NCBI GenBank assembly: GCA_000961645.1
Contig: LADM01000133.1
Coordinates: forward strand, 62,001-126,000
Source of the DNA: Gammaproteobacteria bacterium BRH_c0
Lineage (GTDB): Bacteria; Pseudomonadota; Gammaproteobacteria; Pseudomonadales; Porticoccaceae
Length of the DNA: 64,000 nucleotides
Direction of reading: 5' to 3'
This document shows positions 1-64,000 of this stretch, piece by piece. The position numbers and the translations under genes are program-made. How positions within the stretch are numbered: position 1 is the stretch's first letter; every line of letters starts with the position of its first letter. The notes under the pieces are model-generated. The model was given only the letters and a program-made list of their open reading frames with translations. It did no database searches and had not been told where the DNA came from.

Positions 1-773
1 GCCAGCACCGCACCGGTGGGACCTTCATCCACATTGTTATGTTGCAGTAACGTGTAGTTTTCCAGCCATTCAACCGGTTTGAAGTTGATGCCCAGCCGGT
101 AGGTTTCGCGGTGGCGATCATCCTGGTCCTGGCCAGTGCTCTGGCTCTCGGTAAAGCCGTCACGTCTCTGTATATTGATGGCACCTCTGACAGACAGCTT
201 GTCTTCCCAAAGGGGTAAATTCAGGGCTGCGGAGACCTCTTGGGTGCCCAGATTGCCCACCTTGGTGTCCACATAGCCACCGAATTCGTCGGTGGGTTTC
301 TGGGGTGCAAACAGCACGGCGCCACCTGTACTGCTGCGGCCAAACAGGGTTCCTTGTGGTCCTTTCAGTACCTGTACCGATTCAAGATCAAACAATTGCA
401 GATTGCTGCCAGCTAAGCCTACGCCCTTGAGGGGTACCTCCCCGTAGTAGACCACAACACCGGATGCGCTGCCGAAGGTGGCACCCTGCCCACGAATAAA
501 GTAGTCCACAGCGGTGCGGGTGGCGCTGCCCTGGCGTACAGTCATGCCGGGTACATGAAGTGTCAGGTCGTAGGGGTTTTCAATGGATTTTTCCCGCAGG
601 GAATCAGTATCAATGGCCGTGACCGAGATCGGTACACTTTGCAGGCTTTCTTCGCGTTTCCGCGCTGTGACGATAATTTCTTCAATTTGGGACATCGCCG
701 GAGCTGAGAAAAACGCGGTGCTGGTGGTTAATGTGATGGGCAGGATCAGTGTTGATAATAGCTGACGTTTCAT
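1..773 (-). CDS. TonB-dependent receptor, N-terminal part (runs off the window)
   Basis: Partial gene read leftwards from an ATG at 773 and open to the window edge, about 257 residues. The protein begins MKRQLLSTLILPITL and has a signal peptide, then a TonB-box-like segment (IEEIIVTARKREESLQSV) and a plug domain containing SVTAIDTDSLRE, VPGMTVRQGS and VLKGPQGTLFGRSSTGG. These are family hallmarks of outer-membrane TonB receptors that import large or scarce substrates. The beta-barrel lies outside the window. It sits beside three exported tannase-family esterases, which suggests (inference) that it imports a substrate handled by them. The family call is firm; the ligand is unknown. Confidence 0.93.
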   Translation of the reverse strand, partial: MKRQLLSTLILPITLTTSTAFFSAPAMSQIEEIIVTARKREESLQSVPISVTAIDTDSLREKSIENPYDLTLHVPGMTVRQGSATRTAVDYFIRGQGATFGSASGVVVYYGEVPLKGVGLAGSNLQLFDLESVQVLKGPQGTLFGRSSTGGAVLFAPQKPTDEFGGYVDTKVGNLGTQEVSAALNLPLWEDKLSVRGAINIQRRDGFTESQSTGQDQDDRHRETYRLGINFKPVEWLENYTLLQHNNVDEGPTGAVL

Positions 774-953
774 CTTGGTTACCCTTCTTGTTATCGACGA
801 TGTCAACGTCCATATTTAATCGTCTGTTGTGTTTGGTTAGTTTTTATCGTCTATCCAACAGAGATTGTTCAGGGTTTTTTCTATGGCTCTCCTTTGTGAG
901 TGATAGTTTCGATAGTTGATGAATAGTGACTGCCTTGCACAGCTATCAGCAGT

Positions 954-994
954 CTTTTTTGTGCAGAACCCATGTGGGTAACTGCACAAAAAAG
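954..994. repeat. Inverted repeat 3' of the first tannase gene
   Basis: CTTTTTTGTGCAG (954-966) is mirrored exactly by CTGCACAAAAAAG (982-994), with a second small dyad ACCCA/TGGGT inside the loop. It sits just past the stop codon of the esterase ending at 1012. On both strands the T run comes before the stem and the A run after it, which is the reverse of a canonical intrinsic terminator. It is therefore recorded as a hairpin that may stabilise or end the mRNA. Confidence 0.6.
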
Positions 995-1011
995 TTTGCC
1001 AGACTTCGCGC

Positions 1012-2676
1012 TCAAGACGACTGGCAGGACCAGTTTTCCGCGTCCGCCTCACCGCCTTTTTTGCCATTGAAGACAGATTTTTGCGGGTAGGGGCAGAGCA
1101 GGAAGTCGCGCGGGCTGCCTGCTGACGGGGGCACCACAACCCCGGAGACTGTGCCGGTATCAGGGTCAGAGAAAGACAATTCCGCCCTGTCGCCGCGATG
1201 GGTAACGATCTCCGCCGGTGGTTTGCCGTTTTCCACCCAGTCGATCAGGGCGTTGAGCATTTTGTCTGGAGCATCCTGAGGGCCGGTACCAGCGCCGCAA
1301 TGGGCCATGCCGGGGATGCGGTAGAAGCGTGTGAAGGCTGCCATTTTATCCATGCCGCCGAGGGTTGCACCGGCATCGTTGTAGTACTTGACCAACTCCT
1401 TGTCGATACAACAGGGATCGCTGACACCATTCCAGAAGATAATTTTGCCACCGGCTTTGCTGACGCCACTGATATCGGTGGACATGGAATAACCGTAGCC
1501 GAGTTCTTCTGCCGCTGCCCACCAGGCGTCGAGCTGTTCCTGGTTGTTGAAATCGAAATCAGTAAGTCCCTTGAAGTCCTTGCCAAAATAGGCCTGGGCC
1601 AGGGTGTTGCCGATCATGTAACCGGCGGAGGCCTGGTGGAAGTTTTCCCGGGTAATGGTTTCCGGCCAGGGTGGGGCGCCTTGGCCGAGGAACAGGCTCC
1701 AGGAACTCATGTTGGAAATCGGGAAGCCGGATTTGATCCGGCCTTGAGGCCCATGGGGGCCACGTAGCAGGGCGTCAATCGTGCGGATCTCCGGGGCTGT
1801 CAGGCAGTCCGGGCCATCAGCGCTCTGGCATTGCAGTTGCTTGAAGTCGTAGCTGCAGACTTCGTGTTCCCAGATGATGCCATCGGTTGCGCCGTCGAGG
1901 GCATCACAGGCCTGGGTGACATGGTTTTCTGCCATGGCCAGCTTGGCGGGCGAGACCCAGGCGCCGGGTTCGCGGTGCATTTGCTGGGCGGCGTAGATGA
2001 AGGCCAGCATGGTTTCTGCGCCACGTTTTGGCCCTATGCCCGGTGCGCCGAGCAGTACGCCATCGTAGTCTTCGGGATGGCGGGTAATAATTTCCATCCC
2101 CATGCGGCCACCGCCGGAACAGCCGGAGTGGTAGCGGTACATGGAATCCACATCGTAGTACTGTTTGGTGATTTGCTGGGTGGCGACGGCGGTGACATGG
2201 GCACCGCGGTGGGTGTGATCCAGAGCCTTGGCCTTGCTTTCGGCAAGGAATGACCAGCTGGCGATGCTCTGGTGTCCGGTGTCGGTGCCCGCCACTGCAA
2301 AGCCCTGCAATATGGGGTTGCCGGCGGGAATCTGGGAGTCGGTAGGCACTGCGCCGCCGGTGGCGCCAACGCCGATAAAGTAGTAGCGGCCATTCCAGTT
2401 TTTATCCGGCAGTTGCAGGCGGAAGTTGACCTGATTGGGTCCGGGGTTGGTGGTGGTGACGTAGCCGTCGATGCGGCAGTGGGGGGCAGGTTCGGCAACA
2501 CTGTCAGCGGCTGAGATGGTGGTGTCCGCTGATGCCATGGCTTGAATGGCGACAATGCTGCAGTCCGATGCGGCGTGACTGGCTGGCGCAAGGAAGAGTG
2601 CGCCCAGAATGACGGCTGGAGCAGCAAGATATTGGCGAACAAGTCGCGGCTTTTCGGTGAAGTTCAATAGATTCAT
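1012..2676 (-). CDS. Tannase/feruloyl esterase family hydrolase, exported (paralogue 1)
   Basis: 554 residues with a signal peptide to about residue 36 (the hydrophobic run ends in PASHAAS). The family (PF07519, alpha/beta hydrolase) cleaves ester bonds of phenolic or similar acids. The CS-D-HC catalytic set described for tannases is visible: Cys186-Ser187 in GCSGGGRMG, Asp420 in WNGVSDPCC, and His459-Cys460 in GMAHCG. Many further cysteines fit periplasmic disulfides. It is divergently oriented to paralogues 2 and 3 across a 244-bp gap and lies downstream of nothing else on its strand, so it is probably monocistronic. Actual substrate unknown; the family call is secure. Confidence 0.93.
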   Translation of the reverse strand: MNLLNFTEKPRLVRQYLAAPAVILGALFLAPASHAASDCSIVAIQAMASADTTISAADSVAEPAPHCRIDGYVTTTNPGPNQVNFRLQLPDKNWNGRYYFIGVGATGGAVPTDSQIPAGNPILQGFAVAGTDTGHQSIASWSFLAESKAKALDHTHRGAHVTAVATQQITKQYYDVDSMYRYHSGCSGGGRMGMEIITRHPEDYDGVLLGAPGIGPKRGAETMLAFIYAAQQMHREPGAWVSPAKLAMAENHVTQACDALDGATDGIIWEHEVCSYDFKQLQCQSADGPDCLTAPEIRTIDALLRGPHGPQGRIKSGFPISNMSSWSLFLGQGAPPWPETITRENFHQASAGYMIGNTLAQAYFGKDFKGLTDFDFNNQEQLDAWWAAAEELGYGYSMSTDISGVSKAGGKIIFWNGVSDPCCIDKELVKYYNDAGATLGGMDKMAAFTRFYRIPGMAHCGAGTGPQDAPDKMLNALIDWVENGKPPAEIVTHRGDRAELSFSDPDTGTVSGVVVPPSAGSPRDFLLCPYPQKSVFNGKKGGEADAENWSCQSS

Positions 2677-2920
2677 GATGGCTGCAGCCTCGTCTTATAG
2701 TTGTAGTCAGTCCTGAGCGTTTTGTAAATTTTTGTAATCAACACGGCCAGAAAATACTAATTGGACCTATATGTCAAGATTTTTGCTATTCTCGGGTCGA
2801 GTCGTAACATTTCTGTTGAGATTCGGTTTGCGCCAATGGAAAACAGTTTTTGATGTCCTATAGTTACGGTTCCGGTTAAAAAAATAACAGCACACTAATA
2901 ACTACAATCCCGAAGGAAGC
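2677..2920. promoter_or_regulatory. Divergent promoter region between two tannase genes
   Basis: A 244-bp AT-richer gap between oppositely oriented esterase genes must hold both promoters. I see no confident -35/-10 pair. The string ATGTCCTATAG at about 2852 recurs at about 7865, in each case some 60-100 bp before a rightward gene, and could be a shared promoter element; two occurrences are weak evidence. Confidence 0.35.
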
Positions 2921-4519
2921 ATGACCATGAAACTTCGCAAAATTTCCCGTCTGTCTGCCTGGCTGTTTAGCACTCTTGCTGTCAGTGGCATGGCTGCGAG
3001 TGCCCAGGCGCAAGGTGTCTGTAATCTGGAAAGTATCAAGGCCATAGCCCCGGAGGGTGCTGTGGTCGACGCGGTGACTGCCGTTGCCGCACCGGTAGCC
3101 CACTGCGAGGTGCTGGGCCACACCATTACTCAAAACCCCGGCCCCAACCGGGTGGAGTGGACGGTTATGCTGCCGGATTACCGCTTTAATGGCCGTTATT
3201 ACTTTGTCGGACTGGGTGCCGCTGCGGGTGTTGTGCCGACCACCACCACCAAGGATCCCATAGGGCAGGGTTATATACCCGCCACCCTCAAACTGCTCGG
3301 CGCCGGGTTTGCCGTGGCGGGCACCGACACAGGCCACAAGGGCAGTCGCTGGGATTTTGCCGTCGACAACCCGGCGGCCAAGCTGGACCATGGCCACAGG
3401 GGTGCGCATGTCTCGGCTGTGGCTACCCAGGCGATTACCCGCGCCTACTATTCAATGGATAAAAAGCTCTACCGCTACCACCTGGGTTGTTCCGGCGGGG
3501 GGCGCATGGGCGCCATGGCGGCTCTCCATCACCCGGAGGACTATGACGGTATCGTAGCGTCGACCGGTTTTGGCAAGGGCGGCAGTGTGTGGTTTCCCTG
3601 GATCCTGCAATACCTGATCAACAATCCTGAGGGCTGGGTGTCGCTGCCCAAACTGGAGACCCTGGAGCGCAAGGTGGCAGAGCATTGCGCCGGGCCCGAT
3701 GGCCTGGTGCGCGACCCCGATGCCTGCGGTTTTGATCCCGCCAGCCTTCGCTGCAAGGGCGAGAGTACTGATCAGTGCCTGACTGACGCTGAAATCAAGA
3801 TGGTGAACCGCATTACCAGCCGCCATCCGGTGGGACCTGATGACACCTCGGGCGGCTTCACCCTGACAAACCCCACCGGCTGGTCGGCGTTTTTGCTTGG
3901 CCCCACCCGGCCCACCAATAAGGGGCCGGAAAACCCCTGGGCGCCAGCACCAGCGCCCTATTCCTGGGGGCTGGGCCAGAGCATCTTGAGAGGTATGTAC
4001 TTCAATGATGCCGATTTCAATATTATGGATCTGGATTTTGACAACCCCGAGCACCTGCAAACCCTGGCCGACCACCATGCCGACTGGGGCGCTGTCAGCC
4101 CGGATATTTCCGCTTACAAGAAAGCCGGGGGAAAATTGATCCTGTGGGCGCCCCTGGGTGAAAACGCGGTGCCGCCCGCCACTGAAATCGAGTATTACCA
4201 CGCTCTCAAGGACACCGTACCCGGCACCGACGACTTTATGCGCCTGTATGTGGTGCCTGGTGTACAGCACTGCGCTGGCGGTCCCGGCCCGCAGGACTCC
4301 CCGGATCGCTTTCTGGACAATGTGATTGCCTGGGCGGAGCAGGGTGAGCGTCCGGATGCGATCGTGACAAGTGCCTCGACAGAGATACCGCGCTACTTTG
4401 GCAATGGAGCACCTGCACCCGCCCGCACTGTGCTGGTATGCCCCTATCCACAGACTGCTGTATTCAAGGGCAAAGAGGGCGCCTTTGCCTACGATGCCCG
4501 CAACTGGAAGTGTCAGTAA
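2921..4519 (+). CDS. Tannase/feruloyl esterase family hydrolase, exported (paralogue 2, Asp-to-Glu variant)
   Basis: 532 residues from the first ATG. A second ATG at 2927 has better spacing from the GAAGGAAG ribosome site, and the signal peptide (to about AQAQG) works from either. The nucleophile pair is Cys190-Ser191 in HLGCSGGGRMG and the His-Cys pair is 450-451 in VQHCAGG. The position that holds the catalytic Asp in the other paralogues (five residues after Trp in WNGVSD) is Glu414 here (WAPLGENAV), and the adjacent Cys pair is gone. It is close in sequence to paralogue 3, 98 bp downstream, and probably arose by tandem duplication. The family is clear; activity may differ because of the Glu. 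Confidence 0.92.
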   Translation: MTMKLRKISRLSAWLFSTLAVSGMAASAQAQGVCNLESIKAIAPEGAVVDAVTAVAAPVAHCEVLGHTITQNPGPNRVEWTVMLPDYRFNGRYYFVGLGAAAGVVPTTTTKDPIGQGYIPATLKLLGAGFAVAGTDTGHKGSRWDFAVDNPAAKLDHGHRGAHVSAVATQAITRAYYSMDKKLYRYHLGCSGGGRMGAMAALHHPEDYDGIVASTGFGKGGSVWFPWILQYLINNPEGWVSLPKLETLERKVAEHCAGPDGLVRDPDACGFDPASLRCKGESTDQCLTDAEIKMVNRITSRHPVGPDDTSGGFTLTNPTGWSAFLLGPTRPTNKGPENPWAPAPAPYSWGLGQSILRGMYFNDADFNIMDLDFDNPEHLQTLADHHADWGAVSPDISAYKKAGGKLILWAPLGENAVPPATEIEYYHALKDTVPGTDDFMRLYVVPGVQHCAGGPGPQDSPDRFLDNVIAWAEQGERPDAIVTSASTEIPRYFGNGAPAPARTVLVCPYPQTAVFKGKEGAFAYDARNWKCQ

Positions 4520-4525
4520 TACAAC

Positions 4526-4557
4526 GGTGCTGCTCCTGAGGGATCAGGGGCAGCACC
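4526..4557 (+). terminator. Intercistronic hairpin between two tannase genes
   Basis: GGTGCTGCTCCTGA pairs with TCAGGGGCAGCACC around a GGGA loop, a 14-bp stem with one G-T pair, starting 6 bp past the stop codon at 4519. There is no T tract after it, so it may be an attenuator or mRNA-stability element and not a full terminator. Confidence 0.5.
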
Positions 4558-4616
4558 ACCCTGTTATAAAGATTCCACAGCAATAATAAATTCCAATATC
4601 CGTCGAGAGGAACACG

Positions 4617-6275
4617 ATGAAACGACCTGTATCTTTACCCCTATTTGCGCTGGCAGTGGGTTCAATTGCTGTCAGTAGCGCTTCCCTGGCAAAAGGAAAT
4701 TGCGACCTTGAGAGCATCCGTGCCATCACGCCAAAGGGCGCTGTGGTCGATACGGTCACTCCTGTTGCCACACCCATTGCCCACTGTGAAGTGGTCGGCC
4801 ACACCATTACCCAGAACCCCGGTCCCAACCGGGTGGAATGGACGGTGATGCTCCCTGATGAGGGCTTCAAGAACCGTTACTACTTTATCGGCCAGGGCGG
4901 TGCTGCTGGCGTTGTGCCGACCACGCGGGCCATGGAGGTCGATTTTGATGCGGTGTATGGTCCGTCCTATGCCGGCACAGAGGTACAGAAGGAGTCCCAG
5001 AAGCAGATCATGACCATGGTTGCCTCGTCCTTTGCCGGGCTGGCGGTGCGGAGAATGGCCGAGGGCTACGCAGTGGCTGGCAGTGATCTCGGGCACAAAG
5101 GCTTTATGTGGGATTTCATGATCGATAACCCGGCCGCCAAATTTGACCACGGTCACCGCGGTGCCCATGTCTCTGCCGTGGCCACACAGGCAATTACCCG
5201 CGCCTATTATTCAATGGATAAAAAACTCTACCGCTACCACCTGGGTTGCTCCGGTGGCGGCCGAATGGGCGCCATGGCGGCCCTCCATCACCCGGAAGAC
5301 TATGATGGTATCGTCGCCTCAACCGGGTTTGGCAAGGGCAACTCCATGTGGTTTCCCTGGATCATTCAGTATCTGGTGGAAAAACCCGAGCGCTGGATTT
5401 CGCCGCCCAAGCTGGCCTTTCTCGAGCGCAAGGTGAATGAGCACTGCGCAGGGCCAGATGGGCTGGTGCGCGACCAGAACGCGTGCGGATTTGATCTCGC
5501 CAGCATCCAGTGCAAAGGCAAGAGCACTGACACCTGTCTCACCAGTGACGAAATCGACATGGCCAAGCGCATCACCAGTCCGCACCCGGTTGCCCCCGGT
5601 GAGATGTCGGGCGGCTTTACCCTGACCAACCCGGTGGGGTGGTCGGACTTTTTGATTGGCCGCACCCCACCCACCAGTGGCGATGTTGAAAACCCCTGGG
5701 CACCGGAGGCTTCGCCCTCGTCGTTCTGGATTGCCCAGAGCATCCTGCGCGGGGTGTACTTTAACGACGCCGATTTCAACATGCTCACCGATCTTGATTT
5801 CAACAATCCAGCCCATCTGCAAACCCTGGCGGATCACCACGATGACTGGGGTGCATCCAGCCCGGATCTTTCCGCTTACAAGAAGGCCGGCGGCAAGTTC
5901 ATCCTATGGGCGCCGCTGGGTGAAAATGCGGTTCCGCCCTCAACAGAAACGGATTACCACGATGTGTTATCAAAAACCGTGCCTGATACCGACTCTTTCT
6001 TCCGCACCTATGAGGTGCCGGGGGTATGGCATTGCGCCGGTGGCCCTGGCCCCCAGGATTCTGCAGAGCGCTTCCTGGACAAGGTGATTGCCTGGGCGGA
6101 GGAGGGTGAAAGGCCGGAGGCCATTGTCGTCAATGGTGTGATGGGCTTTGGTGTGCCTAAAACCGCGCCTTCGCCCACCCGCACTGTGCTGGTATGCCCC
6201 TATCCCCAGAAAGCGGTATTTGCTGCCAAAGAGGGCGCTTTCCCCTACGACGCATCCAACTGGAAATGTGAGTGA
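4617..6275 (+). CDS. Tannase/feruloyl esterase family hydrolase, exported (paralogue 3, Asp-to-Glu variant)
   Basis: 552 residues with a signal peptide ending near SSASLAKG. The start is backed by AGAGGA six bases upstream. Cys211-Ser212 lie in HLGCSGGGRMG and the His-Cys pair in VWHCAGG. As in paralogue 2, the acidic residue of the CS-D-HC set is Glu (WAPLGENAV) and the DPCC cysteines are missing. An insert of about 40 residues (roughly 105-148) in the N-terminal half separates it from the other copies. Probably co-transcribed with paralogue 2. Substrate unknown. Confidence 0.92.
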   Translation: MKRPVSLPLFALAVGSIAVSSASLAKGNCDLESIRAITPKGAVVDTVTPVATPIAHCEVVGHTITQNPGPNRVEWTVMLPDEGFKNRYYFIGQGGAAGVVPTTRAMEVDFDAVYGPSYAGTEVQKESQKQIMTMVASSFAGLAVRRMAEGYAVAGSDLGHKGFMWDFMIDNPAAKFDHGHRGAHVSAVATQAITRAYYSMDKKLYRYHLGCSGGGRMGAMAALHHPEDYDGIVASTGFGKGNSMWFPWIIQYLVEKPERWISPPKLAFLERKVNEHCAGPDGLVRDQNACGFDLASIQCKGKSTDTCLTSDEIDMAKRITSPHPVAPGEMSGGFTLTNPVGWSDFLIGRTPPTSGDVENPWAPEASPSSFWIAQSILRGVYFNDADFNMLTDLDFNNPAHLQTLADHHDDWGASSPDLSAYKKAGGKFILWAPLGENAVPPSTETDYHDVLSKTVPDTDSFFRTYEVPGVWHCAGGPGPQDSAERFLDKVIAWAEEGERPEAIVVNGVMGFGVPKTAPSPTRTVLVCPYPQKAVFAAKEGAFPYDASNWKCE

Positions 6276-6341
6276 TCACGCTGCTCGCAGTTCTGTGATA
6301 TTCACACTGCCTTTGGCGTAAGCGCTGCTGTTCAGCGTATT

Positions 6342-6382
6342 GTCAGAGCCTGGCCATATCTACAGGTCAGGCTCTGACTTTT
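6342..6382 (+). terminator. Probable terminator of the rightward tannase pair
   Basis: GTCAGAGCCTG (6342-6352) and CAGGCTCTGAC (6368-6378) form an 11-bp perfect stem followed by TTTTC, 66 bp after the stop codon of paralogue 3. Confidence 0.65.
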
Positions 6383-6552
6383 CATTTCAGCTCTGGTTTT
6401 TTTCTGACTAACTTCTGCTCTTTAATCGTCTATGCATGAATGATGGTTAATGTCGGCGCAATTGATTAAACACAGGACAAATTAAACACACGACAATTGC
6501 CAATTTCCCGTTACTTGCTTAAGCTGTGGGTCCGCAATCAAAAGGCTTCCCC

Positions 6553-7023
6553 ATGCTCGATCAATCAAGTGACGCACTGCAACGTTGGAAAGGTTTTGAT
6601 CAGGCTATTGACCGCTGGCTCGATGAACGCCACGAGTTGATTGTTCTCTTGAGTAATTTTGCTGCCAGTCGGGATTTAAGTCACCGAACCCCGCAACTGA
6701 CAGACAGGCTGCAAGCCTTTATCTCACTGCTGATTGATTATATTTCCGCCGGGCACTTTGAGTTTTATCAGCAGTTGATTGAGGAAGGTCGCGAGTATCA
6801 GGACACAGGTGCCGTTGCGACTGGCGTCAGGCTGCTGAAGATAATCGACGCCAGTACCCAGCAGGCGCTGGAGTTTGAATCAAGGTACGATCAGTCTGCG
6901 CCGTTGACTGATCTTGCTGCCGATCTGTCCGAACTGGCTGAAACCCTCGCCTCACGCTTCACTGCTGAAGACCAGATGATCAGTATCCTTCATGATGCCC
7001 ATCTGGCCCGAAAGACAGGCTGA
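6553..7023 (+). CDS. rsd: Rsd/AlgQ family anti-sigma-70 factor
   Basis: 156 residues from ATG 6553 (MLDQSSDALQRWKG), preferred over an upstream GTG at 6526 because family members start MLxQ and AAAGG lies at good spacing. Rsd binds the housekeeping sigma factor and frees core RNA polymerase for alternative sigmas; AlgQ in pseudomonads also acts on virulence genes. Family features seen: DRWLDERHELIVLL near the N-terminus, LLIDYISAGHFEFYQQL in the middle, and a C-terminal LASRFTAEDQMI helix. It stands alone between an esterase cluster and a SnoaL-like gene. The family call is strong. Confidence 0.88.
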   Translation: MLDQSSDALQRWKGFDQAIDRWLDERHELIVLLSNFAASRDLSHRTPQLTDRLQAFISLLIDYISAGHFEFYQQLIEEGREYQDTGAVATGVRLLKIIDASTQQALEFESRYDQSAPLTDLAADLSELAETLASRFTAEDQMISILHDAHLARKTG

Positions 7024-7110
7024 TCTGATTGTTCATTGATATCCTGTCACCCTGTTGAAAAGGGTGGCAGGCGGCCAACTGCCTCAAATGCCAATTTCAA
7101 CTGGCAATCC

Positions 7111-7506
7111 TCATTCCTCGTACAGCGTTTCACCAAACATCTTGCGGACATAAACGGTATCAAAATACTCGCGAATGCGATAGATCAGGCCATTCCTGAA
7201 TTCCAGCACATGGTGGTAGGTGTTCTGGTACAGCCTGCCATCTTTGAGTGTCATATTGCCAACCGCTTCAACACAGACTTTGCTGCCTTCGGCCACCGTG
7301 TCGAGGATGGTGAGTTTGGCGACCGAGTGGCCGCCTTCTGTTTTATGGGCAAGTTCCCTGACCCTCTCATGAGGCATGTCACCCTGGCCAATAATCCACC
7401 AGCGGGCTTCCGGGTGAAAGTAGGCGTCGGCACTGTCGAACTGGTTTTCAAACAGAGCCTGCATGGCCTTGATGGCGGTGGCGCGGTTTTGTTCTGTGGT
7501 GGACAT
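7111..7506 (-). CDS. SnoaL-like / NTF2-fold protein
   Basis: 131 residues from ATG 7506 (MSTTEQNRAT), chosen because GAGG sits five bases upstream and because homologous starts are of this type; the frame stays open to 7560. The alpha+beta NTF2-like cone is suggested by the amphipathic first helix (AIKAMQALFENQFDSADAYF), FHPEARWWI, and the closing strands LEFRNGLIYRIREYFDT. Such proteins are isomerases, cyclases or hydrolases, or bind substrates without catalysis. It resembles the SnoaL gene at 12.2 kb (EF..GLI.R.REY.DT-type ending). Exact role unknown. A MITE-like element starts 40 bp upstream of its start. Confidence 0.8.
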   Translation of the reverse strand: MSTTEQNRATAIKAMQALFENQFDSADAYFHPEARWWIIGQGDMPHERVRELAHKTEGGHSVAKLTILDTVAEGSKVCVEAVGNMTLKDGRLYQNTYHHVLEFRNGLIYRIREYFDTVYVRKMFGETLYEE

Positions 7507-7546
7507 AGTCACCTCAAATATCGCTATGGATTGCTGTGCTGAGTTA

Positions 7547-7812
7547 GGGCCTGTTAACACTACTTGAATTGCACCTGCTGGAAGCCATTTTTGCCTCCAG
7601 CTAGGCGGAAGGAGCGTAGTTTAGTCGCTCTAAATAAGTGACTTACAACAACGCTGGGGGCAAAAATGGCACCAGCCCTTCGGGTTGCGGCTAAAAATCC
7701 ACCACTTTTCGTTACTCGTCGTTCATTTGGAACAACCAAACATCACTCCTCGCGCCTCAATTGGCGAATTTTTAGTCACAACAGGCGTAATTCAAGTAGT
7801 GTTAACAGGCCC
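7547..7812. mobile_element. MITE-like element with 24-bp perfect terminal inverted repeats
   Basis: GGGCCTGTTAACACTACTTG (7547-7566), continuing AATT, is repeated exactly in inverse at 7789-7812. The 266-bp element is flanked by TA on both sides (7545-7546, 7813-7814), as for IS630/Tc1-type insertions. A second internal dyad (GCCATTTTTGCC... at about 7583 with GGGGGCAAAAATGGC at about 7656) allows extended folding. No transposase reading frame is present, so it would be non-autonomous. I do not recognise the family. Confidence 0.75.
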
Positions 7813-7962
7813 TAGGCCATATGAGCAGAAACTGAAGCCCGGTCTGTTTGTGATTTCTCCAGTTATGTCCTATAGCTTAGTCAGGCCGAGTTAAGATTGC
7901 TCCTGATGGTCATTTCTTGCTTGTTCTTAACTGTTGCTTACCGGATATCAGGGAGTCACGCC

Positions 7963-8298
7963 ATGAGCAGTAAGCCCCCCAGACACTATCTTAATATCAG
8001 GGAGCGTCACCCTGAGTTTATCGAGGCGGTGGAGTCACTGGGCCTGGTCCTCAGGCAGCAGGGTCCCCTGGATGACATCAGCGGGCAACTGGTGCAGCTG
8101 GCCTCTGCGGTGGCGATCCGGTCCGAAGGCGCGGTACACAGTCACGTCAAACGTGCGCTCCAATACGGCGCCAGCACTGAAGAGATCCGTCATACCATTA
8201 TCCTGCTTACCAGTACGGTGGGTTTTCCCACTGCGATGGCGGCGCTGAGCTGGGCGGATGATGTCATCGATGAATATGCCGATGACGACTCAGTGTAA
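7963..8298 (+). CDS. Carboxymuconolactone decarboxylase (CMD/AhpD) family protein
   Basis: 111 residues from ATG 7963 (MSSKPPRHYL) with GGGAG eight bases upstream; the frame is open further to 7897 without a better start. The CMD core is visible as LVQLASAVAIRSEGAVHSHVKRALQYGASTEEI. The CxxC redox pair of AhpD is absent (SEGA at that place), so this is not a peroxidase-type member. Such small CMD proteins are frequent in aromatic and steroid catabolic clusters, but the reaction here is unknown. It may share a regulon with the neighbouring VOC protein. Confidence 0.82.
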   Translation: MSSKPPRHYLNIRERHPEFIEAVESLGLVLRQQGPLDDISGQLVQLASAVAIRSEGAVHSHVKRALQYGASTEEIRHTIILLTSTVGFPTAMAALSWADDVIDEYADDDSV

Positions 8299-8304
8299 CT
8301 AATT

Positions 8305-8355
8305 CGCCTGTAGCTGATTGGTCGCCTGGACCTGATTAGTCGCCTGGACCTGATC
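8305..8355. repeat. Short imperfect direct repeat
   Basis: The phrase CTGATTGGTCGCCTGGAC is followed directly by CTGATTAGTCGCCTGGAC and then CTGATCGAT, an 18-bp unit repeated between the convergent CMD and VOC genes. Function unknown; slipped-strand duplication is the simplest explanation. Confidence 0.5.
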
Positions 8356-8369
8356 GATAAAAGCAGAGG

Positions 8370-9191
8370 CTACTGGCCCGCACCAATAATTTCGCTGTCA
8401 GCATGAGCCGGATAAATGACCAACGGCATGCGCTGTACCGTGGCGCCAAAATAATAGGCATTGCCGCCGCTGTTGAGCTTGCGGGTGTGGCGCACCGGGT
8501 AACCTGCGGCTTCAATGCGCTGGCGCGCCACTTCCACATCATCCACGACGAACTCAATGGTGGCGAGAGGCAGTTCAAATTCGCCCAGCAGCTGCGGGTT
8601 GGGTTTTTCGATCAGCTTTACCCGGTGAGAACCTACTACCGCTCTTTCACCCAGCCCTGCAGGATCAGTGGCCACAAAAGTCATCCCGAACAGCTGGTTG
8701 AGATCGGCGGTTACCTTGTCGATGCTGTCGACGATCAGGCTGACACAGCCAATTTTCGGGTTGGGCGCAGCGTCCAGTTCGAGGAAGGGACCGTCTGCGC
8801 GCATCTGGGTTTCGTTGTCGCCAGCGGTACACACCATCAGCGGCAGGCCGTGAAAATCGCGGCCAAACAGGTATTCCGACGCGGCCGGAGCAGGCAGGAA
8901 ATTGTTGACGATGGGCTCGTAACCTGCGGCCCTGAATTTTTTGCGCGTTGCCTCAGCACTGTCCACATCGATGGCCACTTCAATCAGGCGCCCATGGCTG
9001 GCGAAGGGTACGTGTTCGTGAAGCTGGATGGGTTCGAGGCCGTGTTCGCCAAAGGTGACGGTGATGGCGGGGAACTCTGTATCGAGGGAGGGTGACACAA
9101 AGTGGATACCGAGCATGTCGCCCACGTCGCGGGTAAAGCTTTTCATATCGTCGGCAATGATGGCGATGCGGCAGAATTTGGGTGTTGTCAT
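8370..9191 (-). CDS. Glyoxalase/VOC superfamily protein with two domains
   Basis: 273 residues from ATG 9191 (MTTPKFCRIAII); GAGGAA stands six bases upstream. Two VOC modules follow one another: about 5-120 (starting RIAIIADDMKSFTRDVGDML) and about 135-265 (CVSLIVDSIDKVTADLNQLFG). Typical family members are extradiol dioxygenases, epimerases or glyoxalases with a metal in the beta-barrel. The repeated strand IEFVVDDVEVARQRIEAAGY marks the second half. In a catabolic setting it could be a ring-cleavage or isomerase enzyme, but no subfamily-specific motif was identified. Confidence 0.78.
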   Translation of the reverse strand: MTTPKFCRIAIIADDMKSFTRDVGDMLGIHFVSPSLDTEFPAITVTFGEHGLEPIQLHEHVPFASHGRLIEVAIDVDSAEATRKKFRAAGYEPIVNNFLPAPAASEYLFGRDFHGLPLMVCTAGDNETQMRADGPFLELDAAPNPKIGCVSLIVDSIDKVTADLNQLFGMTFVATDPAGLGERAVVGSHRVKLIEKPNPQLLGEFELPLATIEFVVDDVEVARQRIEAAGYPVRHTRKLNSGGNAYYFGATVQRMPLVIYPAHADSEIIGAGQ

Positions 9192-9589
9192 GGGATTCCT
9201 CGTGGGTCGTTTGCAACGATGTGACTGATATCCGCGATGCATAGGTTTGGCTGGGATGCAGGTGTGTTTTTATGGATTTTGGTTCAGCTGTTATTTTTGG
9301 AACAGCTGTATTAATCCTATTGTGGCCCTGGGATCGTTTGTAAACAAGTGTCTTTGTGAGAATAGTTGTGAGAATTTTCGCTGTGCGAGGGATTTTTTCT
9401 CGCCATGACGCCAACCACACCAAGAAAAGCTCGGTAAAGATCAATTCTCTGAATTGACATTTCCCGTATCTACCTGGGAACTGTTATTGATACGCTCTTT
9501 GAACTTTTAAGCGCTCTCTTGGCGTGCTTGGCGTCTTGGCGAGATCATGTCTTTAAAAAGAGAAAATGCTGGCCCAGCCACAGCGCAGG
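9192..9589. other. 398-bp intergenic region between VOC gene and cioB
   Basis: Holds the promoter of the leftward VOC gene and the 3' region of cioAB. Near 9513-9542 the string CTTGGCGTGCTTGGCGTCTTGGCG is a tandem repeat of an 8-9 bp unit just past cioB. No supported gene: I looked on the minus strand for a small CydX or DUF2474 protein after cioB and found none with a start. Confidence 0.5.
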
Positions 9590-10582
9590 TTACTCGTAAC
9601 TTAACTCCGTAGCCTTGCCGTGAAATACCCGGTACACAAAGATGCTGTAGCCAATAATGGCGGGCAGGGTGATGGCTACGCCGTAGAGCAGAAACAAAAG
9701 CGAATCCGTCGCTGCGGCTGCGGTCCAGATATCCATTTGGCCAATAATAATGTCGGGGAAAATACTGTAGGCCAGCCCCAGCGAAGCCATGATGCAGATC
9801 ACCACCAGCCCGCCAAACAGCAGCCAGCCCCAGCCGCGTTTGAGTAATACGGGCTTGCTCAGCAGCCAGCTCATACCGAAGTACACCAGCGCGCAGGACA
9901 AGGGGATGGGCAGCAGGCCAATGGCCGCAGGCAGGGTAAACCAGCGCTCGGCAATCACGCTGCTCGCCAGTGGTGTGGCGATGGACACCAGCAGCAGGCA
10001 AATACCCATGGGCAAGAGGGCAATACGCGCCCATTTCACGGCCTTGTTGAACAGCTCGGTTTCGGTTTTCATCATCAGCCAGGCCGCCCCCAGCATCACA
10101 TAGAGGGCGGGCAGGGTGATGGCAATCAGTGCCGCGAAGATCAGGCTGACAGGGTTGTTTTGCAACCCGGTGATATAAAAACCCAGCATCCAGCCCTGGG
10201 ACATGGAGGCAACAAGGGAGCCGATAAAAAAGGCCCGGTTCCACATGCCCTTGCGCTTGTCACCGGCCTTGACACGCATATCGAAGGCGACACCCCGCAG
10301 GGTCAGGCCAAACAACATCAGTGTTACCGGAATATAGAGGGCGGTAAGTACCACCCCGTGGGCCTTGGGAAAGGCAATCAGCAACACGCCGATACCGAGC
10401 ACAATCCAGGTTTCGTTGGCGTCCCAGAATGGCCCGATGGAGGCGATCATGGTGTCTTTTTCGGCCTCACTGGCAGCGGGCAGCAACATACCCACGCCTA
10501 GATCGTAGCCGTCGAGGATCACGTAAACCAGCAACGCCAGGCCCATAATGCTGACGTAGACAACAGGTAACCAGTATTCCAT
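9590..10582 (-). CDS. cioB: Cytochrome bd-type quinol oxidase subunit II
   Basis: 330 residues from ATG 10582 (MEYWLPVVYVSIMG), with GAGGGGGA a few bases upstream. Membrane subunit II of the bd oxidase, which reduces O2 to water with electrons from quinol in the inner membrane. Family signatures: the N-terminal helix LLVYVILDGYDLGVGML, then GPFWDANETWIVLGIGVLLIAFP and LTLRGVAFDMR. About eight to nine membrane helices. It lies 25 bp downstream of subunit I in the same operon. Given the CioA-like partner, CioB is the better name than CydB. Confidence 0.93.
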   Translation of the reverse strand: MEYWLPVVYVSIMGLALLVYVILDGYDLGVGMLLPAASEAEKDTMIASIGPFWDANETWIVLGIGVLLIAFPKAHGVVLTALYIPVTLMLFGLTLRGVAFDMRVKAGDKRKGMWNRAFFIGSLVASMSQGWMLGFYITGLQNNPVSLIFAALIAITLPALYVMLGAAWLMMKTETELFNKAVKWARIALLPMGICLLLVSIATPLASSVIAERWFTLPAAIGLLPIPLSCALVYFGMSWLLSKPVLLKRGWGWLLFGGLVVICIMASLGLAYSIFPDIIIGQMDIWTAAAATDSLLFLLYGVAITLPAIIGYSIFVYRVFHGKATELSYE

Positions 10583-10607
10583 CGTATCCCCCTCAGTGAT
10601 CCGCCGG

Positions 10608-11957
10608 TTATTCCGTGGGTGCATGTTTGGTGGTGTAGCCCGGCGTCAGCGCCTGTGAGCGCGCAGGTTTGGTGGCGAGGTAGCGGATCGCGCCGATATA
10701 AGAGGCCAGCAAAAACACATAGAGCAGCAGATAGCCCGCCAGCGTGCCGGTAAGGGTGGCGCTGCTGTGATCTGCCACCACGTCTTTTACTTTGAGCAGG
10801 CCATACACGATCCAGGGCTGACGACCGATTTCGGTCACATACCAGCCCGCCAATACCGCCACCCAGCCGGAGAATGTCATCCACGACAGGACATGCAGCA
10901 GTGGCTTGCCGGGTTTGTGCTCACCCCGCAGTGACCAGCCTCCCCACCAGGACACGATCAGCATCAGCACGCCCATGCCCACCATGATGCGAAACGCCCA
11001 AAACACCATGGCTACCGGCGGGTGCTCGCCTTCAAACTCGTTTAGCCCCCTGATCTCCCCGTCCAGTTCGTGGGTGAGAATCAGGCTGGCGCCCTTGGGT
11101 ATTTCCAGTGCCCAGCGGGTTTCCCGTCTGTCTTCATCCGGCCAGCCGAACAGCACCAGGGGCGCGCCTTTCTCTGTTTCCCAAGCGGCCTCCATGGCGG
11201 CCACTTTGGCGGGCTGGTGTTCGAGGGTGTTGAGTCCGTGCAGGTCGCCGACAAAAATTTGCAGGGGCGTCAGCACTGCCGCCAGTACTACGCCGGTTTT
11301 CATCACTTTCCAGGTGCCGGGGCCATCCATGCCCTTGAGCGCCCGCCAGGCACTGACACCAGCGACCAGAAAGGCGCTGGTAAGCAGGCTGGCGATCACC
11401 ATATGGGCCAGGCGATAGGGGAAGGACGGGTTGAAAATCACCTCCCACCAGCTCTCCACCATAAATTCGCCATTGACTATCACATGACCGGCAGGGGTTT
11501 GCATCCAGGAATTGAGGCTGAGAATCCAGAACGCCGAGAGCATGGTGCCAAATGCCACCAGAAAGGTCGCGATAAGGTGCAGGCGGTTGGATACCCGGTT
11601 TTTGCCAAACAGCATAATGCCGAGGAATGAGGCTTCAAGGAAAAAGGCGGTGAGCACTTCATAGCCCAGCAATGGCCCGGCGATATTGCCCGCCTTTTCC
11701 ATAAAGCCTGGCCAGTTGGTGCCAAACTGGAAGCTCATGGTAATGCCCGATACCACCCCGAGAGCAAAGGTGAGGGCGAAAATCTTGACCCAGAAGTTGT
11801 AGGTGTAATCCCACAACTGATCCCCGGACAGGGTGAATCGCACGCGGAAATAGAACAGTAGCCAGGCCAGGCCGATGGAAATGGCGGGGAAGAGGATATG
11901 GAAACTGATATTGGCGGCGAACTGGATTCTGGCCAGAACAAAGGGGTCAAACTCCAT
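10608..11957 (-). CDS. cioA: Cytochrome bd-type quinol oxidase subunit I (CioA-like, short Q loop)
   Basis: 449 residues from ATG 11957 (MEFDPFVLARIQFA) with GGGAG seven bases upstream; the open frame reaches 12101 but without family support. The heme-bearing subunit: N-terminal His in FHILFPAISIGLAW, the GYEVLTAFFLEASFLGIMLFG segment, LNSWMQTPAGH, and a short quinol loop followed by FWAFRIMVGMG. The total length, well below E. coli CydA (522), fits the cyanide-insensitive CioA subgroup. Operon order is cioA-cioB. A palindrome about 100 bp upstream may be a redox-regulator site. Confidence 0.93.
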   Translation of the reverse strand: MEFDPFVLARIQFAANISFHILFPAISIGLAWLLFYFRVRFTLSGDQLWDYTYNFWVKIFALTFALGVVSGITMSFQFGTNWPGFMEKAGNIAGPLLGYEVLTAFFLEASFLGIMLFGKNRVSNRLHLIATFLVAFGTMLSAFWILSLNSWMQTPAGHVIVNGEFMVESWWEVIFNPSFPYRLAHMVIASLLTSAFLVAGVSAWRALKGMDGPGTWKVMKTGVVLAAVLTPLQIFVGDLHGLNTLEHQPAKVAAMEAAWETEKGAPLVLFGWPDEDRRETRWALEIPKGASLILTHELDGEIRGLNEFEGEHPPVAMVFWAFRIMVGMGVLMLIVSWWGGWSLRGEHKPGKPLLHVLSWMTFSGWVAVLAGWYVTEIGRQPWIVYGLLKVKDVVADHSSATLTGTLAGYLLLYVFLLASYIGAIRYLATKPARSQALTPGYTTKHAPTE

Positions 11958-12053
11958 TACTGTCTCCCGGTGGGATCTGTGTGCTGGGTGTTCCTGAGGG
12001 GTGATACGGCGCCATATTGTGCCATGGGCACTGCCTCGGGGCGGAGGTATTTG

Positions 12054-12070
12054 TGCGACAAATTGTCGCA
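12054..12070. promoter_or_regulatory. Palindrome upstream of cioAB, RoxR/RegA-like candidate site
   Basis: TGCGACAA-A-TTGTCGCA is a perfect 8-bp dyad centred 105 bp before the cioA start. The inner part matches the RegA/RegR-type consensus GNGRCRTTNNGNCGC (from memory) at 13 of 15 positions. RoxSR/RegBA-type systems control terminal oxidases in several proteobacteria. Operator role is inference. Confidence 0.45.
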
Positions 12071-12188
12071 GGGCAGCAGGAATTCTGGCAAGGCGGCTCA
12101 ATGCCCAGCAACTGCAGGGGCTACAGGCGTGTTAGCAGGCAGATATGCGAGGGAAATTAAAGCCATAGGAAGATAGGCGTGAAGAGAT

Positions 12189-12581
12189 TCAGGTTGAGCT
12201 GCCACCCGGGGCAAATATCGCCCTTGCCAGGGCGGTATCCATATATTCGCAGGCTCTGACAATCAGCCCATTGTCGAACTCAAACAGGTAGTGGTAGCGG
12301 TTGTTGTAATCGCGGCCATCGTGGAAGTGAAATTCACCGGCCACTTCCACCGCCACCCGGTTGGCTTCGGCGGTGGTGTTGCGCACATGCAGGCGGCGGG
12401 TGCTGCTGAGATCGAAGGTGTGCTGCAAGCTGAGGAGAAAATCCTCCCGCCCGTAATCTCCAAACCCCGGGATTTCCCAGCGTGCGGAAGGGCAGAGCCG
12501 CTCCCTCACCCCGGCAATATCCCCGGCGACAATGGCGTCGAGGAGTTGCAGGGCGAGGGCGGTATTTTGCTGCTGGGTCAT
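12189..12581 (-). CDS. SnoaL-like / NTF2-fold protein
   Basis: 130 residues from ATG 12581 (MTQQQNTALALQLLDAI). NTF2-like architecture: helix 1 and 2, LCPSARWEIPGFGDYG, then the strands VAVEVAGEFHFHDGRDYNN and YHYLFEFDNGLIVRACEYMDT. Very similar in organisation to the protein at 7.1 kb. Possible roles are isomerase, dehydratase or cyclase on a catabolic intermediate. Its 5' leader is made of 7-bp tandem repeats that also supply the purine-rich stretch in front of the start. It lies downstream of the APH-like gene on the same strand, 46 bp apart, so is probably co-transcribed with it. Confidence 0.78.
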   Translation of the reverse strand: MTQQQNTALALQLLDAIVAGDIAGVRERLCPSARWEIPGFGDYGREDFLLSLQHTFDLSSTRRLHVRNTTAEANRVAVEVAGEFHFHDGRDYNNRYHYLFEFDNGLIVRACEYMDTALARAIFAPGGSST

Positions 12582-12590
12582 GATCTTATT

Positions 12591-12618
12591 CTCACGTCTC
12601 ACGTCTCACGTCTCAAGT
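12591..12618. repeat. Heptamer array A (four 7-bp units)
   Basis: CTCACGT repeated three times followed by CTCAAGT, an exact 7-bp register over 28 bp, lying between the end of the APH-like gene and the start of the SnoaL-like gene. One of six arrays with this period in the window. Confidence 0.85.
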
Positions 12619-12627
12619 GAAACGCCA

Positions 12628-14007
12628 TCAGCTTCTCTCACGAATATGCTGCAAATCCAGCCCTACCAGCCAGGCCGAAGTACCGCTGTGTTGTAACAGG
12701 AAATCCTGCCGTTTCAGCCAATTGTGGAAATATTGCACCAGGTCCTTGTCCTGCTCCGGGCCGGCATTGAGGACAAATTCCACCAGGGCTTCTTCTGCCT
12801 GCTCGGGGCTGGTGAGCTGTTTGCCCACCAATTGCGAGGCATCCGCCAGGTTGTCGGCGTGAATGCCGCGCCCATAGAGGTTGGTAGCCTGCAGGAATTT
12901 GGCCAGTGAGCTGGCCTTGCCCATTTCATAGTCGGCAAAGGGGCCGCTGGCGCCCAGGTTGGGCAGGGTCTTCAGCAGGTGATCCGTGGCCGCCGGGAAC
13001 GTGAAGGGCGCGGCCTGCGGTGGTTGCGGATCGGTGAGTGTAATGCCCATGGACTCGGCGATGGCGCTGATTGCCCAGCGTGAGGTGCCGACGCTGAAAC
13101 TCAGGTAGGCCACATAGTCGTCATTGATATCCGGGTCAAAGGCCAGCGGCCAGAGGAGAAAGCCATTCACACCGCAGAAACCTGCGGTGTGAAATTCAAC
13201 TGTCTTTTTGTCGATCTTGTCGCCGGTGATCTGCTCGTAGTGGTCCATCAGGGTGTTGAGATCACCCATCGGCTCAGTGCTGTCGCGCAGGCGCATACCG
13301 GCAAACTCCGCCAGGGGATCACCCAGGTAACCCACCTCGAAATCGATCAGTCCGGTTAGCTGATCCCCCTCAAAGAGGAACTGGCCGGAATCGGCACTGA
13401 TAAACGCTGCGCGGTTGCGGTGATGGGGTACATTGCGCTGCAGCCAGCCCCAGATAAATTCCATCAGGGCAAAAGGGCGCCCGGCCATGCGCTGGCGATA
13501 GATTTTTTCGCAGGGACTGTAAAGGTTAAAGGCAATGGCCTCGGGAGTGTCGGGAATGTCCAGTCCCAGAGCGGCGAATTCGTTGAGGGGGATGTCGTGC
13601 ATGGCCGCCAGGGCTTGCACATACTGGGCGCGAATGGCCTCCCGCGCAGCATCATTGCGGGCGGTGGTGAGGTTGATCTGGCCGGGGATCAGGTCCATCA
13701 CAATGGCTGTCGGGTCCTCCATCATGCCGTAGACGTGGGGCACCGGGATGCCATAGCGCTCGAGAATTTCATGTACACCGGCTTCCTGGTGGAGGCTGAG
13801 GGGGCCGACATAATTCTTGCCCTTTTCGGCGCGGACATGGACGCGGCGGGGGGCGCCGTCGATGATCATGTCCACATCCCAAGCCGGGCGCCAGCGCGCC
13901 TGGCGGCTGAAACGGTTGATGGTGCCAGGCACTATCTCTACCAACTTGGTGCGAATGATAGAGTCGAGATTGTCGTTTTGTGCCGGATCGTTCGGTTCGG
14001 GTGGCAT
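12628..14007 (-). CDS. Aminoglycoside-phosphotransferase-fold protein (APH family, altered catalytic loop)
   Basis: 459 residues from an ATG at 14007 with AAGGA ten bases upstream. The kinase-like APH fold (PF01636) is indicated by the N-lobe (RRVHVRAEKGKNY), YGIPVPHVYG, VMDLIPGQ, AQYVQALAAMHDI and the C-lobe metal site LIDFEVGYLGDPLAEF. In comparable proteins the catalytic loop reads HGDSGPGNFLF; here it is SADSGQFLF, keeping the Asp but losing the His, Gly and Asn and two residues. It may therefore be a weak kinase, a binding protein, or use a different loop geometry. Such proteins often sit in acyl-CoA and steroid catabolic clusters. The substrate is not predictable. Confidence 0.75.
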   Translation of the reverse strand: MPPEPNDPAQNDNLDSIIRTKLVEIVPGTINRFSRQARWRPAWDVDMIIDGAPRRVHVRAEKGKNYVGPLSLHQEAGVHEILERYGIPVPHVYGMMEDPTAIVMDLIPGQINLTTARNDAAREAIRAQYVQALAAMHDIPLNEFAALGLDIPDTPEAIAFNLYSPCEKIYRQRMAGRPFALMEFIWGWLQRNVPHHRNRAAFISADSGQFLFEGDQLTGLIDFEVGYLGDPLAEFAGMRLRDSTEPMGDLNTLMDHYEQITGDKIDKKTVEFHTAGFCGVNGFLLWPLAFDPDINDDYVAYLSFSVGTSRWAISAIAESMGITLTDPQPPQAAPFTFPAATDHLLKTLPNLGASGPFADYEMGKASSLAKFLQATNLYGRGIHADNLADASQLVGKQLTSPEQAEEALVEFVLNAGPEQDKDLVQYFHNWLKRQDFLLQHSGTSAWLVGLDLQHIRERS

Positions 14008-14031
14008 GGTTGTATATCCTTGTTCTAATGG

Positions 14032-14106
14032 TTAGGTACTGGACTTTAAACCCTCAAATCCTTCGAGGACAGCCAGGGTTTCAACTCCCTGCTGTTTGAT
14101 ACTGCA
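14032..14106 (-). pseudogene. 3' remnant of a limonene-epoxide-hydrolase-like gene
   Basis: Read on the minus strand this stretch encodes CSIKQQGVETLAVLEGFE followed by GLKSST and a TAA stop. It matches the C-terminus of the intact LEH-like protein at 17.8-18.2 kb (SVINQQGVDVLTVLEGFD, VLKS). Nothing upstream of 14106 continues the match; instead an unrelated gene ends at 14129. It is therefore the tail of a broken paralogue, cut by whatever brought in the gene at 14129-15109. The stop lies 25 bp before the APH-like start. Confidence 0.75.
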
Positions 14107-14128
14107 GAAATTCAGTTGAGTTGCAGCG

Positions 14129-15109
14129 TTAGGGAAAATCAAACGGCCCTTGATTTGAACCGCTGAACTCGATTCCAATAATAGTGTTGTTGGTCACGAA
14201 AAGTTTGAAATGACTACTTGTCTGCACGTGGTGCTCGTCATTCGAAGTTTCTTCTATAATGCTATCAACCAGTATTTGATTGCCGAGTACACGGATATCT
14301 TTTTTTCTTTCCATTTCACCCTGGGGCTGTTTGATAGCAGTAATCCTGGATGCAATGCCTGTGCTAATTGTGCTTCGATCATATAGCGCACTTCTTTCAA
14401 TATGGTCTGATGACCAGACAGCAATTTTATCGGAAAAGTATTTTTGAGCTATCGCCAGGCTGTATTCATCACTGGCAAGAATTTCGTCAGCGATTTTTTT
14501 AGCGCCAATATGATCTGCCATGTTGCGGTCATCTGATCCCGTATGTGCTTTTTGGATTGCTCCGGGATTGGTATGAATGGCATCAGCGCGCGTTATCCTG
14601 CCATTGTTCACTTGATAAGTAACAAGTGATATATCGTTGAAGGGTGTTTCATCCTGGTGAGTTCCGGACGTAAACGCAATGATTGTAAGCTTGTTGCCAT
14701 GCCGGGAAACCTTTTCGTCCATGGAATAATCGTTAACCAGTCTTTTATAGACGGCCAGCGATCCATTAATGGCCTTGGCTACCTGAGGGCCAGATACCAT
14801 GCCATCCCCTGGGCTCGGTGGATAGTGTCGGGACTCGAGCTGATCAGAAAAGTATTTGGCGGCCACTCGCGTAGCGCCTTGCTGACCTGCGTTTTTTTTC
14901 ATTTCACTGGCAATTTTATGTGCTACTGCTTCGTCTCCTGTGTGCCGTGCCGCCGGGATTTCGCTTGCCCAGGAGTTTGCTATAAAGAGGGAGTTGAGCA
15001 CTATGATTATGGAAAAATGCCTTAAGTGGTATCGGGCAAGAAATTTTCTGGCGTGAGAAAACGGGGAGGTCGCCTTGTGAGCTGAAATGTTTTGGATGTG
15101 ATTTTTCAT
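14129..15109 (-). CDS. Exported protein of two SnoaL-like repeats, AT-richer than neighbours
   Basis: 326 residues from ATG 15109 (MKNHIQNISAHK), or 350 from 15181; neither has a convincing ribosome site. After a hydrophobic stretch (HFSIIIVLNSLFIANSWASE) that looks like a signal peptide come two similar halves, each with VAAKYFSD- or IAQKYFSD-type helices followed by a beta-rich stretch (VSRHGNKLTIIAF; IRVLGNQILVDSI). This suggests a tandem NTF2/SnoaL-like fold. Base composition is visibly richer in A+T than the flanking genes. Its 3' end abuts the truncated LEH remnant and its 5' side a MITE-like element, so it looks like an acquired gene. Function unknown. Confidence 0.6.
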   Translation of the reverse strand: MKNHIQNISAHKATSPFSHARKFLARYHLRHFSIIIVLNSLFIANSWASEIPAARHTGDEAVAHKIASEMKKNAGQQGATRVAAKYFSDQLESRHYPPSPGDGMVSGPQVAKAINGSLAVYKRLVNDYSMDEKVSRHGNKLTIIAFTSGTHQDETPFNDISLVTYQVNNGRITRADAIHTNPGAIQKAHTGSDDRNMADHIGAKKIADEILASDEYSLAIAQKYFSDKIAVWSSDHIERSALYDRSTISTGIASRITAIKQPQGEMERKKDIRVLGNQILVDSIIEETSNDEHHVQTSSHFKLFVTNNTIIGIEFSGSNQGPFDFP

Positions 15110-15474
15110 AGGGGCTTCTCTTGATCTTAATCCTCTCTTCTGCAACAAATTCCGGCAGGCAGCAGGGTCGATATTGTTCAAGCAGCATGGGTTTTAAGCG
15201 GGTCAAGTTGCTTTAAACCCAGAGTACGATTTTCGCTATCTTTGTGGCATAACGGTGAAACACAGCACCTGGGACCAGACGCCTCGATTGAACAGCAGCA
15301 AGTGTTGCTCTAGCAGCCTGTCGGACTTAGGGCTGATCTGCTGCGGCGGCGTTAAATCGGCCCATATCTCCACGCTTTTTCGGCACATAGACACCACTAT
15401 GCACCTCAAAACCGCGAAAATCTGGTCTCGATTTCCCACTCGCCTCGCTACGATCGCCTAAGTCCGACAGGCTG
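15110..15474. other. Intergenic region mostly filled by a MITE-like element
   Basis: About 200 bp follow the start of the AT-richer gene with no supported gene, and then the 163-bp element described separately. Short reading frames here lie inside the element on both strands and have no coding character. Confidence 0.5.
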
Positions 15475-15475
15475 C
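15313..15475. mobile_element. MITE-like element with 19-bp perfect terminal inverted repeats
   Basis: GCAGCCTGTCGGACTTAGG (15313-15331) is repeated in exact inverse at 15457-15475, and each end is bordered by TA (15311-15312, 15476-15477). No transposase. The right-hand boundary falls inside the stop codon (complement of CTA, 15475-15477) of the molybdoenzyme gene, so the insertion defines the end of that protein. The terminal sequence differs from that of the element at 7.5 kb. Confidence 0.75.
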
Positions 15476-17694
15476 TAGGCCTCAGACATCCGAGCCAGAG
15501 TAACCGCAATCCCGTTCACCACCGCATTCCCCGATGGCGCATCCATCAGGCTGCCGGGGCTGACCCGGTTGAAATTGGCGCCAGCGTGTTTGCGAGCCAC
15601 CTGCATATTGGCGCCCTCTACATCATGGCCCCAGCCGTGAGGCAGGCTGACCACGCCGGGCACGATATGGGGAGTGATTTCCGCAGGCACAACAATGCTG
15701 TCCTCACTGCTGGCAAGGCTGATGCTATCGCCGTTGGCAATGCCAAAGCGGGCTGCGTCATCGGGGTGGATATGGAGTGTGCACTGGTGGTGGCCGCGCA
15801 TCAGGCCATCGACGTTATGCATCCACGAATTCATTGACGACAGCTGGCGCCGGCTGACCAGTACCATGTCTGAATGAGGGCGCTGTATTGCCGCTTCGAG
15901 ACGCGGCAGGTCGTCGACAATATGCTGGGGTGCCAGCTCGATTTTGCCGGACGGGGTTTTGACCACGCTGTCTACGGTGGCGATGGTGTTGCCCAGCACG
16001 ATACCGTGGGGCGCAGCCTTGAAAGCCGCCAGGTTGAGACCATCGGGGTTTTTGCCAAAACCGTCGCCGTAGGGGCCAATGCGGATAGCCAGGTCGAGGA
16101 TGCGTTCCGGGCCGCGCTGCGGCAGGGCGGAGCTGGCAATGGGCGGGTCGATGCCAACAAAGCTGCACAGGTTGGCGAAGTAGGCGTCATCCAGTGCGGC
16201 AATATCGATATCGCTATTTTTTGCCCCGCCCAACAGTGCGCCAAGTCGCAGCATTACTTCCCAGTCTTCCACCCAGCCTTGCGGCGGCTCGAACAACTTG
16301 GGTGAATAGTGGCCACCGCTGGTAAGGCAGAACACCCAGGCCCACACATCCCAGTGGGGCTGTTCCAGTCCGGTGGCGGTGGGCAGTATCACATGGGCAT
16401 GGCGGGTGGTTTCATTGAGGTAAATATCCACGCTGATCATGCATTCCAGCTCGGCCAGGGCTTTTTCTGTGCGCCCGGCGCTGGGTGCGGACAGGGCCGG
16501 GTTGGAGGCAACGGTGACCAGTCCGCGAATCTGGCCTTCACCGGCTGTGTCCATTTCCTCGGCAAAACAGCCGGCAGGCGTTTGCCCGAGCACGATGGGG
16601 GCGCCACTGACGCGGGTCTTGCCCAACAGCACCGGGGCATCGCTGGGGTAGGGCGGCGTGAGCAGCAGGTGTGGTGCGGTCTCGCTGCTCCAGCGGGTGC
16701 CGCCGACCCGGTCAAGGTTGCCGGTGAGAATCGCCACCACGTCGATCAGCCAGGAGGCCAGTGTACCGAATTCCTGGGTGCACAGGCCGATGCGGCCATA
16801 GATCACAGCGCTGGGTGCGGCGGCGATGTCGCGGGTGAGGGTGCGAATGGTATCGGCGCTGACGCCGCAAAATGCCGCGACTTTTTCCGGTGGAAAGGCC
16901 ACCGCCAGCTCCCGCACCTGCTCAAAACCGTTGAGCTTGCCGTCGAGATGACCCAGGTCGACCAGGTTTTCGGCAAACAGGGTATGCACCACCGCCAGCA
17001 ACAGCGCCGCGTCTGTGCCCGGTTTGACGCCAATCCACTGATCGGCCTTTTGCGCGGTGCCGGTTTCGCAGGGGTCCACCACAATCAACTTGCCCCCGCG
17101 CTTGCGCAGGTCGGCCAGGCCCTTCATCACGTTGGGGTGCGAAAAGATGCTGCCCTTGGAGGCGGCAGGGTTGCCGCCGAACAGGACAAACAGGTGGGTA
17201 TTGTCGAGATCGGGGATGGGAATCTTCCACATATCCCCGTACATCAGCTGGCAGCTGAGATTTTTCGGCTGCTGGTCAACAGTGGAAGAGCTGTAGATAT
17301 TGGTAATTTGCGCCAGCCGTAAAAACTCGCCCACATAGCGGGTCAGGCCAAAACACTTGGCAATCATGTTGCCCAGATAGGCGGCCATGGCGCCGCGCCC
17401 GTGGCGCTCCAGCACGCCCTGGATGAGGGTTTCACAGCGCTCGAAAGCTTCCTCCCAGCTCGCTTCACGCCATTGATCGCCATCGCGGATCATCGGGCTG
17501 CGCAGGCGATCGGGGTCGTGGTGCAGATCCCCGAGGGTGGTGCCCTTGGGACAGATATGGCCCTGGCTCCACACATTGTCGTGGTCGGGGCGCACGGACT
17601 GAACCTGGTTGCCTTCGCTGGTGACAATCACGCCACACATGCCTTCGCAGAGGGGGCAGGTGCGGTGCTGGGTGTGGATTGGGGTGGCGGTCAT
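15475..17694 (-). CDS. Molybdopterin-dependent oxidoreductase with N-terminal 4Fe-4S site (Mo enzyme 1)
   Basis: 739 residues from ATG 17694 (AGAGGAAAAT before it). DMSO-reductase-family fold. The N-terminal cluster ligands are Cys13, Cys16, Cys20 and Cys48, followed by the conserved Lys (ICPKG). Cofactor-binding stretches include LFVLFGGNPAASKG and KLIVVDPCETGTAQ, and the C-terminal cap contains SWMHNVDGLMRG and LPHGWGHDVEGANM. Where formate dehydrogenases have Cys or Sec, the segment reads SSSTVDQQPKNLS, with no Cys before the downstream LSCQ. No signal peptide and no separate electron-transfer subunit nearby. It is one of three paralogues in the window. The stop codon is supplied by a MITE-like insertion. 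Substrate unknown. Confidence 0.88.
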   Translation of the reverse strand: MTATPIHTQHRTCPLCEGMCGVIVTSEGNQVQSVRPDHDNVWSQGHICPKGTTLGDLHHDPDRLRSPMIRDGDQWREASWEEAFERCETLIQGVLERHGRGAMAAYLGNMIAKCFGLTRYVGEFLRLAQITNIYSSSTVDQQPKNLSCQLMYGDMWKIPIPDLDNTHLFVLFGGNPAASKGSIFSHPNVMKGLADLRKRGGKLIVVDPCETGTAQKADQWIGVKPGTDAALLLAVVHTLFAENLVDLGHLDGKLNGFEQVRELAVAFPPEKVAAFCGVSADTIRTLTRDIAAAPSAVIYGRIGLCTQEFGTLASWLIDVVAILTGNLDRVGGTRWSSETAPHLLLTPPYPSDAPVLLGKTRVSGAPIVLGQTPAGCFAEEMDTAGEGQIRGLVTVASNPALSAPSAGRTEKALAELECMISVDIYLNETTRHAHVILPTATGLEQPHWDVWAWVFCLTSGGHYSPKLFEPPQGWVEDWEVMLRLGALLGGAKNSDIDIAALDDAYFANLCSFVGIDPPIASSALPQRGPERILDLAIRIGPYGDGFGKNPDGLNLAAFKAAPHGIVLGNTIATVDSVVKTPSGKIELAPQHIVDDLPRLEAAIQRPHSDMVLVSRRQLSSMNSWMHNVDGLMRGHHQCTLHIHPDDAARFGIANGDSISLASSEDSIVVPAEITPHIVPGVVSLPHGWGHDVEGANMQVARKHAGANFNRVSPGSLMDAPSGNAVVNGIAVTLARMSEA

Positions 17695-17726
17695 ATTTTC
17701 CTCTGGGGGTATGCAAAAAGTGCTTG

Positions 17727-17797
17727 AGTTACACGTTTCACGCTACAGGTTGGACGTAATCTGCTTTTTCGTGAAACGTGAAACGTGTTACGTGGGG
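17727..17797. repeat. Heptamer palindrome B
   Basis: The right arm is CGTGAAA CGTGAAA CGTGTTA CGTGGGG in exact 7-bp register (17770-17797). The left arm, read in reverse complement, is CGTCCAA CCTGTAG CGTGAAA CGTGTAA. The spacer contains CTGCTTTTT, the complement of AAAAAGCAG. Located between the LEH-like stop (17801) and the Mo enzyme 1 start (17694). Confidence 0.85.
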
Positions 17798-17800
17798 TCG

Positions 17801-18241
17801 TCAGCTTTTCAACACATCAAAGCCTTCCAGTACGGTCAGCACATCCACGCCTTGCTGATTGATGACACTGCCCATATCCATGTATTCGCGCCAGGCGCTG
17901 ATTTTGAGATCATTGTTGAGTTCGAACACGGCGACCAGGGGGATCTTCAGCCAGCCCTTGTCAGTCAGTGCCTGATCAAGGCGCTCGGTAAACACATATT
18001 TGCCGTCGCCGCTGGAGCCAATGGCGTATACCTCGCTAAGGTTGGATTGATAGTTATCCAGCATTGACTGGATTTCCGCGCGGATGGCGTCGCGGCCATG
18101 CAGCGGTGCAGTCACTGGCACCGCCATCTGGTAGACGCAATCCTCGGCAATATAAGTCATGGTCTTATCAAGGTTTTCCGGCCAGCCCTTGTCAAAAGTG
18201 CTGATCAGATCCCTGATAACCTGTTCGTGCTGTGCGGCCAT
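17801..18241 (-). CDS. Limonene-1,2-epoxide hydrolase (LEH) family protein with altered active site
   Basis: 146 residues from ATG 18241, AGGAGA six bases upstream. The LEH family opens epoxides with a water activated by an Asp-Arg-Asp triad. By eye-alignment to the Rhodococcus enzyme: IGSSGDGKYVFTERLDQA holds Arg87 and Asp89 (R99, D101), Tyr37 equals Y53, but the second Asp is Glu119 (WREYMD) and the N55 place is Met39. Two of five active-site residues thus differ. It may be a modified epoxide hydrolase or another NTF2-fold isomerase. It lies upstream of Mo enzyme 1, 106 bp apart, likely co-transcribed. A broken paralogue lies at 14.03 kb. Confidence 0.8.
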   Translation of the reverse strand: MAAQHEQVIRDLISTFDKGWPENLDKTMTYIAEDCVYQMAVPVTAPLHGRDAIRAEIQSMLDNYQSNLSEVYAIGSSGDGKYVFTERLDQALTDKGWLKIPLVAVFELNNDLKISAWREYMDMGSVINQQGVDVLTVLEGFDVLKS

Positions 18242-18440
18242 GATTTTCTCCTGTGGTGGTAGATTGGCAAAGTGCCGGGATGGTTCGGCATTGCGGTAAA
18301 CATGGGGTCGACTGTAGGCAAAAGTGCCGGGCCGGTATACAGTCGGCGCTATCCCTGAAACTCCCATGACTATTGATGAATTGCCATCAGTGAATGGCTC
18401 TGTAGCGATGCTCTACCGCCAATTGTCTACTGGCAAAGCC

Positions 18441-19343
18441 CTAGTGACGGGAGAAGCCTTTGCCTTCGCGGAATTCCTGGGGTGTCATGGTGGTGGCTTT
18501 GCGAAAGGCTGCCGTAAAGGCCGCGGCGTTCTGGAATCCACAGATATAGGCCACTTCCTTGATCAGCAGGTGATCATCATGGAGCAGGGTGCGGGCCTTG
18601 TTGATGCGCGATTCCGCCACAAACTGGCGCAGTGTCACGCCAGTGGTGTTCTTGAATTTTTCCGACAGCTGACGCGGCTGCAGATAACAGGCATTGGCCA
18701 GTTCCAGTAGTGATGGCCCCATACCCACCGACGACTCAATCATTTCCCGCAGGGTTTGCACCTGGCTGGATTTCAGCTTGCCGTTGTCAAATTCATCGGA
18801 CGACTTGCCAAGATCGGGATAATGGCGCCGCAGTTCAAAGGCGATAAGGGTCAACAGGCTGTCGGTTTGCAGTTTGCTGGCAAAGCCCGGCGCAGCGGTT
18901 TCTTGCGCCAGGCGTTGCAACAGCGCTTGCATAAAGGGGTTGTGGATGTTGATGGTGGAGCTGAGATCGATATTTTGCCAGCACCATTCAAAGCCGCCGA
19001 GCAGGCCGAGTCTGGATAGCTCAAACATGCATGAAAATGTGCGCTGATGGCCTTTGGTCCACTCGGTATAGAGTTTTGCGCCGGGTGGCACGAGCAGAAT
19101 CCGGTCGATAGTCTGCCCGTGGCTGCTGGTGGGGCAGGGGTTATAGCCGCAGTAGAGGTTATGGGCGTGGAAATAGGGCAATTGCAGAAAACAGTAATTC
19201 ATCGGCTCGAAGGTCGCTTCGCCGGGTTCTGTCCAGTCCACATTGTGGATCTGGATGTCATAGGCATCATCAAAAAGGCGCCCCTCAAGATGATGTTTTT
19301 GCGGGGGAGCAGCCTTGAACGCCTTGCTGTGTATGCTTTCCAT
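18441..19343 (-). CDS. AraC family transcriptional regulator
   Basis: 300 residues from ATG 19343, with GAGG five bases before it (a GTG three bases further up has no spacing). The N-terminal cupin-like sensor part (about 1-180) is followed by a C-terminal double helix-turn-helix: LLELANACYLQPRQLSEKFK and the second helix pair IKEVAYICGFQNAAAFTAAF with the family tail F.KATTMTPQEFR. Transcribed away from the EthD/SDR genes across a 215-bp gap and towards the LEH/Mo enzyme genes, so both are plausible targets. Effector unknown. Confidence 0.9.
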   Translation of the reverse strand: MESIHSKAFKAAPPQKHHLEGRLFDDAYDIQIHNVDWTEPGEATFEPMNYCFLQLPYFHAHNLYCGYNPCPTSSHGQTIDRILLVPPGAKLYTEWTKGHQRTFSCMFELSRLGLLGGFEWCWQNIDLSSTINIHNPFMQALLQRLAQETAAPGFASKLQTDSLLTLIAFELRRHYPDLGKSSDEFDNGKLKSSQVQTLREMIESSVGMGPSLLELANACYLQPRQLSEKFKNTTGVTLRQFVAESRINKARTLLHDDHLLIKEVAYICGFQNAAAFTAAFRKATTMTPQEFREGKGFSRH

Positions 19344-19558
19344 CACGACCTCATGATCTGCACTTGATTATTGGTTATGGTGTTGTGACTGACGGCAATC
19401 TTAATACGACTGTCTTGGCTGTACAAATACCCCGGGGTTATATGCAGCCACTTTACCCGGATCAAACAAAATCCGTTGAGAATGGGGCGGGAGTGCTCCA
19501 GGATTGCCCGCAAGTGACACCTATCCCATACCTCTGACCACTAACAGGCAGGAATATC

Positions 19559-20278
19559 ATGATAAAAGCAGTAGGACTCGGCAAAAAGCGCGCTGGCATG
19601 ACCCGTGAAGAAGCCCAGCAATACCATATGAACAATCACGCCCCCCTCGGCAAGCGGATTGCCGGCCCGCTGGGTATGAAGCGCTACGTGGGCTATTACC
19701 CGCAGGTGGCCACCAATATGGCCGGTGAAGTGCTGGCCGATGTGCCCTGGGACTTTATTGTCCCCGAATGGTACACCGAGGAGTTTTTCGCCAACTTTGA
19801 CAGCTATCGCAGCAACGATCCCGATGGCATTGCCCTGGTCGAGGACGAGAAGCGCTTTTGCGATCACGCGTTCGGCTATTTGCTGATCTGCGATGTCAAC
19901 GAGATCGTGCCCGATAGCGGCAAACCCGGCGTCAATATCTTTTTTGGCGCCAAGCGCAAGCCCGGTCTCGCGCCCCGCGACCACCACGAAAAACACCGCG
20001 AGCTGATCGGCCCCTGGGCTGCCCGCGTCTATGGCGATGCACTGCTGGATTACACCGCCTATTACATTCATGAGGCCCATAACCTGGAGCGGGGTCTGGT
20101 GGATGAGGCGCCCTACGATGTGATGGTGCAGGCCCGTTTTGATGAGGCGGCCATGGCCAACATGAGTGAATGGATGGCAAGAGCGGATGTACTGGAGTTG
20201 CTTGAGGAAGAAAGCAAGTTCATGGACACTAGCACCCTGGTTTCCATGGTGTGCGGCTACCGTCCCTATATAACCTGA
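19559..20278 (+). CDS. EthD-domain protein with two domains
   Basis: 239 residues; AGGA five bases upstream of the ATG. EthD (PF07110, dimeric ferredoxin-like fold) domains at about 1-100 (VGLGKKRAGMTREEAQQYHM, NNHAPLG) and 115-235 (NIFFGAKRKPGLAPRDHHEK, HRELIGPWAA). EthD proteins accompany P450 and oxygenase systems and some are dehydratases or decarboxylases; the reaction here is unknown. Co-directional with the SDR 50 bp downstream, likely an operon driven from the AraC-EthD gap. Confidence 0.85.
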   Translation: MIKAVGLGKKRAGMTREEAQQYHMNNHAPLGKRIAGPLGMKRYVGYYPQVATNMAGEVLADVPWDFIVPEWYTEEFFANFDSYRSNDPDGIALVEDEKRFCDHAFGYLLICDVNEIVPDSGKPGVNIFFGAKRKPGLAPRDHHEKHRELIGPWAARVYGDALLDYTAYYIHEAHNLERGLVDEAPYDVMVQARFDEAAMANMSEWMARADVLELLEEESKFMDTSTLVSMVCGYRPYIT

Positions 20279-20328
20279 AGCGGGGCAGCTGTGCCCCTCC
20301 CGTCAATAACCATAACAGAGCAGATAAC

Positions 20329-21126
20329 ATGCAAAGATTGAAAGACAAGGTGGCGATTATTACCGGTGCCGCAGGTGGTATCGGTTCGGTAACTGCTGCG
20401 CGCTTTATTGAGGAAGGCGCCACTGTTGTGCTGACCGATATCGACCTCGATCATGTCCAGAGTGTTGCCGACAAACTCGGTCCCAATGCCTGCGCCATGG
20501 TGCTGGATATCGGGGATGAACAGGCCTTCAAGAAAGTGATCGACGATACCGTGGGGCGTTTCGGCAAGCTCGATATCCTCTGCAACAATGCCGCCCTCAC
20601 CAGCCCCGAAACCCTGCACAGCGACACGGATATCACCGGCATTCCTACCGACCTGTGGACCAAAGTGCTGCACGTTAATTTAACCGGCTACATGTTTGGC
20701 TGTCGCCATGCCATCCCCCATATGGCTGCCAACGGTGGCGGCACTATCGTCAATATGGCGTCCGGCGGCGGCCAGCTGGCAGATGCCAGCCGCGTTGCCT
20801 ACGGCGTGTCCAAGGCGGGAGTTATTTCCCTCACCCAGTACGTCGCCACGTTGCACGCTCACCAGAAAATTCGTTGCAATGCCATTGCGCCGGGGCCGGT
20901 GATTACCCCCACATTCCGCAAGGTAGCCCCGGAGCTTATCTCCATCATCGGTCGCCACGCCCTGACCCCCGAGCTTGGGGAACCCGAGGATATTGCCGCG
21001 CTGATGGCGTTTCTCGCCTCAAGCGAATCGAAGTACATCAATGGCCAGGTGGTTACCATTGACGGCGGTATGAGCGCGCACCATTCCCACGTGATGGATT
21101 TGCAGGATCATATGAAAAAAGTCTGA
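20329..21126 (+). CDS. Short-chain dehydrogenase/reductase
   Basis: 265 residues from ATG 20329 (MQRLKDKVAIITGAAGGIGS). Classical SDR: the TGAAGGIG nucleotide-binding loop at about 13-20, DIDLDHV after beta-2 (Asp favours NAD), LCNNAA, catalytic Ser in NMASGGGQ and YGVSK (Tyr and Lys), and PGPVITP after the active site. Oxidises or reduces a hydroxyl/keto group on a small substrate. The stop codon TGA is formed by the first units of a heptamer array (GTCTGAC). In an operon with the EthD gene. Substrate unknown. Confidence 0.92.
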   Translation: MQRLKDKVAIITGAAGGIGSVTAARFIEEGATVVLTDIDLDHVQSVADKLGPNACAMVLDIGDEQAFKKVIDDTVGRFGKLDILCNNAALTSPETLHSDTDITGIPTDLWTKVLHVNLTGYMFGCRHAIPHMAANGGGTIVNMASGGGQLADASRVAYGVSKAGVISLTQYVATLHAHQKIRCNAIAPGPVITPTFRKVAPELISIIGRHALTPELGEPEDIAALMAFLASSESKYINGQVVTIDGGMSAHHSHVMDLQDHMKKV

Positions 21127-21198
21127 CGCTGGATGTCTGAAGTCTGACGCAAATGCTAAAAGCAGGAGATCTCAAGCGTCAGACTTCAGACTTCCGAC
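21121..21198. repeat. Heptamer palindrome C spanning two stop codons
   Basis: Left array GTCTGAC GCTGGAT GTCTGAA GTCTGAC (21121-21148); right array CTCAAGC GTCAGAC TTCAGAC TTCCGAC (21171-21198), the inverse of the left. The spacer holds AAAAGCAGGAGATCT. The TGA of the rightward SDR and the TGA of the leftward TetR gene both lie within repeat units. Confidence 0.85.
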
Positions 21199-21811
21199 AC
21201 AAAGCATTCAAAACAAAATCCACACAGCCTTCCCGCCAGCGCTCGATGCCAGCGCTGGCGGCGAAGTCTATATCCGAAGCTTCCGACATCACTTTGCCGT
21301 TGAGAAAGCAGGCAGTGGTGAGGTGAAACAGCATCCAGAAAGTGATATCGGCATCCAGATCGGGGCGGAAATCGCCGTTGGCAATACCGCGCTCGAGAAT
21401 GGGCTTGAACGATGCAATGGTGGCGCGCATGGTGGGGATAAAACTGCTCGATTGGGTGATGTGCTCGCCGTGATGCAGTGCCTGATCGAGGGTGAGGGCG
21501 GCGTAGCTGGGGTGTTCGTTAAAGTCGTCGATAATCTTGTTGATCAGTCTGGTGATGGCGTCGCGGGGTTCAAGGCTGGCGAATGTTTCCGCTGCTTCGA
21601 GTATTTCCATGCCCTCTGACACATTTTCGAGTGTGGCCTTGTAAAGCTGGTCCTTGTTGCGGAAATAGTGGTAAACCAGCTGTTTGGTGACTCCGGCCTC
21701 GCGGGCAATATTTTCAATATTGGCGCCCTCAAAACCGCGCAGGGAAAATTCACCTTCGGCGGCCTTGATGATTTTTTCCAGCGTGGTTCCCTTGTCTCTC
21801 GGTGCACTCAC
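21179..21811 (-). CDS. TetR family transcriptional regulator
   Basis: 210 residues from a GTG at 21811. The N-terminal TetR helix-turn-helix is plain: IIKAAEGEFSLRGFEGANIE, NIAREAGVTKQLVYHYFRNK and DQLYKATLE. The C-terminal ligand domain is helical and unassigned. It sits between the convergent SDR and the co-directional P450, whose promoter it could control. The last six codons (CRKSEV) and the stop are built from the inverted heptamer array, so the C-terminus may have been altered by array insertion. Confidence 0.9.
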   Translation of the reverse strand: MSAPRDKGTTLEKIIKAAEGEFSLRGFEGANIENIAREAGVTKQLVYHYFRNKDQLYKATLENVSEGMEILEAAETFASLEPRDAITRLINKIIDDFNEHPSYAALTLDQALHHGEHITQSSSFIPTMRATIASFKPILERGIANGDFRPDLDADITFWMLFHLTTACFLNGKVMSEASDIDFAASAGIERWREGCVDFVLNALCRKSEV

Positions 21812-21870
21812 TGCGATTTACCCGGTCAGTTAAAACGGTGCCATGGTAACACCTAGGAAGGACTGGGTTG

Positions 21871-21952
21871 CACGTTGCACGTAACACGTTGCACGTAAAA
21901 GCAGGATCTAGCCCATTGGGCTTTTTTACGTGCAACGTGTTACGTGAAACGG
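21871..21952. repeat. Heptamer palindrome D
   Basis: Left array CACGTTG CACGTAA CACGTTG CACGTAA (21871-21898), right array CGTGCAA CGTGTTA CGTGAAA CGG (21929-21952). The spacer begins AAAAGCAGGATCT and also has an AGCCCA/TGGGCT hairpin. Lies between the P450 stop and the TetR start. Confidence 0.88.
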
Positions 21953-21956
21953 TCTT

Positions 21957-23225
21957 CTAATCAAACTTCATTGGCAAGGTGACCAGTGACAGTTCGCCGG
22001 GAAAGCCGCCGTACACCGGTTTGAAATGCGCATCGGCAAGCCGCAGTTTCGGAAAGCGCTGCACCAGTCCAAGAATGGCTTTTTTCATCACCATCCGCCC
22101 CATGCGATTGCCGATACAGTGGTGGGGGCCGCTGCCGAAGGCGACGATGCCGCGTGGGTTGCGGCGGATATCAAAGCGCATGGGGTCGGGGAATTCCACC
22201 GGGTCGAGGTCGGCCGCCTGGATAGACGCCATTACCGGCATGTCCTTGAAGATGGGCACGCCGTCGATTTCCGTGTCCTCGGTGGCGAAGCGGACAAAGG
22301 TGAGAATGCCTGGCCCGTGACGGCGCAGGCATTCTTCCACCGTGCTGTCGATCAGACCTGGCTCCTGCCGCAACAGCTCCAGCTGATCCGGATGCTTGCC
22401 CAGCATCAGCAGGGCGCCGCCAATGGTGGCGGCGGTGGTGCCGATACCGGCGGAACAGATGGCGTTGATCTGGCCAAATAGTTCCGACTCGGTAAGGCCC
22501 TGACCCTGATCGCGGGCGGTGACCAGCAGGCTGATCATGTCGTCGCCCGGCGACTGTCGGCGTTCGGCCACAATCTCCTGGGTGATGCGGATCACCTCAC
22601 CCACTGCCGCCATAAATTCATCGGGGAAGGGTTCGCCCGGCACAAACTGCGTCGCGAGGGCGATACTGTCATGCATTTGGGCGAACACCGCCTGCTGGTC
22701 GGGCTTGAGCTTGAGCGCCGCTTCCAGCAGCGCGCGCATGATGATCGGGCGGCTGAAATCCTCCATGGCATCAAAGGCCGGGCCCACAGCGGCCACATGG
22801 TCAATCTGCTCGGCGATGATCCGGTCGATGTCGGCTTCCAGGCGCAACACCGCATGGGGAGTGAAGGCGGGGGTCATCAGGCGGCGGATGCGTTCATGGT
22901 TTTCACCATCCATTTGCAGCACATTTTCGAGTCCGCCAAAAATATCGAACACCTTGTAATCGGGCCAGGGCGGTATTTCCACAGTGAAGCGCTGCGGATT
23001 GTTGTAAACCTCCTTGACGTCCCTGTGGCGGGTGCAGATGGTCACCGGCAGGCTGTTGCGCAGCACATAAAAGGGTTTGCGTGTGGCCCAGTCGGCAAGC
23101 AGATCGTTGAGGGCATTCTGGCGGAAGTTTTCATCCACCAGGTCGACATTGACGAATCTCGATGCATCCATTCGCTGGCGAAAATCCGGTGCAGTCTGTG
23201 CTGTAGTGGTTTGTGGCGTGTTCAT
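21957..23225 (-). CDS. Cytochrome P450
   Basis: 422 residues from ATG 23225 (MNTPQTTTAQTAPDF; AGGA upstream). Soluble bacterial class I P450: the I-helix motif AGIGTTAAT near 259-267, the K-helix ExxR as E298CLR301, and the heme loop FGSGPHHCIGNRMGR with ligand Cys370. Inserts one oxygen atom into a hydrophobic substrate using ferredoxin-delivered electrons; no ferredoxin or reductase gene is in the window. It is 42 bp downstream of Mo enzyme 2 and probably the last gene of that operon. Related bacterial P450s act on terpenes, steroids or fatty acids; the choice cannot be made here. Confidence 0.95.
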   Translation of the reverse strand: MNTPQTTTAQTAPDFRQRMDASRFVNVDLVDENFRQNALNDLLADWATRKPFYVLRNSLPVTICTRHRDVKEVYNNPQRFTVEIPPWPDYKVFDIFGGLENVLQMDGENHERIRRLMTPAFTPHAVLRLEADIDRIIAEQIDHVAAVGPAFDAMEDFSRPIIMRALLEAALKLKPDQQAVFAQMHDSIALATQFVPGEPFPDEFMAAVGEVIRITQEIVAERRQSPGDDMISLLVTARDQGQGLTESELFGQINAICSAGIGTTAATIGGALLMLGKHPDQLELLRQEPGLIDSTVEECLRRHGPGILTFVRFATEDTEIDGVPIFKDMPVMASIQAADLDPVEFPDPMRFDIRRNPRGIVAFGSGPHHCIGNRMGRMVMKKAILGLVQRFPKLRLADAHFKPVYGGFPGELSLVTLPMKFD

Positions 23226-23267
23226 GAAATTCCTGTCGTCTTTCAATACTGCTTTTTTACCCAATGG

Positions 23268-25460
23268 TTACAGCGGCGCCACTGCAACCGGTATACCCGT
23301 CATCCGCGGCATGGCGTTGATGGTCTGACGCTGCCTGTCGGTGGTGGTCAGCTGGTTGATACATACTCCGTCATCGCCGCTATTGTCGCCACTTTCTTTG
23401 CCAAGGCCATCGGGCAGATCCCCAAAGCCGTGGGACATGGACACCACGCCCGGACGCACTGCCTCATCCGCTTCGGCAATGGCCTGGATGCTGCCATTTT
23501 CAGAGCTGATGCGGATCGACTGGCCATTCTCTATGGCCAGGGCTGCCATATCGTCGGGATTCATAAAGGCGGGATTGTAGGGCATCAGCTTGCGGATGCG
23601 CGGCTGGGTGAAACCCATGGAATTGAAACGGTGACGGTTGCGGCGACTGGCGAGGCGCAGCGGGTAGTCACCCCTGGCCACCAGCAGATCCCGTTCCTGC
23701 CACAGGTCGGCGATTTCACCCTGCACATCCGCAGGCATCAGTGAAAATTTGCCCGCTGTGGCCGGGTCTGCGGGCAAAGCGTACTGGGGTTCGCCGCCGA
23801 GGAAAAAGCCCAGCGGCTCGGCAGCTATGTCGTCAAAGGAGGCTGGCGCATTCACGGTCATCATGCGCATCAACTGCTCTTCCGTCGGCGGCACGGTCAT
23901 ATCCAGTGGCTGGCCCATATAGGTCAGGGGTTTGCCCAGTGCCTTGGCCAGCGCCCACAACACATACCACTCGTCACATACATCCGCTCCCTCTGCAGGC
24001 CTGGCAACGGCTGGTGTGTAGCGGGTGTAGGGAACAGGGGAGAGGTTGGGTTCAAAAATATAGATCGGGAAATCGGCTCGCTCATATTGCAGTTTGGGGG
24101 GCAGAATGTAATCCGACAGTCGCGCGCTGGGAGTCATATGCGGGTCGATAGTCACCATCAGCTCCAGGCTTTCAAGGGCTTTGGTTACCTTGCGCTGGTT
24201 GGGGATTGCCTGGGCCGGATTGCCGCCGTGGTTGAGCAAAAAGCGTATCTGGCCGGGGCCGGGTTCGAGGATTTCCTCCGCCAGCATACCGGTCACCATT
24301 TCCCCGGCAATCAGGCCATAACCGCCAATGCGGGATTTTGGCCCCTGCTCCCAGGTGCGCGGGGCGGGAATCACCTGGGCCGGTCGCGGGCCCCGGCCCA
24401 TCAGAAAACCGCTGTTGGGAATGGCCTCGCCTTCGCGGATCAGGCGGCCGCAGATGATATTCAGGGTTTCGGCCAGATGCTCTGCCAGGTTGGAGTAAGC
24501 CCCCATATCCGGACCGGTGCCCGTGCGCACGCTGCCCCGTTTGCCTTCGCCGGCAAATGTCCGTGCGGCCTCGACAATCAGCTCTGCAGGCACATCGGCG
24601 ATTGTCGCCACCTGCTCAGGGGTAAAGGGTTTGACAGCCTGGCGCAGCTCGGCGAGGTCGCCTACATGCTGGCTGCAAAAATCCCGGTCATACAGGCCTT
24701 CATCAATAATCAGTCGCACCATGGCGGCCAGGATAAACCCATCGGTGCCGGGCAGGGGTTGCAGGAAAATATCGGCAAACTGGGCGGTTTCCGTGCGGCG
24801 CGGGTCGATAACGATCAGCTTCATGCCGCGCGCCTTGGCATCCTTGAGGCGCTTAAGAGGATTGCGCATATCCAGGTTGGCAATGGACACCAGGGGATTG
24901 CTGCCAATCAGCAGGCACACATCGCTGTCCTGGAAATTCTGGGGGCCAGGAGGCCAGTAGCCGATACGCCCCGGGGCGATCACTTTGGCGGACTGGTCGA
25001 TGGTCAGGGTGGAATACAGTTTGGGCGTGCCCAAGGCCGCCATCCACTCCGGTAATAGTGATAAACAGATTGAAGAAAAAAAGCACCCGGAGCCGCGATA
25101 GGCAGCAATAGCATCAGGGCCGTCGCGATGATAGATGGCGGCGAGTTTTTCGCCGATTTCAGACAGTGCCTGCACCATGGAAATCTGCACAAAACTGCCA
25201 TCGGGCATTTTCTTGAGGGGATGAAGGATACGCCCCTCGTGATTGTGGGCTTCCGGCGCATTGGCGCCCTTGGAGCAGATAAACCCCAGGCTCTGCGGGT
25301 CTTCGCGGTCGCCGTGGACTGCGACCAAGCGCTCTTTGTTGTCGAGGCTGACCACGGTGCCGCACATGCCCGTGCAGATACGGCAGAAGGATTTCTTCTC
25401 TGTTGTGACCGTCGCCGGATCAGTGTCGGATTGATCCTGTTGGGAAAATCGTTCGTTCAT
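23268..25460 (-). CDS. Molybdopterin-dependent oxidoreductase with N-terminal 4Fe-4S site (Mo enzyme 2)
   Basis: 730 residues from ATG 25460. Cluster ligands Cys26, Cys29, Cys33 and Cys62, with the conserved Lys in ICSKG. Cofactor-binding stretches VCLLIGSNPLVSIAN and KLIVIDPRRTETAQ; C-terminal domain with RNRHRFNSMGF and MSHGFGDLPDG. The region equivalent to the Mo ligand reads TLTIDQSAKVIAPG, without Cys or Sec. Same architecture as Mo enzymes 1 and 3 but clearly diverged. Directly upstream of the P450 and downstream of the DUF1214/MBL genes, so it probably works in the same pathway. Cytoplasmic, no signal peptide. Confidence 0.88.
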   Translation of the reverse strand: MNERFSQQDQSDTDPATVTTEKKSFCRICTGMCGTVVSLDNKERLVAVHGDREDPQSLGFICSKGANAPEAHNHEGRILHPLKKMPDGSFVQISMVQALSEIGEKLAAIYHRDGPDAIAAYRGSGCFFSSICLSLLPEWMAALGTPKLYSTLTIDQSAKVIAPGRIGYWPPGPQNFQDSDVCLLIGSNPLVSIANLDMRNPLKRLKDAKARGMKLIVIDPRRTETAQFADIFLQPLPGTDGFILAAMVRLIIDEGLYDRDFCSQHVGDLAELRQAVKPFTPEQVATIADVPAELIVEAARTFAGEGKRGSVRTGTGPDMGAYSNLAEHLAETLNIICGRLIREGEAIPNSGFLMGRGPRPAQVIPAPRTWEQGPKSRIGGYGLIAGEMVTGMLAEEILEPGPGQIRFLLNHGGNPAQAIPNQRKVTKALESLELMVTIDPHMTPSARLSDYILPPKLQYERADFPIYIFEPNLSPVPYTRYTPAVARPAEGADVCDEWYVLWALAKALGKPLTYMGQPLDMTVPPTEEQLMRMMTVNAPASFDDIAAEPLGFFLGGEPQYALPADPATAGKFSLMPADVQGEIADLWQERDLLVARGDYPLRLASRRNRHRFNSMGFTQPRIRKLMPYNPAFMNPDDMAALAIENGQSIRISSENGSIQAIAEADEAVRPGVVSMSHGFGDLPDGLGKESGDNSGDDGVCINQLTTTDRQRQTINAMPRMTGIPVAVAPL

Positions 25461-25608
25461 AATTATGTTATTCCGCGTTTGATACCACTGCGGTAGTGTC
25501 GCCTATACCGCACCAGGGGTACAAGGTAAATGACAGGCCGGTGTGGGCGCAAAGCAGCCCATTTAGCCGATGCTGTTCATGTCCCCTGTATCCCAAGGCG
25601 TCAGGCGG

Positions 25609-26880
25609 TTAACGGTTGGCCCGGACCTGTACATGACGGCGGCGTTCTGCCCGGCGGTGTTCCCGCTCGGCAGGGGTTTCGCTCCTGAAATCCGGTATAC
25701 GTGTTGCCAGCGCTTCGATGGGGATCAGCTCGGCACTGGGCTGGATAGACGGGTCCAGCGGCATGGGGACGCCATCATAGCGCATGATAAATACGCCACG
25801 GTTCAGGCCACCGGTATCCAGCCAGTTGATATAACCGGGGTCGTCTGCCGCAATCACATAATAGTAATTGCCGTCGGCAGATAAGTGCGCCTGGGCGGTG
25901 TTGAGGCTGGAGATCAGGTTGCCGTATTCCAGTGACGCGAGCCAGCGATCCGCCAGCTGTATGCCCTGGTAAACCCCATGGCTCTGTGGCGCCTTGATCA
26001 GCAGTGCCTGGCCCTTCGGCACCTCAAAATGCCCCATGGCCATCAAGCGGCCTGGAACCCCGCCCAGATCGCCCCGATCCTGCAGGGTCGGTACCACATT
26101 GGCGGGCCAGGCCCCGGTGATTATATTTTCAGTCATGTTTGGCCACACCAGGGCATGCTGGCGGAAAGTGTCGCTGGCCGCTTCCAGGCGTTTGGCGACC
26201 TCGGCGGCGGTCATCTCCGGGGAGCGTTTATGTTCGTAACCCACCCGGTCTATATGGATTTCACCGGGAAACTGGTCGCTCCACTCGTTGTAGACTTGGC
26301 GCATCATAACCGTCGAGGCATCGGCCGGATTTTCGAGCCAGTTGCCCGGCATTTTGTCCCTGCTCAGGAAAATTTCAAAGGTGCCGTCTTCATTGACGTC
26401 AATTTGCTCGTGGGCCAAATAGCCTGCGGAACGCCCGCTACTTGCCCAGGGGGCTCCGGCATAGAGATTCACTTCAAGGCGGTAGGCAGAGCCAATTTTG
26501 CCCCAGATACGATAGGTCTCGCCGCCATGAATGGGGCTGTAGCTGTAGCGCTGGTCCGGGTTGTCGGCACCTTCACGCAGCCAGAAATCAGTGGCGCGCA
26601 GATAGGGCAAATCCTTGTCCTGCAATACTTCTGTCTCCAGGCCCGCAATCAGTGTGCGCACCAGATGCATATAGGCCTTGGCCCGGTCCTGTTCGCTGTC
26701 AAAAAAGCGTGAGTCGCGGATTTCCTTTTCGACGGCAACCAGTTGTTCCGCAAGAGCCTGAACAGCCAGCTGGGTTTTGTCGGGTTCTGTACTCTGGGCA
26801 GTCAATGACAACCCGAGCATCGTGCAGGCGGACAGCGCGATTGTCATCAGTGGTAATCGGCGTGGTTTTATTCTGTTCAC
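25609..26880 (-). CDS. Exported DUF1214-type protein
   Basis: 423 residues from a GTG at 26880 (AAGGA seven bases before it). The N-terminus has a signal sequence; LSAC at 16-19 could be a lipobox, or cleavage may be later. The DUF1214-like core includes RIWGKIGSAYRLEVNLYAG, IDVNEDGTFEIFLSRDKMPG and NWL...TVMMRQVYNEW. The C-terminal strand set ADDPGYINWLDTGGLNRG reappears in the protein at 28.8 kb, so the two are distant paralogues. DUF1214 proteins are beta-rich and of unknown function, common in steroid- and alkane-degrading bacteria. Part of a leftward gene run. Confidence 0.72.
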   Translation of the reverse strand: MNRIKPRRLPLMTIALSACTMLGLSLTAQSTEPDKTQLAVQALAEQLVAVEKEIRDSRFFDSEQDRAKAYMHLVRTLIAGLETEVLQDKDLPYLRATDFWLREGADNPDQRYSYSPIHGGETYRIWGKIGSAYRLEVNLYAGAPWASSGRSAGYLAHEQIDVNEDGTFEIFLSRDKMPGNWLENPADASTVMMRQVYNEWSDQFPGEIHIDRVGYEHKRSPEMTAAEVAKRLEAASDTFRQHALVWPNMTENIITGAWPANVVPTLQDRGDLGGVPGRLMAMGHFEVPKGQALLIKAPQSHGVYQGIQLADRWLASLEYGNLISSLNTAQAHLSADGNYYYVIAADDPGYINWLDTGGLNRGVFIMRYDGVPMPLDPSIQPSAELIPIEALATRIPDFRSETPAEREHRRAERRRHVQVRANR

Positions 26881-26946
26881 GAAAAATCCTTCACTTCAAG
26901 ATTAGGAGAAGACGGCGGGGTTGATCTGTCGAGAAACAACGCTGAT

Positions 26947-28764
26947 TCAAAGGGCAAACTGCCAGTCAAAGGCGTGGAAAACTTCGATAATGTCTGCCTT
27001 TTTGCCGGTATGGTTCACTGTCCCTGATTGCAGGGATTTCTCGATGGTGGATTGCCCGGCCACCATTTTTGCCCAGTTTTCCCGCGTCATGGACAGGGTG
27101 GCATCTGCATTGGCCGGTTTTCCCTCGCTGATTTCTGCCACACCATTTCGCACATGCAGTCCCCAGCTGCGATCAATGTCGCTGAAGGTGATGGCCAGAA
27201 TCTTGTTCAAATGGGCGCTTTTTGCCGGATCGATCTGGACCTCAAGCAGCTTGAGGTATGTGCCAGGGGGCGTAGCCAGAATATTTTCCACCGATGGTAG
27301 GCGGAAGACGGACTTTGACGGTGCCTGGTTCCAGTTGATGGCGCCCTCAAGGTCCAGGGCCTGGGAGAGCATGTAGTTACGGGTTTGCATGGACCTGGTG
27401 CCTTGGGCCATCGCCCGCAGGGAGTCCGCTTTAAGCTGCCGTGCTGGTTTATTGTCAGGCTCGACTGCCAATACATAGGTGAGCAATTTTGTGGCCAGGT
27501 TGTATTTTTTCTCATCGAAAGCTTGCTGCGCACTGAGGATAGCCTTGTCGACAGAACCAAAGGCACTGAGTATGACTGCCCCCAGTTCCGCATCGCTGGG
27601 CGGATGAAGGTCGGCACTTTCACCGGAAAACCAGCCCACCAGGCCGCTGTATTGGGCGCGCACATTGTATTCATTATCCACATAGGTGGGCGCCAGCCAG
27701 GGGTGGTTGGCGAGGTGCGGTGGTAGCCGTATGCTGCGCGCCATCTCATCCGGCGAGAGACCGGCATTGATAGCGCGGATCGACTGGCTGTAGATATAGG
27801 CATAGGCATCGCGGTGCGCGGTGGCGATATCGTAGCCGGTCTGGGCATCAGTGATGGGGAACCCGTGGGAGGGAATCATATAGGCGGCTTTCAGTTGCCG
27901 CAGCTTGTCGATACTGGCAATCAGGTCCACCGGGTCGCGGTAGTATTCTCCCCGCAGGGTGGCCAGGGGTGCCAGTACGGGCAGCAGGCCGGTGTTGTGC
28001 ACCACCAGGTCGAGATCGGGGAAGTGCACGATCAGGCTGTCACGGGTGTCGCCTACCGAGTGATGAAAAACAGCGCGCACCCCGTCGATATCCACTGCTT
28101 CGCCGTCGTTGACCGGGTGATTGACTGCCACATGGTGATTGGCATTGAGGGCCGGATCGTCGAATTTGAATTCCGGCATCGCCACCACTGCATCGGGCCC
28201 TTCGTGGGGCAGATACAAACCGAGTATCCGGCCGACACTGCGCTGCTGCTTGGGGCCGAGATAGCCGGTGGTGGATTGCAGCAAGCCTTCCAGATCGGGA
28301 TGACCATACACGGTGACAGCTGTCTCACCGCTGTCAGCGACATACTCACCGGCGCCGCCGGTGTAGTGGTGGTGGGTGTAGATAATCGCAATAACCGGTT
28401 TTGATGTGATCTCGCGGATCATGCGCAACGCTTCGCGGGCCTGGCCTATATTGCTGCCCGCATCGACGGCAATCAGCCCTGCGCGGGTTTCGATAAAGGT
28501 GTAGTTGGAATTTGCATAGCCGGTAATGGTGGTGACACCCTCGCGCACCTTGACCACCCGCACCTTGCCGTAGGGGCCTTCTGTCATGGCCTTCAGGTAA
28601 TCGCCATTGACGATAGCGCCGTTGGGCGCGGTGACCTTGTTGCTATCCATATCGCCACGGTAAAAAAGAGCGGGTTCTTCGGCAGCAAGCGACAGGGGTA
28701 GAGAGGAAAAGACCAATAATGCCAGTAGTTTTTGTGCGTTATGAAGGGTCATAGGTAAACTCAT
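26947..28764 (-). CDS. Alkyl-sulfatase-like MBL-fold protein, exported, altered metal motif
   Basis: 605 residues; a second ATG at 28752 is an alternative start. Signal peptide to about LSLAAE. The MBL domain (about 65-330) is followed by an alkylsulfatase-type dimerisation region (about 340-460) and a C-terminal SCP2-like domain (480-605), as in type III alkylsulfatases such as SdsA1. The zinc motif, THSHxDHxGG in that enzyme, here reads THHHYTGG (131-137): the Asp and following His are absent. Later ligands such as PSHGF are present. It may bind one metal or be a non-sulfatase hydrolase. It stands between the two DUF1214-like genes in a run of leftward genes. Confidence 0.8.
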   Translation of the reverse strand: MSLPMTLHNAQKLLALLVFSSLPLSLAAEEPALFYRGDMDSNKVTAPNGAIVNGDYLKAMTEGPYGKVRVVKVREGVTTITGYANSNYTFIETRAGLIAVDAGSNIGQAREALRMIREITSKPVIAIIYTHHHYTGGAGEYVADSGETAVTVYGHPDLEGLLQSTTGYLGPKQQRSVGRILGLYLPHEGPDAVVAMPEFKFDDPALNANHHVAVNHPVNDGEAVDIDGVRAVFHHSVGDTRDSLIVHFPDLDLVVHNTGLLPVLAPLATLRGEYYRDPVDLIASIDKLRQLKAAYMIPSHGFPITDAQTGYDIATAHRDAYAYIYSQSIRAINAGLSPDEMARSIRLPPHLANHPWLAPTYVDNEYNVRAQYSGLVGWFSGESADLHPPSDAELGAVILSAFGSVDKAILSAQQAFDEKKYNLATKLLTYVLAVEPDNKPARQLKADSLRAMAQGTRSMQTRNYMLSQALDLEGAINWNQAPSKSVFRLPSVENILATPPGTYLKLLEVQIDPAKSAHLNKILAITFSDIDRSWGLHVRNGVAEISEGKPANADATLSMTRENWAKMVAGQSTIEKSLQSGTVNHTGKKADIIEVFHAFDWQFAL

Positions 28765-28841
28765 TTATTGCTAGTGTTGCCGAACTTTAACCGTGTCATT
28801 AGCCGGGGAATAAAACAAAGCTCTCGATTTGATCTGGCTTT

Positions 28842-30164
28842 TTATTGTTCGCTTAATCTGAACAGATAGGATTGATAGCGTTGATCAAGCAGTGCCTGAC
28901 GCTCCTGCGCACTGACTTTTCGTTGCTTGCCTGCCAGATGGTTATCCAGCTCAGACAATGGGAGCTTTTGTATTTCCCGCACTGCACTGTTGACATCGGG
29001 CGCGCCGGAGATCAGTTCCCAGCGCACCATGACAATGCCGTCGTGCAGATTGTCGGTATCGAGCCAGTTGATATAGCCGGGGTCCTGGCGTGACACAATC
29101 AGGGTAAAGCTGCCGTCCGGGTTGGCTATGGCCTGTTGATTATTGAGGCTGGTGTGGCGCCGGTCATAGCTGGCCGAACGCATCCACAGATCCGATATCT
29201 GCACCGCCAGATAGTCTGCAGCCAACGGGTCGAGGGCGATGACCAGCACCTCATCGTCACCCAATGCAAAGCGGCTGGCGGCGAATACTGCACCGGGCAT
29301 GCCCTGGTCCACCTTGCGCTCAAAGGCTGTCAGCTGGTTGGGTGTGTTCTTCCATACCATCTGCTCAAGAAACCCTGCCGTGCTTTGCGCCGTCGCGATT
29401 ATCTGCGATACAGCGTTATCAATGGTGTCCATTGAGGATGCGCCAGGTGATTGATCACTCACTGTTGCGCTAACGCTGATCCCGTTGGGCCGTTGTTTGC
29501 TCCAGTCTGACAGGGTGTCACGAATTAAAATGGCGTTTGTCCCCGGGGCCAGGTGCAGGTGGTTGACGCGACCTTGCGCACTGCCAGCGTCAGCGGTGAT
29601 GGTAAAGGTTCCATCACTGGCGACTTCAATGTCCTTTGCCTGAAGGGAATCAGTCGGCATGCCCCACAGGGATGGCGGCGGGATTGCTTCGAAACTGAAA
29701 TCCAGGGAAGGGTACAAGGCATTGCGGGTGCCGGTGAGTGTGTAACGGTAGGCGGGGTTCACCGGAATGCTGCGATAAATACGGTCCGGGCCATCGGCAT
29801 AGCGCGAGCCGGGAACGGTTTTATTGCCGATGGTATAGGGCAGGTTGCCACTCCATACCACCCGGGGCTGGCACGGATCATTTGCCGCCACGCCCAACAG
29901 CACACCAAACACCAGTTCATCCACAGCGGCTTCCAGAGTCGCAAGCCCGTCTGCCAGTGAGGCGGATCTGGTTTTTTTGAACAGGATGATGGCCTTGTCC
30001 CGGGCTTCAACTATCTCAGGTTGCTCGCGCAACTCGAGAGCGGCGGCCTGAATGTCACCCAGGGCCGGGGTGACGAGGGGCAAACCTGGCTGCTGTGAGT
30101 CCGCAGCTAACGGCGCAGCCAGCACCATTGAGGTGACAAGCGGGACGAGACGGCGAGTGATCAT
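28842..30164 (-). CDS. Exported DUF1214-like protein (second copy)
   Basis: 440 residues from ATG 30164 (AGGA six bases upstream). A cleavable signal peptide ends near LAAPLAADS. The C-terminal half carries the same pattern as the protein at 25.6 kb: SRQDPGYINWLDTDNLHDG and preceding strands with DPLAADYLAVQISDLW. The N-terminal half is more divergent. Function unknown. Position between Mo enzyme 3 and the alkylsulfatase-like gene, with gaps of 66 and 77 bp, suggests a shared transcript. Confidence 0.68.
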   Translation of the reverse strand: MITRRLVPLVTSMVLAAPLAADSQQPGLPLVTPALGDIQAAALELREQPEIVEARDKAIILFKKTRSASLADGLATLEAAVDELVFGVLLGVAANDPCQPRVVWSGNLPYTIGNKTVPGSRYADGPDRIYRSIPVNPAYRYTLTGTRNALYPSLDFSFEAIPPPSLWGMPTDSLQAKDIEVASDGTFTITADAGSAQGRVNHLHLAPGTNAILIRDTLSDWSKQRPNGISVSATVSDQSPGASSMDTIDNAVSQIIATAQSTAGFLEQMVWKNTPNQLTAFERKVDQGMPGAVFAASRFALGDDEVLVIALDPLAADYLAVQISDLWMRSASYDRRHTSLNNQQAIANPDGSFTLIVSRQDPGYINWLDTDNLHDGIVMVRWELISGAPDVNSAVREIQKLPLSELDNHLAGKQRKVSAQERQALLDQRYQSYLFRLSEQ

Positions 30165-30230
30165 TTTTTATCCTTTTCCCGATCTGTTGTGGTGGCACTG
30201 TGCGGCAAAAAAATCTGTTGTCGCCGGGCA

Positions 30231-32432
30231 CTAGTGCGGATCGCTGATGGCTGTGACCGCGACAGGGATAGCGCCCATTCGAGGCATGCCGTGGTAAGGG
30301 TCATAGTCGTCCGTCCAGCTGGTCAGGCGATTGACGTTGGCGCCATCCCGTTTCGGATCGTAATCGTCGCCGGGATTCTTGCCAAAGCCGTGGGTCATGG
30401 ACAACACGCCCGGGCGCAGATCACTCTCGGCCTCGACAAATCCGATAATGGAGCCGTGTTGCGACCTGATCTCCACCTTGTCGCCACTGGCGAGTCCAAG
30501 GCGGTCGAGATCAGCGGGGTTCATATAGGCCGGGTTGTAGGTTCTTTTCAGCACGGTGCGGTCAGTGCTGCTGACCACGTTGGTGCTGTTCTGGATGCGC
30601 CTGGGGATAAACAGGAAGGGAAACTGCGGATTCTTTTTGCCCTGTTCCACATGGGTTTCGGCGCGAACCTGACGCAGTTCACTGAGCATGGTTTCGTTGC
30701 CGAGTTCCAGCCTGGCGATGCAATCCTCGTCGCGGGGCAGGACGGTCTTTCGCGCTTCATCAAACAGGTGGCCATTGGGGTACTCTTTTATTTTTGACAG
30801 GGGAACGGCTGAGCCCGTACACATCATTTCATAAAGTTCGTCAGTGCTGGGTTCATGCGCCATATCCAGCATCGGTGCCTCACTCTTGAACTCCGCTTCC
30901 TTGGCGGCGATGCCCAACAAGTCAGAGATGCTGGGGTATTTCAGTTGCAGGCCCAGGCGCTGGGCCATGCGGTAGTAAATCTGCCAGGGTTCCATCAGAT
31001 CGCTGCCCGCCGGTGGTTCCAGCAGTGCGGGCTGGTAGGCACCATAGGGTTCAACCCAGCCGTAACCGGGATGAAAGAGGCTCAGCATCTCGTTTAGCTG
31101 GGTCATGACCGGCACTTCAAATGACACCCGGGTTGCGATCACATAATGGGCCATGCGCGCGGTGGCGGAAAATTCCACATCATGCACCACCAGCAGCTCC
31201 AGGGCTTCGAGGGCTTCTTTCACCAGATCCTGCTGGGGCCAGGTGATCATCGCGCCGGAATGGAGAAATAGCGCGCGAATCTGCCCGTCGCCAGGGGTGA
31301 GTATCTCCTCGGGCAACGCACCTGCCGGCATCCCGGCGGCGGTCTGTTGCAGGCCCCGCACCCGCATCTGTGCGCCAAAACCCCAGGCCGGGTAGGGCGG
31401 GGTTGGCTGGGCCTTGAACTCCTGGGGTGGAAACAGTACCCGCGGCATTACGGCCGCATCGCCTTCCCTGGCCCAGAAACCGCGCAGGGTTTGCAGGCAG
31501 TACAGCAGGTAGGCCATCAGCGTGCCCCTGGTTGCCATGCTCGGGCCAGTGCCGGAGCCAAGGTCGCCGCGGGGTGAGGTGGCGATAATCCTTGCCGCTT
31601 CCTTGAGGTCGGCCTCATTGATACCGGCGCGCTCAGCCACATAGGCGGGAGTGAAATCGCGGACAGCGGCCTTTAGCTCATCAAAGCCACGGGTGTTGGT
31701 GCGGACAAATTCCTGGTCAACCGCATCCATGGCAATGATCAGGTGAATCAGACCGGCCAGAATGGTGGGGTCTTCACCGGGAATGCCCTGCAGGTGGACT
31801 GTGGCACGGCGCGCCGTTTCGGTCCTGCGCGGGTCAATCACGATCAGTTTCATGCCCCCAGCGGTCAGGTTCTTGAGCTGGTTGCCAGGGTGTTGCGGGA
31901 AGTACTGTTTGGAAATAACAGGATTGCCGCCAATGATCATGAACACATCGAGGGTGTCTGGATGCATGCGTCCACCGGCCCAGCTGCCATGCAGCGCCGG
32001 TGCCATCATCAGACCGGGCTGGTCGATGGTGCCGTTATTGAACAGATAGGGTGAGCCGATGGCATCCATAAAGCGGATCATGAGAGGTCCCAGGGCCTGG
32101 TGCTCCAGCCCCGGACTGCCGAGAAAAGCGGCAACGGATTTTGGCCCGTGCCTGTCCAGCATGGCGGCTATTTTCTCGCTGATCTCCGCCACCAGCTGCT
32201 CACTGGATATGGGTGCATAACTGCCGTCAGGCTGGCGCTTCAAGTGGTTTTTGAGGCGGTCGGGATTGTTGTGCATGGCGGTCAGGGCGCGGCCCTTGGG
32301 ACAGATAAAGCCCTTGTAGATGGGCGCATCATGATTGCCCTCGACCTTGATGACGCGACCTCCATCAAGGGTCACATCGACCGGGCAAAAGGCTGCACAT
32401 GAGCGGCAGGTGGATTTTTCAATCTGTGTCAT
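30231..32432 (-). CDS. Molybdopterin-dependent oxidoreductase with N-terminal 4Fe-4S site (Mo enzyme 3)
   Basis: 733 residues from ATG 32432, GGAG seven bases upstream. Cluster ligands Cys9, Cys12, Cys16 and Cys44 with Lys in ICPKG. Cofactor stretches VFMIIGGNPVISKQYF and KLIVIDPRRTETARR; C-terminal RTYNPAYMNPADLDRLG and MTHGFGKNPGDDY. The Mo-ligand region is NNGTIDQPGLMMAP, again without Cys. First gene of the run Mo3-DUF1214-MBL-DUF1214-Mo2-P450. Closest in organisation to Mo enzyme 2. Substrate and electron acceptor are not evident. Confidence 0.88.
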   Translation of the reverse strand: MTQIEKSTCRSCAAFCPVDVTLDGGRVIKVEGNHDAPIYKGFICPKGRALTAMHNNPDRLKNHLKRQPDGSYAPISSEQLVAEISEKIAAMLDRHGPKSVAAFLGSPGLEHQALGPLMIRFMDAIGSPYLFNNGTIDQPGLMMAPALHGSWAGGRMHPDTLDVFMIIGGNPVISKQYFPQHPGNQLKNLTAGGMKLIVIDPRRTETARRATVHLQGIPGEDPTILAGLIHLIIAMDAVDQEFVRTNTRGFDELKAAVRDFTPAYVAERAGINEADLKEAARIIATSPRGDLGSGTGPSMATRGTLMAYLLYCLQTLRGFWAREGDAAVMPRVLFPPQEFKAQPTPPYPAWGFGAQMRVRGLQQTAAGMPAGALPEEILTPGDGQIRALFLHSGAMITWPQQDLVKEALEALELLVVHDVEFSATARMAHYVIATRVSFEVPVMTQLNEMLSLFHPGYGWVEPYGAYQPALLEPPAGSDLMEPWQIYYRMAQRLGLQLKYPSISDLLGIAAKEAEFKSEAPMLDMAHEPSTDELYEMMCTGSAVPLSKIKEYPNGHLFDEARKTVLPRDEDCIARLELGNETMLSELRQVRAETHVEQGKKNPQFPFLFIPRRIQNSTNVVSSTDRTVLKRTYNPAYMNPADLDRLGLASGDKVEIRSQHGSIIGFVEAESDLRPGVLSMTHGFGKNPGDDYDPKRDGANVNRLTSWTDDYDPYHGMPRMGAIPVAVTAISDPH

Positions 32433-32659
32433 CGGGTTGCTCCGTGATGTTGATTGCCAGTGTGACTGGTCGATGGTTGGCCTTTTTACAGTGCTTTAGT
32501 GATTGTTATCCATCGCGCCAGGCTTTGCTTTCAGCCGCATCCCTGTGACAGTGTATTTCCGGGGCATACAGTGGCATTGAGAGTAAGCCCTGTTGCCAGC
32601 GTTGAGTGGTCGAGCCTGGGCGCTCGCATATCGATTTTTTTATTGTAGTTACATGCTGG

Positions 32660-32705
32660 CTGTCTGGTCGGGCCACCCGTGATTTCGGCTGGCCCGACCA
32701 GACAG
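32660..32705 (-). terminator. Strong hairpin after the Rieske oxygenase gene
   Basis: CTGTCTGGTCGGGCCA (32660-32675) and TGGCCCGACCAGACAG (32690-32705) form a perfect 16-bp stem with a 14-nt loop, starting 5 bp past the gene's stop. It lacks a T tract on either side, so it may protect or process the transcript as much as end it. Confidence 0.6.
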
Positions 32706-32709
32706 GGTT

Positions 32710-33912
32710 CTAATCGCTGGTGTGGTCTGCCAGCACCTGCTTGACCCGCAAATGTTCCGGTATGTTCTCTACGCCGATATGTCGATCAATCTGCTCCTGG
32801 TACCAGTACAGCACCCGCTCCTGATAACCCAGCACCATGTTGGGCAACAAGCCGGTGTTGAGGGAGCGTTGCAGGGGGGCAAACAGATGCTGGTCCTCCT
32901 TGGCGATAGCCAGTATCTGTTGCTTCATGCCTTCCCAGAAGGCCCTGTCTTCCTCGCTGTCGCCCTGCCAGCCCATCACCGACACCACCATCACGGATTT
33001 GTTGAGACCCATTGGCCACCAGGTTTGCCAGGCAAAGCCCACCGGGTCGATAGCGGAGAAGGTATTGGGGAAGCGCAGCAGGGCGATATTGTGGTCTTTG
33101 AAGAGGGGGCCGAGGCTGTCGGCGGCATCGGTGTTGGCCTGAAAGATGGTGGCGCCACGCTTGGCAGTGGCAAGGCGGGCGTGGCCGTGACGATAGAGGT
33201 CGATAATATTGCTCTGCGCATCAAGGTAGGGTGCGATGGATTTGGTGTGCACCACTGGGACGTGGTAAATCTCGAGGAAATTATCCAGCGCTGTCTTCCA
33301 GTTACAGTCCATCTCCACATGGACTTCGTGCTTGACCACCATGTCTTCGAGTGGAAAGTCGCCCAGCTCGATGCCCTCGAAGGCGAGATATTCCGCCAGC
33401 GGAACCGCATCGTCGTTGAGATTGATGTAAATCATTCCCCGCACCACCTCGCAACGCACCGGCAGCAGGCCGCGGTTTTCCTTGTCGAGGCAGGGGAAAT
33501 TGCGTTCCTCCGGCACGGTTTGCAGCTTGCCATCGGAGGTGTAACCCCAGGCGTGATAGGGGCAGACAAAGCGGCGCGCGGTGCCGGTTTTCTCCAGCAG
33601 CAGGGCCGAGCCGCGATGCCGACAAATATTGTGGAAGGCCCTGATTTGGCCATCGAGACCGCGACTGACGATAATGGACAGTCCCAGCTGTTCAAACAAT
33701 TTGTAGGAACCTTCCTTGGGCAGCTCGCTGATATGGCCAGCGTGGAGCCAGGATTTTTTCCACATATGCTCCATTTCGAGTTGGTAGAATTCCGGCTCCG
33801 TGTAGCGGCCCACCGGTACTTCCGGCAAATGGGGGAATCCCTCCGGGTAGCTGGTGCGTGCCTTTTCCTCGGTGATGGCTGTGTAGATTTTATTTACCGG
33901 TGAATCGTTCAT
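32710..33912 (-). CDS. Rieske-type aromatic-ring-hydroxylating oxygenase, alpha subunit
   Basis: 400 residues, preceded by AGGAGGAG. The N-terminal Rieske 2Fe-2S site has Cys97/His99 (NICRHRG) and Cys117/His120 (CPYHAWGY). The C-terminal catalytic iron site shows NWKTALDNFLEIYHVPVVH with His217 and His222 and the bridging acidic region before them. It would insert O2 into an aromatic or otherwise activated substrate (dioxygenase, monooxygenase or demethylase). No small beta subunit or reductase is adjacent, as in alpha-only (type C/KshA-like) systems. Upstream on the same strand, 24 bp away, is the lipocalin-like gene. Confidence 0.92.
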   Translation of the reverse strand: MNDSPVNKIYTAITEEKARTSYPEGFPHLPEVPVGRYTEPEFYQLEMEHMWKKSWLHAGHISELPKEGSYKLFEQLGLSIIVSRGLDGQIRAFHNICRHRGSALLLEKTGTARRFVCPYHAWGYTSDGKLQTVPEERNFPCLDKENRGLLPVRCEVVRGMIYINLNDDAVPLAEYLAFEGIELGDFPLEDMVVKHEVHVEMDCNWKTALDNFLEIYHVPVVHTKSIAPYLDAQSNIIDLYRHGHARLATAKRGATIFQANTDAADSLGPLFKDHNIALLRFPNTFSAIDPVGFAWQTWWPMGLNKSVMVVSVMGWQGDSEEDRAFWEGMKQQILAIAKEDQHLFAPLQRSLNTGLLPNMVLGYQERVLYWYQEQIDRHIGVENIPEHLRVKQVLADHTSD

Positions 33913-33936
33913 TGACTCCTCCTGTGATCATTATTG

Positions 33937-34827
33937 TCAGCAACTGGCCAGCATGGCCTGGTCCACCAGACCCGCCATCCGCCCGTAGCGTTCGGAATAA
34001 CCTTCATAAAAGCGCAATACATGGGTAAAGATCTTACGCTCGCCAGGCGCCAGATCAAGGGTCGGGTACCAGTGGGGCGTATACACATGGTTGCCGATTT
34101 CTTCACCCAGGGTCACGACATCATCAGCCAGGCGCAAGCTGTGCACCAGGCCATCAGATTGGCGGCGGATACCGATCTCCTCCGGCCTGGCCAGATAGTG
34201 GTTGTCTGGTGTGTTTAGAAAGCCGAAACGGGTATCGGCATCGTTGGCCGGCGGTGTATGGGCGCCGTGCACCACATTGATGGACATGGTGACCCGGGCA
34301 TCCATGCTGCACATGATTACCGTGGTGAGCAGGCCGACACCGCCCATCGGGCGCGGCCCGAAGGAGCGGTCGCGCAGGCCGACGCCGTTAAAGGGTTTGC
34401 CCTCAATGTTGCCAGTGACATGGCAACCCAATTCCAGATGGCCAAGGGAAAAATCCTTGAAGGTGAGCAGCTTTTTAAAGTCGAACGGTTCGTGGTCGGA
34501 CACGGCGTCGAGTTGGATATCACGCTTTTTGTGGCGGATGCTGTAACGCTCCCAGTTGTCGATCTCCACATCCACCAGTTCCGATTGCAGGTAATTATCG
34601 GTGTAGGCGTCCTCGCGCCAGCCCTTGCCGTCACTGACACCCATCAGCATATGGCGGGTTTTGCCGGTGCTGGAGTTGCACAGGATGTGCATGAATGCGG
34701 CCTGCCTGCTGTCGGGGTCTACGGCGGCAAAAGCCCAGGTGTCGGACCACACTGGGTCCGTGGCGATGGCCGGATGCTCGGCATGACCTGGCTCGGCCAC
34801 GGGCCTGGCATTGTTTGCGTTGATCAT
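33937..34827 (-). CDS. Lipocalin-like hypothetical protein (possibly CrtC/AttH or DUF7064/7065 type)
   Basis: 296 residues from ATG 34827, AGGA seven bases upstream; the longer frame begins with a TTG and is not preferred. Beta-rich with two halves. The signature GVGLRDRSFGPRP recalls the RDHSWGxR motif of the CrtC-like/DUF7064 group, whose members often bind or hydrate hydrophobic substrates. No signal peptide, so it is cytoplasmic. Tight coupling with the Rieske oxygenase (24 bp) suggests it serves the same substrate. The assignment to a family is tentative. Confidence 0.5.
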   Translation of the reverse strand: MINANNARPVAEPGHAEHPAIATDPVWSDTWAFAAVDPDSRQAAFMHILCNSSTGKTRHMLMGVSDGKGWREDAYTDNYLQSELVDVEIDNWERYSIRHKKRDIQLDAVSDHEPFDFKKLLTFKDFSLGHLELGCHVTGNIEGKPFNGVGLRDRSFGPRPMGGVGLLTTVIMCSMDARVTMSINVVHGAHTPPANDADTRFGFLNTPDNHYLARPEEIGIRRQSDGLVHSLRLADDVVTLGEEIGNHVYTPHWYPTLDLAPGERKIFTHVLRFYEGYSERYGRMAGLVDQAMLASC

Positions 34828-34943
34828 TTTATATTCCTGTTGATCGCTCAATAGTGTTCGGAAGGTATACCACGTTTTCGTCCGGGATGGTGCTCTTGGC
34901 CAGTCTTGCGAAGGCGCGGTTGCACGCTGGCGATCTGATAGCT

Positions 34944-36659
34944 TTAGAGGACAGCAATACTCTCGCCTTCAGTACAGACCAGGATATGCACTTCACCGCT
35001 AGCGGGATCGAGCCGCAGGCGGTCACCGTTCCTGATGACTCTGGTCGCGCCCTGGACATGGACCATCGCCGCCAGCCCCAGCTCCCGGGCCACGACGGAG
35101 GTGTGGGTAAGCAGGCCGCCGGTTTCGACAATGACCGCAGCGGCGAGGGTGAAATACGGGGTCCAGCCCGCATCGATATGGGAGGCAACCAGAATTTCCC
35201 CAGCCTTGAAAATATCCAGTTCGTCGCTGCTGTTCACAACCCGGGCAACACCTTCTACGGCACTGCCGCTGACGCCCAGTCCGTGCAATACCCTAACCTC
35301 AGCGTTCTTTTCCGGCGAGCTAAAGGCCACAGGTTCGTGGCCACAAATCAGCTCGTCCGCTTCGCCGCGGGCCTCCAGTGTCTCTACCTCGGTGCGCCGC
35401 AGTGCTGCCTCCTTGCGCAGGTCGGTGCTGATATCCCCAGTCAGGGCGCTGCGGACCTCTTCAAGACTCAGAAAATACAGTTCACCCACTTCGTCGATAC
35501 GATCTGCATGGAGCAGCCGCCGGGCGATTTCGCGGAACAGCTGGCGCAGCATATCGACACGAACAACCAGGCAGGCATTGGCCCGTTGTCGGGCGCGGGC
35601 GCAACGCTGGGCAAGTTTCACCAGGGTGTTGATATGGGCGCGCTTTAGGGTGCCGGCTGCGGCCATGATGGCGCTCCTGGCCGCTTCAGTCTGAGTGTGG
35701 GGATGGGTCTTGTCCTTGCCGCTTGCGAGCAGTTTCCCAACAAAGGCATCCATCACCGGGGTGGGATCTTCGGCCCAGCTGGGAGCGCTGATAAGGAACT
35801 GAGCCAGCGAGCGGTAGCCGTAGCGGTCGACCACTGCCCGCAGCGCGTCGTGGGCATTGGCGTCGATTTCATGGAGGGTTTCCCAGCGCTGGTAGGAGGA
35901 TTTGAGGGCGCGGGCCAGTGTCGGGTTGCGGCGTTTGGCGACCTGGGCAATATCGCGGATTTTTTGCACCGGCGCCGCGCTTTCCATTTCGCCCAGGTCG
36001 CTGAGGAGGGCAACCAGAGAGTGCTCCTGATTGACGCCAAGTGCGCGGCGCAGGGCAGTGATTATCACCTGTCCTGCCAGGGTGCTGCGGGTGTCCCATT
36101 CGCAGGCTTTGATCAGCTCGTCCTGCCAGGGGACGATCAGTGCGTCCAGCTCGCTGTTGGTCCTGCTTGCCAGGACAAGGTTGTGACGCAGCGCCAGGTG
36201 TTTTTCGAAGCGCTTTTTGGCACCGAGGATGGCGTTGGTCAGGCCAGCGTAAAAGCGCAGTTTGTGGCGTTTTGCGGCTGATTTTTCCGCTTTACTGATC
36301 TCGGGCCGGGCAATACGAACCTCGATGCGCTGACCGAACTGTTCCTGCTCAACATCGCTGGCGTCGGCGCCAGGCAGCATATCTGCCATCCACATCGCCC
36401 AGGAGAGGTTGGCGTAGAGACGCCCCTGATGGACGCGGTTGCCGAGCAGGGCCGGTGGGTCGATGCTGGTAACCCCCAGGTCGCGCAACGGGCAGCGCAT
36501 ACCCTGTTCGAAGGGCATTGCGACCACTGTCAGGTCGAGGGGTTTGATGACGCCGGGAAAGCTTTCGCGGCTGCTGGCCCTGGCAGCGTGGGGCAGGCGC
36601 GGATCATATTCGCTGTTGAACAGGTCGAGAGGGGGGATCAGCTGTGAAGATGAATACAT
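34944..36659 (-). CDS. PEP-utilising-enzyme mobile (phospho-His) domain protein
   Basis: 571 residues. The C-terminal domain (about 450-560) is the swivelling phosphohistidine domain of PEP synthase and PPDK: ILVASHIDAGWTPYFTLAAA, then GGLLTHTSVVARELG with the acceptor His519. The ATP-grasp nucleotide domain and the PEP-binding barrel of full-length enzymes are absent; the N-terminal 400 residues are helical and specific. Phenylphosphate synthase subunit 1 (a 70-kDa His-domain protein) and rifampicin phosphotransferase show comparable partial architecture. A partner kinase domain is not found in the window. Just upstream of the lipocalin-like and Rieske genes on the same strand (116 bp). Confidence 0.72.
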   Translation of the reverse strand: MYSSSQLIPPLDLFNSEYDPRLPHAARASSRESFPGVIKPLDLTVVAMPFEQGMRCPLRDLGVTSIDPPALLGNRVHQGRLYANLSWAMWMADMLPGADASDVEQEQFGQRIEVRIARPEISKAEKSAAKRHKLRFYAGLTNAILGAKKRFEKHLALRHNLVLASRTNSELDALIVPWQDELIKACEWDTRSTLAGQVIITALRRALGVNQEHSLVALLSDLGEMESAAPVQKIRDIAQVAKRRNPTLARALKSSYQRWETLHEIDANAHDALRAVVDRYGYRSLAQFLISAPSWAEDPTPVMDAFVGKLLASGKDKTHPHTQTEAARSAIMAAAGTLKRAHINTLVKLAQRCARARQRANACLVVRVDMLRQLFREIARRLLHADRIDEVGELYFLSLEEVRSALTGDISTDLRKEAALRRTEVETLEARGEADELICGHEPVAFSSPEKNAEVRVLHGLGVSGSAVEGVARVVNSSDELDIFKAGEILVASHIDAGWTPYFTLAAAVIVETGGLLTHTSVVARELGLAAMVHVQGATRVIRNGDRLRLDPASGEVHILVCTEGESIAVL

Positions 36660-37640
36660 GGTCTATTGTCTCCATGCAACATTGGGATCGCACTGCCCTG
36701 GCAGAGAGGTAATCGAGAACCCGAAAAAAAAGCTGCGGCGTCCTTGCCGCAATAAGTTGCCTCGGGGGAGAACCTGGTAAATTCCGATTGAAAAATAGCC
36801 TTTAATCCGGTGCCGTATGGCTGGCGTTGCAGGTAACGCTGCTGCAGAGCAGCGTTATTCAGGCTTCCACTCCTGGATTCAAGCCGCTCAACAATGCAGG
36901 CGCTTTTGTCAGAAGGTAATGACAGACTGTGGCGAGTAGATGTCAGCGATCGATCGGCTGTGAACTGATGCATACAGGGTTTTACTGAGTCGCAGCAGGA
37001 GTGAGCAGCGGCAGGGCAAGAAAGAAGGCCCTTGATGCGGGCCTGCTGCAGTAGGGTAAAATCTTCCATTTATCAACCCTGATAGGTGTTGCATTGTTAT
37101 TGGTTCTGTTGTTATTGCTCTGCTTTTTCAAGAGTAGGACAGGTCGACGGCTTTTTTTATTTTTATCCCTAACCGTAACCCCCTGAGGCCACACTTTACG
37201 GCTTTCACTTTTTAAATCAACCGTATTAACCAGCCGCAAAATTCCAAAAACCGCGCAAAATTCCAAATGATTCGATGTGGTTGCTGACAGTCACGGACTT
37301 GTTATTGCCAACGGATTGGTCGGAGCCTGCACCTGCTGGTAGCAATGGGCTATTATCCCTCCGCGATCAGGCCTGTTGGCCAGCAGAGCTGCGGCAACTG
37401 GCATCAGCCACAAAATGGCCTGCGAAGGCAGCGCATCAGCCAGGCTGCACTGAGAAGGGTTTTATAAGCCACTGATTTAATTTGAGTATGTGATGGTGAG
37501 CAGGTATGCTCAGGCAGTCCGGTTGATCTGGACGAAATATATTTTTATGGACATTTGCGCGCTATATCCCGTGCTATACCATTTTATTACCGCTGACAGT
37601 CATTGTTGCCAACCGGTTGGGCCAAGCAGTTGATCTCTTC
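36660..37640. other. About 1 kb non-coding region upstream of repA-like gene, candidate ancestral origin/control region
   Basis: No supported gene. Contains two GCAAAATTCCAAA copies 19 bp apart (37236-37248, 37255-37267) and a longer near-repeat: CTGACAGTCA with TTGTTATTGCCAACGGATTG near 37283-37320, and again CTGACAGTCA with TTGTTGCCAACCGGTTGG near 37591-37620. Plasmids with RepA of this family use direct repeats near the gene for replication and autoregulation. No DnaA box matching TTATNCACA was found. Role inferred. Confidence 0.45.
37236..37267. repeat. Pair of 13-bp direct repeats upstream of the repA-like gene (iteron-like)
   Basis: GCAAAATTCCAAA occurs at 37236-37248 and 37255-37267, with identical starts 19 bp apart. 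Only two copies are present, which is few for a functional iteron set. Confidence 0.55.
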
Positions 37641-38531
37641 ATGATGAAAAAGCATTCCACATCCGGCTCACACTTCTCCGTTCAGGAGCAAACCCCCGAA
37701 GATATATTCAACGCCTTGTTTGCTGCGGACCCGGTGCTGCGGGGTTTGCCGCGCATCGTTGCCTACCTGATCAGCCTGCCGCACCGGGACCTGCGCCCAG
37801 GCGAGATCTGGATCAAGGACTTTGGTGATTTCTCCTTTGTGATTGAACCCATGCACTTCCTGTTACAGGGCCAGCGGCAGGGGGAGCTGTACGGTGTGCC
37901 TTTTGGGCCCCGTGCGCGCCTGCTGTTTGCCTATTTTTTTATGGAGTGCATAGACAATCCGGGCCTGGAGGTTGATCGCGGCGGTATCTCCGTCAGTCGC
38001 TGGTTTGAGAACATGGGGCTGTCTATTGGGGGTAAGTCCTATGCCGCCCTGCGCGAGCAGGAGTCGCGGGTGTCAGCCTGTCGCTTTATGAGCACCTTTC
38101 GCGCCCAGGGGTATGAAGGGGCGCTGTGGGATTGCCTGTATATCAGTGGCATGCGCGGGGTAAACAGCAAGGCGCGGGGGCCGACCCACCACCAGCGCAA
38201 TATGGTGAGGCTGAGTGCATCACTGTTCAGTGAGGTGGCCCAACACCCCACCCGCATTCCTATTGAGGCCCTGTCGCAACTCTCCAACCAGTCGCTCGGG
38301 CTGGATATCTACTTCTGGCTCGCCTATCGCCTGCCGCTGATGACTGAGGATGCTTTTCTGTCCTGGGACGACCTGTTCCGCTGTTTCGGAACCTCCTACA
38401 AGCATATCCGCCATTTTGAACCGCGCTTTGTGGAAAAGCTCGAGGTGGTCCTCAAGGTCTACAGTCAGGCCCGGGTGATCGTGGAGGAGGGTGGCATCAG
38501 GCTCTCTCCGTCGTCGCCACCCGGACTTTAA
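37641..38531 (+). CDS. Plasmid RepA-like replication initiator (PF04796 type) on a chromosomal segment
   Basis: 296 residues from ATG 37641 (the second Met at 37644 is equally possible). Matches the plasmid-encoded RepA C-terminal family: GVPFGPRARLLFAYFFMECI, WFENMGLSIGG with the following basic helix, then IPIEALSQLSNQSLGLDIYF, WLAYRL, LSWDDLFRCFG, and KLEVVLKVYSQARVIVEEGG. Complete and without frameshift. Neighbours are a catabolic cluster and dcd, with no partition or mobilisation genes, so it is probably the relic of an integrated plasmid or a repurposed initiator. Family recognition is good; activity unknown. Confidence 0.78.
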   Translation: MMKKHSTSGSHFSVQEQTPEDIFNALFAADPVLRGLPRIVAYLISLPHRDLRPGEIWIKDFGDFSFVIEPMHFLLQGQRQGELYGVPFGPRARLLFAYFFMECIDNPGLEVDRGGISVSRWFENMGLSIGGKSYAALREQESRVSACRFMSTFRAQGYEGALWDCLYISGMRGVNSKARGPTHHQRNMVRLSASLFSEVAQHPTRIPIEALSQLSNQSLGLDIYFWLAYRLPLMTEDAFLSWDDLFRCFGTSYKHIRHFEPRFVEKLEVVLKVYSQARVIVEEGGIRLSPSSPPGL

Positions 38532-38643
38532 CGGGCGGTGGCTTACGGGTATCATTCCTGCCCTTTATGACTGCAGGTTTTTACAGGGCTCTCGCGTCAA
38601 TCATTCGATGAAGCCATTTCACTGACTATTCTGGAATCACACA

Positions 38644-39216
38644 ATGAGCATCAAATCCGACAAGTGGATCTGCCGTATGGCCGCCGAGCATGGAATGATC
38701 GAGCCCTTTGAGGGCAGGCAGGTGCGCCAGCCCGACCCCAACGGCCCCCGGGTCATTTCCTACGGTGTGTCGAGCTACGGCTACGATGTTCGCTGTTCTG
38801 ACGAATTCAAGATTTTCACCAATATCCACTCCAAAACTGTCGATCCCAAAAACTTTGATACCGACGCCTTTGTCGATGTTAAAGGCGACTACTGCATTAT
38901 CCCCCCCAACTCCTTTGCCCTGGCCCGCACGGTGGAATATTTCCGCATTCCCCGCAGTGTGCTGACCATCTGCCTGGGCAAGTCCACCTATGCCCGCTGC
39001 GGCATTATCGTCAATGTCACGCCGTTGGAGCCGGAATGGGAAGGGCATGTGACGCTGGAGTTTTCCAACACCACCAGCCTGCCCGCCAAAATCTACGCCA
39101 ACGAGGGTGTGGCGCAGATGCTGTTCTTTGAATCTGATGAAGTGTGCGAAGTGTCCTACAAGGATCGCGGCGGCAAGTACCAGGGCCAGACTGGCGTGAC
39201 TCTGCCCAAAGCCTGA
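38644..39216 (+). CDS. dcd: dCTP deaminase
   Basis: 190 residues, about the family length. Converts dCTP to dUTP for dTMP synthesis in the cytosol; homotrimer. Hallmarks: [27 protein letters not shown], the catalytic segment [23 protein letters not shown] with the Glu of [14 protein letters not shown], and the C-terminal lid ending [12 protein letters not shown]. Followed by a good bidirectional terminator. A housekeeping gene, marking the segment as chromosomal. Confidence 0.97.
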
Positions 39217-39254
39217 TTTTCAGCCAGCAAGTAATCCGCCAGCAAACAACCGGC

Positions 39255-39298
39255 GAGCTATAAACGATCTATAAACGAGCTATAAACAAGCCATAAAA
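39255..39298. repeat. Four 11-bp direct repeats after dcd
   Basis: GAGCTATAAAC, GATCTATAAAC, GAGCTATAAAC and AAGCCATAAAA follow one another in an exact 11-bp register (about one helical turn) between the dcd stop and its terminator. Function unknown. Confidence 0.7.
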
Positions 39299-39331
39299 AA
39301 GGGGCACTGAATTCAGTGCCCCTTTTGTTTT
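39297..39331. terminator. Bidirectional intrinsic terminator
   Basis: AAAAGGGGCACTGAATTCAG and its continuation TGCCCCTTTT form a perfect palindrome with A and T tracts on the correct sides, followed by GTTTTT. It serves dcd from the left and the esterase gene ending at 39363 from the right. Confidence 0.9.
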
Positions 39332-39362
39332 TCGTGACCCTGGACGGGTCAGTGCTGCAGCA

Positions 39363-41012
39363 TCAGGAAGCCGTACACTCCCAGTTGGCAGCATCGTATA
39401 CCGCTTTCGGGTCATCGGCCTTGCTGTTGTCAAAGCGCGCTACCTGGGGGTGCGGGCAAAGGACAAAGTCGCGGGATTCGCCGGTGGGCGGCGGAATCAT
39501 CACGCCTGATACCTGGCCGGTTGCCGGGTCGGCAAACATCAGCTTGGCGCGATCAGCCCCGCGATGGGTGACGATGGTGCCGGGCTTGTTGCCGTTTTCA
39601 ACCCAGTCGATCATGGCGTTGAGGAACTGGTCGGGTGCATCCTGTGGACCGGTGCCGCCGCCACAGTGAGCCATGCCGGGTACCCGGTAGAAGGTGGCAA
39701 ATTCCTCGAGTTTATCCACGCCGCCGACCTTTTTCGCTGCATGGTTGTAGTAGGTTTCCAGCTCGGTATCGATGCAGCAGGGATCGCTGACACCGTTCCA
39801 CATCAGCACCTTGCCGCCGCTTTTTTGCAGGCCGGTCAGATCGGAGGTGTAGGGCACGCCAAAACCGATTTCAACGGAGCGGCGCTTCCAGTTTTTGATC
39901 ATCTCCGGGTCACTGAAGTCGAGATCTTCAAGAGCGTTGAAATCAGCGCCAAAGAGCACTTTCGACATGGAGCTGCCGATCACATAGCCAGCGGAGGATT
40001 TGGCCATGTTCTCCATGCTCGCTTCATCGGACCAGGGTGGTGGTACATGGCCGAGGAAGCCGGACCAGACGCTGATGTTGGAGATGGGGTAGCCGGGCTT
40101 GAGGGGCTTGCCATCGGGACCGATGGGGCCGGCCAGCACCGCTTTCACACTCTTCAGTTCGGGTTCGGTAAGACACTCTGCACCATCGCCGTCAGCACAT
40201 TTGAGCGAATCAAAATCGAACTTGCAGGCGAGGTGATCCTGAATGATGTCGTCCTTGGCACCATCAATCTCGTCACAGGCGGCGGTGACTTTCTGGTCGA
40301 GCATGGCGAGCTTGGCAGGTGACAGCCAGGCGCCGGGCTCGCGGTTCATCTGCTGGGCGTTGTAGACAAAGGCCGCCATGGTGAAGTTGCTGCGTCCGCC
40401 CGGTGCGCCGAGCAGTACGCCATCAAAGTCTTCCGGGTGACGGGTAATGGATTCGGTTGCCATGCGTCCGCCGCCGGAGCAGCCCGACATATAGCGGTAG
40501 AGGGTGTCGCTCTCGTAATAGGACTTGGTCATGGCCTGGGTGGCCACCGCCGTCACGTGCATGGCGCGATGGATATGATCCTCCGCTTTGGCGGGATCTG
40601 TGAGAAATCCCCAGTCGAGCATATGGCCCTGGCGTCCGGTATCGGTGCCTGCCACGGCAAAGCCACTGTGCAGGGGGTTGCCGCCGGGAACCTGCGAATC
40701 GCTGGGCACATAGCCCGCCGAGCCGCCCATGCCGATAAAATAGTAGCGCTTGTTCCAGTTTTCGTCTGGCAGCTGCAGGCGGAAATTCACCTGGTTGGGG
40801 CCGGGGTCGGTGGTGATGATATGGCCATCAATGCGGCAGTGGGGTACTGGCGCCGGAGTAGGGGCCGCGCTGTCGATCACTGTGCCTTGCGGGGCAAGCG
40901 CCTGAATGCTGTCGACGCTGCATTCGGCATTGGCCAGTGCCGTGGTCGAGGACAGGGCAAGGGTGGTAAATACCCCGCTTGCCAGCAGTCCCAAAGTTGA
41001 TGTCGGTTTCAT
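39363..41012 (-). CDS. Tannase/feruloyl esterase family hydrolase, exported (paralogue 4)
   Basis: 549 residues; the start has GAGG about eight bases upstream. Signal peptide to about LANAE (28-30). Complete CS-D-HC set: Cys178-Ser179 in SGCSGGGRMA, Asp in WNGVSDPCC, and His-Cys in GMAHCGGG. The N-terminal half reads IDGHIITTDPGPNQVNFRLQ like paralogues 1, 5 and 6. It is the last of three tandem leftward copies, with a hairpin between it and paralogue 5. Probably periplasmic. Confidence 0.94.
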   Translation of the reverse strand: MKPTSTLGLLASGVFTTLALSSTTALANAECSVDSIQALAPQGTVIDSAAPTPAPVPHCRIDGHIITTDPGPNQVNFRLQLPDENWNKRYYFIGMGGSAGYVPSDSQVPGGNPLHSGFAVAGTDTGRQGHMLDWGFLTDPAKAEDHIHRAMHVTAVATQAMTKSYYESDTLYRYMSGCSGGGRMATESITRHPEDFDGVLLGAPGGRSNFTMAAFVYNAQQMNREPGAWLSPAKLAMLDQKVTAACDEIDGAKDDIIQDHLACKFDFDSLKCADGDGAECLTEPELKSVKAVLAGPIGPDGKPLKPGYPISNISVWSGFLGHVPPPWSDEASMENMAKSSAGYVIGSSMSKVLFGADFNALEDLDFSDPEMIKNWKRRSVEIGFGVPYTSDLTGLQKSGGKVLMWNGVSDPCCIDTELETYYNHAAKKVGGVDKLEEFATFYRVPGMAHCGGGTGPQDAPDQFLNAMIDWVENGNKPGTIVTHRGADRAKLMFADPATGQVSGVMIPPPTGESRDFVLCPHPQVARFDNSKADDPKAVYDAANWECTAS

Positions 41013-41076
41013 GGTAGTACCTCTTGTTGTGGAGTTATTTTGTTGTGGAGTTATTCCCGGGGTGTAACGCTACATC

Positions 41077-41099
41077 AAAAGCCCGGTTGCCGGGCTTTT
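41077..41099 (-). terminator. Hairpin terminator after paralogue 5
   Basis: AAAAGCCCGG-TTG-CCGGGCTTTT, a 10-bp perfect stem with flanking A/T on the right sides, 14 bp past the stop of the esterase gene ending at 41113. Confidence 0.75.
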
Positions 41100-41112
41100 G
41101 CTGCTACAGCCG

Positions 41113-42759
41113 TCAGGGCGCGCGGCACAGCCAGTTTTTGGCGTCATACACGGCCTGCTTGCTCTGGCCCGCATCGGCCTTGAAAACCGCGATTTGCGGG
41201 TAGGGGCACAGCAGGAAGTCACGATCCTCGCCCACCGGGGGAGGAATCACCACGCCGGACACCTGGCCGGTTTTGGGGTCGGCAAAGATCAGTTTGGCGC
41301 GGTCATCGCCGCGGTGAGTAACCACCGGGCCTGGTGCTACATCCTTCTCAACCCAGTCAATCATGGAGCGGATAAACTGGTCAGGCGCATCCAGCGGGCC
41401 GGTGCCAGAGCCACAGTGGCCCATGCCCGGGATCTGGTAGAGGCGGGCAAATTCATCCAGCTTCGCCGCATCGCCCACGCTTTTGCCCGCGTCGTGGTAG
41501 TACTGCTCCAGCTCCAGATCGCCACAGCAGGAATCGCTGCGCCCGTTCCACAGGATCACCTTGCCGCCCGCTTCGTAGAACCCCTTCAGGTCGGCGGAGT
41601 AGGGCATGCCAAAGCCGGTGCGCTTGGCCGCTGCCCACCAGTCGTCGATGTGCTTCTGGTTGTTGAAGTCAAACTTCAGTACATCGTAGTCCTTGCCAAA
41701 ATAGGCGTGGGCCAGGGAGGTGGACATGGTGAAACCGGCAGAGGCGCGCATGGCGTTTTCACGGGTGGGTTCTGTCGACCAGGGTGGCGGGGTCTGGCCG
41801 AGGAACTGCGACCACATGGTCATGTTGGTGATCTGCATGGGCTGGGCGAGGAGCTTGCCATCGGGACCGCGGGCGCCGTCGAGAATCGCCTTGATGCTGG
41901 TGATTTCGGGCTGGGTCAGGCAGTCGGCCTTGTCTCCGACCGGGCACTTGAGGCTGGCGACATCGAAATCGCAGAGGCGGTGATCGGCTACCACGTCGTC
42001 CATCACACCGTCGGTTGCGTCGCAGGCGGCGGTGACCTTGCCGTCCACCATGGCGAGCTTGGCGGGTGACAGCCAGGCACCGGGTTCGCGGTACATTTCC
42101 TGGGCGGCGTGGATAAACTTGAGCATGGAGCCGCTGCTGCGGCCGCCGGGGGCGCCGAGAATCACACCGTCGTAATCCTCGGGGTAGTTTTCAATGGCCT
42201 GGGTGGCCATGCGCCCGCCGCCGGAGCAGCCGGAGGTGTAGCGGTACAGCTCGTCGCTGTCGTAATAGGCTTTGGTCAGCGCCTGGGCGGCCACGGTGGT
42301 GACGTGGGCACCGCGATGGTTGTGGTCGAGAGCCTTGGCGGGGCTTTCACTGAGAAAATTCCAGTCGCCGCCGGAACCCTGGCGACCGGTGTCGGTGCCT
42401 GCCACGGCAAAACCGGCGCGCAATGGATTGCCTGCGGGGATTTGCGAGTCGGTGGGCACATAACCTGCCGAGCCGCCGAGGCCGATAAAGTAAAAGCGCT
42501 TGGTCCAGCCTTCATCCGGCAGTTGCAGGCGAAAGTTGACCTGGTTGGGACCGGGGTTGGTGGTGATGATATGGCCGTCGATCTTGCAGTGGGCTACCGG
42601 GGTGGGCAGCGCTTCTACAGAGTCGATGATGGTGCCTTTGGGGGCGATGGCCTGGATGCTTTCGGTGGTGCACTCCGGCTTTGCCAGAGCTGCGCTGCTG
42701 CCAAAGGTGGCGGCGAGCATGGCTGCGGCCAGATATCGTTGGGTGAATGTGTGGTTCAT
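41113..42759 (-). CDS. Tannase/feruloyl esterase family hydrolase, exported (paralogue 5)
   Basis: 548 residues from ATG 42759 (MNHTFTQRYLAAAML); the frame extends 75 bp further, but the signal peptide (to about AALAKPE) fits this start. Cys178-Ser179 in SGCSGGGRMA, Asp in WNGRSDSCC (Ser instead of Pro before the Cys pair), and His-Cys in GMGHCGSG. Middle copy of the three tandem leftward esterases. Tandem array and high similarity point to recent duplication followed by diversification of specificity. Confidence 0.94.
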   Translation of the reverse strand: MNHTFTQRYLAAAMLAATFGSSAALAKPECTTESIQAIAPKGTIIDSVEALPTPVAHCKIDGHIITTNPGPNQVNFRLQLPDEGWTKRFYFIGLGGSAGYVPTDSQIPAGNPLRAGFAVAGTDTGRQGSGGDWNFLSESPAKALDHNHRGAHVTTVAAQALTKAYYDSDELYRYTSGCSGGGRMATQAIENYPEDYDGVILGAPGGRSSGSMLKFIHAAQEMYREPGAWLSPAKLAMVDGKVTAACDATDGVMDDVVADHRLCDFDVASLKCPVGDKADCLTQPEITSIKAILDGARGPDGKLLAQPMQITNMTMWSQFLGQTPPPWSTEPTRENAMRASAGFTMSTSLAHAYFGKDYDVLKFDFNNQKHIDDWWAAAKRTGFGMPYSADLKGFYEAGGKVILWNGRSDSCCGDLELEQYYHDAGKSVGDAAKLDEFARLYQIPGMGHCGSGTGPLDAPDQFIRSMIDWVEKDVAPGPVVTHRGDDRAKLIFADPKTGQVSGVVIPPPVGEDRDFLLCPYPQIAVFKADAGQSKQAVYDAKNWLCRAP

Positions 42760-42824
42760 GGGGCTATCTCTTGATGGTTGATTTTCTGGTTGCCAGGCTC
42801 TGTGGGGTATCACTGCCTGGAACT

Positions 42825-42851
42825 TCGCTCCCACGCAGAGCGTGGGAGCGA
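42825..42851. repeat. REP-like palindrome between two tannase genes
   Basis: TCGCTCCCACG-CAGAG-CGTGGGAGCGA is a perfect 11-bp stem with a 5-nt loop, 20 bp past the stop of paralogue 6. The GCTCCCACGC/GCGTGGGAGC type recurs as an intergenic palindrome in many proteobacteria, so it may be a dispersed element that also serves as a terminator-like hairpin. Confidence 0.65.
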
Positions 42852-42870
42852 GACATGGGCCTATATTTTT

Positions 42871-44517
42871 CTAGCCGGGTGTTTTGCAACTCCAGTTTTT
42901 GGCCTTGTGCACCGCGCCTTCTACGCTTGCCATTGCCTTGTCAAAGGTCGGCACCTGGGGATAGGGGCACAGGGTAAAGTCGTGAGGGGCACCCTTGGGT
43001 GGAGGAATCATCACACCGGATACCTGCCCGGTTTCGGGGTCGGCAAACAGCAGTTTGGTGCGTTCGGCACCGCGGTGGGCAACAATTTTGTCCGGTGCCT
43101 TGCCGTTTTCCACCCAGTCGATCATCGCTCTGATCATCTGGTCAGGCGCATCCTGGGGACCGGTGCCGCCGCCGCAGTGGGCCATGCCGGGGATGCGGTA
43201 GTACTTGGCGAACTCATCGACTTTGGCAACACCACCGGCTTTTTCTGCCACATCGTGGTAGTACTCATTCATTTTGGTGTCGAGACAGCAGGGGTCGCTG
43301 ACGCCGTTCCAGAGAATGACCTTGCCGCCGCTATCCCTGAATTTGTTGAGGTCGGCCTTGAAAGGCACACCGAACTCAACTTTGCGCTGACCTGCCTGCC
43401 AGGCGTCAAGGTGGGCCTGGTTGGTCAGGTCGATGTCTTTCAGCACATCGATACCGGGACCCATATAGACATTGGCCATGGTGCTGGCAATTACATAACC
43501 ACCGGAGCTTTTGGCAATATTTTCCATCGAGGCTTCCGGCGACCAGGGTGGTGGTACCGGGCCGAGGAATCCAGACCAGGCGGTCATGTTGGAGATCGGC
43601 CAGCCGGGGCGGATCGGGTTGCCATCCGGCCCGATGGGGCCCTTGAGTATGGCCTTGACGCTTTTCAGTTCCGGTGCGGTGAGGCATTCGGCGCCATCGC
43701 CGCTGTCGCACTTGAGCTGGTCAAAGTCGTAGGTGCAGGCACGTTCGTCCCAGATCAGGCCATCCACGGCGCCATCCAGGGCGTCGCAGTGGGCAGTGAC
43801 CTTCTGTTCCAGCATCGCGAGTTTGGCCGGCGACAGCCACGAGCCCGGCTCGCGGGTCATCTGCTGGGCGTTGTAGATAAAGGAGAGGATGGTGGTCCAG
43901 TCGCCGGGGGCGCCGAGGACAACGCCATCAAAATCCTCGGGATGGCGTTCGATGGCTTCGGTGCTCATGCGCGCCCCGCCGGAACAGCCGGACATATAGC
44001 GGTACATCTTGTCGGTGTCGTAGTAGGACTTGGTGATCTGCTGTGCCGCCACGTTGGTGACGTGGGCGCCGCGGTCACGGTGATCAAGCGCCTTGGCCTT
44101 GCTTTCACCGACAAAATCCCAGTCGAGCATATGGCCCTGACGCCCGGTGTCGGTACCCGCCACGGCAAAACCGCCGAGCAGGGGGTTCCCCGCAGGCACC
44201 TGGGAATCGGTGGGCACATAACCCGCAGAGCCACCCATGCCGATAAAGAAGTAGCGTCCGGTCCAACCTTCATCGGGCAATTGCAGGCGAAAGTTGACCT
44301 CGTTGGGGCCGGGATTGGTGGTGGTAATGGTACCTTCAACCCTGCAGTGGGGGACCGGTGTGGCCGTTGGTGTTGCGCTGGTGATCTTGGTGTCAGCCGG
44401 GGAATAGCCCTGGATGGTGTCGATGTTGCACTTATCGCTGGCCAGGGCTGTACCTGACAAGGCCAGCGAGGCGAACACGCCGCTGGCCAGCAGTTGTCGT
44501 TTGAGGATCGTTTTCAT
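42871..44517 (-). CDS. Tannase/feruloyl esterase family hydrolase, exported (paralogue 6)
   Basis: 548 residues, AAGGA seven bases before the ATG. Signal peptide to about GTALASDK. Cys178-Ser179 (SGCSGGARMS, with Ala in place of the third Gly), Asp in WNGVSDPCC, and His-Cys in GMAHCGGG. First of the three leftward tandem copies and 97 bp from the divergent tannase-like gene upstream on the same strand. Substrate unknown. Confidence 0.94.
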   Translation of the reverse strand: MKTILKRQLLASGVFASLALSGTALASDKCNIDTIQGYSPADTKITSATPTATPVPHCRVEGTITTTNPGPNEVNFRLQLPDEGWTGRYFFIGMGGSAGYVPTDSQVPAGNPLLGGFAVAGTDTGRQGHMLDWDFVGESKAKALDHRDRGAHVTNVAAQQITKSYYDTDKMYRYMSGCSGGARMSTEAIERHPEDFDGVVLGAPGDWTTILSFIYNAQQMTREPGSWLSPAKLAMLEQKVTAHCDALDGAVDGLIWDERACTYDFDQLKCDSGDGAECLTAPELKSVKAILKGPIGPDGNPIRPGWPISNMTAWSGFLGPVPPPWSPEASMENIAKSSGGYVIASTMANVYMGPGIDVLKDIDLTNQAHLDAWQAGQRKVEFGVPFKADLNKFRDSGGKVILWNGVSDPCCLDTKMNEYYHDVAEKAGGVAKVDEFAKYYRIPGMAHCGGGTGPQDAPDQMIRAMIDWVENGKAPDKIVAHRGAERTKLLFADPETGQVSGVMIPPPKGAPHDFTLCPYPQVPTFDKAMASVEGAVHKAKNWSCKTPG

Positions 44518-44614
44518 GATGTTGTCCTTTTATTGTGTTTTGGTAAATTCTGCACTGCGGCCCGCTCGGGTGTGACCTTTCAGGCAGTGAGCGGGCAACA
44601 GCCAGTGTGCGCCC

Positions 44615-46714
44615 TCAGCTCACCACTACCCGTGCCGAGGCAACATTCTCAATGCGGCGATTGGTGGCATTGAGATCGCCACCGCGGTGGGATGTGACCC
44701 GCGCCGTCACAAAGTAAACCCCTGGTTGATCGTAGCGGTGACTGGTGCTCATTTCGACCAGTTCAGGCTTGTCTTCCGGCTGATGCTTTTCAGGATAACT
44801 GCCGAGGCCGTCAAAATCCCATTCCACGCTGATAATGGCGCCGGTGCCCGCCGGAATTTCGGCATGTACCTTGAGCGCCACTGTCCCACCCGTTTTCAAC
44901 TCTGCGCGGCTCGCGCCGTTGGCGTCGACCTTGACCACCGGCTGAATGCCACCGCGCTGTGCGGCACTGTCGGGCAGGGTCACCTTGCCATCGGCAAAGG
45001 TAAAGGCTGTCGCCAGCGGCTCAACGCCGTTTTCCACCCAGTCGATCATATCCCACAGGCACTGTTCGATGATCTCATGGTAGTTCACCAGCCAGGTGTT
45101 TGCATTGCGTCCCGGTTGCTGCGGTGTCATGGCGGGTGGGATGTGCTCGGCATTCTGGGTCCAGCGCAGGCAGAATTTTTTCGCTGCCTGTTCCGGGCCC
45201 TGGGCTTGCTCCACCGCCTGTTTGTAAAACAGCCCCTGGGGTGGCCACAGGGAGGCATCGTGGGTGTGATGCACCCACATCAGTTTGCCCTCGTACTGGC
45301 CGGAGTAGGGCACCCCCATCAGGGGTGACTGCAGGGGTACGCCGTGCTGGGGATACATCGGTTTGCCGTCCACCCGCAGGAAGTCGTAGAGGCTGTCGTC
45401 GGAAATGTGGTGGCGGTAGTAATAGCAGAAGGCGAGGAAGGCGCGGTTGTCGATTTGCACCTGGTCGCCCACCTTGACGTCCATAAAGCGCTTGAGGTTG
45501 GCCTCACCGTGGCCCTCGCAGAAGAAAAAGTCGCCACCGTGGTTAAGGGTATAGAGTTGGCGGCCTGCTGCACCGCCGTTAAGCACCTTGACACCGCTGC
45601 CGAGCCGGTAGCCCTGAGGAATACCCTTGACCTCAATGCCGATGGGCAGGTCGAGATGGCCCATCAGCGAGGCCAGCAGGATCACAAAGGGTTTGGCGTT
45701 GGCGAATTCGGGACCGGCAAAATCCGGGCTGTCGCGGAATTCCCTGGCGGTGACAATGCGGCTGATGGTGCCGGTGACATTGATCAGGTCATTGGCGACA
45801 TGCTCGGGGTTGTCGTGGCCCACATAGCCGGGTTTGGTCCAGAACGCCTTGAAATAGTCAGCATCTTCCTTTTGCAGCATGTCGGCGATGGAGGTCCACA
45901 ACCACATCTGGCCCATGGGCTGGCTGATCATGAACTCGTCGCCGCGCGGGTAGCCGAGACGATAGAGGTTGGCCAGTTCTTCCCGTTGATGGGCAGTAAG
46001 TGATGCGTAGGGATCGCCGCCGCCGGGTTGCATGGCATCGATGACGCTGGCGAGTTTATCGCCCAGCAGGCGCTGGACATTGAACATCGAGCCAAAGCCA
46101 ATGGGTTGGTCGCTGCGTACCCGCGATCGGGTGCCGTGCTTGTCGATATTGCCGCCGCCCATATAGGGTACGGCGCCATCGTAGACACCGGCCCCGTACT
46201 CCAGACACAGGGGCGAGCGCCGTCCGCCGCCGCTGCCGCCCCACACATAGCCGCGCGACACTGGCTTGCCATACACCTGCTCGGCGATAAAGCGCGAGAA
46301 GCGCGCACTCTCAATGCTGGCGCGGTGACCGTAGAGGGTGGGATCTTCACCGCCTTTCGGGTCGATATCATCGCCGATATGGCCGGAGTTGGACTCGATC
46401 ATATAGCCGCCCATACGCTGGATCATCGCGAAGGTGCCGCTGATCTGCCCGGCGTAGCCACCAAAAAAATCCTCGTGACCGGCATGGCCGCCTTCGATGG
46501 GATGGAACATGCGCCCTTTCCAGTGTTCGGCCGGGGGGAAATAGAACGAGAAGCGGGTATCGGTGTCGGCAAAGCCTCCGTGTACATGGCGGTGGGGGAT
46601 GGGGGTATCCCGCCACTCATCCCGGTCGATATAGGGAGTGCCAAAAAAGGGGTCTGTTAGCTGGTAGGATTCGATCTGCAATGCCGTCAGAGATGGGTGG
46701 TTAGCAGCACTCAT
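44615..46714 (-). CDS. Divergent cytosolic tannase-like hydrolase with C-terminal PKD-like domain
   Basis: 699 residues with no signal peptide. The alpha/beta-hydrolase part (about 40-580) shares the scaffold of tannases (a GGSGGGRRSP nucleophile elbow and DMIDWVENGVEP near the end) but lacks the Cys before Ser and the His-Cys pair, so the CS-D-HC disulfide is absent, as expected for a cytosolic enzyme. A C-terminal beta-sandwich (about 600-699), with ISVEWDFDGLGSYP and HRYDQPGVYFVTARVTSH, is PKD/Ig-like, unusual inside the cell. It lies next to three exported tannases and may act on the imported product. Confidence in the hydrolase fold is fair; the reaction is unknown. Confidence 0.65.
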   Translation of the reverse strand: MSAANHPSLTALQIESYQLTDPFFGTPYIDRDEWRDTPIPHRHVHGGFADTDTRFSFYFPPAEHWKGRMFHPIEGGHAGHEDFFGGYAGQISGTFAMIQRMGGYMIESNSGHIGDDIDPKGGEDPTLYGHRASIESARFSRFIAEQVYGKPVSRGYVWGGSGGGRRSPLCLEYGAGVYDGAVPYMGGGNIDKHGTRSRVRSDQPIGFGSMFNVQRLLGDKLASVIDAMQPGGGDPYASLTAHQREELANLYRLGYPRGDEFMISQPMGQMWLWTSIADMLQKEDADYFKAFWTKPGYVGHDNPEHVANDLINVTGTISRIVTAREFRDSPDFAGPEFANAKPFVILLASLMGHLDLPIGIEVKGIPQGYRLGSGVKVLNGGAAGRQLYTLNHGGDFFFCEGHGEANLKRFMDVKVGDQVQIDNRAFLAFCYYYRHHISDDSLYDFLRVDGKPMYPQHGVPLQSPLMGVPYSGQYEGKLMWVHHTHDASLWPPQGLFYKQAVEQAQGPEQAAKKFCLRWTQNAEHIPPAMTPQQPGRNANTWLVNYHEIIEQCLWDMIDWVENGVEPLATAFTFADGKVTLPDSAAQRGGIQPVVKVDANGASRAELKTGGTVALKVHAEIPAGTGAIISVEWDFDGLGSYPEKHQPEDKPELVEMSTSHRYDQPGVYFVTARVTSHRGGDLNATNRRIENVASARVVVS

Positions 46715-47051
46715 TAGTTACAACTCCCTGGTCTTTTATAGGTATTTGATTGGTTGAGGTAGAAACGCAATCGCGTCTGGGCTGTGTGCCACTGTTATCT
46801 GCAGTGGCGACGGCTACAGCCTGGCAGGCGCTGCTGGAGCCATACTTTCAGTACATTACAGGCAAATTATTTAATTTACAATATTGTATATTTACTCTGG
46901 CCGTCACGGACGCACGGCTACGGCTGGGGTCTGGATTGAGTGTATCAGGGTGGATGTTTGCAGGGGCGCTGTAACAGAAGGCTGCGAGTCTTTTGCCGCC
47001 ACAGTGATTTTCTGTCATCCTCACTTGCAGAATCACCGTATGGGGTAATGG
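46715..47051. other. 337-bp intergenic region, divergent promoters
   Basis: Separates a leftward esterase gene from a rightward metallopeptidase gene. An AT-rich patch near 46855-46895 could hold a promoter. No gene, repeat or RNA was recognised. Confidence 0.4.
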
Positions 47052-48170
47052 ATGCGACTTTTTTCCTGCCAGAATTGCCGCCAGTTGGTCTATTTTGAAA
47101 ATGTATCCTGCACACGCTGTGGCGCTGTCCTCGGATTCCTTCCCGATCAACTGCAGTTAGTTGCCCTCGACCCGGTTGTAGCGGGTGATGTATGGAGACC
47201 ATTGGGCGGGGGCGACGGCACTCGCCACTACCGACACTGCGCAAACCGCGTTGTTCACGATGTCTGCAACTGGATGGTTCCCGTTGAAGATCATCAGGAC
47301 TATTGCCTGGCTTGTCGTCTCAATCACACCATTCCCGACCTGACAGTAGCGGGCAACATGGCCTTGTGGCACCGTATCGAGACAGAGAAACGCCGCCTGA
47401 TCTACAGCCTGCTACGTCTGGGCCTGCCAGTGACGGCGCGTAGTGACAGCTGCGCCGGTCTGGCGTTTGATTTTTTGGCAGATACTGAGCCGACCTTCAC
47501 AGAAACAGGCAGGGTGTTTACCGGCCATGCGGATGGTCTGATTACTCTCAATGTGGCGGAGGCTGATCCCGTGGTGCGTGAGCGAATGCGCTCCCGCATG
47601 GCAGAACCCTATCGGACCATTCTCGGGCATTTTCGTCACGAATCCGGCCATTACTACTGGGAGCGCCTGGTGGCTGGTAGCGACTGGCTCACTGCCTACA
47701 GGTCGATGTTCGGGGATGAAAGGCAGGATTACCAGACCGCCTTGCAGAACCATTACGCCTGCGGGCCTGCCCCGGGCTGGGGTGGCATCTTTGTCAGCGC
47801 CTATGCCAGCAGCCATCCCTGGGAGGACTGGGCTGAATCCTGGGCCCATTACCTGCACATTATCGACACTCTGGAAACGGCCTATCAGTTTGGTCTAGAG
47901 GTGAAACCCCGGGTGGCTTGCAAGGATGAGATCCGTGTCGGTCTGGCCTTTGATCCCTACCACCAGACCGATTTTCAGGCTGTGATCGACCATTGGTTGC
48001 CGCTGACTTATGCCCTCAACAGTCTCAATCGCAGTATGGGTCACGAGCACCTTTACCCCTTTGTGCTGGCGGCGCCTGTCATCGACAAGCTGAATCTGAT
48101 ACATCGCATTGTCCAGGCCGCCAGTCTGCCGTGCATCCAGAGCGCCCAGGGGCAGGCCTCTCACAACTGA
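47052..48170 (+). CDS. Zinc-ribbon and putative zinc-binding metallopeptidase
   Basis: 372 residues. The N-terminal zinc ribbon has Cys6, Cys9, Cys20 and Cys23 (FSCQNCRQ, VSCTRCGAV) and further Cys near 63-90. The metallopeptidase domain follows, with the zinc helix HFRHESGHYYW giving His196-Glu197 and His200, then a second acidic zone PWEDWAESWAHYLH that supplies a third ligand in such families. Members are conserved, cytosolic and of unknown substrate. Transcribed alone and followed by a hairpin. The family call is good. Confidence 0.85.
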   Translation: MRLFSCQNCRQLVYFENVSCTRCGAVLGFLPDQLQLVALDPVVAGDVWRPLGGGDGTRHYRHCANRVVHDVCNWMVPVEDHQDYCLACRLNHTIPDLTVAGNMALWHRIETEKRRLIYSLLRLGLPVTARSDSCAGLAFDFLADTEPTFTETGRVFTGHADGLITLNVAEADPVVRERMRSRMAEPYRTILGHFRHESGHYYWERLVAGSDWLTAYRSMFGDERQDYQTALQNHYACGPAPGWGGIFVSAYASSHPWEDWAESWAHYLHIIDTLETAYQFGLEVKPRVACKDEIRVGLAFDPYHQTDFQAVIDHWLPLTYALNSLNRSMGHEHLYPFVLAAPVIDKLNLIHRIVQAASLPCIQSAQGQASHN

Positions 48171-48240
48171 CAGGGCTGAAGCGACGGGCCCCGAGTGATA
48201 GGGTGGAGGGAGTTAGGGCAAGGCAGTATGACCGGACAAT

Positions 48241-48264
48241 AAAAAAGGCCCCCTAGGGGGCCAA
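48241..48264 (-). terminator. Terminator of the small membrane-protein gene
   Basis: GGCCCCCTAGGGGGCC (48247-48262) is a perfect 16-bp palindrome. On the minus strand it is followed by TTTTTT, so it ends the leftward 55-residue gene; for the rightward metallopeptidase gene it gives a hairpin without a T tract. Confidence 0.8.
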
Positions 48265-48294
48265 AACGGAGTCGGTATCGAGCTTGTATCAGGT

Positions 48295-48462
48295 TCAGGA
48301 CTTGGGTGGCTTCTGCTTTGTAAAGATCAAAGCGATACCAACTAGCAACGCACCCAGTGACAACATGATCGCCTGATGGAAGGGCAGCAAGTCAGTGCCA
48401 CTGAGGCCAGCCACGGCGGCAACTATCGCAACACAAAAGCACAAGCCCGCCCCCCACAACAT
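48295..48462 (-). CDS. Small membrane protein, 55 residues
   Basis: Begins MLWGAGLCFCVAIVAAVAGL at an ATG with GGAGG six bases upstream, and ends TKQKPPKS. Two hydrophobic segments (about 3-20 and 30-47) separated by a short polar turn suggest two membrane helices with a basic C-terminus in the cytoplasm. Followed by a clear terminator. No family recognised; the strong ribosome site and the terminator make it a likely real gene. Confidence 0.7.
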   Translation of the reverse strand: MLWGAGLCFCVAIVAAVAGLSGTDLLPFHQAIMLSLGALLVGIALIFTKQKPPKS

Positions 48463-48541
48463 GTTTTCCTCCAGTACTGCTGAGTTTCTCCAGCCATCAC
48501 CTATGGTGCGACATGGTGATCACACGATTGCTGCTTTTTGG

Positions 48542-48736
48542 CTAGCAGTTACCTTCCATGCCGTCGACGCAGTCCTCGATTTGTTCGCCTGCTTCCTCGA
48601 TTTGCTCGCCGGCCTCTCTGGCTGCGTCATCAAGGGCTTCACCTGTACGTTCTGCAGGACCTTCTCTTTCGCAGCCCGCCAGTAACGCCATTGCTACAAA
48701 TGCGATACCCAATGTATTCCTGATAGATGACTTCAT
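48542..48736 (-). CDS. Small acidic lipoprotein
   Basis: 64 residues, AAGGAG six bases before the ATG. Signal peptide with lipobox LLAGC (Cys22), then an acidic helical tail with the repeated unit EAGEQIEEAGEQIED, and a final Cys pair. Similar small entericidin- or YgdI-like lipoproteins are envelope-associated; the exact family is unclear. Presumably anchored in a membrane after lipidation. Monocistronic. Confidence 0.75.
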   Translation of the reverse strand: MKSSIRNTLGIAFVAMALLAGCEREGPAERTGEALDDAAREAGEQIEEAGEQIEDCVDGMEGNC

Positions 48737-48911
48737 GATTTACTCCTTGTATGAATTGAGGCCCGCCGGACTGCCAGTCGCGAATCACTGCCGACGGGTG
48801 GGTTCACGCTTCGCTATTTTGCGGATCAAACAGTGGTCGGGCGACTGCATCGTGCTGCGCTCTCCACTACTTATCCGCCGGGGTCTCCCCTCCCGGTTGA
48901 AACCTGTAAAA

Positions 48912-49499
48912 CTAGAAACTTACCCTGACGCCGACCGTGACACTGTCAATATCGGTATCCGAACTGTTGGGTGGTACAGGATATTTACTGCTGTCGTACT
49001 CGATGTCATAGCGCTTGTATTCAGCGGTCACGCCGATGGCATCATTGATGCTGAAGAGTGCGCCAACCCCGTAAAACCAGCTTTCATCATCCTGTGAGTG
49101 CTCAACATTCAGCACCTCAACTGAGCCATCCCACCAAAAATGACCGCCCTTGGCATAGATGGAAAAGCTGTTGGAAATAGGGACGCTGCCTACCACGGCG
49201 GCGCCGTAGCCATCCACTTCTGCGCTTGCAGTGCGGTTGCCGTATTTGCCAAAGTCGATGTAATTCCCTTCGACGGCGAGGTAGCGGGTAATCTGCCAGC
49301 CAGCGACGGCTTCCACCAGGTCGCGGTCATCGTCGAAATCACCGCCTCGCGACTTGAATCCACCATAGTTGCCGCCAAGATAAATGCCGGTATCGTTGCT
49401 TGCCTGAGTTTGCCCTGTCTGGGCGCCAGCAAGCGCTGGATACATGGCGGCCAGTGACAATCCTGCCAGTGACAGTCCGGTAATCATCAGTTTTTTCAT
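48912..49499 (-). CDS. Outer-membrane beta-barrel protein (OmpA/OmpW-like fold)
   Basis: 195 residues with GGGAG six bases upstream. Signal peptide to about LAGAQ. Eight-strand porin-like pattern of alternating aromatic and polar residues, starting GIYLGGNYGGFKS, with LVEAVAGWQITRYLAVEGNYID in the middle and the terminal SVTVGVRVSF ending in Phe, the outer-membrane assembly signal. Likely a small structural or adhesion barrel. No substrate is inferred. Confidence 0.82.
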   Translation of the reverse strand: MKKLMITGLSLAGLSLAAMYPALAGAQTGQTQASNDTGIYLGGNYGGFKSRGGDFDDDRDLVEAVAGWQITRYLAVEGNYIDFGKYGNRTASAEVDGYGAAVVGSVPISNSFSIYAKGGHFWWDGSVEVLNVEHSQDDESWFYGVGALFSINDAIGVTAEYKRYDIEYDSSKYPVPPNSSDTDIDSVTVGVRVSF

Positions 49500-49569
49500 G
49501 GTTTACTCCCTTGATTAAAGGTGACTATCCTTTGCTTTAAGCCTTTGCTTTAGACTATTGCCTTCGGCG

Positions 49570-49881
49570 TTATTGTGACTGCGGCTGAGTTTGTGAATCC
49601 TGCATGGTGTCGCTGCCGGTGGCTTCGGTCTCGCTGGCAAGAACCAGGAATTCTTCGAGATTCAGTGTTCCGTCACCATCGCTATCCAGGCGGTTGAAAC
49701 TATCTCCACTGAGTCCAGATGAGGCCGCTTCTTCAGGGCTGAGGCTTTGGCTGGCATCAACATCCAGCTGGTTAAAAATGCCTTTGTAACGCTCCACCGC
49801 ATCAGTGGGTGCACCGGAATCATCGGCAAGTGCTGAGGTGGTGAGAGCCAAGGCAAAGAATGTGGCAATTGCAGTTTTCAT
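49570..49881 (-). CDS. Exported EF-hand protein
   Basis: 103 residues from ATG 49881 (MKTAIATFFALALT). Signal peptide to about SALADD. Two EF-hand calcium loops: DVDASQSLSPEE at about 42-53 and DSDGDGTLNLEEF at about 65-77, the second a perfect canonical loop. The C-terminal tail is rich in Gln, Ser and Thr. Periplasmic calcium-binding role inferred. Neighbour of the beta-barrel gene, same strand, 70 bp away. Confidence 0.85.
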   Translation of the reverse strand: MKTAIATFFALALTTSALADDSGAPTDAVERYKGIFNQLDVDASQSLSPEEAASSGLSGDSFNRLDSDGDGTLNLEEFLVLASETEATGSDTMQDSQTQPQSQ

Positions 49882-49993
49882 ATGGTATCTCCAGTTTGAT
49901 TGCATATTCTCTATCGCAAATGCTGTGCCATTAAAATAATCACATATATTTCAATGGGTTGTGAATTGTTCTTTGGTTGCGAGCGGGTTTTGT

Positions 49994-50009
49994 GTTGCAA
50001 TTGTGCAAC
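49994..50009. promoter_or_regulatory. Small palindrome in the glrK upstream region
   Basis: GTTGCA-ATTG-TGCAAC is a perfect 6-bp dyad, about 110 bp before the glrK start and 110 bp before the divergent EF-hand gene start. Possible operator; the protein is unknown. Confidence 0.3.
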
Positions 50010-50121
50010 TCAAATCGGCCCATAATTTATTTTTATATATAAATCAATAAGTTATGATGTTTCTTATTTGCGACACCGATTTTTTGAGCTAGGTGCGGCG
50101 GACAAACAGCGGAGGAAAAGG

Positions 50122-51552
50122 GTGGAGGAGCGATTTCTGGGGCGATTTACCCTCTTGCAGCAGTGGGCGGCGGCCACGGTGCTGGCGATTATTCCACTGC
50201 TACTGGCTGTCAGCTATGCAGTGCTTGCGCTGCAGCAGCAAACCAGCGCCCAGCAACGCCTTGTTGAGCAAATGGACCTGCTTTCCAGCCGCAACAGTTC
50301 GCTGTCAGGCAATGTACTGGAGCTGGTGCGGATTGCCCGCCAGTACCAGTTATTGCGCGATGAGAGTTTCATGGTGTTGTACCGGCAAAAGGCCGAGGCG
50401 CTGGACGAGCAAAAGCGCTTGCTGCAGGTGCAGTTGCCAGAGGCCGCAAGCAACCAGGTGCTGGAAACGATCAGTGTGACAGCCGGACAGGTACTGCAGC
50501 AGCTTAGCGACCCTCAGTTAACACCAGCTGCTTTGGCGCCAGCCCTGCAATCCCTGGTGGAGTACAGCGATCAATTAACCCAAATGGTAAACCAGCATCG
50601 GCGCGCAGCCCTGGGCAACGCGGAGCGCGAATTCAGCCGCATCGTCGACCAGTTGTTTCTGCTCACAGTGTTGGCCCTGCCCGGTACTTTTTTGTTGATG
50701 CTGATCGGGGCTTTTATGGTGTCGCGGCCGATCTGGCGCCTGAGCCAGGCCATCAAGGGGCTCGGCAAGCAACAGTGGGACCAGCCCATCGCCATTCCCG
50801 GTCCGGCTGACCTGGTGGATCTGGGGCAAAACCTCGAGTGGATGCGTCAGCAGGTGGTTGCCAGCGACAGGCAGAAAAAAGCCTTTATCCAGCATGTTAC
50901 CCACGAACTGAAAACACCCCTGGCAGGCATTATCGAAGCTGCCAGCCTGTTGCATGACGAAGTGCCCGCGCCCCTTCACCCGGGGCAAAAGCCGGTGCTG
51001 GATATCCTCAGCAACAATGCCCGCAATTTGCAGGATTTGATCCAGCAGTTACTCAACTACAATGCCGTATCCCACGGCATGATGACGCACCTGGGTGCCG
51101 TCGCTATCGGCGACATGTGCGAAGCGATCAGACACAACCTGGAGACCGCCAATCCCGGCAGAGACATTCACTGGGAGTTCAGCGGTTCTCCGTCACAGAT
51201 CGAAACCGATGCCCGCTTGCTCGACATGATTTTAAAAAATCTGCTGGGCAACGCTTTTCAATTCAGTGCTGACTCAAGCTGTATCCGCGTGTCCTGGGCT
51301 GTAGAGGATAGCTGCTGGCAATTGACAGTTGCGGATCAAGGCCCGGGGATTGATGCCGATGAGATAGAACATATATTTACCCCGTTTTATAAGGGCCGTA
51401 GCGGTCGCCAGCTTGCGGTGCCGAAAAACGGCATAGGCCTCGCTGTTGTGCAGGAAAGTGTCAATTTGCTCAATGGTCAGATCAAGGTCGATTCAAAGCC
51501 CGGGCATGGCACTGTGTTCCGGCTTGTATTTCCCCTTGTTGCTGCCCCCTGA
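50122..51552 (+). CDS. glrK: Sensor histidine kinase, GlrK/QseE-like
   Basis: 476 residues from GTG 50122, chosen because GGAGG stands six bases upstream; a TTG 54 bp earlier only adds a polar tail. Two membrane helices (about 15-38 and 195-220) flank a periplasmic helical sensor; HAMP-like region; HisKA with phospho-His261 in HVTHELKTPLAG; ATPase domain with NLLGNAFQFSA (N box), ADQGPGIDADEI (G1) and GIGLAVVQESV (G2). First of three genes in the order kinase-lipoprotein-regulator, matching enterobacterial glrK-qseG-glrR (qseEGF), which controls envelope-linked small RNAs. Orthology is by synteny and domain match. Confidence 0.85.
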   Translation: MEERFLGRFTLLQQWAAATVLAIIPLLLAVSYAVLALQQQTSAQQRLVEQMDLLSSRNSSLSGNVLELVRIARQYQLLRDESFMVLYRQKAEALDEQKRLLQVQLPEAASNQVLETISVTAGQVLQQLSDPQLTPAALAPALQSLVEYSDQLTQMVNQHRRAALGNAEREFSRIVDQLFLLTVLALPGTFLLMLIGAFMVSRPIWRLSQAIKGLGKQQWDQPIAIPGPADLVDLGQNLEWMRQQVVASDRQKKAFIQHVTHELKTPLAGIIEAASLLHDEVPAPLHPGQKPVLDILSNNARNLQDLIQQLLNYNAVSHGMMTHLGAVAIGDMCEAIRHNLETANPGRDIHWEFSGSPSQIETDARLLDMILKNLLGNAFQFSADSSCIRVSWAVEDSCWQLTVADQGPGIDADEIEHIFTPFYKGRSGRQLAVPKNGIGLAVVQESVNLLNGQIKVDSKPGHGTVFRLVFPLVAAP

Positions 51553-51584
51553 ACGTCAACCAGTAAACACAGAAGACTCAATTT

Positions 51585-52091
51585 ATGATGAAAGGACTAT
51601 CAATCATTTTGCCGCTGACGCTGGCCAGTATGCTGTTGACGGGCTGCGCCATTTTCCCCGAGCCGAACTCTGCTGAGCAACCGCCCGTTGTTGTGCTGGC
51701 GCCACAGCCTCCCTCAGAGGTTGAACAGTGGTTGCTGACGCGCCAGCGCCTGTGCAACTTGCCCGCTGTGGAACAGCGCGCGCAGTTGCTCGCGCGAGTG
51801 AGTGCAGACGTCAGCCGGGAGGGAAAAATCGAGCGGGTATTGCTCGCCAGCTGTCAGCCGGATCAGACTCCGGGCCTGCTGCGGGAGGCACTGAGCAGCC
51901 TGGACCCGAAGGCTGAATGGAGTCCCGGAATGCGCGCCCTGCTTGCCATGATTAACGACCACGCCCGCAGTTATCGCATTCTGGAGGATAAAAACCTGCA
52001 ACTGGCGAGCCAGCTGGAAACCACCATCAAAGGCATTCGCGAAATTGAAACCGATATGAACAGCTTGCAAGGCAATGGTACGGCACCATGA
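51585..52091 (+). CDS. qseG: QseG-like lipoprotein of the glrKR locus
   Basis: 168 residues. Signal peptide with lipobox LLTGC (Cys22 by the first Met), so an outer-membrane or periplasmic lipoprotein. The rest is helical with a C-terminal coiled-coil (LEDKNLQLASQLETTIKGIR). Between kinase and response regulator, and its stop overlaps the regulator's start by four bases (ATGA), so it is translationally coupled. In Enterobacteriaceae QseG at this position interacts with the kinase. Sequence similarity alone is low, so the name rests on synteny. Confidence 0.68.
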   Translation: MMKGLSIILPLTLASMLLTGCAIFPEPNSAEQPPVVVLAPQPPSEVEQWLLTRQRLCNLPAVEQRAQLLARVSADVSREGKIERVLLASCQPDQTPGLLREALSSLDPKAEWSPGMRALLAMINDHARSYRILEDKNLQLASQLETTIKGIREIETDMNSLQGNGTAP

Positions 52092-53443
52092 ACAGCCCGG
52101 TTATTTTGCTCGTCGATGACGATCCTGGCATGCTCAAGCTGCTTACCATGCGCCTCCGCGCCTTTGGTTACGAGACGCTGTCAGCCGCTTCGGGCGCCGA
52201 GGCGCTGAAATTACTCGAAGGCAATTCAATCAATGTCCTGCTAACCGATTTGCGCATGGAATCCATGGATGGCATGGCGCTGTTTGCCCGGGTCCACGAC
52301 CGCTGGCCGGGATTGCCGGTGGTGATTCTCACCGCCCACGGCACCATCCGCGAGGCCGTTGACGCGACCCGCGAAGGGGTTTTTGCCTTCCTCACCAAGC
52401 CGGTAGACAAGGATGAATTGCTGAGCACTCTGAAAAAAGCCATTGCCCTGCGTCAGCCGACGGCAGAATCCGCGCCCCAGGGCACTACCCGCCTGCTGAC
52501 CCGCAGTGCTCGCATGTATGGCCTGCTGGAGCAGGCCCGCCTCTACGCCGAGAGTGATGTCAATATTCTGATAACCGGGGAAAGCGGCACCGGCAAGGAA
52601 TTGCTGGCCGATACCATCCACCGCCAGAGCAGTCGCGCCAGTAAACCCTTTGTGGCCATCAACTGTAGCGCCATTCCCCACGAGCTGCTTGAATCGGAGC
52701 TGTTCGGCCATATGAAAGGCGCGTTCACCGGCGCGACCCACAACCGTGAGGGACTGTTCACCACGGCCAACGGTGGCACCGTGTTGCTCGATGAAATCGG
52801 CGATATGCCTTACGCACTGCAGGCCAAACTGCTGCGGGTGCTGCAGGAGAATGTGCTGCGCCCGGTGGGGGGGAGGGCGGATATTCCCATTGATATACGC
52901 ATTCTCTCTGCCACTCATATGGATCTGGGCACTGCCATTGTCGAAAAGCGGTTTCGGGAAGACCTCTACTACCGCCTCAATGTGGTCAACCTCGAACTGC
53001 CTCCCCTGCGCGAGCGGCGCGAGGATATTCCCCTGCTGGTTGATCATTTTCTCGCCAAAATTGCCAGCCGAACCGGCAAGGGAGAAAAGTCCCTGTCCCC
53101 CGAAGCCCTTGGCCTTTTGCTCGGCTACGACTGGCCGGGCAATATTCGCCAGCTCGACAATGTGATGGAGCGGCTTTTTGCGCTCAGCAGTGGCCCGGTC
53201 ATTTCAGCCCGCCATACCCAGCAGGCACTGCCTGTGGATATGTCCATGCGCCTGAGTTCCCTGAGCGAGGCCAAAAAGGAATTTGAGATGAGTTACCTGG
53301 TGCAACTGTTAGCTGCAACCAACGGCAATATGACCCTGGCGGCAGAACTGGCCGGGCGCAACCGCTCGGATTTTCACAAGCTGGTGAAGCGCCACGCACT
53401 CAACCCGGCCCAGTACCGCAGCAACCAGGACGACGAAAATTGA
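52088..53443 (+). CDS. glrR: Sigma-54-dependent response regulator, GlrR/QseF-like
   Basis: 451 residues, near the usual length (444 in E. coli). Receiver domain with phospho-acceptor Asp54 (LLTDLRMES); AAA+ domain with Walker A GESGTGKE, the sigma-54 contact loop GAFTGA and Walker B GGTVLLDEIGDMP; C-terminal Fis-type helix-turn-helix (MTLAAELAGRNRSDFHKLVK). It activates sigma-54 promoters when phosphorylated by the upstream kinase. Third gene of the locus, with an ATGA overlap upstream. Confidence 0.92.
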   Translation: MNSPVILLVDDDPGMLKLLTMRLRAFGYETLSAASGAEALKLLEGNSINVLLTDLRMESMDGMALFARVHDRWPGLPVVILTAHGTIREAVDATREGVFAFLTKPVDKDELLSTLKKAIALRQPTAESAPQGTTRLLTRSARMYGLLEQARLYAESDVNILITGESGTGKELLADTIHRQSSRASKPFVAINCSAIPHELLESELFGHMKGAFTGATHNREGLFTTANGGTVLLDEIGDMPYALQAKLLRVLQENVLRPVGGRADIPIDIRILSATHMDLGTAIVEKRFREDLYYRLNVVNLELPPLRERREDIPLLVDHFLAKIASRTGKGEKSLSPEALGLLLGYDWPGNIRQLDNVMERLFALSSGPVISARHTQQALPVDMSMRLSSLSEAKKEFEMSYLVQLLAATNGNMTLAAELAGRNRSDFHKLVKRHALNPAQYRSNQDDEN

Positions 53444-53590
53444 CCGGGATGCGGCCCCATGTTGATTCGGCACAGCGGACAGCTGGTCAGCCGCAAGCCA
53501 GCTTTCCGTAGTATTTACCCCGCTTCAGGGCTACACTCGCCATTCGTGAGGCATGTGTCTTATTTTATGCCGACAGCAGCAAAAAGCCGG

Positions 53591-53654
53591 GAGTAACAAT
53601 CCTTGGCACTAACAATGTTTACCACTAACAATGCTTGGCACTAACAATAACGTT
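53591..53654. repeat. Four 16-bp direct repeats upstream of a membrane-protein gene
   Basis: GAGTAACAATCCTTGG, CACTAACAATGTTTAC, CACTAACAATGCTTGG and CACTAACAATAACGTT follow in an exact 16-bp register and end 20 bp before the ATG at 53674. Possible regulator-binding set or slippage product. Confidence 0.7.
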
Positions 53655-53673
53655 TGGCAGAGGTAGAAAAATT

Positions 53674-54225
53674 ATGGAACAACTGGCTGTGGATGTTCAG
53701 GGTGCAGGGCAGAAAGTTGCGGCACCTGGCCTGTCACCCCTCAAGGGTTTGCTGGTGGTGGTGGCCATTGCCGCTGTAGTGGTTACCTTTCTGTTGTTGG
53801 CAAATGCGCTGGGTATTGTTGAATTCTGGGCGGGTTTTCTTTTTCTGTTTTTCTGGGCAGGCATTGAGCAGATGCGCTTTGAGCGCCTTAATCCGTCCGT
53901 CGTCGGCGCCACTGTTGGTCTGTTGGCAGCCTTTGCCCTCAATCAACTGCCCCAGTTCCTCGGTGCGGGTGGCATGGCGCTGGCCCTTGCCATGATTGTG
54001 ATGCTGGTTTACTGCCAGGTGATGGGCTGGCTGAGTCTGGCAGTCAACAATGCCACCATGCTGTTCCTGACGGTGGCGACGGTTCCCCATCTCCAAGCTC
54101 ATGGCAATTTTGGCCAGATGTTTGCCGCTCTGTTTGTTGGTGTGGTGTTCTTCGGCGGGTTGTTGTGGACAGCATTCCGGGTTGGCGCCTGGCTCTCGGC
54201 CCGCAAACAGCAGCAGTCTGTGTGA
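53674..54225 (+). CDS. Integral membrane protein, unassigned (possibly DUF1097-like)
   Basis: 183 residues from ATG 53674 (MEQLAVDVQGAGQK), GAGG about ten bases upstream. Five hydrophobic segments at about 20-45, 48-65, 72-95, 98-120 and 140-165, and a short basic C-terminus. The spacing recalls DUF1097 membrane proteins but I cannot confirm it. Leader has 16-bp repeats. Alone between the glrR locus and an excalibur-domain gene. Confidence 0.65.
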   Translation: MEQLAVDVQGAGQKVAAPGLSPLKGLLVVVAIAAVVVTFLLLANALGIVEFWAGFLFLFFWAGIEQMRFERLNPSVVGATVGLLAAFALNQLPQFLGAGGMALALAMIVMLVYCQVMGWLSLAVNNATMLFLTVATVPHLQAHGNFGQMFAALFVGVVFFGGLLWTAFRVGAWLSARKQQQSV

Positions 54226-54264
54226 CTAGATCATGTCCAGCCCCTCTACAGGCTTTGTCACCCC

Positions 54265-54774
54265 ATGAGTCGCTTGTTCTTACTGGTGCTTTTGGCCGCT
54301 GCCGGATGGTATGGCTACGGTTTGTATACCCGCGGTGCACTGCCTGATCTCAACAACCTGTCCCTCGACAGTTTTCGACCAGGCGGCTCCTCAGACGCCA
54401 CTGAACGCGGCAGCCCGGTATTCGGCCAGGCGGTGAAATGTATCACTGCTGATGGACGGGTTATCTACGGCGATTTGCCGGCGGGCACGGTGTGCCAGAG
54501 TGTTGAGGCTGTTGACGGCTCATTGACGGTGATTGGGCGCGATGGTTTTGTCGGGAAACTTCCTCAGGAGCAGTCAGTCTCCGGCGCTACAGGGTCGGGA
54601 AAAGTGAAGGTTATAGGGGCCGCAGTCTCTTCACGATTTAGCTGTGACGGCAGAACCCGTTGTTCGCAGATGACCTCGTGCGCGGAAGCGACTTATTTTT
54701 TAGAGCACTGCCCCGGCACGGAAATGGATGGTGACAACGATGGTATTGCCTGCGAAATGCAGTGGTGCCAGTGA
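54265..54774 (+). CDS. Membrane-anchored protein with C-terminal excalibur domain
   Basis: 169 residues. N-terminal helix (LFLLVLLAAAGWYGYGL) is a signal anchor. A middle part with two Cys (VKCITADGRVIYGDLPAGTVC) recalls a small DUF4124-like unit. The C-terminal excalibur calcium-binding domain is complete: FSCDGRTRCSQMTSCAEATY and then CPGTEMDGDNDGIACE. Extracytoplasmic, function unknown. Transcribed independently. Confidence 0.85.
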   Translation: MSRLFLLVLLAAAGWYGYGLYTRGALPDLNNLSLDSFRPGGSSDATERGSPVFGQAVKCITADGRVIYGDLPAGTVCQSVEAVDGSLTVIGRDGFVGKLPQEQSVSGATGSGKVKVIGAAVSSRFSCDGRTRCSQMTSCAEATYFLEHCPGTEMDGDNDGIACEMQWCQ

Positions 54775-54821
54775 ACCCTGCTTGCCTGACTGATCAATAA
54801 AGCCAATCAATAAACCCTGAC

Positions 54822-54848
54822 AAAAAAAGGGATACATCCCTGTATCCC
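54822..54848 (-). terminator. Intrinsic terminator of the DHH gene
   Basis: GGGATAC-ATCCCT-GTATCCC forms a 7-bp stem which on the minus strand is followed by TTTTTTT, 32 bp after the DHH stop. Confidence 0.85.
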
Positions 54849-54879
54849 TGTCGCGATATAACGTCCTGCCAAAAACTGT

Positions 54880-55845
54880 TTAGCTGTAGAACGCCGTAAA
54901 GGTATCGATAAACTGTCCCAGCATATCGGCAGGCAGTTCATTGATGCCCGCCGCCGCTGCACGACCGCCGCCAGTGGGGAACTGCTTGCACAGGTCAACG
55001 GCGCCGGTCTTGTTGCTGAGGGGGGCACGCACACTGACCAGATACTGGCCATCCTTGCGCAGGGTGAGGATGGCGTGGGCGCGGTCGGGATGGTTGTTGG
55101 CCAGATCGTTGCTGTAGACACCGCTGACCCGTCGCGCCCAGGGCACATCCGGCAGCATGAACACCGCGGTTTTGTCGGTGGCTTTTTCCGGCGGCAGCTC
55201 GGCGGCCATTTTCATATCCTGGTGGTAGCCGGTTTCGAGTTTTTCGAAATCGGCGCCACCCTGGCGGATAAAGTCCAGTGGGTCCTTGAAGGGGAGGACT
55301 TTGCGGTACAACTCCTCAGGGGTGAAATGCAGGTCTTCGAGATTGCTGCCGTAGCCGTTGTAGTTGATATAAATACCCAGGTCTTCCAGCCGCGTCAGTT
55401 CCTCTTCGCTGTAGCCGCTATTCTTGGCAAGGCCGAGGGCGCTCTTGCGCAGGTTGTCTCCAAAGGCGCCAACAATGGCCCAGCCTCTGTAAGCACCTTT
55501 GAGGTGGTTATCCACCAACAGACTGGTACAGACATCCGCTGCTTCGTTGATGATGGCGGTAAGTGCTGTCGAGCTGGGCTGGTCATCACCGGGAAAATGG
55601 TGATCAACGTAAAACACGCTGGCGCCAGCGGCGAGCACTCGGTCGAGATCGGCGCGGTTCTTGTCCATCGACACATCAAGGATGGTGATGCGATCGCCTG
55701 CATTCACCTGTTTGACCTGCTTGAGCAGGTCAATATCGCGCTTCACGCCGGTAATCAGCACCGCATCACGGGGTTCGGCCAGACGCAGCTGCACCAGTGA
55801 GCAGATGCCGTCGGCGTCGCCGTTGAAAATATCGTAGTCGGTCAT
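54880..55845 (-). CDS. DHH-family phosphoesterase
   Basis: 321 residues. DHH domain with FNGDADGICS at the N-terminus and the signature Asp-His-His in VFYVDHHFPGDD, and a DHHA1-type C-terminal substrate loop GGGRAAAAGI. DHH proteins hydrolyse phosphodiesters of short oligonucleotides, cyclic dinucleotides or pAp. Proximity to sat-cysC (111 bp apart, same strand) makes pAp recycling an attractive idea, as NrnA-type DHH proteins also cleave pAp, but this is inference. No transmembrane part. Confidence 0.85.
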   Translation of the reverse strand: MTDYDIFNGDADGICSLVQLRLAEPRDAVLITGVKRDIDLLKQVKQVNAGDRITILDVSMDKNRADLDRVLAAGASVFYVDHHFPGDDQPSSTALTAIINEAADVCTSLLVDNHLKGAYRGWAIVGAFGDNLRKSALGLAKNSGYSEEELTRLEDLGIYINYNGYGSNLEDLHFTPEELYRKVLPFKDPLDFIRQGGADFEKLETGYHQDMKMAAELPPEKATDKTAVFMLPDVPWARRVSGVYSNDLANNHPDRAHAILTLRKDGQYLVSVRAPLSNKTGAVDLCKQFPTGGGRAAAAGINELPADMLGQFIDTFTAFYS

Positions 55846-55869
55846 CTCGGTTCCCTATTGTTTGAGTTT

Positions 55870-55950
55870 CACGTAACACGTAACACGTTTCACGTAAAAG
55901 CAGTGGCGGAAGGTGCGGCAGGCAACCACGTGCAACGTGAAACGTGTAAC
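55870..55950. repeat. Heptamer palindrome E
   Basis: Left array CACGTAA CACGTAA CACGTTT CACGTAA (55870-55897), right array CGTGCAA CGTGAAA CGTGTAA (55929-55949). The spacer begins AAAAGCAGTGGCGG. Lies between the sat stop and the DHH gene start. The arms can form a long hairpin. Confidence 0.88.
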
Positions 55951-55955
55951 TCAGA

Positions 55956-57140
55956 TCACAGCGTGGAGCGATAATAATCCATCAGAATCTGCGCTACTTC
56001 CGGGCGGGAGAATTCCGGCGGCGGCGCCTTACCTTCGCTCAGCATCTGGCGCACCTTGGTGCCCGACAGGTTGATAAAGTCATCGGGCGTGTGATCGGGT
56101 GCTTCGCGCATCATCACCACTTTGCCGAGTTTCTTCGAGAACGCGGTGTTGTCGGCGCCGAAAATTTCGATCTCCAGAGCGCCCGCTGGCACTCTTTCTT
56201 CAAAGATGGTCTGGCCGTCAAAGGGACCGTAGTAATCGCCCACGCCGGCGTGATCGCGGCCAACGATAAAGTGAGTGGCGCCCATGTTCTGGCGGAATAC
56301 CGCGTGCAGCACCGCTTCGCGGGGGCCGGCGTAGAGCATGTCGAAGCCGTAGCCAGTGACCATCACGGTGTTTTTCGGGAAGTACACTTCGACCATCTTG
56401 CGGATACAGGCGTCGCGCACTGGCGCAGGAATATCGCCTTCTTTCAGCTTGCCCAACAGCATGTGGATGACGATACCGTCGGCATCGAGACGCTCCATGG
56501 CCATGCGGCACAGTTCTTCGTGGGCGCGGTGCATGGGGTTGCGGGTCTGGAAGGCAACCACTTTTTGCCAGCCGCGCTCGGCGATTTCATTGCGGATTTC
56601 CACAGCAGTACGGAATGTGTCGGGGAAATCGCTGTGGAAGTAGCTGAAGTTCAGCACCTGGATAGGGCCGGACAGCAGGGTGTTGCCCAGTGAGGTGAAC
56701 ACCTGCACGCCGGGGTGCTTGGGGTCGGTGTTGCCAAAAATTTCCTTCGCCATTAGTTGCAGCTGTTCATCGCTGACGGTTTCAACGGCAGTCACATCCA
56801 TAATCGCCAGTACCGGATTGCCTTCCACGTTGGGGTCGCGCAGGGCAATGCGCTGGCCGGCTTTTACGCCGCTTTCTTTTGTCAGGTTGATTACCGGCAC
56901 GGGCCAGAACAGGCCGCCGGTAGTTTTCAGATCGGTGGCCACGCTCAGCGCATCGGCGAGGTTCATATAGCCTGTCAGGGGGTTGAAGTAACCGGCGCCG
57001 AGCATCACCGCATTGGCGGCGGCAGCCGAGTTGAGCAGCAGGGAGGGCAGGGATTGTGCTTCCTGAATCAGCTTGTGGTGTGCTTCGGTGTCGTAGACAA
57101 AAAGCGGATTGAGGGTGTCGGAACCGTGGGGTTTGATCAC
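55956..57140 (-). CDS. sat: ATP sulfurylase (sulfate adenylyltransferase), single-subunit type
   Basis: 394 residues from GTG 57140 (reads IKPHGSDTLNPLFVYD after the start), with AGGAG eight bases upstream; the longer frame from 57200 is not supported by the family. Makes APS from sulfate and ATP. Catalytic motifs: QTRNPMHRAHEE (the HxxH-type loop), LLGKLKEGDIPAPVRD, TGYGFDMLYAGPREAVLHA and HFIVGRDHAGVGDYYGPFDG. Homo-oligomeric Sat type, not CysDN. Coupled to cysC 68 bp upstream, giving PAPS formation. Confidence 0.93.
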   Translation of the reverse strand: MIKPHGSDTLNPLFVYDTEAHHKLIQEAQSLPSLLLNSAAAANAVMLGAGYFNPLTGYMNLADALSVATDLKTTGGLFWPVPVINLTKESGVKAGQRIALRDPNVEGNPVLAIMDVTAVETVSDEQLQLMAKEIFGNTDPKHPGVQVFTSLGNTLLSGPIQVLNFSYFHSDFPDTFRTAVEIRNEIAERGWQKVVAFQTRNPMHRAHEELCRMAMERLDADGIVIHMLLGKLKEGDIPAPVRDACIRKMVEVYFPKNTVMVTGYGFDMLYAGPREAVLHAVFRQNMGATHFIVGRDHAGVGDYYGPFDGQTIFEERVPAGALEIEIFGADNTAFSKKLGKVVMMREAPDHTPDDFINLSGTKVRQMLSEGKAPPPEFSRPEVAQILMDYYRSTL

Positions 57141-57148
57141 GTTGGTTT

Positions 57149-57153
57149 CTCCT
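57149..57153 (-). promoter_or_regulatory. Ribosome site that decides the GTG start of sat
   Basis: AGGAG (read on the minus strand) eight bases before GTG 57140; the upstream ATG at 57200 has no such site. Confidence 0.7.
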
Positions 57154-57208
57154 GTAAAAAATGCGGTTGGGCAAGGCAGAGGCCGTGCCGGATTATTCAA
57201 ATGGTTGT

Positions 57209-57829
57209 TCAGCTGCCGATCAGGAAGCCGTTTTTGTCAAGATAATCAATGATTGTTTGAACTTCCTCTTCCAGGGTCATGGTAGCAGTATTGAGATGAA
57301 TCTCGGGGTTCAGCGGCGCTTCATAGGGGTCGTCGATGCCGGTGAAGTTCTTGATTTCGCCTGCCCGGGCTTTTTTGTACAGACCTTTGGGGTCGCGCTT
57401 CTCGGCCTCGGCGAGGGGGCAGTCGACAAACACTTCAATGAAGGTAAAGTTGGAGTCATCGTGCAGCTGGCGCACCTTGTCGCGATCTTCGCGGTAGGGG
57501 CTGATAAAGCTGGAGAGGGCAAAGATACCGGTATCCACAAACAGCTTGGCGATTTCGCCAATGCGACGGATATTTTCAGTGCGGTCGTCGGCGGTAAAAC
57601 CCAGGTTCTTGTTGATGCCGAGACGAATATTGTCGCCATCCAGCCGGTAGGAAACCTTACCCATGCCATACAGGGCCGATTCCAGGGCAACGGCGATGGT
57701 GCTTTTGCCACTGCCTGACAGGCCTGTGAACCACAGTGTGGCGGCTTTCTGGTGTAACAGGCGGTTGCGGTCTGCACGGGTTACTTCGCCGTGGTGCCAG
57801 TGGACGTTGGTGGCTATCTGCTCAGTCAT
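57209..57829 (-). CDS. cysC: Adenylylsulfate kinase
   Basis: 206 residues from ATG 57829 ([18 protein letters not shown]). Phosphorylates APS to PAPS. P-loop GLSGSGKS at 36-43, then [20 protein letters not shown] (APS site), [29 protein letters not shown] and the lid region [19 protein letters not shown]. Usual length and complete. First gene of a sat-cysC pair; the TetR gene starts further right on the same strand and overlaps nothing. Confidence 0.95.
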
Positions 57830-57858
57830 GGGGATACCTGTGTGGAGTGTTATTGGGG

Positions 57859-58485
57859 TCATGGATGTTGGTGGTGAAAACCGTTGAGCACCATGGTGCT
57901 GCATTTTTGCGTCAGGTCCTCGACGTCGAGGAGGGGGTCGCGGATGATCAGGGCGCCCCAGGCGTTGCACAGGCCAATCACTGACTGGGCGGCGAACTGG
58001 CAGTCAGTATCGGCGGGCATCGTGCCGTTGAGCACTTCCTGGTGAAACAGGTCTTCGAGCATTACCCGGTAGCGACTGCCGTCCTTCTTTATGCGCTCGC
58101 GGCGCTCTTCGGGCAGATACAGGCGCTGATCGTTGTGCACCTTGAGGGCTTCATTGTCGTCGCGGTAGCTGGACAGGTGCGAATGCACGATGTGGAAGAT
58201 CTTTTCGCCAAAACTGAGGCTGCTGCTGGTGATCTGCTCCATGGCGTGGACATAGTCCCGCAGGGCGAGGATGCAAACTTCCTCCAGTGCTTCCTCCTTG
58301 GATTTGAAGTAGTAATACAAACTCCCTTGGCGGATACCCAGGCGATCGGCGATATCCTTGGTGGTGGCGCCGTGGTAGCCCCGTTCGGCAAACACGCTGG
58401 CGGCAGCGGCAATGGCCCTGGCACGTTTTTGCGCGTAGGTTTCCTTGCGCTGGATAGTGGTGGTCACGGGGTTTGCACTGGTCAT
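57859..58485 (-). CDS. TetR family transcriptional regulator
   Basis: 208 residues. N-terminal helix-turn-helix: [40 protein letters not shown] and EEALEEV. The C-terminal domain is of the TetR_C type, with [17 protein letters not shown] near the end. Positioned upstream of cysC-sat, separated from it by 29 bp, so it might be co-transcribed. Effector and targets unknown. A weak ribosome site makes the exact start uncertain. Confidence 0.88.
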
Positions 58486-58643
58486 AGGTAGTCTTGGCTG
58501 TTGTTATTTCTGATGACGACAGGCGGCATTCTATAAATCAATAGAAATTCAGTCAATTCATTTATAGAAAATGTACCATCGCGCGCTTACAGCTGTGTCG
58601 TGATCGATAACATATGGCGGTTTTGGGATAGTTGGATAGAGAT

Positions 58644-58678
58644 GGGGAACGGGAGACGGGAGACGGGAGACGGGAAAA
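58644..58678. repeat. Heptamer array F (five 7-bp units)
   Basis: GGGGAAC GGGAGAC GGGAGAC GGGAGAC GGGAAAA in exact 7-bp register, between the hemH stop and the TetR gene start. Single-direction array without the palindromic partner. Confidence 0.85.
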
Positions 58679-58742
58679 ATATGTTCGCGCGCTTTCCAGG
58701 TCCAGAGCCAAGCGCGCAGTGGTAACAATCAGGTCAGGCAGT

Positions 58743-59825
58743 TCAACGGTTTGCGCCCAGCTCCCTGGCGCGAATCTGGCGCTCGCCCTGGTCACTAGAG
58801 GTCTTCAACCAGCCGCTGAGATTGTCAATGATCAGCTGATGGAGCGCGGTAATATGCTCCGGCTCACAGTTGAGGGCCGTGATATAGCTGAAATCCCGGC
58901 CTCCGGCATCAACAAAAAAGTGACGATTTTCCACTGCAATTTCTTCCAGGGTCTCCAGACAATCCGCTGAAAAACCGGGACAGAATACCTGCACATGTTC
59001 CACGCCCTGGGCTGGCAGGGCTTTGAGGGTGGCATCGGTGTAGGGTTGCAGCCAGGGTTCGCGGCCAAAGCGTGACTGGAAGGTGGTCAGGCAAAAATCG
59101 CTGCCTTTGCCCAGTTTTTCTGCAATCAAACGCGAGGTTTTCTGGCATTCGCAAAAATACGGATCGCCCTCGTGCAGGTAGCGCAGGGGCACACCGTGGT
59201 AGGACAGCAACAGTCGCTGCGGCTCGCCGTGGCTGTGCCAGTGGCGCTTGATGCGGCTGACCATGGCGTCGATATAGGGTGCAAAATCGTGGTAATGGCT
59301 GATAAAGCGCACCTCCGGCAACCAGCGGCGGCGGGCAAAATCCTGGGCGATTGCATCGAAGGTGGAGGCGCTGGTGGCCGCTGAGTATTGCGGGTAGAGC
59401 GGCAGGATCAGGATCTTGCGCGCACCCTGGTCAAACAGGCTTTGCAGGCCGGAGGCGATAGACGGGTTGCCGTAGCGCATGGCAAATTCCAGCACCAGGT
59501 TATCGCCGTACTGCTGTTGCAGGCTTTCCCGCAGGGCACTGGCCTGTGCCTGGGTGTGAAACAGCAGGGGCGAACCCTGCTCGGTCCAGACGCTGGCGTA
59601 GGAGCGGGCCGAGCGACGCGGGCGGATATTGAGGATCACGCCATTGAGAATCAGCCACCACAGGAAGCGGGGTGTTTCCACCACGCGGGGGTCCCAGAGG
59701 AATTCCCGCAGATAGGCTTTCAGCGCGGAGGGAGTTGGCTGGTCAGGAGTGCCGAGATTGGTGATCAGTACACCAATGCGATCTTGCTGGTTATGGGTGA
59801 AGGCAGGGGAGCCGTTAAATTTCAT
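58743..59825 (-). CDS. hemH: Ferrochelatase
   Basis: 360 residues from ATG 59825 (MKFNGSPAFTHNQQDR); the upstream TTG is not preferred. Inserts Fe2+ into protoporphyrin IX, the last step of heme synthesis. Family signatures: ITNLGTPDQPTPSALKAYLR, FHTQAQASAL, MRYGNPSI, LLSYHGVPLRYLHEGDPY with the catalytic His, and TFQSRFGREPWLQPYTDATL; then VFCPGFSADCLETLEEIAVE. Usual length. Supplies heme for the bd oxidase and the P450 in this organism (established role). Confidence 0.95.
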   Translation of the reverse strand: MKFNGSPAFTHNQQDRIGVLITNLGTPDQPTPSALKAYLREFLWDPRVVETPRFLWWLILNGVILNIRPRRSARSYASVWTEQGSPLLFHTQAQASALRESLQQQYGDNLVLEFAMRYGNPSIASGLQSLFDQGARKILILPLYPQYSAATSASTFDAIAQDFARRRWLPEVRFISHYHDFAPYIDAMVSRIKRHWHSHGEPQRLLLSYHGVPLRYLHEGDPYFCECQKTSRLIAEKLGKGSDFCLTTFQSRFGREPWLQPYTDATLKALPAQGVEHVQVFCPGFSADCLETLEEIAVENRHFFVDAGGRDFSYITALNCEPEHITALHQLIIDNLSGWLKTSSDQGERQIRARELGANR

Positions 59826-59946
59826 GGTGGCGAATCTGGCCTGTGTAAGGTGGATGTTATGCCTGACTGGCAAGAATGATAAAAGATGATCAACAAACAG
59901 TGGCTATTAACTGCGAACAGGTAAAAGGAGTGGCTCTGCCAAAGGG

Positions 59947-60276
59947 CTATTCATCGACCCAGATCTTGCGGATCGGTTCACCAAAATCGTCGTACAGGGT
60001 TTTTTGCCGGGGTTTTTTGTTGGCCGCAGGTTTGGCTGGCGGCCGCGCCGGGGGTTTGCGCCGGGACTCAATATTGGCAATCAGTTCCGTGACATAGGTG
60101 CGGCTGTTTTTGGGCGAGTCAAACAGCGGTGTTTCCAGCAAGCCATTATTGCCATCCCGACCGCTCAGCCCACGGGGAACCACGTGGATCTCGCCACCCT
60201 CCTGGATATAGCTGTCGACGGCGGATTGCAATTTTGCCCGCAGCTCGGCTTTGGTTGGGGGTTTTTCCAGGGTCAT
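59947..60276 (-). CDS. Conserved-looking hypothetical protein, basic and proline-rich tail
   Basis: 109 residues from ATG 60276 (MTLEKPPTKAELRAKL). The N-terminal helical part, with SYIQEGGEIHVVPRGLSGRD, is followed by a low-complexity Lys/Pro/Ala stretch (RRKPPARPPAKPAANKKPRQ) and the end DDFGEPIRKIWVDE. No signal peptide or membrane segment. Possibly nucleic-acid or polymerase associated because of charge, but no family is recognised. Ribosome site weak. Confidence 0.5.
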   Translation of the reverse strand: MTLEKPPTKAELRAKLQSAVDSYIQEGGEIHVVPRGLSGRDGNNGLLETPLFDSPKNSRTYVTELIANIESRRKPPARPPAKPAANKKPRQKTLYDDFGEPIRKIWVDE

Positions 60277-60467
60277 GGGATCATTGGGAGCGAACGGCTG
60301 AAATACATGGGCCTTATTATGATGAATTTTTGCCGATCTGTGCAAAGTTTAGGACTTGAGCCCTGCCAAATCTGTTGAAACAGGGCAGGTCACTGCATTC
60401 GCCCAGTGTATCGGGCGGGCCAGAGGTGTTGCGGTGAGGCGATGCAACCCCCAGACTCAATGCAGCG

Positions 60468-62441
60468 TTAAGGGTTCCATGGCTCGAGCGCCCCCCAGAG
60501 AAACAGCAGGCCGCCCAGGGATATGAACAAGGCCCCGGTTGCCGAAAATCGGAGTTTTCGCCCAAGGCTCCACCCTGCCGTTGAGGAGCTGGTGCGCCAG
60601 ACCACAGGGAGCAGGAAAAGGGTCCCCATAGCCAGGAAGGATGCACAAAGTGCAGACCAGGAGAAGAGGCGCAACGATAGGGGCGGCCAGTTGTAGAAGA
60701 TCGCATCGACGTTGGTTGCCGCTGCCAGGAACCCGGCAAGGCTAATGAAACTGACAACCCACAGTATGGCTGTTGCCGTCTGTGCGAGGCTGGCGATTCT
60801 CTGGGGCCCTGTCTGGGGTACCTGGCGTCTCAAGCGAGCAATGAAACTGCCGATGACCAGCAGTGAAATCACAAACACCAGTCCTCCAGCCAGAGCCATG
60901 GCGGCTGGCTGATACACAGGACATATGCGTTCCCATCGTTCTGTAGGCGTTTTCATGGCGACGGCGCGACCGTCTTTCATCTCAAATGCGAGTGCGCCGA
61001 GGGCACCGGGAAGATTGTCGGCGGCGAGGAACAGGGAGGGGTCCTCTGTGGGTGCGAACATCATGGAAAAGTTGAAGACACTGCCGATGGCAAACATCAG
61101 ATACCCGTCGGGGGTGATGCTAATGGTCGCCGGTTGAAGCCGCGAGACAAGCCCGGCAAGGCCATGATATTGGCGTCTTGTTCCCACATAGCTGCCCGTG
61201 TAAGCAGCGGCATTTTTGACGATCTCGGGTGAGCCTTGCAGCGGCGCTTCGGGCAGTGGGCGATAAAATTGCGCGACGATTGCCGATGGCAGCGGCGCAG
61301 AGATGGAAGCGCCTCCATCTGTATTGGTGGTGACAAAAATCCCCAGGCGCAACTCGGGAATGAGCACCATGTTGGAGAAAAAAAGCAGGGTTCCACCATC
61401 GTGCCAATAGGCGGTAAAGCGACCAAGCAAATTGCTCATGACAAAGCCCCCAGCCATGTTGCCCACTGCCGGGGGGAAGTGGGTCATGGGTGTGCGAAAC
61501 GCTCTGGCGGCTTCCGGACCAAAAATGCGCACACCATTGAGAGTGCCATCGTTCAACAGCATGCGCATGTAATTGGCCATATCGGCAGAGGTTGATGATA
61601 GGTTGCCAGCTGGAGCGACTTGCAGCGCGTATTCAAATGTGCCGGGTTGGTGGCCAAGGGCTCCCCAGCGATAGCCGTTGGAGAGATTTTCGGCAAGTTC
61701 ATCGTTCATCGGGGGCGGCAAGTCTGCGCGCGGGGGATAGGGTTCGCGCGGGCTTGAATGGGTCATGTTCAGTGGTTTGAGTATCTCGTCCTCAATGATA
61801 TCGATCCATGGCCGCCCATCGACATGTTCGAGAATGGCCCCCACCAGAGCCACGGAATAGTTCGAATAAGTACCAAATTCACCAGGCTCACGCACCCGCC
61901 GCGGGCGTTCTTCGAGGAGGTACTGTGCCTGGGGCCGCAGCTCTTTCGGGTCGCGGACAAAGAGCTCGGCGGAGAGGGTCCTGTCTTCAAACCCTGCTTG
62001 ATGGGTGAAGATATGACGAATGCGGATAGGTTCCTTGAATCCCTCGTCCGGTATTTGCAGGGCTGCTGGCAGATGATCATTGACCGGATCGTCGAGGCCG
62101 ATCTTGCCATCCTCTACACGCTTCATCAGGGCGATATAGCTGAAGGTCTTGGTGGTCGAGCCGATGCGGAATAGTGTGGTATCGGGGTCAACGCGGCAGT
62201 TTGCCGCGATATCTGCAAAGCCGTAGCCCTTCTTGAGGATGGTTTGTCCATCCTGCACAACGGCAACCGACACACCGACAATATGGTGTTTGGCCATGCT
62301 ATTGGCAACAAAGCCATCGACAAAAGCCTCAAGCTCTGCGGGTGGTATCGGCTCATTGGCAGAGAGTAGCGCTGCTTCAGTGGCAGCTACTGCGAAGGTC
62401 ATAAAACAAAATGTTAAAACAGCCTTATTCAACGCCCCCAT
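60468..62441 (-). CDS. Beta-lactamase/DD-peptidase-family serine hydrolase with C-terminal membrane domain
   Basis: 657 residues, AAGGAG six bases before the ATG. Signal peptide to about TEAALLS. The class C beta-lactamase/PBP fold (about 35-400) has the catalytic Ser95-x-x-Lys98 (GSTTK), the YSN motif in TYSNYSVALVG and, in place of KTG, HDGG (AYWHDGGTLLF). The C-terminal half carries about four to five membrane helices (from 525 on), which is unusual for this family but known in some esterase-like members. Possibly a peptidase or esterase of cell-wall or secondary metabolites; not assumed to give drug resistance. Confidence 0.85.
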   Translation of the reverse strand: MGALNKAVLTFCFMTFAVAATEAALLSANEPIPPAELEAFVDGFVANSMAKHHIVGVSVAVVQDGQTILKKGYGFADIAANCRVDPDTTLFRIGSTTKTFSYIALMKRVEDGKIGLDDPVNDHLPAALQIPDEGFKEPIRIRHIFTHQAGFEDRTLSAELFVRDPKELRPQAQYLLEERPRRVREPGEFGTYSNYSVALVGAILEHVDGRPWIDIIEDEILKPLNMTHSSPREPYPPRADLPPPMNDELAENLSNGYRWGALGHQPGTFEYALQVAPAGNLSSTSADMANYMRMLLNDGTLNGVRIFGPEAARAFRTPMTHFPPAVGNMAGGFVMSNLLGRFTAYWHDGGTLLFFSNMVLIPELRLGIFVTTNTDGGASISAPLPSAIVAQFYRPLPEAPLQGSPEIVKNAAAYTGSYVGTRRQYHGLAGLVSRLQPATISITPDGYLMFAIGSVFNFSMMFAPTEDPSLFLAADNLPGALGALAFEMKDGRAVAMKTPTERWERICPVYQPAAMALAGGLVFVISLLVIGSFIARLRRQVPQTGPQRIASLAQTATAILWVVSFISLAGFLAAATNVDAIFYNWPPLSLRLFSWSALCASFLAMGTLFLLPVVWRTSSSTAGWSLGRKLRFSATGALFISLGGLLFLWGALEPWNP

Positions 62442-62760
62442 GGTTATCTCCTTTATATGCGGCGCAGTGAAGCCTGGAAAATATACACATTAGTCTATTT
62501 ATTGAATTGCGCCGAGATATGTTTGCAACATCCGATAAACGGCATGGAGCCATGACTTTGAATGTATGGCGTCAAGGATGGTTTAGGCAGTGATGTTCAG
62601 ATTGCCCTGGTTTCTCTGATGCACTCAGGTTTCTTTGCTGCGATAGTGCTGTCGCGATTGAATTGTTGCGGGCAGGCAAAGGGTGCTCAGCAGTCTTGAG
62701 GTTTGGCTCTGTATGGCTTTTATGCTTGATCTGTACTAAAGCCTGTGGATGTGTCGGTTC
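62442..62760. other. 319-bp intergenic region
   Basis: Lies upstream of the leftward serine-hydrolase gene and downstream of the leftward PHP gene. No gene, repeat or terminator with a confident T tract was recognised; it must contain the hydrolase promoter. Confidence 0.4.
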
Positions 62761-63576
62761 TCACCAGTCGTGCCAGACAGGGGTAAGGTGCTGAGGCGGT
62801 GCTGAATAGCGGCCCAGTTGCGCCCAGCTTTGACCGGGCCGGTGAAAATCCGAACCCCATGAAGCGCTCAGATCGAGCTGTTCGCAGAGCCGCGCCAGAT
62901 CGCGGGTCACAGCGGGAAGTTGTATGCCGGAAACCACTTCCAGGCCACCTCCACCCCAGCCCTTGAACGCTTCAAGGAAGCTCACCAGCTTGCTGCGGGT
63001 CAGGTTGTACTTGGCCGGATGTGCCAGCACCGCGACACCGCCTGCGGCGCGGATCCAGGCGACAATCTGCTCGGGCTCTGCCCAGCACTGGCGGATATCA
63101 CAGGATTTGCCGCTCCCCAGGTATTTTTTGAAGGCTTCCTTTTCATCTTTGACAAAACCGGTGGCCACCATATGGCGGGCAAAATGGGGGCGTCCCACAT
63201 TGCCTGCGCTGGCCAGGCTTCTGGCGCCTTCCAGGGGAGCAACAACGCCGTATTTTTCGAGTTTCTCGGCAATTTTTTCCGCCCGGCCAAGGCGTGCGTT
63301 GCGCTGGAAAGCGACAGCTTCCAGCATGGCAGGGCAGAATGGATCAATATTAAGGCCGAGGATATGCAAGCCTGTCTTGTTCCACAGGGTAGAAAATTCA
63401 ACACCGCCAATGAGTTCGAGACCGGGCAGAGGGTTGAGAGCCTGGTAGGCGGCGACACTGTCATGATCAGTGATTGACAGGCGGGTAACGCCAGAGCGCT
63501 GAGCCAGTTCCAGCAGATCCCGGGGGCTGAGTTCGCCGTCTGATGCAGTGGTGTGGCAGTGAAAGTCTATGGTCAT
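62761..63576 (-). CDS. rnm: PHP-domain phosphoesterase, RNase AM (TrpH/YciV) type
   Basis: 271 residues from ATG 63576 (MTIDFHCHTTASDGE). The PHP metal motifs are present: DFHCHTTASDGELSP, SITDHDSVAAY, GLELIGGVEFST, HILGLNIDP, AHPAKYNLTR and WGSDFHRPG. Members clear 3' ends of oligonucleotides and remove pAp; E. coli RNase AM matures ribosomal RNA 5' ends. Placed divergently to the SprT gene across 108 bp. The name is by family similarity. Confidence 0.85.
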   Translation of the reverse strand: MTIDFHCHTTASDGELSPRDLLELAQRSGVTRLSITDHDSVAAYQALNPLPGLELIGGVEFSTLWNKTGLHILGLNIDPFCPAMLEAVAFQRNARLGRAEKIAEKLEKYGVVAPLEGARSLASAGNVGRPHFARHMVATGFVKDEKEAFKKYLGSGKSCDIRQCWAEPEQIVAWIRAAGGVAVLAHPAKYNLTRSKLVSFLEAFKGWGGGGLEVVSGIQLPAVTRDLARLCEQLDLSASWGSDFHRPGQSWAQLGRYSAPPQHLTPVWHDW

Positions 63577-63684
63577 GGCGGGCAGTGTAGCCGATCGCCT
63601 GCCGCAACTGGCAGATATTGCCCAGTCAATCACACCAGGCATTTCACGCCAGGCCTTTCACACAGCACACAGTAAAACCCTATA

Positions 63685-64000
63685 ATGCCGCCCATGACGC
63701 TGATTACCCCCATCATCCCCATCACCCCGGCCCAGCAACAGCAGATGATTGCCGAGGTGGAACGCTATATTGCCATTGGGGGCAGGCACTTTGGTCGGGT
63801 GTTTGAGCCAATCCCCGTGTTGTTTGACCTCAAGGGGCGAACCCTGGGGATGTACAAGATCCAGCGGCGCAAGCGGGTGATTCGCTTCAATCCGTGGATT
63901 TGCGCCAAATATTTTGACGACAGCCTGGCCACCACCGTGCCCCATGAGGTGGCTCACTACCTGGCCGACATCCTTTACGGTCTGGGCAATATTCGCCCTC
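63685..64000 (+). CDS. SprT-like zinc metalloprotease, N-terminal part (runs off the window)
   Basis: Partial; starts at ATG 63685 or 63694 (same frame). About 105 residues are seen, including the zinc helix PHEVAHYLADILY (HExxH: His-Glu-Val-Ala-His) and VIRFNPWIC before it. SprT-family proteins are related to Spartan-type DNA-protein crosslink proteases. The remainder lies beyond the right edge. No promoter was identified in the short divergent gap. Confidence 0.82.
   Translation, partial: MPPMTLITPIIPITPAQQQQMIAEVERYIAIGGRHFGRVFEPIPVLFDLKGRTLGMYKIQRRKRVIRFNPWICAKYFDDSLATTVPHEVAHYLADILYGLGNIRP

Follow-up and report, generated by a model that had tools for sequence, protein, structure and literature searches.

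Plasmid replicons lying within chromosomes are usually seen either as a mobile island or as a broken relic. The locus considered here, a plasmid-type initiator gene (repA) standing alone with iteron-like sites before the housekeeping gene dcd in the gammaproteobacterium BRH_c0, raises the question of what such a gene is doing there: with the spacing of its sites kept in a sister species, a host role (e.g., plasmid exclusion) and a hidden origin become testable against each other. The window, i.e., the whole 64,000-nucleotide stretch of DNA that was analyzed, comprises bases 62,001–126,000 of a 195,808-base contig (C51) of the BRH_c0 genome (G000), which is in 140 contigs; its features are collected in Table 1. 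The main comparisons are with a second genome examined from its genus (G001) and with contig JAQGNY010000050.1 (G140), found by a genome scan; all three are fragmented assemblies. The last contig (L022) is titled Verrucomicrobiaceae, yet G140 is placed in the order of the window genome, and the title looks wrong.

Table 1. Features of the repA locus; positions are those of the 64,000-nucleotide window.
Feature	Position	Strand	Remarks
Gene-remnant frame (first ~48 codons)	36638..37069	-	203 aa, intact in G001; marks decayed flank
CACTTTAC box	37192..37199	+	34–35 bp before iteron 1 at all three related loci
Iteron 1 of pair (putative)	37235..37248	-	CGCAAAATTCCAAA on + strand; tied first by plasmid-trained motif on 196-kb contig
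Iteron 2 of pair (putative)	37254..37267	-	19 bp from iteron 1; tied with iteron 1 by plasmid-trained motif
Inverted iteron-like site ATGGACATTTGCGC	37547..37560	+	Motif rank 15 on contig; putative RepA operator
repA, plasmid-type replication initiator (RepA_C, PF04796)	37617..38531	+	Start TTG 37617 or ATG 37641; predicted fold RctB/RepE/pi-like
dcd, dCTP deaminase	38644..39216	+	PF22769; sole genome copy; relocated neighbour, probably not part of replicon

By Pfam, C51 codes for glutamyl-tRNA synthetase (gltX), sdhA, sucA, Hsp90 (htpG), chorismate synthase (aroC), gyrA, the S1 ribosomal protein (rpsA) and an ihf-type gene, and it also carries a tRNA-Ala. The gene dnaA lies on another contig (C107), and the GC skew of C51 is positive in 36 of its 40 windows of 5 kb, showing no turn at the repA gene. 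Thus, C51 is main chromosome and repA marks no regular origin on it; the chromosomal context assumed in the original prediction, which had left chromosome, chromid or plasmid to be checked, is borne out by the core genes and the tRNA-Ala, and a main chromosomal origin at repA was rejected on the skew and the location of dnaA.

The repA frame is open throughout, yielding 304 or 296 aa according to the start codon, and its product matches RepA_C with 38 bits against a cut-off of 26, over positions 41–180 of the 181-position profile; both the intact frame and the family had been called correctly from the outset. It is the sole PF04796 match in the BRH_c0 genome, and no NCBIfam family matched it. 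A sequence search of the PDB returned a single match, multicystatin (E 0.038), which we took as chance, and a first structural model from two sequences was discarded (pLDDT 42.9). With the model predicted from 13 sequences (pLDDT 81.7, pTM 0.83), Foldseek found RctB domains 2–3 as the best match (E 1e-7), followed by RepE54 (E 1e-3 to 2e-2), and VIA-align gave Z scores of 14.8 for RctB, ~10 for RepE54 and 9.9 for pi bound to iteron DNA, the first rows other than initiators reaching only 4.8. RctB, RepE54 and pi head both lists, and RepA is accordingly modeled as an initiator fold with two winged-helix domains.

The phyletic pattern of this RepA is narrow. The G001 protein is 63% identical over 279 aa and that of G140 57% identical. 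Searched with a profile built from these three RepAs (E 1e-8), the 112 genomes of the family gave matches in G000 and G001 only, the other 110 being without one. An even draw of 390 genomes from the order gave eight matches, with only G000 and G140 above 500 bits and the rest at 39–88 bits; at E 1e-20, the class yielded five matches in 369 genomes, the four besides G000 scoring 85–98 bits. In the family of G140, one of two genomes has this RepA. Plasmid relatives are more remote: 799 of 72,556 plasmid records have a tblastn match to RepA, all below 60% identity, and identities among the matches listed (30 of the 799) span 30.6–36.7%. A tree of 22 RepA_C proteins unites those of G000, G001 and G140 in one clade (100/100), which groups with alphaproteobacterial plasmid RepAs (97/97). 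An alignment of the chromosomal RepAs found no relative in 38 stretches of viral contigs. G001 also codes for a second, very divergent RepA_C (contig C76; L017:19624-20589), 27% identical and situated in a P450-rich cluster, with one motif site (L017:19595-19607) lying 28 bp ahead of its start and no accompanying array.

The region upstream of repA provides the second line of evidence. The original prediction had pointed to two 13-bp direct repeats 19 bp apart; the pair and its start-to-start spacing stand, though the repeat is in fact a 14-bp exact one (CGCAAAATTCCAAA). An exact repeat of at least 14 bp within 40 bp arose in none of 2000 dinucleotide shuffles of 37070–37640. G001 has such a pair too, spaced by 20 bp and with a degenerate second copy. 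The inverted site, 57 bp (TTG) or 81 bp (ATG) upstream of the repA start, is kept in G001 as CTGGACATTTGCGCG, and inverted promoter-side copies also occur in the Rhodovastum and Azospirillum plasmids. Over 1.09 Mb of loci, many of them overlapping, the arrangement of a CACTTTAC box followed after 34/35 bp by an iteron was found upstream of the G000, G001 and G140 repA genes only, the pattern having been framed after the alignment had been seen. By itself, the 12-mer CGCAAAAYTCCA is not rare, being present in 14 of 24 genomes at 0–3 copies per genome; its two occurrences in G000 are both the window iterons, the single copy in G001 is upstream of repA, and so is one of the three copies in G140.

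The longer near-duplicate that had also been reported (GCTGACAGTCA ... GCCAAC ... TTGG) is present at ~37283 and ~37593, but with differing inner spacing; we give it little weight because 81 of 2000 shuffles contain an exact repeat of at least 11 bp somewhere and neither of the two related repA genes has TGACAGTCA upstream. On these grounds, it was also rejected as an operator. A check for DnaA boxes and AT content found one 1-mismatch box and 53% AT upstream of the window repA, and the same rule found no box in three of four plasmid regions. A promoter scan detected no sigma-70-like site before repA and one, against 1.3 expected, on the dcd side; an Rfam search of the 64-kb window gave no match.

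We also listed repeats upstream of plasmid repA genes without supervision. Four of six plasmid relatives contain iterons of approximately the form TGGACTCTTG or TGGAGTCTTG, the Geminicoccaceae relative having different repeats; the window repeat reads TTTGGAATTTTGCG on the opposite strand. A 13-column motif was then built from 14 plasmid sites, with Rhodovastum, Roseomonas and Azospirillum at equal weight and six of 20 sites left out as duplicates or near-duplicates. Although it was drawn after the window repeats had been seen, this motif places them at ranks 1 and 2 (tied) among the 391,592 positions of C51. On the G001 contig (30,592 positions), the sites upstream of repA rank 1, 2 and 4, and at the G140 locus (40,294 positions) the rank is 1. 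None of 1000 column-permuted motifs equalled this at the three loci together; singly, 4 of the 1000 reached top rank on C51, 77 in G001 and 44 in G140. The result depends on the training set: the Rhodovastum sites by themselves give C51 ranks 5–7 and those of Roseomonas 4–6, and with the Azospirillum iterons alone every C51 site falls outside the top 60, and only ranks 3–4 are reached in G140. Upstream of ten distant RepA_C genes (G589, being without upstream sequence, was dropped), the best score was 9.96 versus 12.6–16.4 at the chromosomal trio, and among ten IMG/VR RepA loci (L111 left out) the motif is clearly repeated upstream in L103 and L104 only. The plasmids themselves have more matches upstream of repA, 4–5 in each of three and 7 in a fourth. 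By their motif ranks, the window repeats look like iterons of the RepA family, set about two helical turns apart.

We then considered how repA came to lie beside dcd. The two are adjacent as first described, with dcd starting 112 bp after the repA stop, and repA is directly upstream of dcd in both examined genomes of the genus. Elsewhere the usual neighbour is mrp, which directly precedes dcd in 9 of 11 relatives inspected; metG is beside mrp in eight of these nine and ~2.8 kb off in G041. In G003 the order is metG–mrp–CoA-transferase–dcd, and in G010 dcd is apart from mrp. In G000, contig C33 has metG–mrp–CoA-transferase without dcd, which is found only beside repA. Hence, dcd no longer occupies its usual position in this genus, and repA is now at the junction. 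G140 keeps mrp–dcd and has its repA elsewhere, next to a gene other than dcd. An rml gene adjoins dcd in both G001 and G003, consistent with a break in the chromosome immediately before dcd; that a plasmid integrated at, or mediated, the dcd rearrangement is one reading, in which the order of events is inferred. Conserved repA–dcd synteny in many chromosomes without repeats had been put forward as the finding that would point to a domesticated role outside replication; the synteny is indeed kept within the genus, but so are the repeats. As a separate observation, the CoA-transferase-like gene and dcd of G003 lie in one 648-aa frame (L079:9656-11602), a possible fusion or frame artefact.

The other flank has fared differently. 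Between G000 and G001, repA shows dN 0.33 and dS 1.25, i.e., dN/dS ~0.26, a ratio whose reading is limited by a dS above 1 and close to saturation; the values are 0.034 and 0.83 for dcd and 0.31 and 1.28 for a 571-aa PEP-utilizer gene. RepA has been kept open while neighbouring genes decayed. In G001, the counterparts of the decayed flank, the 203-aa gene and a 561-aa PPDK_N/PEP-utilizer gene beside it, are both intact (L016:6315-8605); the latter is absent from C51. The third gene of the divergent flank, at 34944–36659, is intact in G000. The suggestion that the plasmid brought in the catabolic cluster did not gain firm ground, being backed circumstantially by three genes near repA common to G000 and G001, one of them for a molybdopterin oxidoreductase, and by P450 or dehydrogenase neighbours at related RepA loci. 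Several similar tannase/feruloyl-esterase-like genes also occur in the window (39363–41012 and further frames): one is confirmed as PF07519, 44615–46714 is a weak second match and the others were judged by eye.

Taken together, we consider it likely that the locus represents the core of a plasmid replicon of the iteron type (RepA_C), which has been in the main chromosome since or before the ancestor of the genus and has been inherited there. This rests on the intact gene and its predicted initiator fold, on iteron-like sites that resemble those of plasmids in sequence and those of the sister loci in spacing, on the chromosomal location, on the repA–dcd adjacency kept in two species and on the absence of dcd from its usual position. 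The captured module is best read as an initiator, paired iterons and a promoter-side operator, probably what remains at the core of a plasmid that integrated long ago. Of the two origins initially proposed, the relic of an integrated plasmid gains support from the position of the RepA clade among alphaproteobacterial plasmid RepAs and from the retained iteron-like sites; a domesticated initiator is compatible with an intact repA at the same place in both genomes of the genus, its role being putative. Autorepression by Rep is a feature of iteron plasmid systems. By analogy, RepA should bind both the pair and the promoter-side site: at the paired iterons (37235–37267), it would occupy what may be the remains of oriV, and at the inverted site (37547) it would repress its own promoter. 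Passages of PMC4980987 describe Rep monomers binding the iterons of such plasmids, with Rep dimers occurring in solution and binding DNA. The integration or rearrangement would have had its breakpoint just before dcd. The reduced number of iterons (two strong or weak sites, fewer than in the plasmids), together with the unbroken GC skew, suggests that the locus is not a regular second origin.

The same features bear on whether the locus might still replicate on occasion, as a chromosomal island able to excise or fire transiently in the manner of SGI1, whose rep and oriV replicate the excised island on a helper-plasmid trigger (PMC7433901, in the passages concerned). The initiator does survive, together with a pair of iterons and a site resembling an operator. 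However, integrase, relaxase, partition families and int/xis were all absent by Pfam from the 28 window proteins scanned (a subset of the window genes), the sole ParA-like protein recognized on C51 is 90 kb from repA, the skew does not turn at repA and four plasmid relatives have more origin iterons. We therefore regard a working conditional replicon as unlikely.

RepA might instead have become a host regulator, e.g., of dcd or the divergent catabolic genes, with the iterons as operators only. Its intact frame, its conservation next to dcd in the two species of the genus and its dN/dS would fit this role, as would the divergent RepA_C of G001, which with one site at -28 and no array looks operator-only. 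Against it, the dcd promoter is without a site, the repA–dcd gap falling outside the top 40 motif matches; the repA neighbour in G140 is not dcd; and paired, spaced iterons ~380 bp upstream are unneeded for simple autoregulation. This we hold to be quite unlikely. A resident incompatibility locus, at which RepA on iterons of the chromosome would titrate or handcuff plasmids of its own replicon family as they enter, appears highly unlikely; if true, the captured module would protect the cell against its former kind, and the divergent RepA_C of G001 with its single operator-like site would be a related case. Finally, that the contig is a chromid, megaplasmid or assembly chimera with repA as its ordinary initiator, considered because dcd is off its usual place and close plasmid RepAs (those of Azospirillum) are on replicons of 160–540 kb, and compatible with a genome in 140 contigs, is barely credible, and the chromid is rejected, as gyrA, rpsA, sucA and the other core genes (sdhA, gltX, aroC, htpG, tRNA-Ala) share the contig, which is no replicon separate from the main chromosome, and the repA–dcd pair recurs in an independent genome.

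The captured replicon core can be placed against known systems at three levels. First, its RepA shares the predicted two-winged-helix fold with RctB of Vibrio chromosome 2, RepE of plasmid F and pi of R6K, but with 7–10% sequence identity in the structure alignments and membership of another Pfam family; further, RctB drives a secondary chromosome, whereas the window RepA sits inside the main one. Second, SGI1 Rep (S003) is likewise an initiator of the RepA_C family that resides in a chromosome; its iteron origin has been demonstrated, according to the relevant passages of PMC7433901, and the window origin is predicted from sequence. Unlike the window locus, SGI1 is a mobilizable island with int/xis, of which the 28 window proteins scanned gave no example, its oriV is downstream of rep, and its four 17-bp iterons are of unrelated sequence (RKGGGGGHRATTATGCG). 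Chromosomal RepA_C replicons are thus already known, and the locus described here is a variant of them, since it is inherited and stands alone, the neighbours scanned including neither a recombinase nor a partition gene. Among the literature matches listed, titles and abstract openings describe no chromosomal repA beside dcd, and PMC10645730 concerns Rep_3 rather than RepA_C. The locus furnishes a dated case, in which the move of a housekeeping gene, dcd, shares its junction with a replicon gene. Third, the closest likeness is to the plasmids of Azospirillum, Roseomonas and Rhodovastum, whose RepA proteins (PF04796) are 32–37% identical to that of the window and whose iterons, TGGA[CG]T[CT]TTG.., match the other strand of the window repeats, with an inverted copy near repA in the Rhodovastum and Azospirillum B510 plasmids as well. 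Those replicons are extrachromosomal and have 4–7 motif matches, whereas the window locus is chromosomal and has two plus one inverted, with the site set as a whole flipped in orientation.
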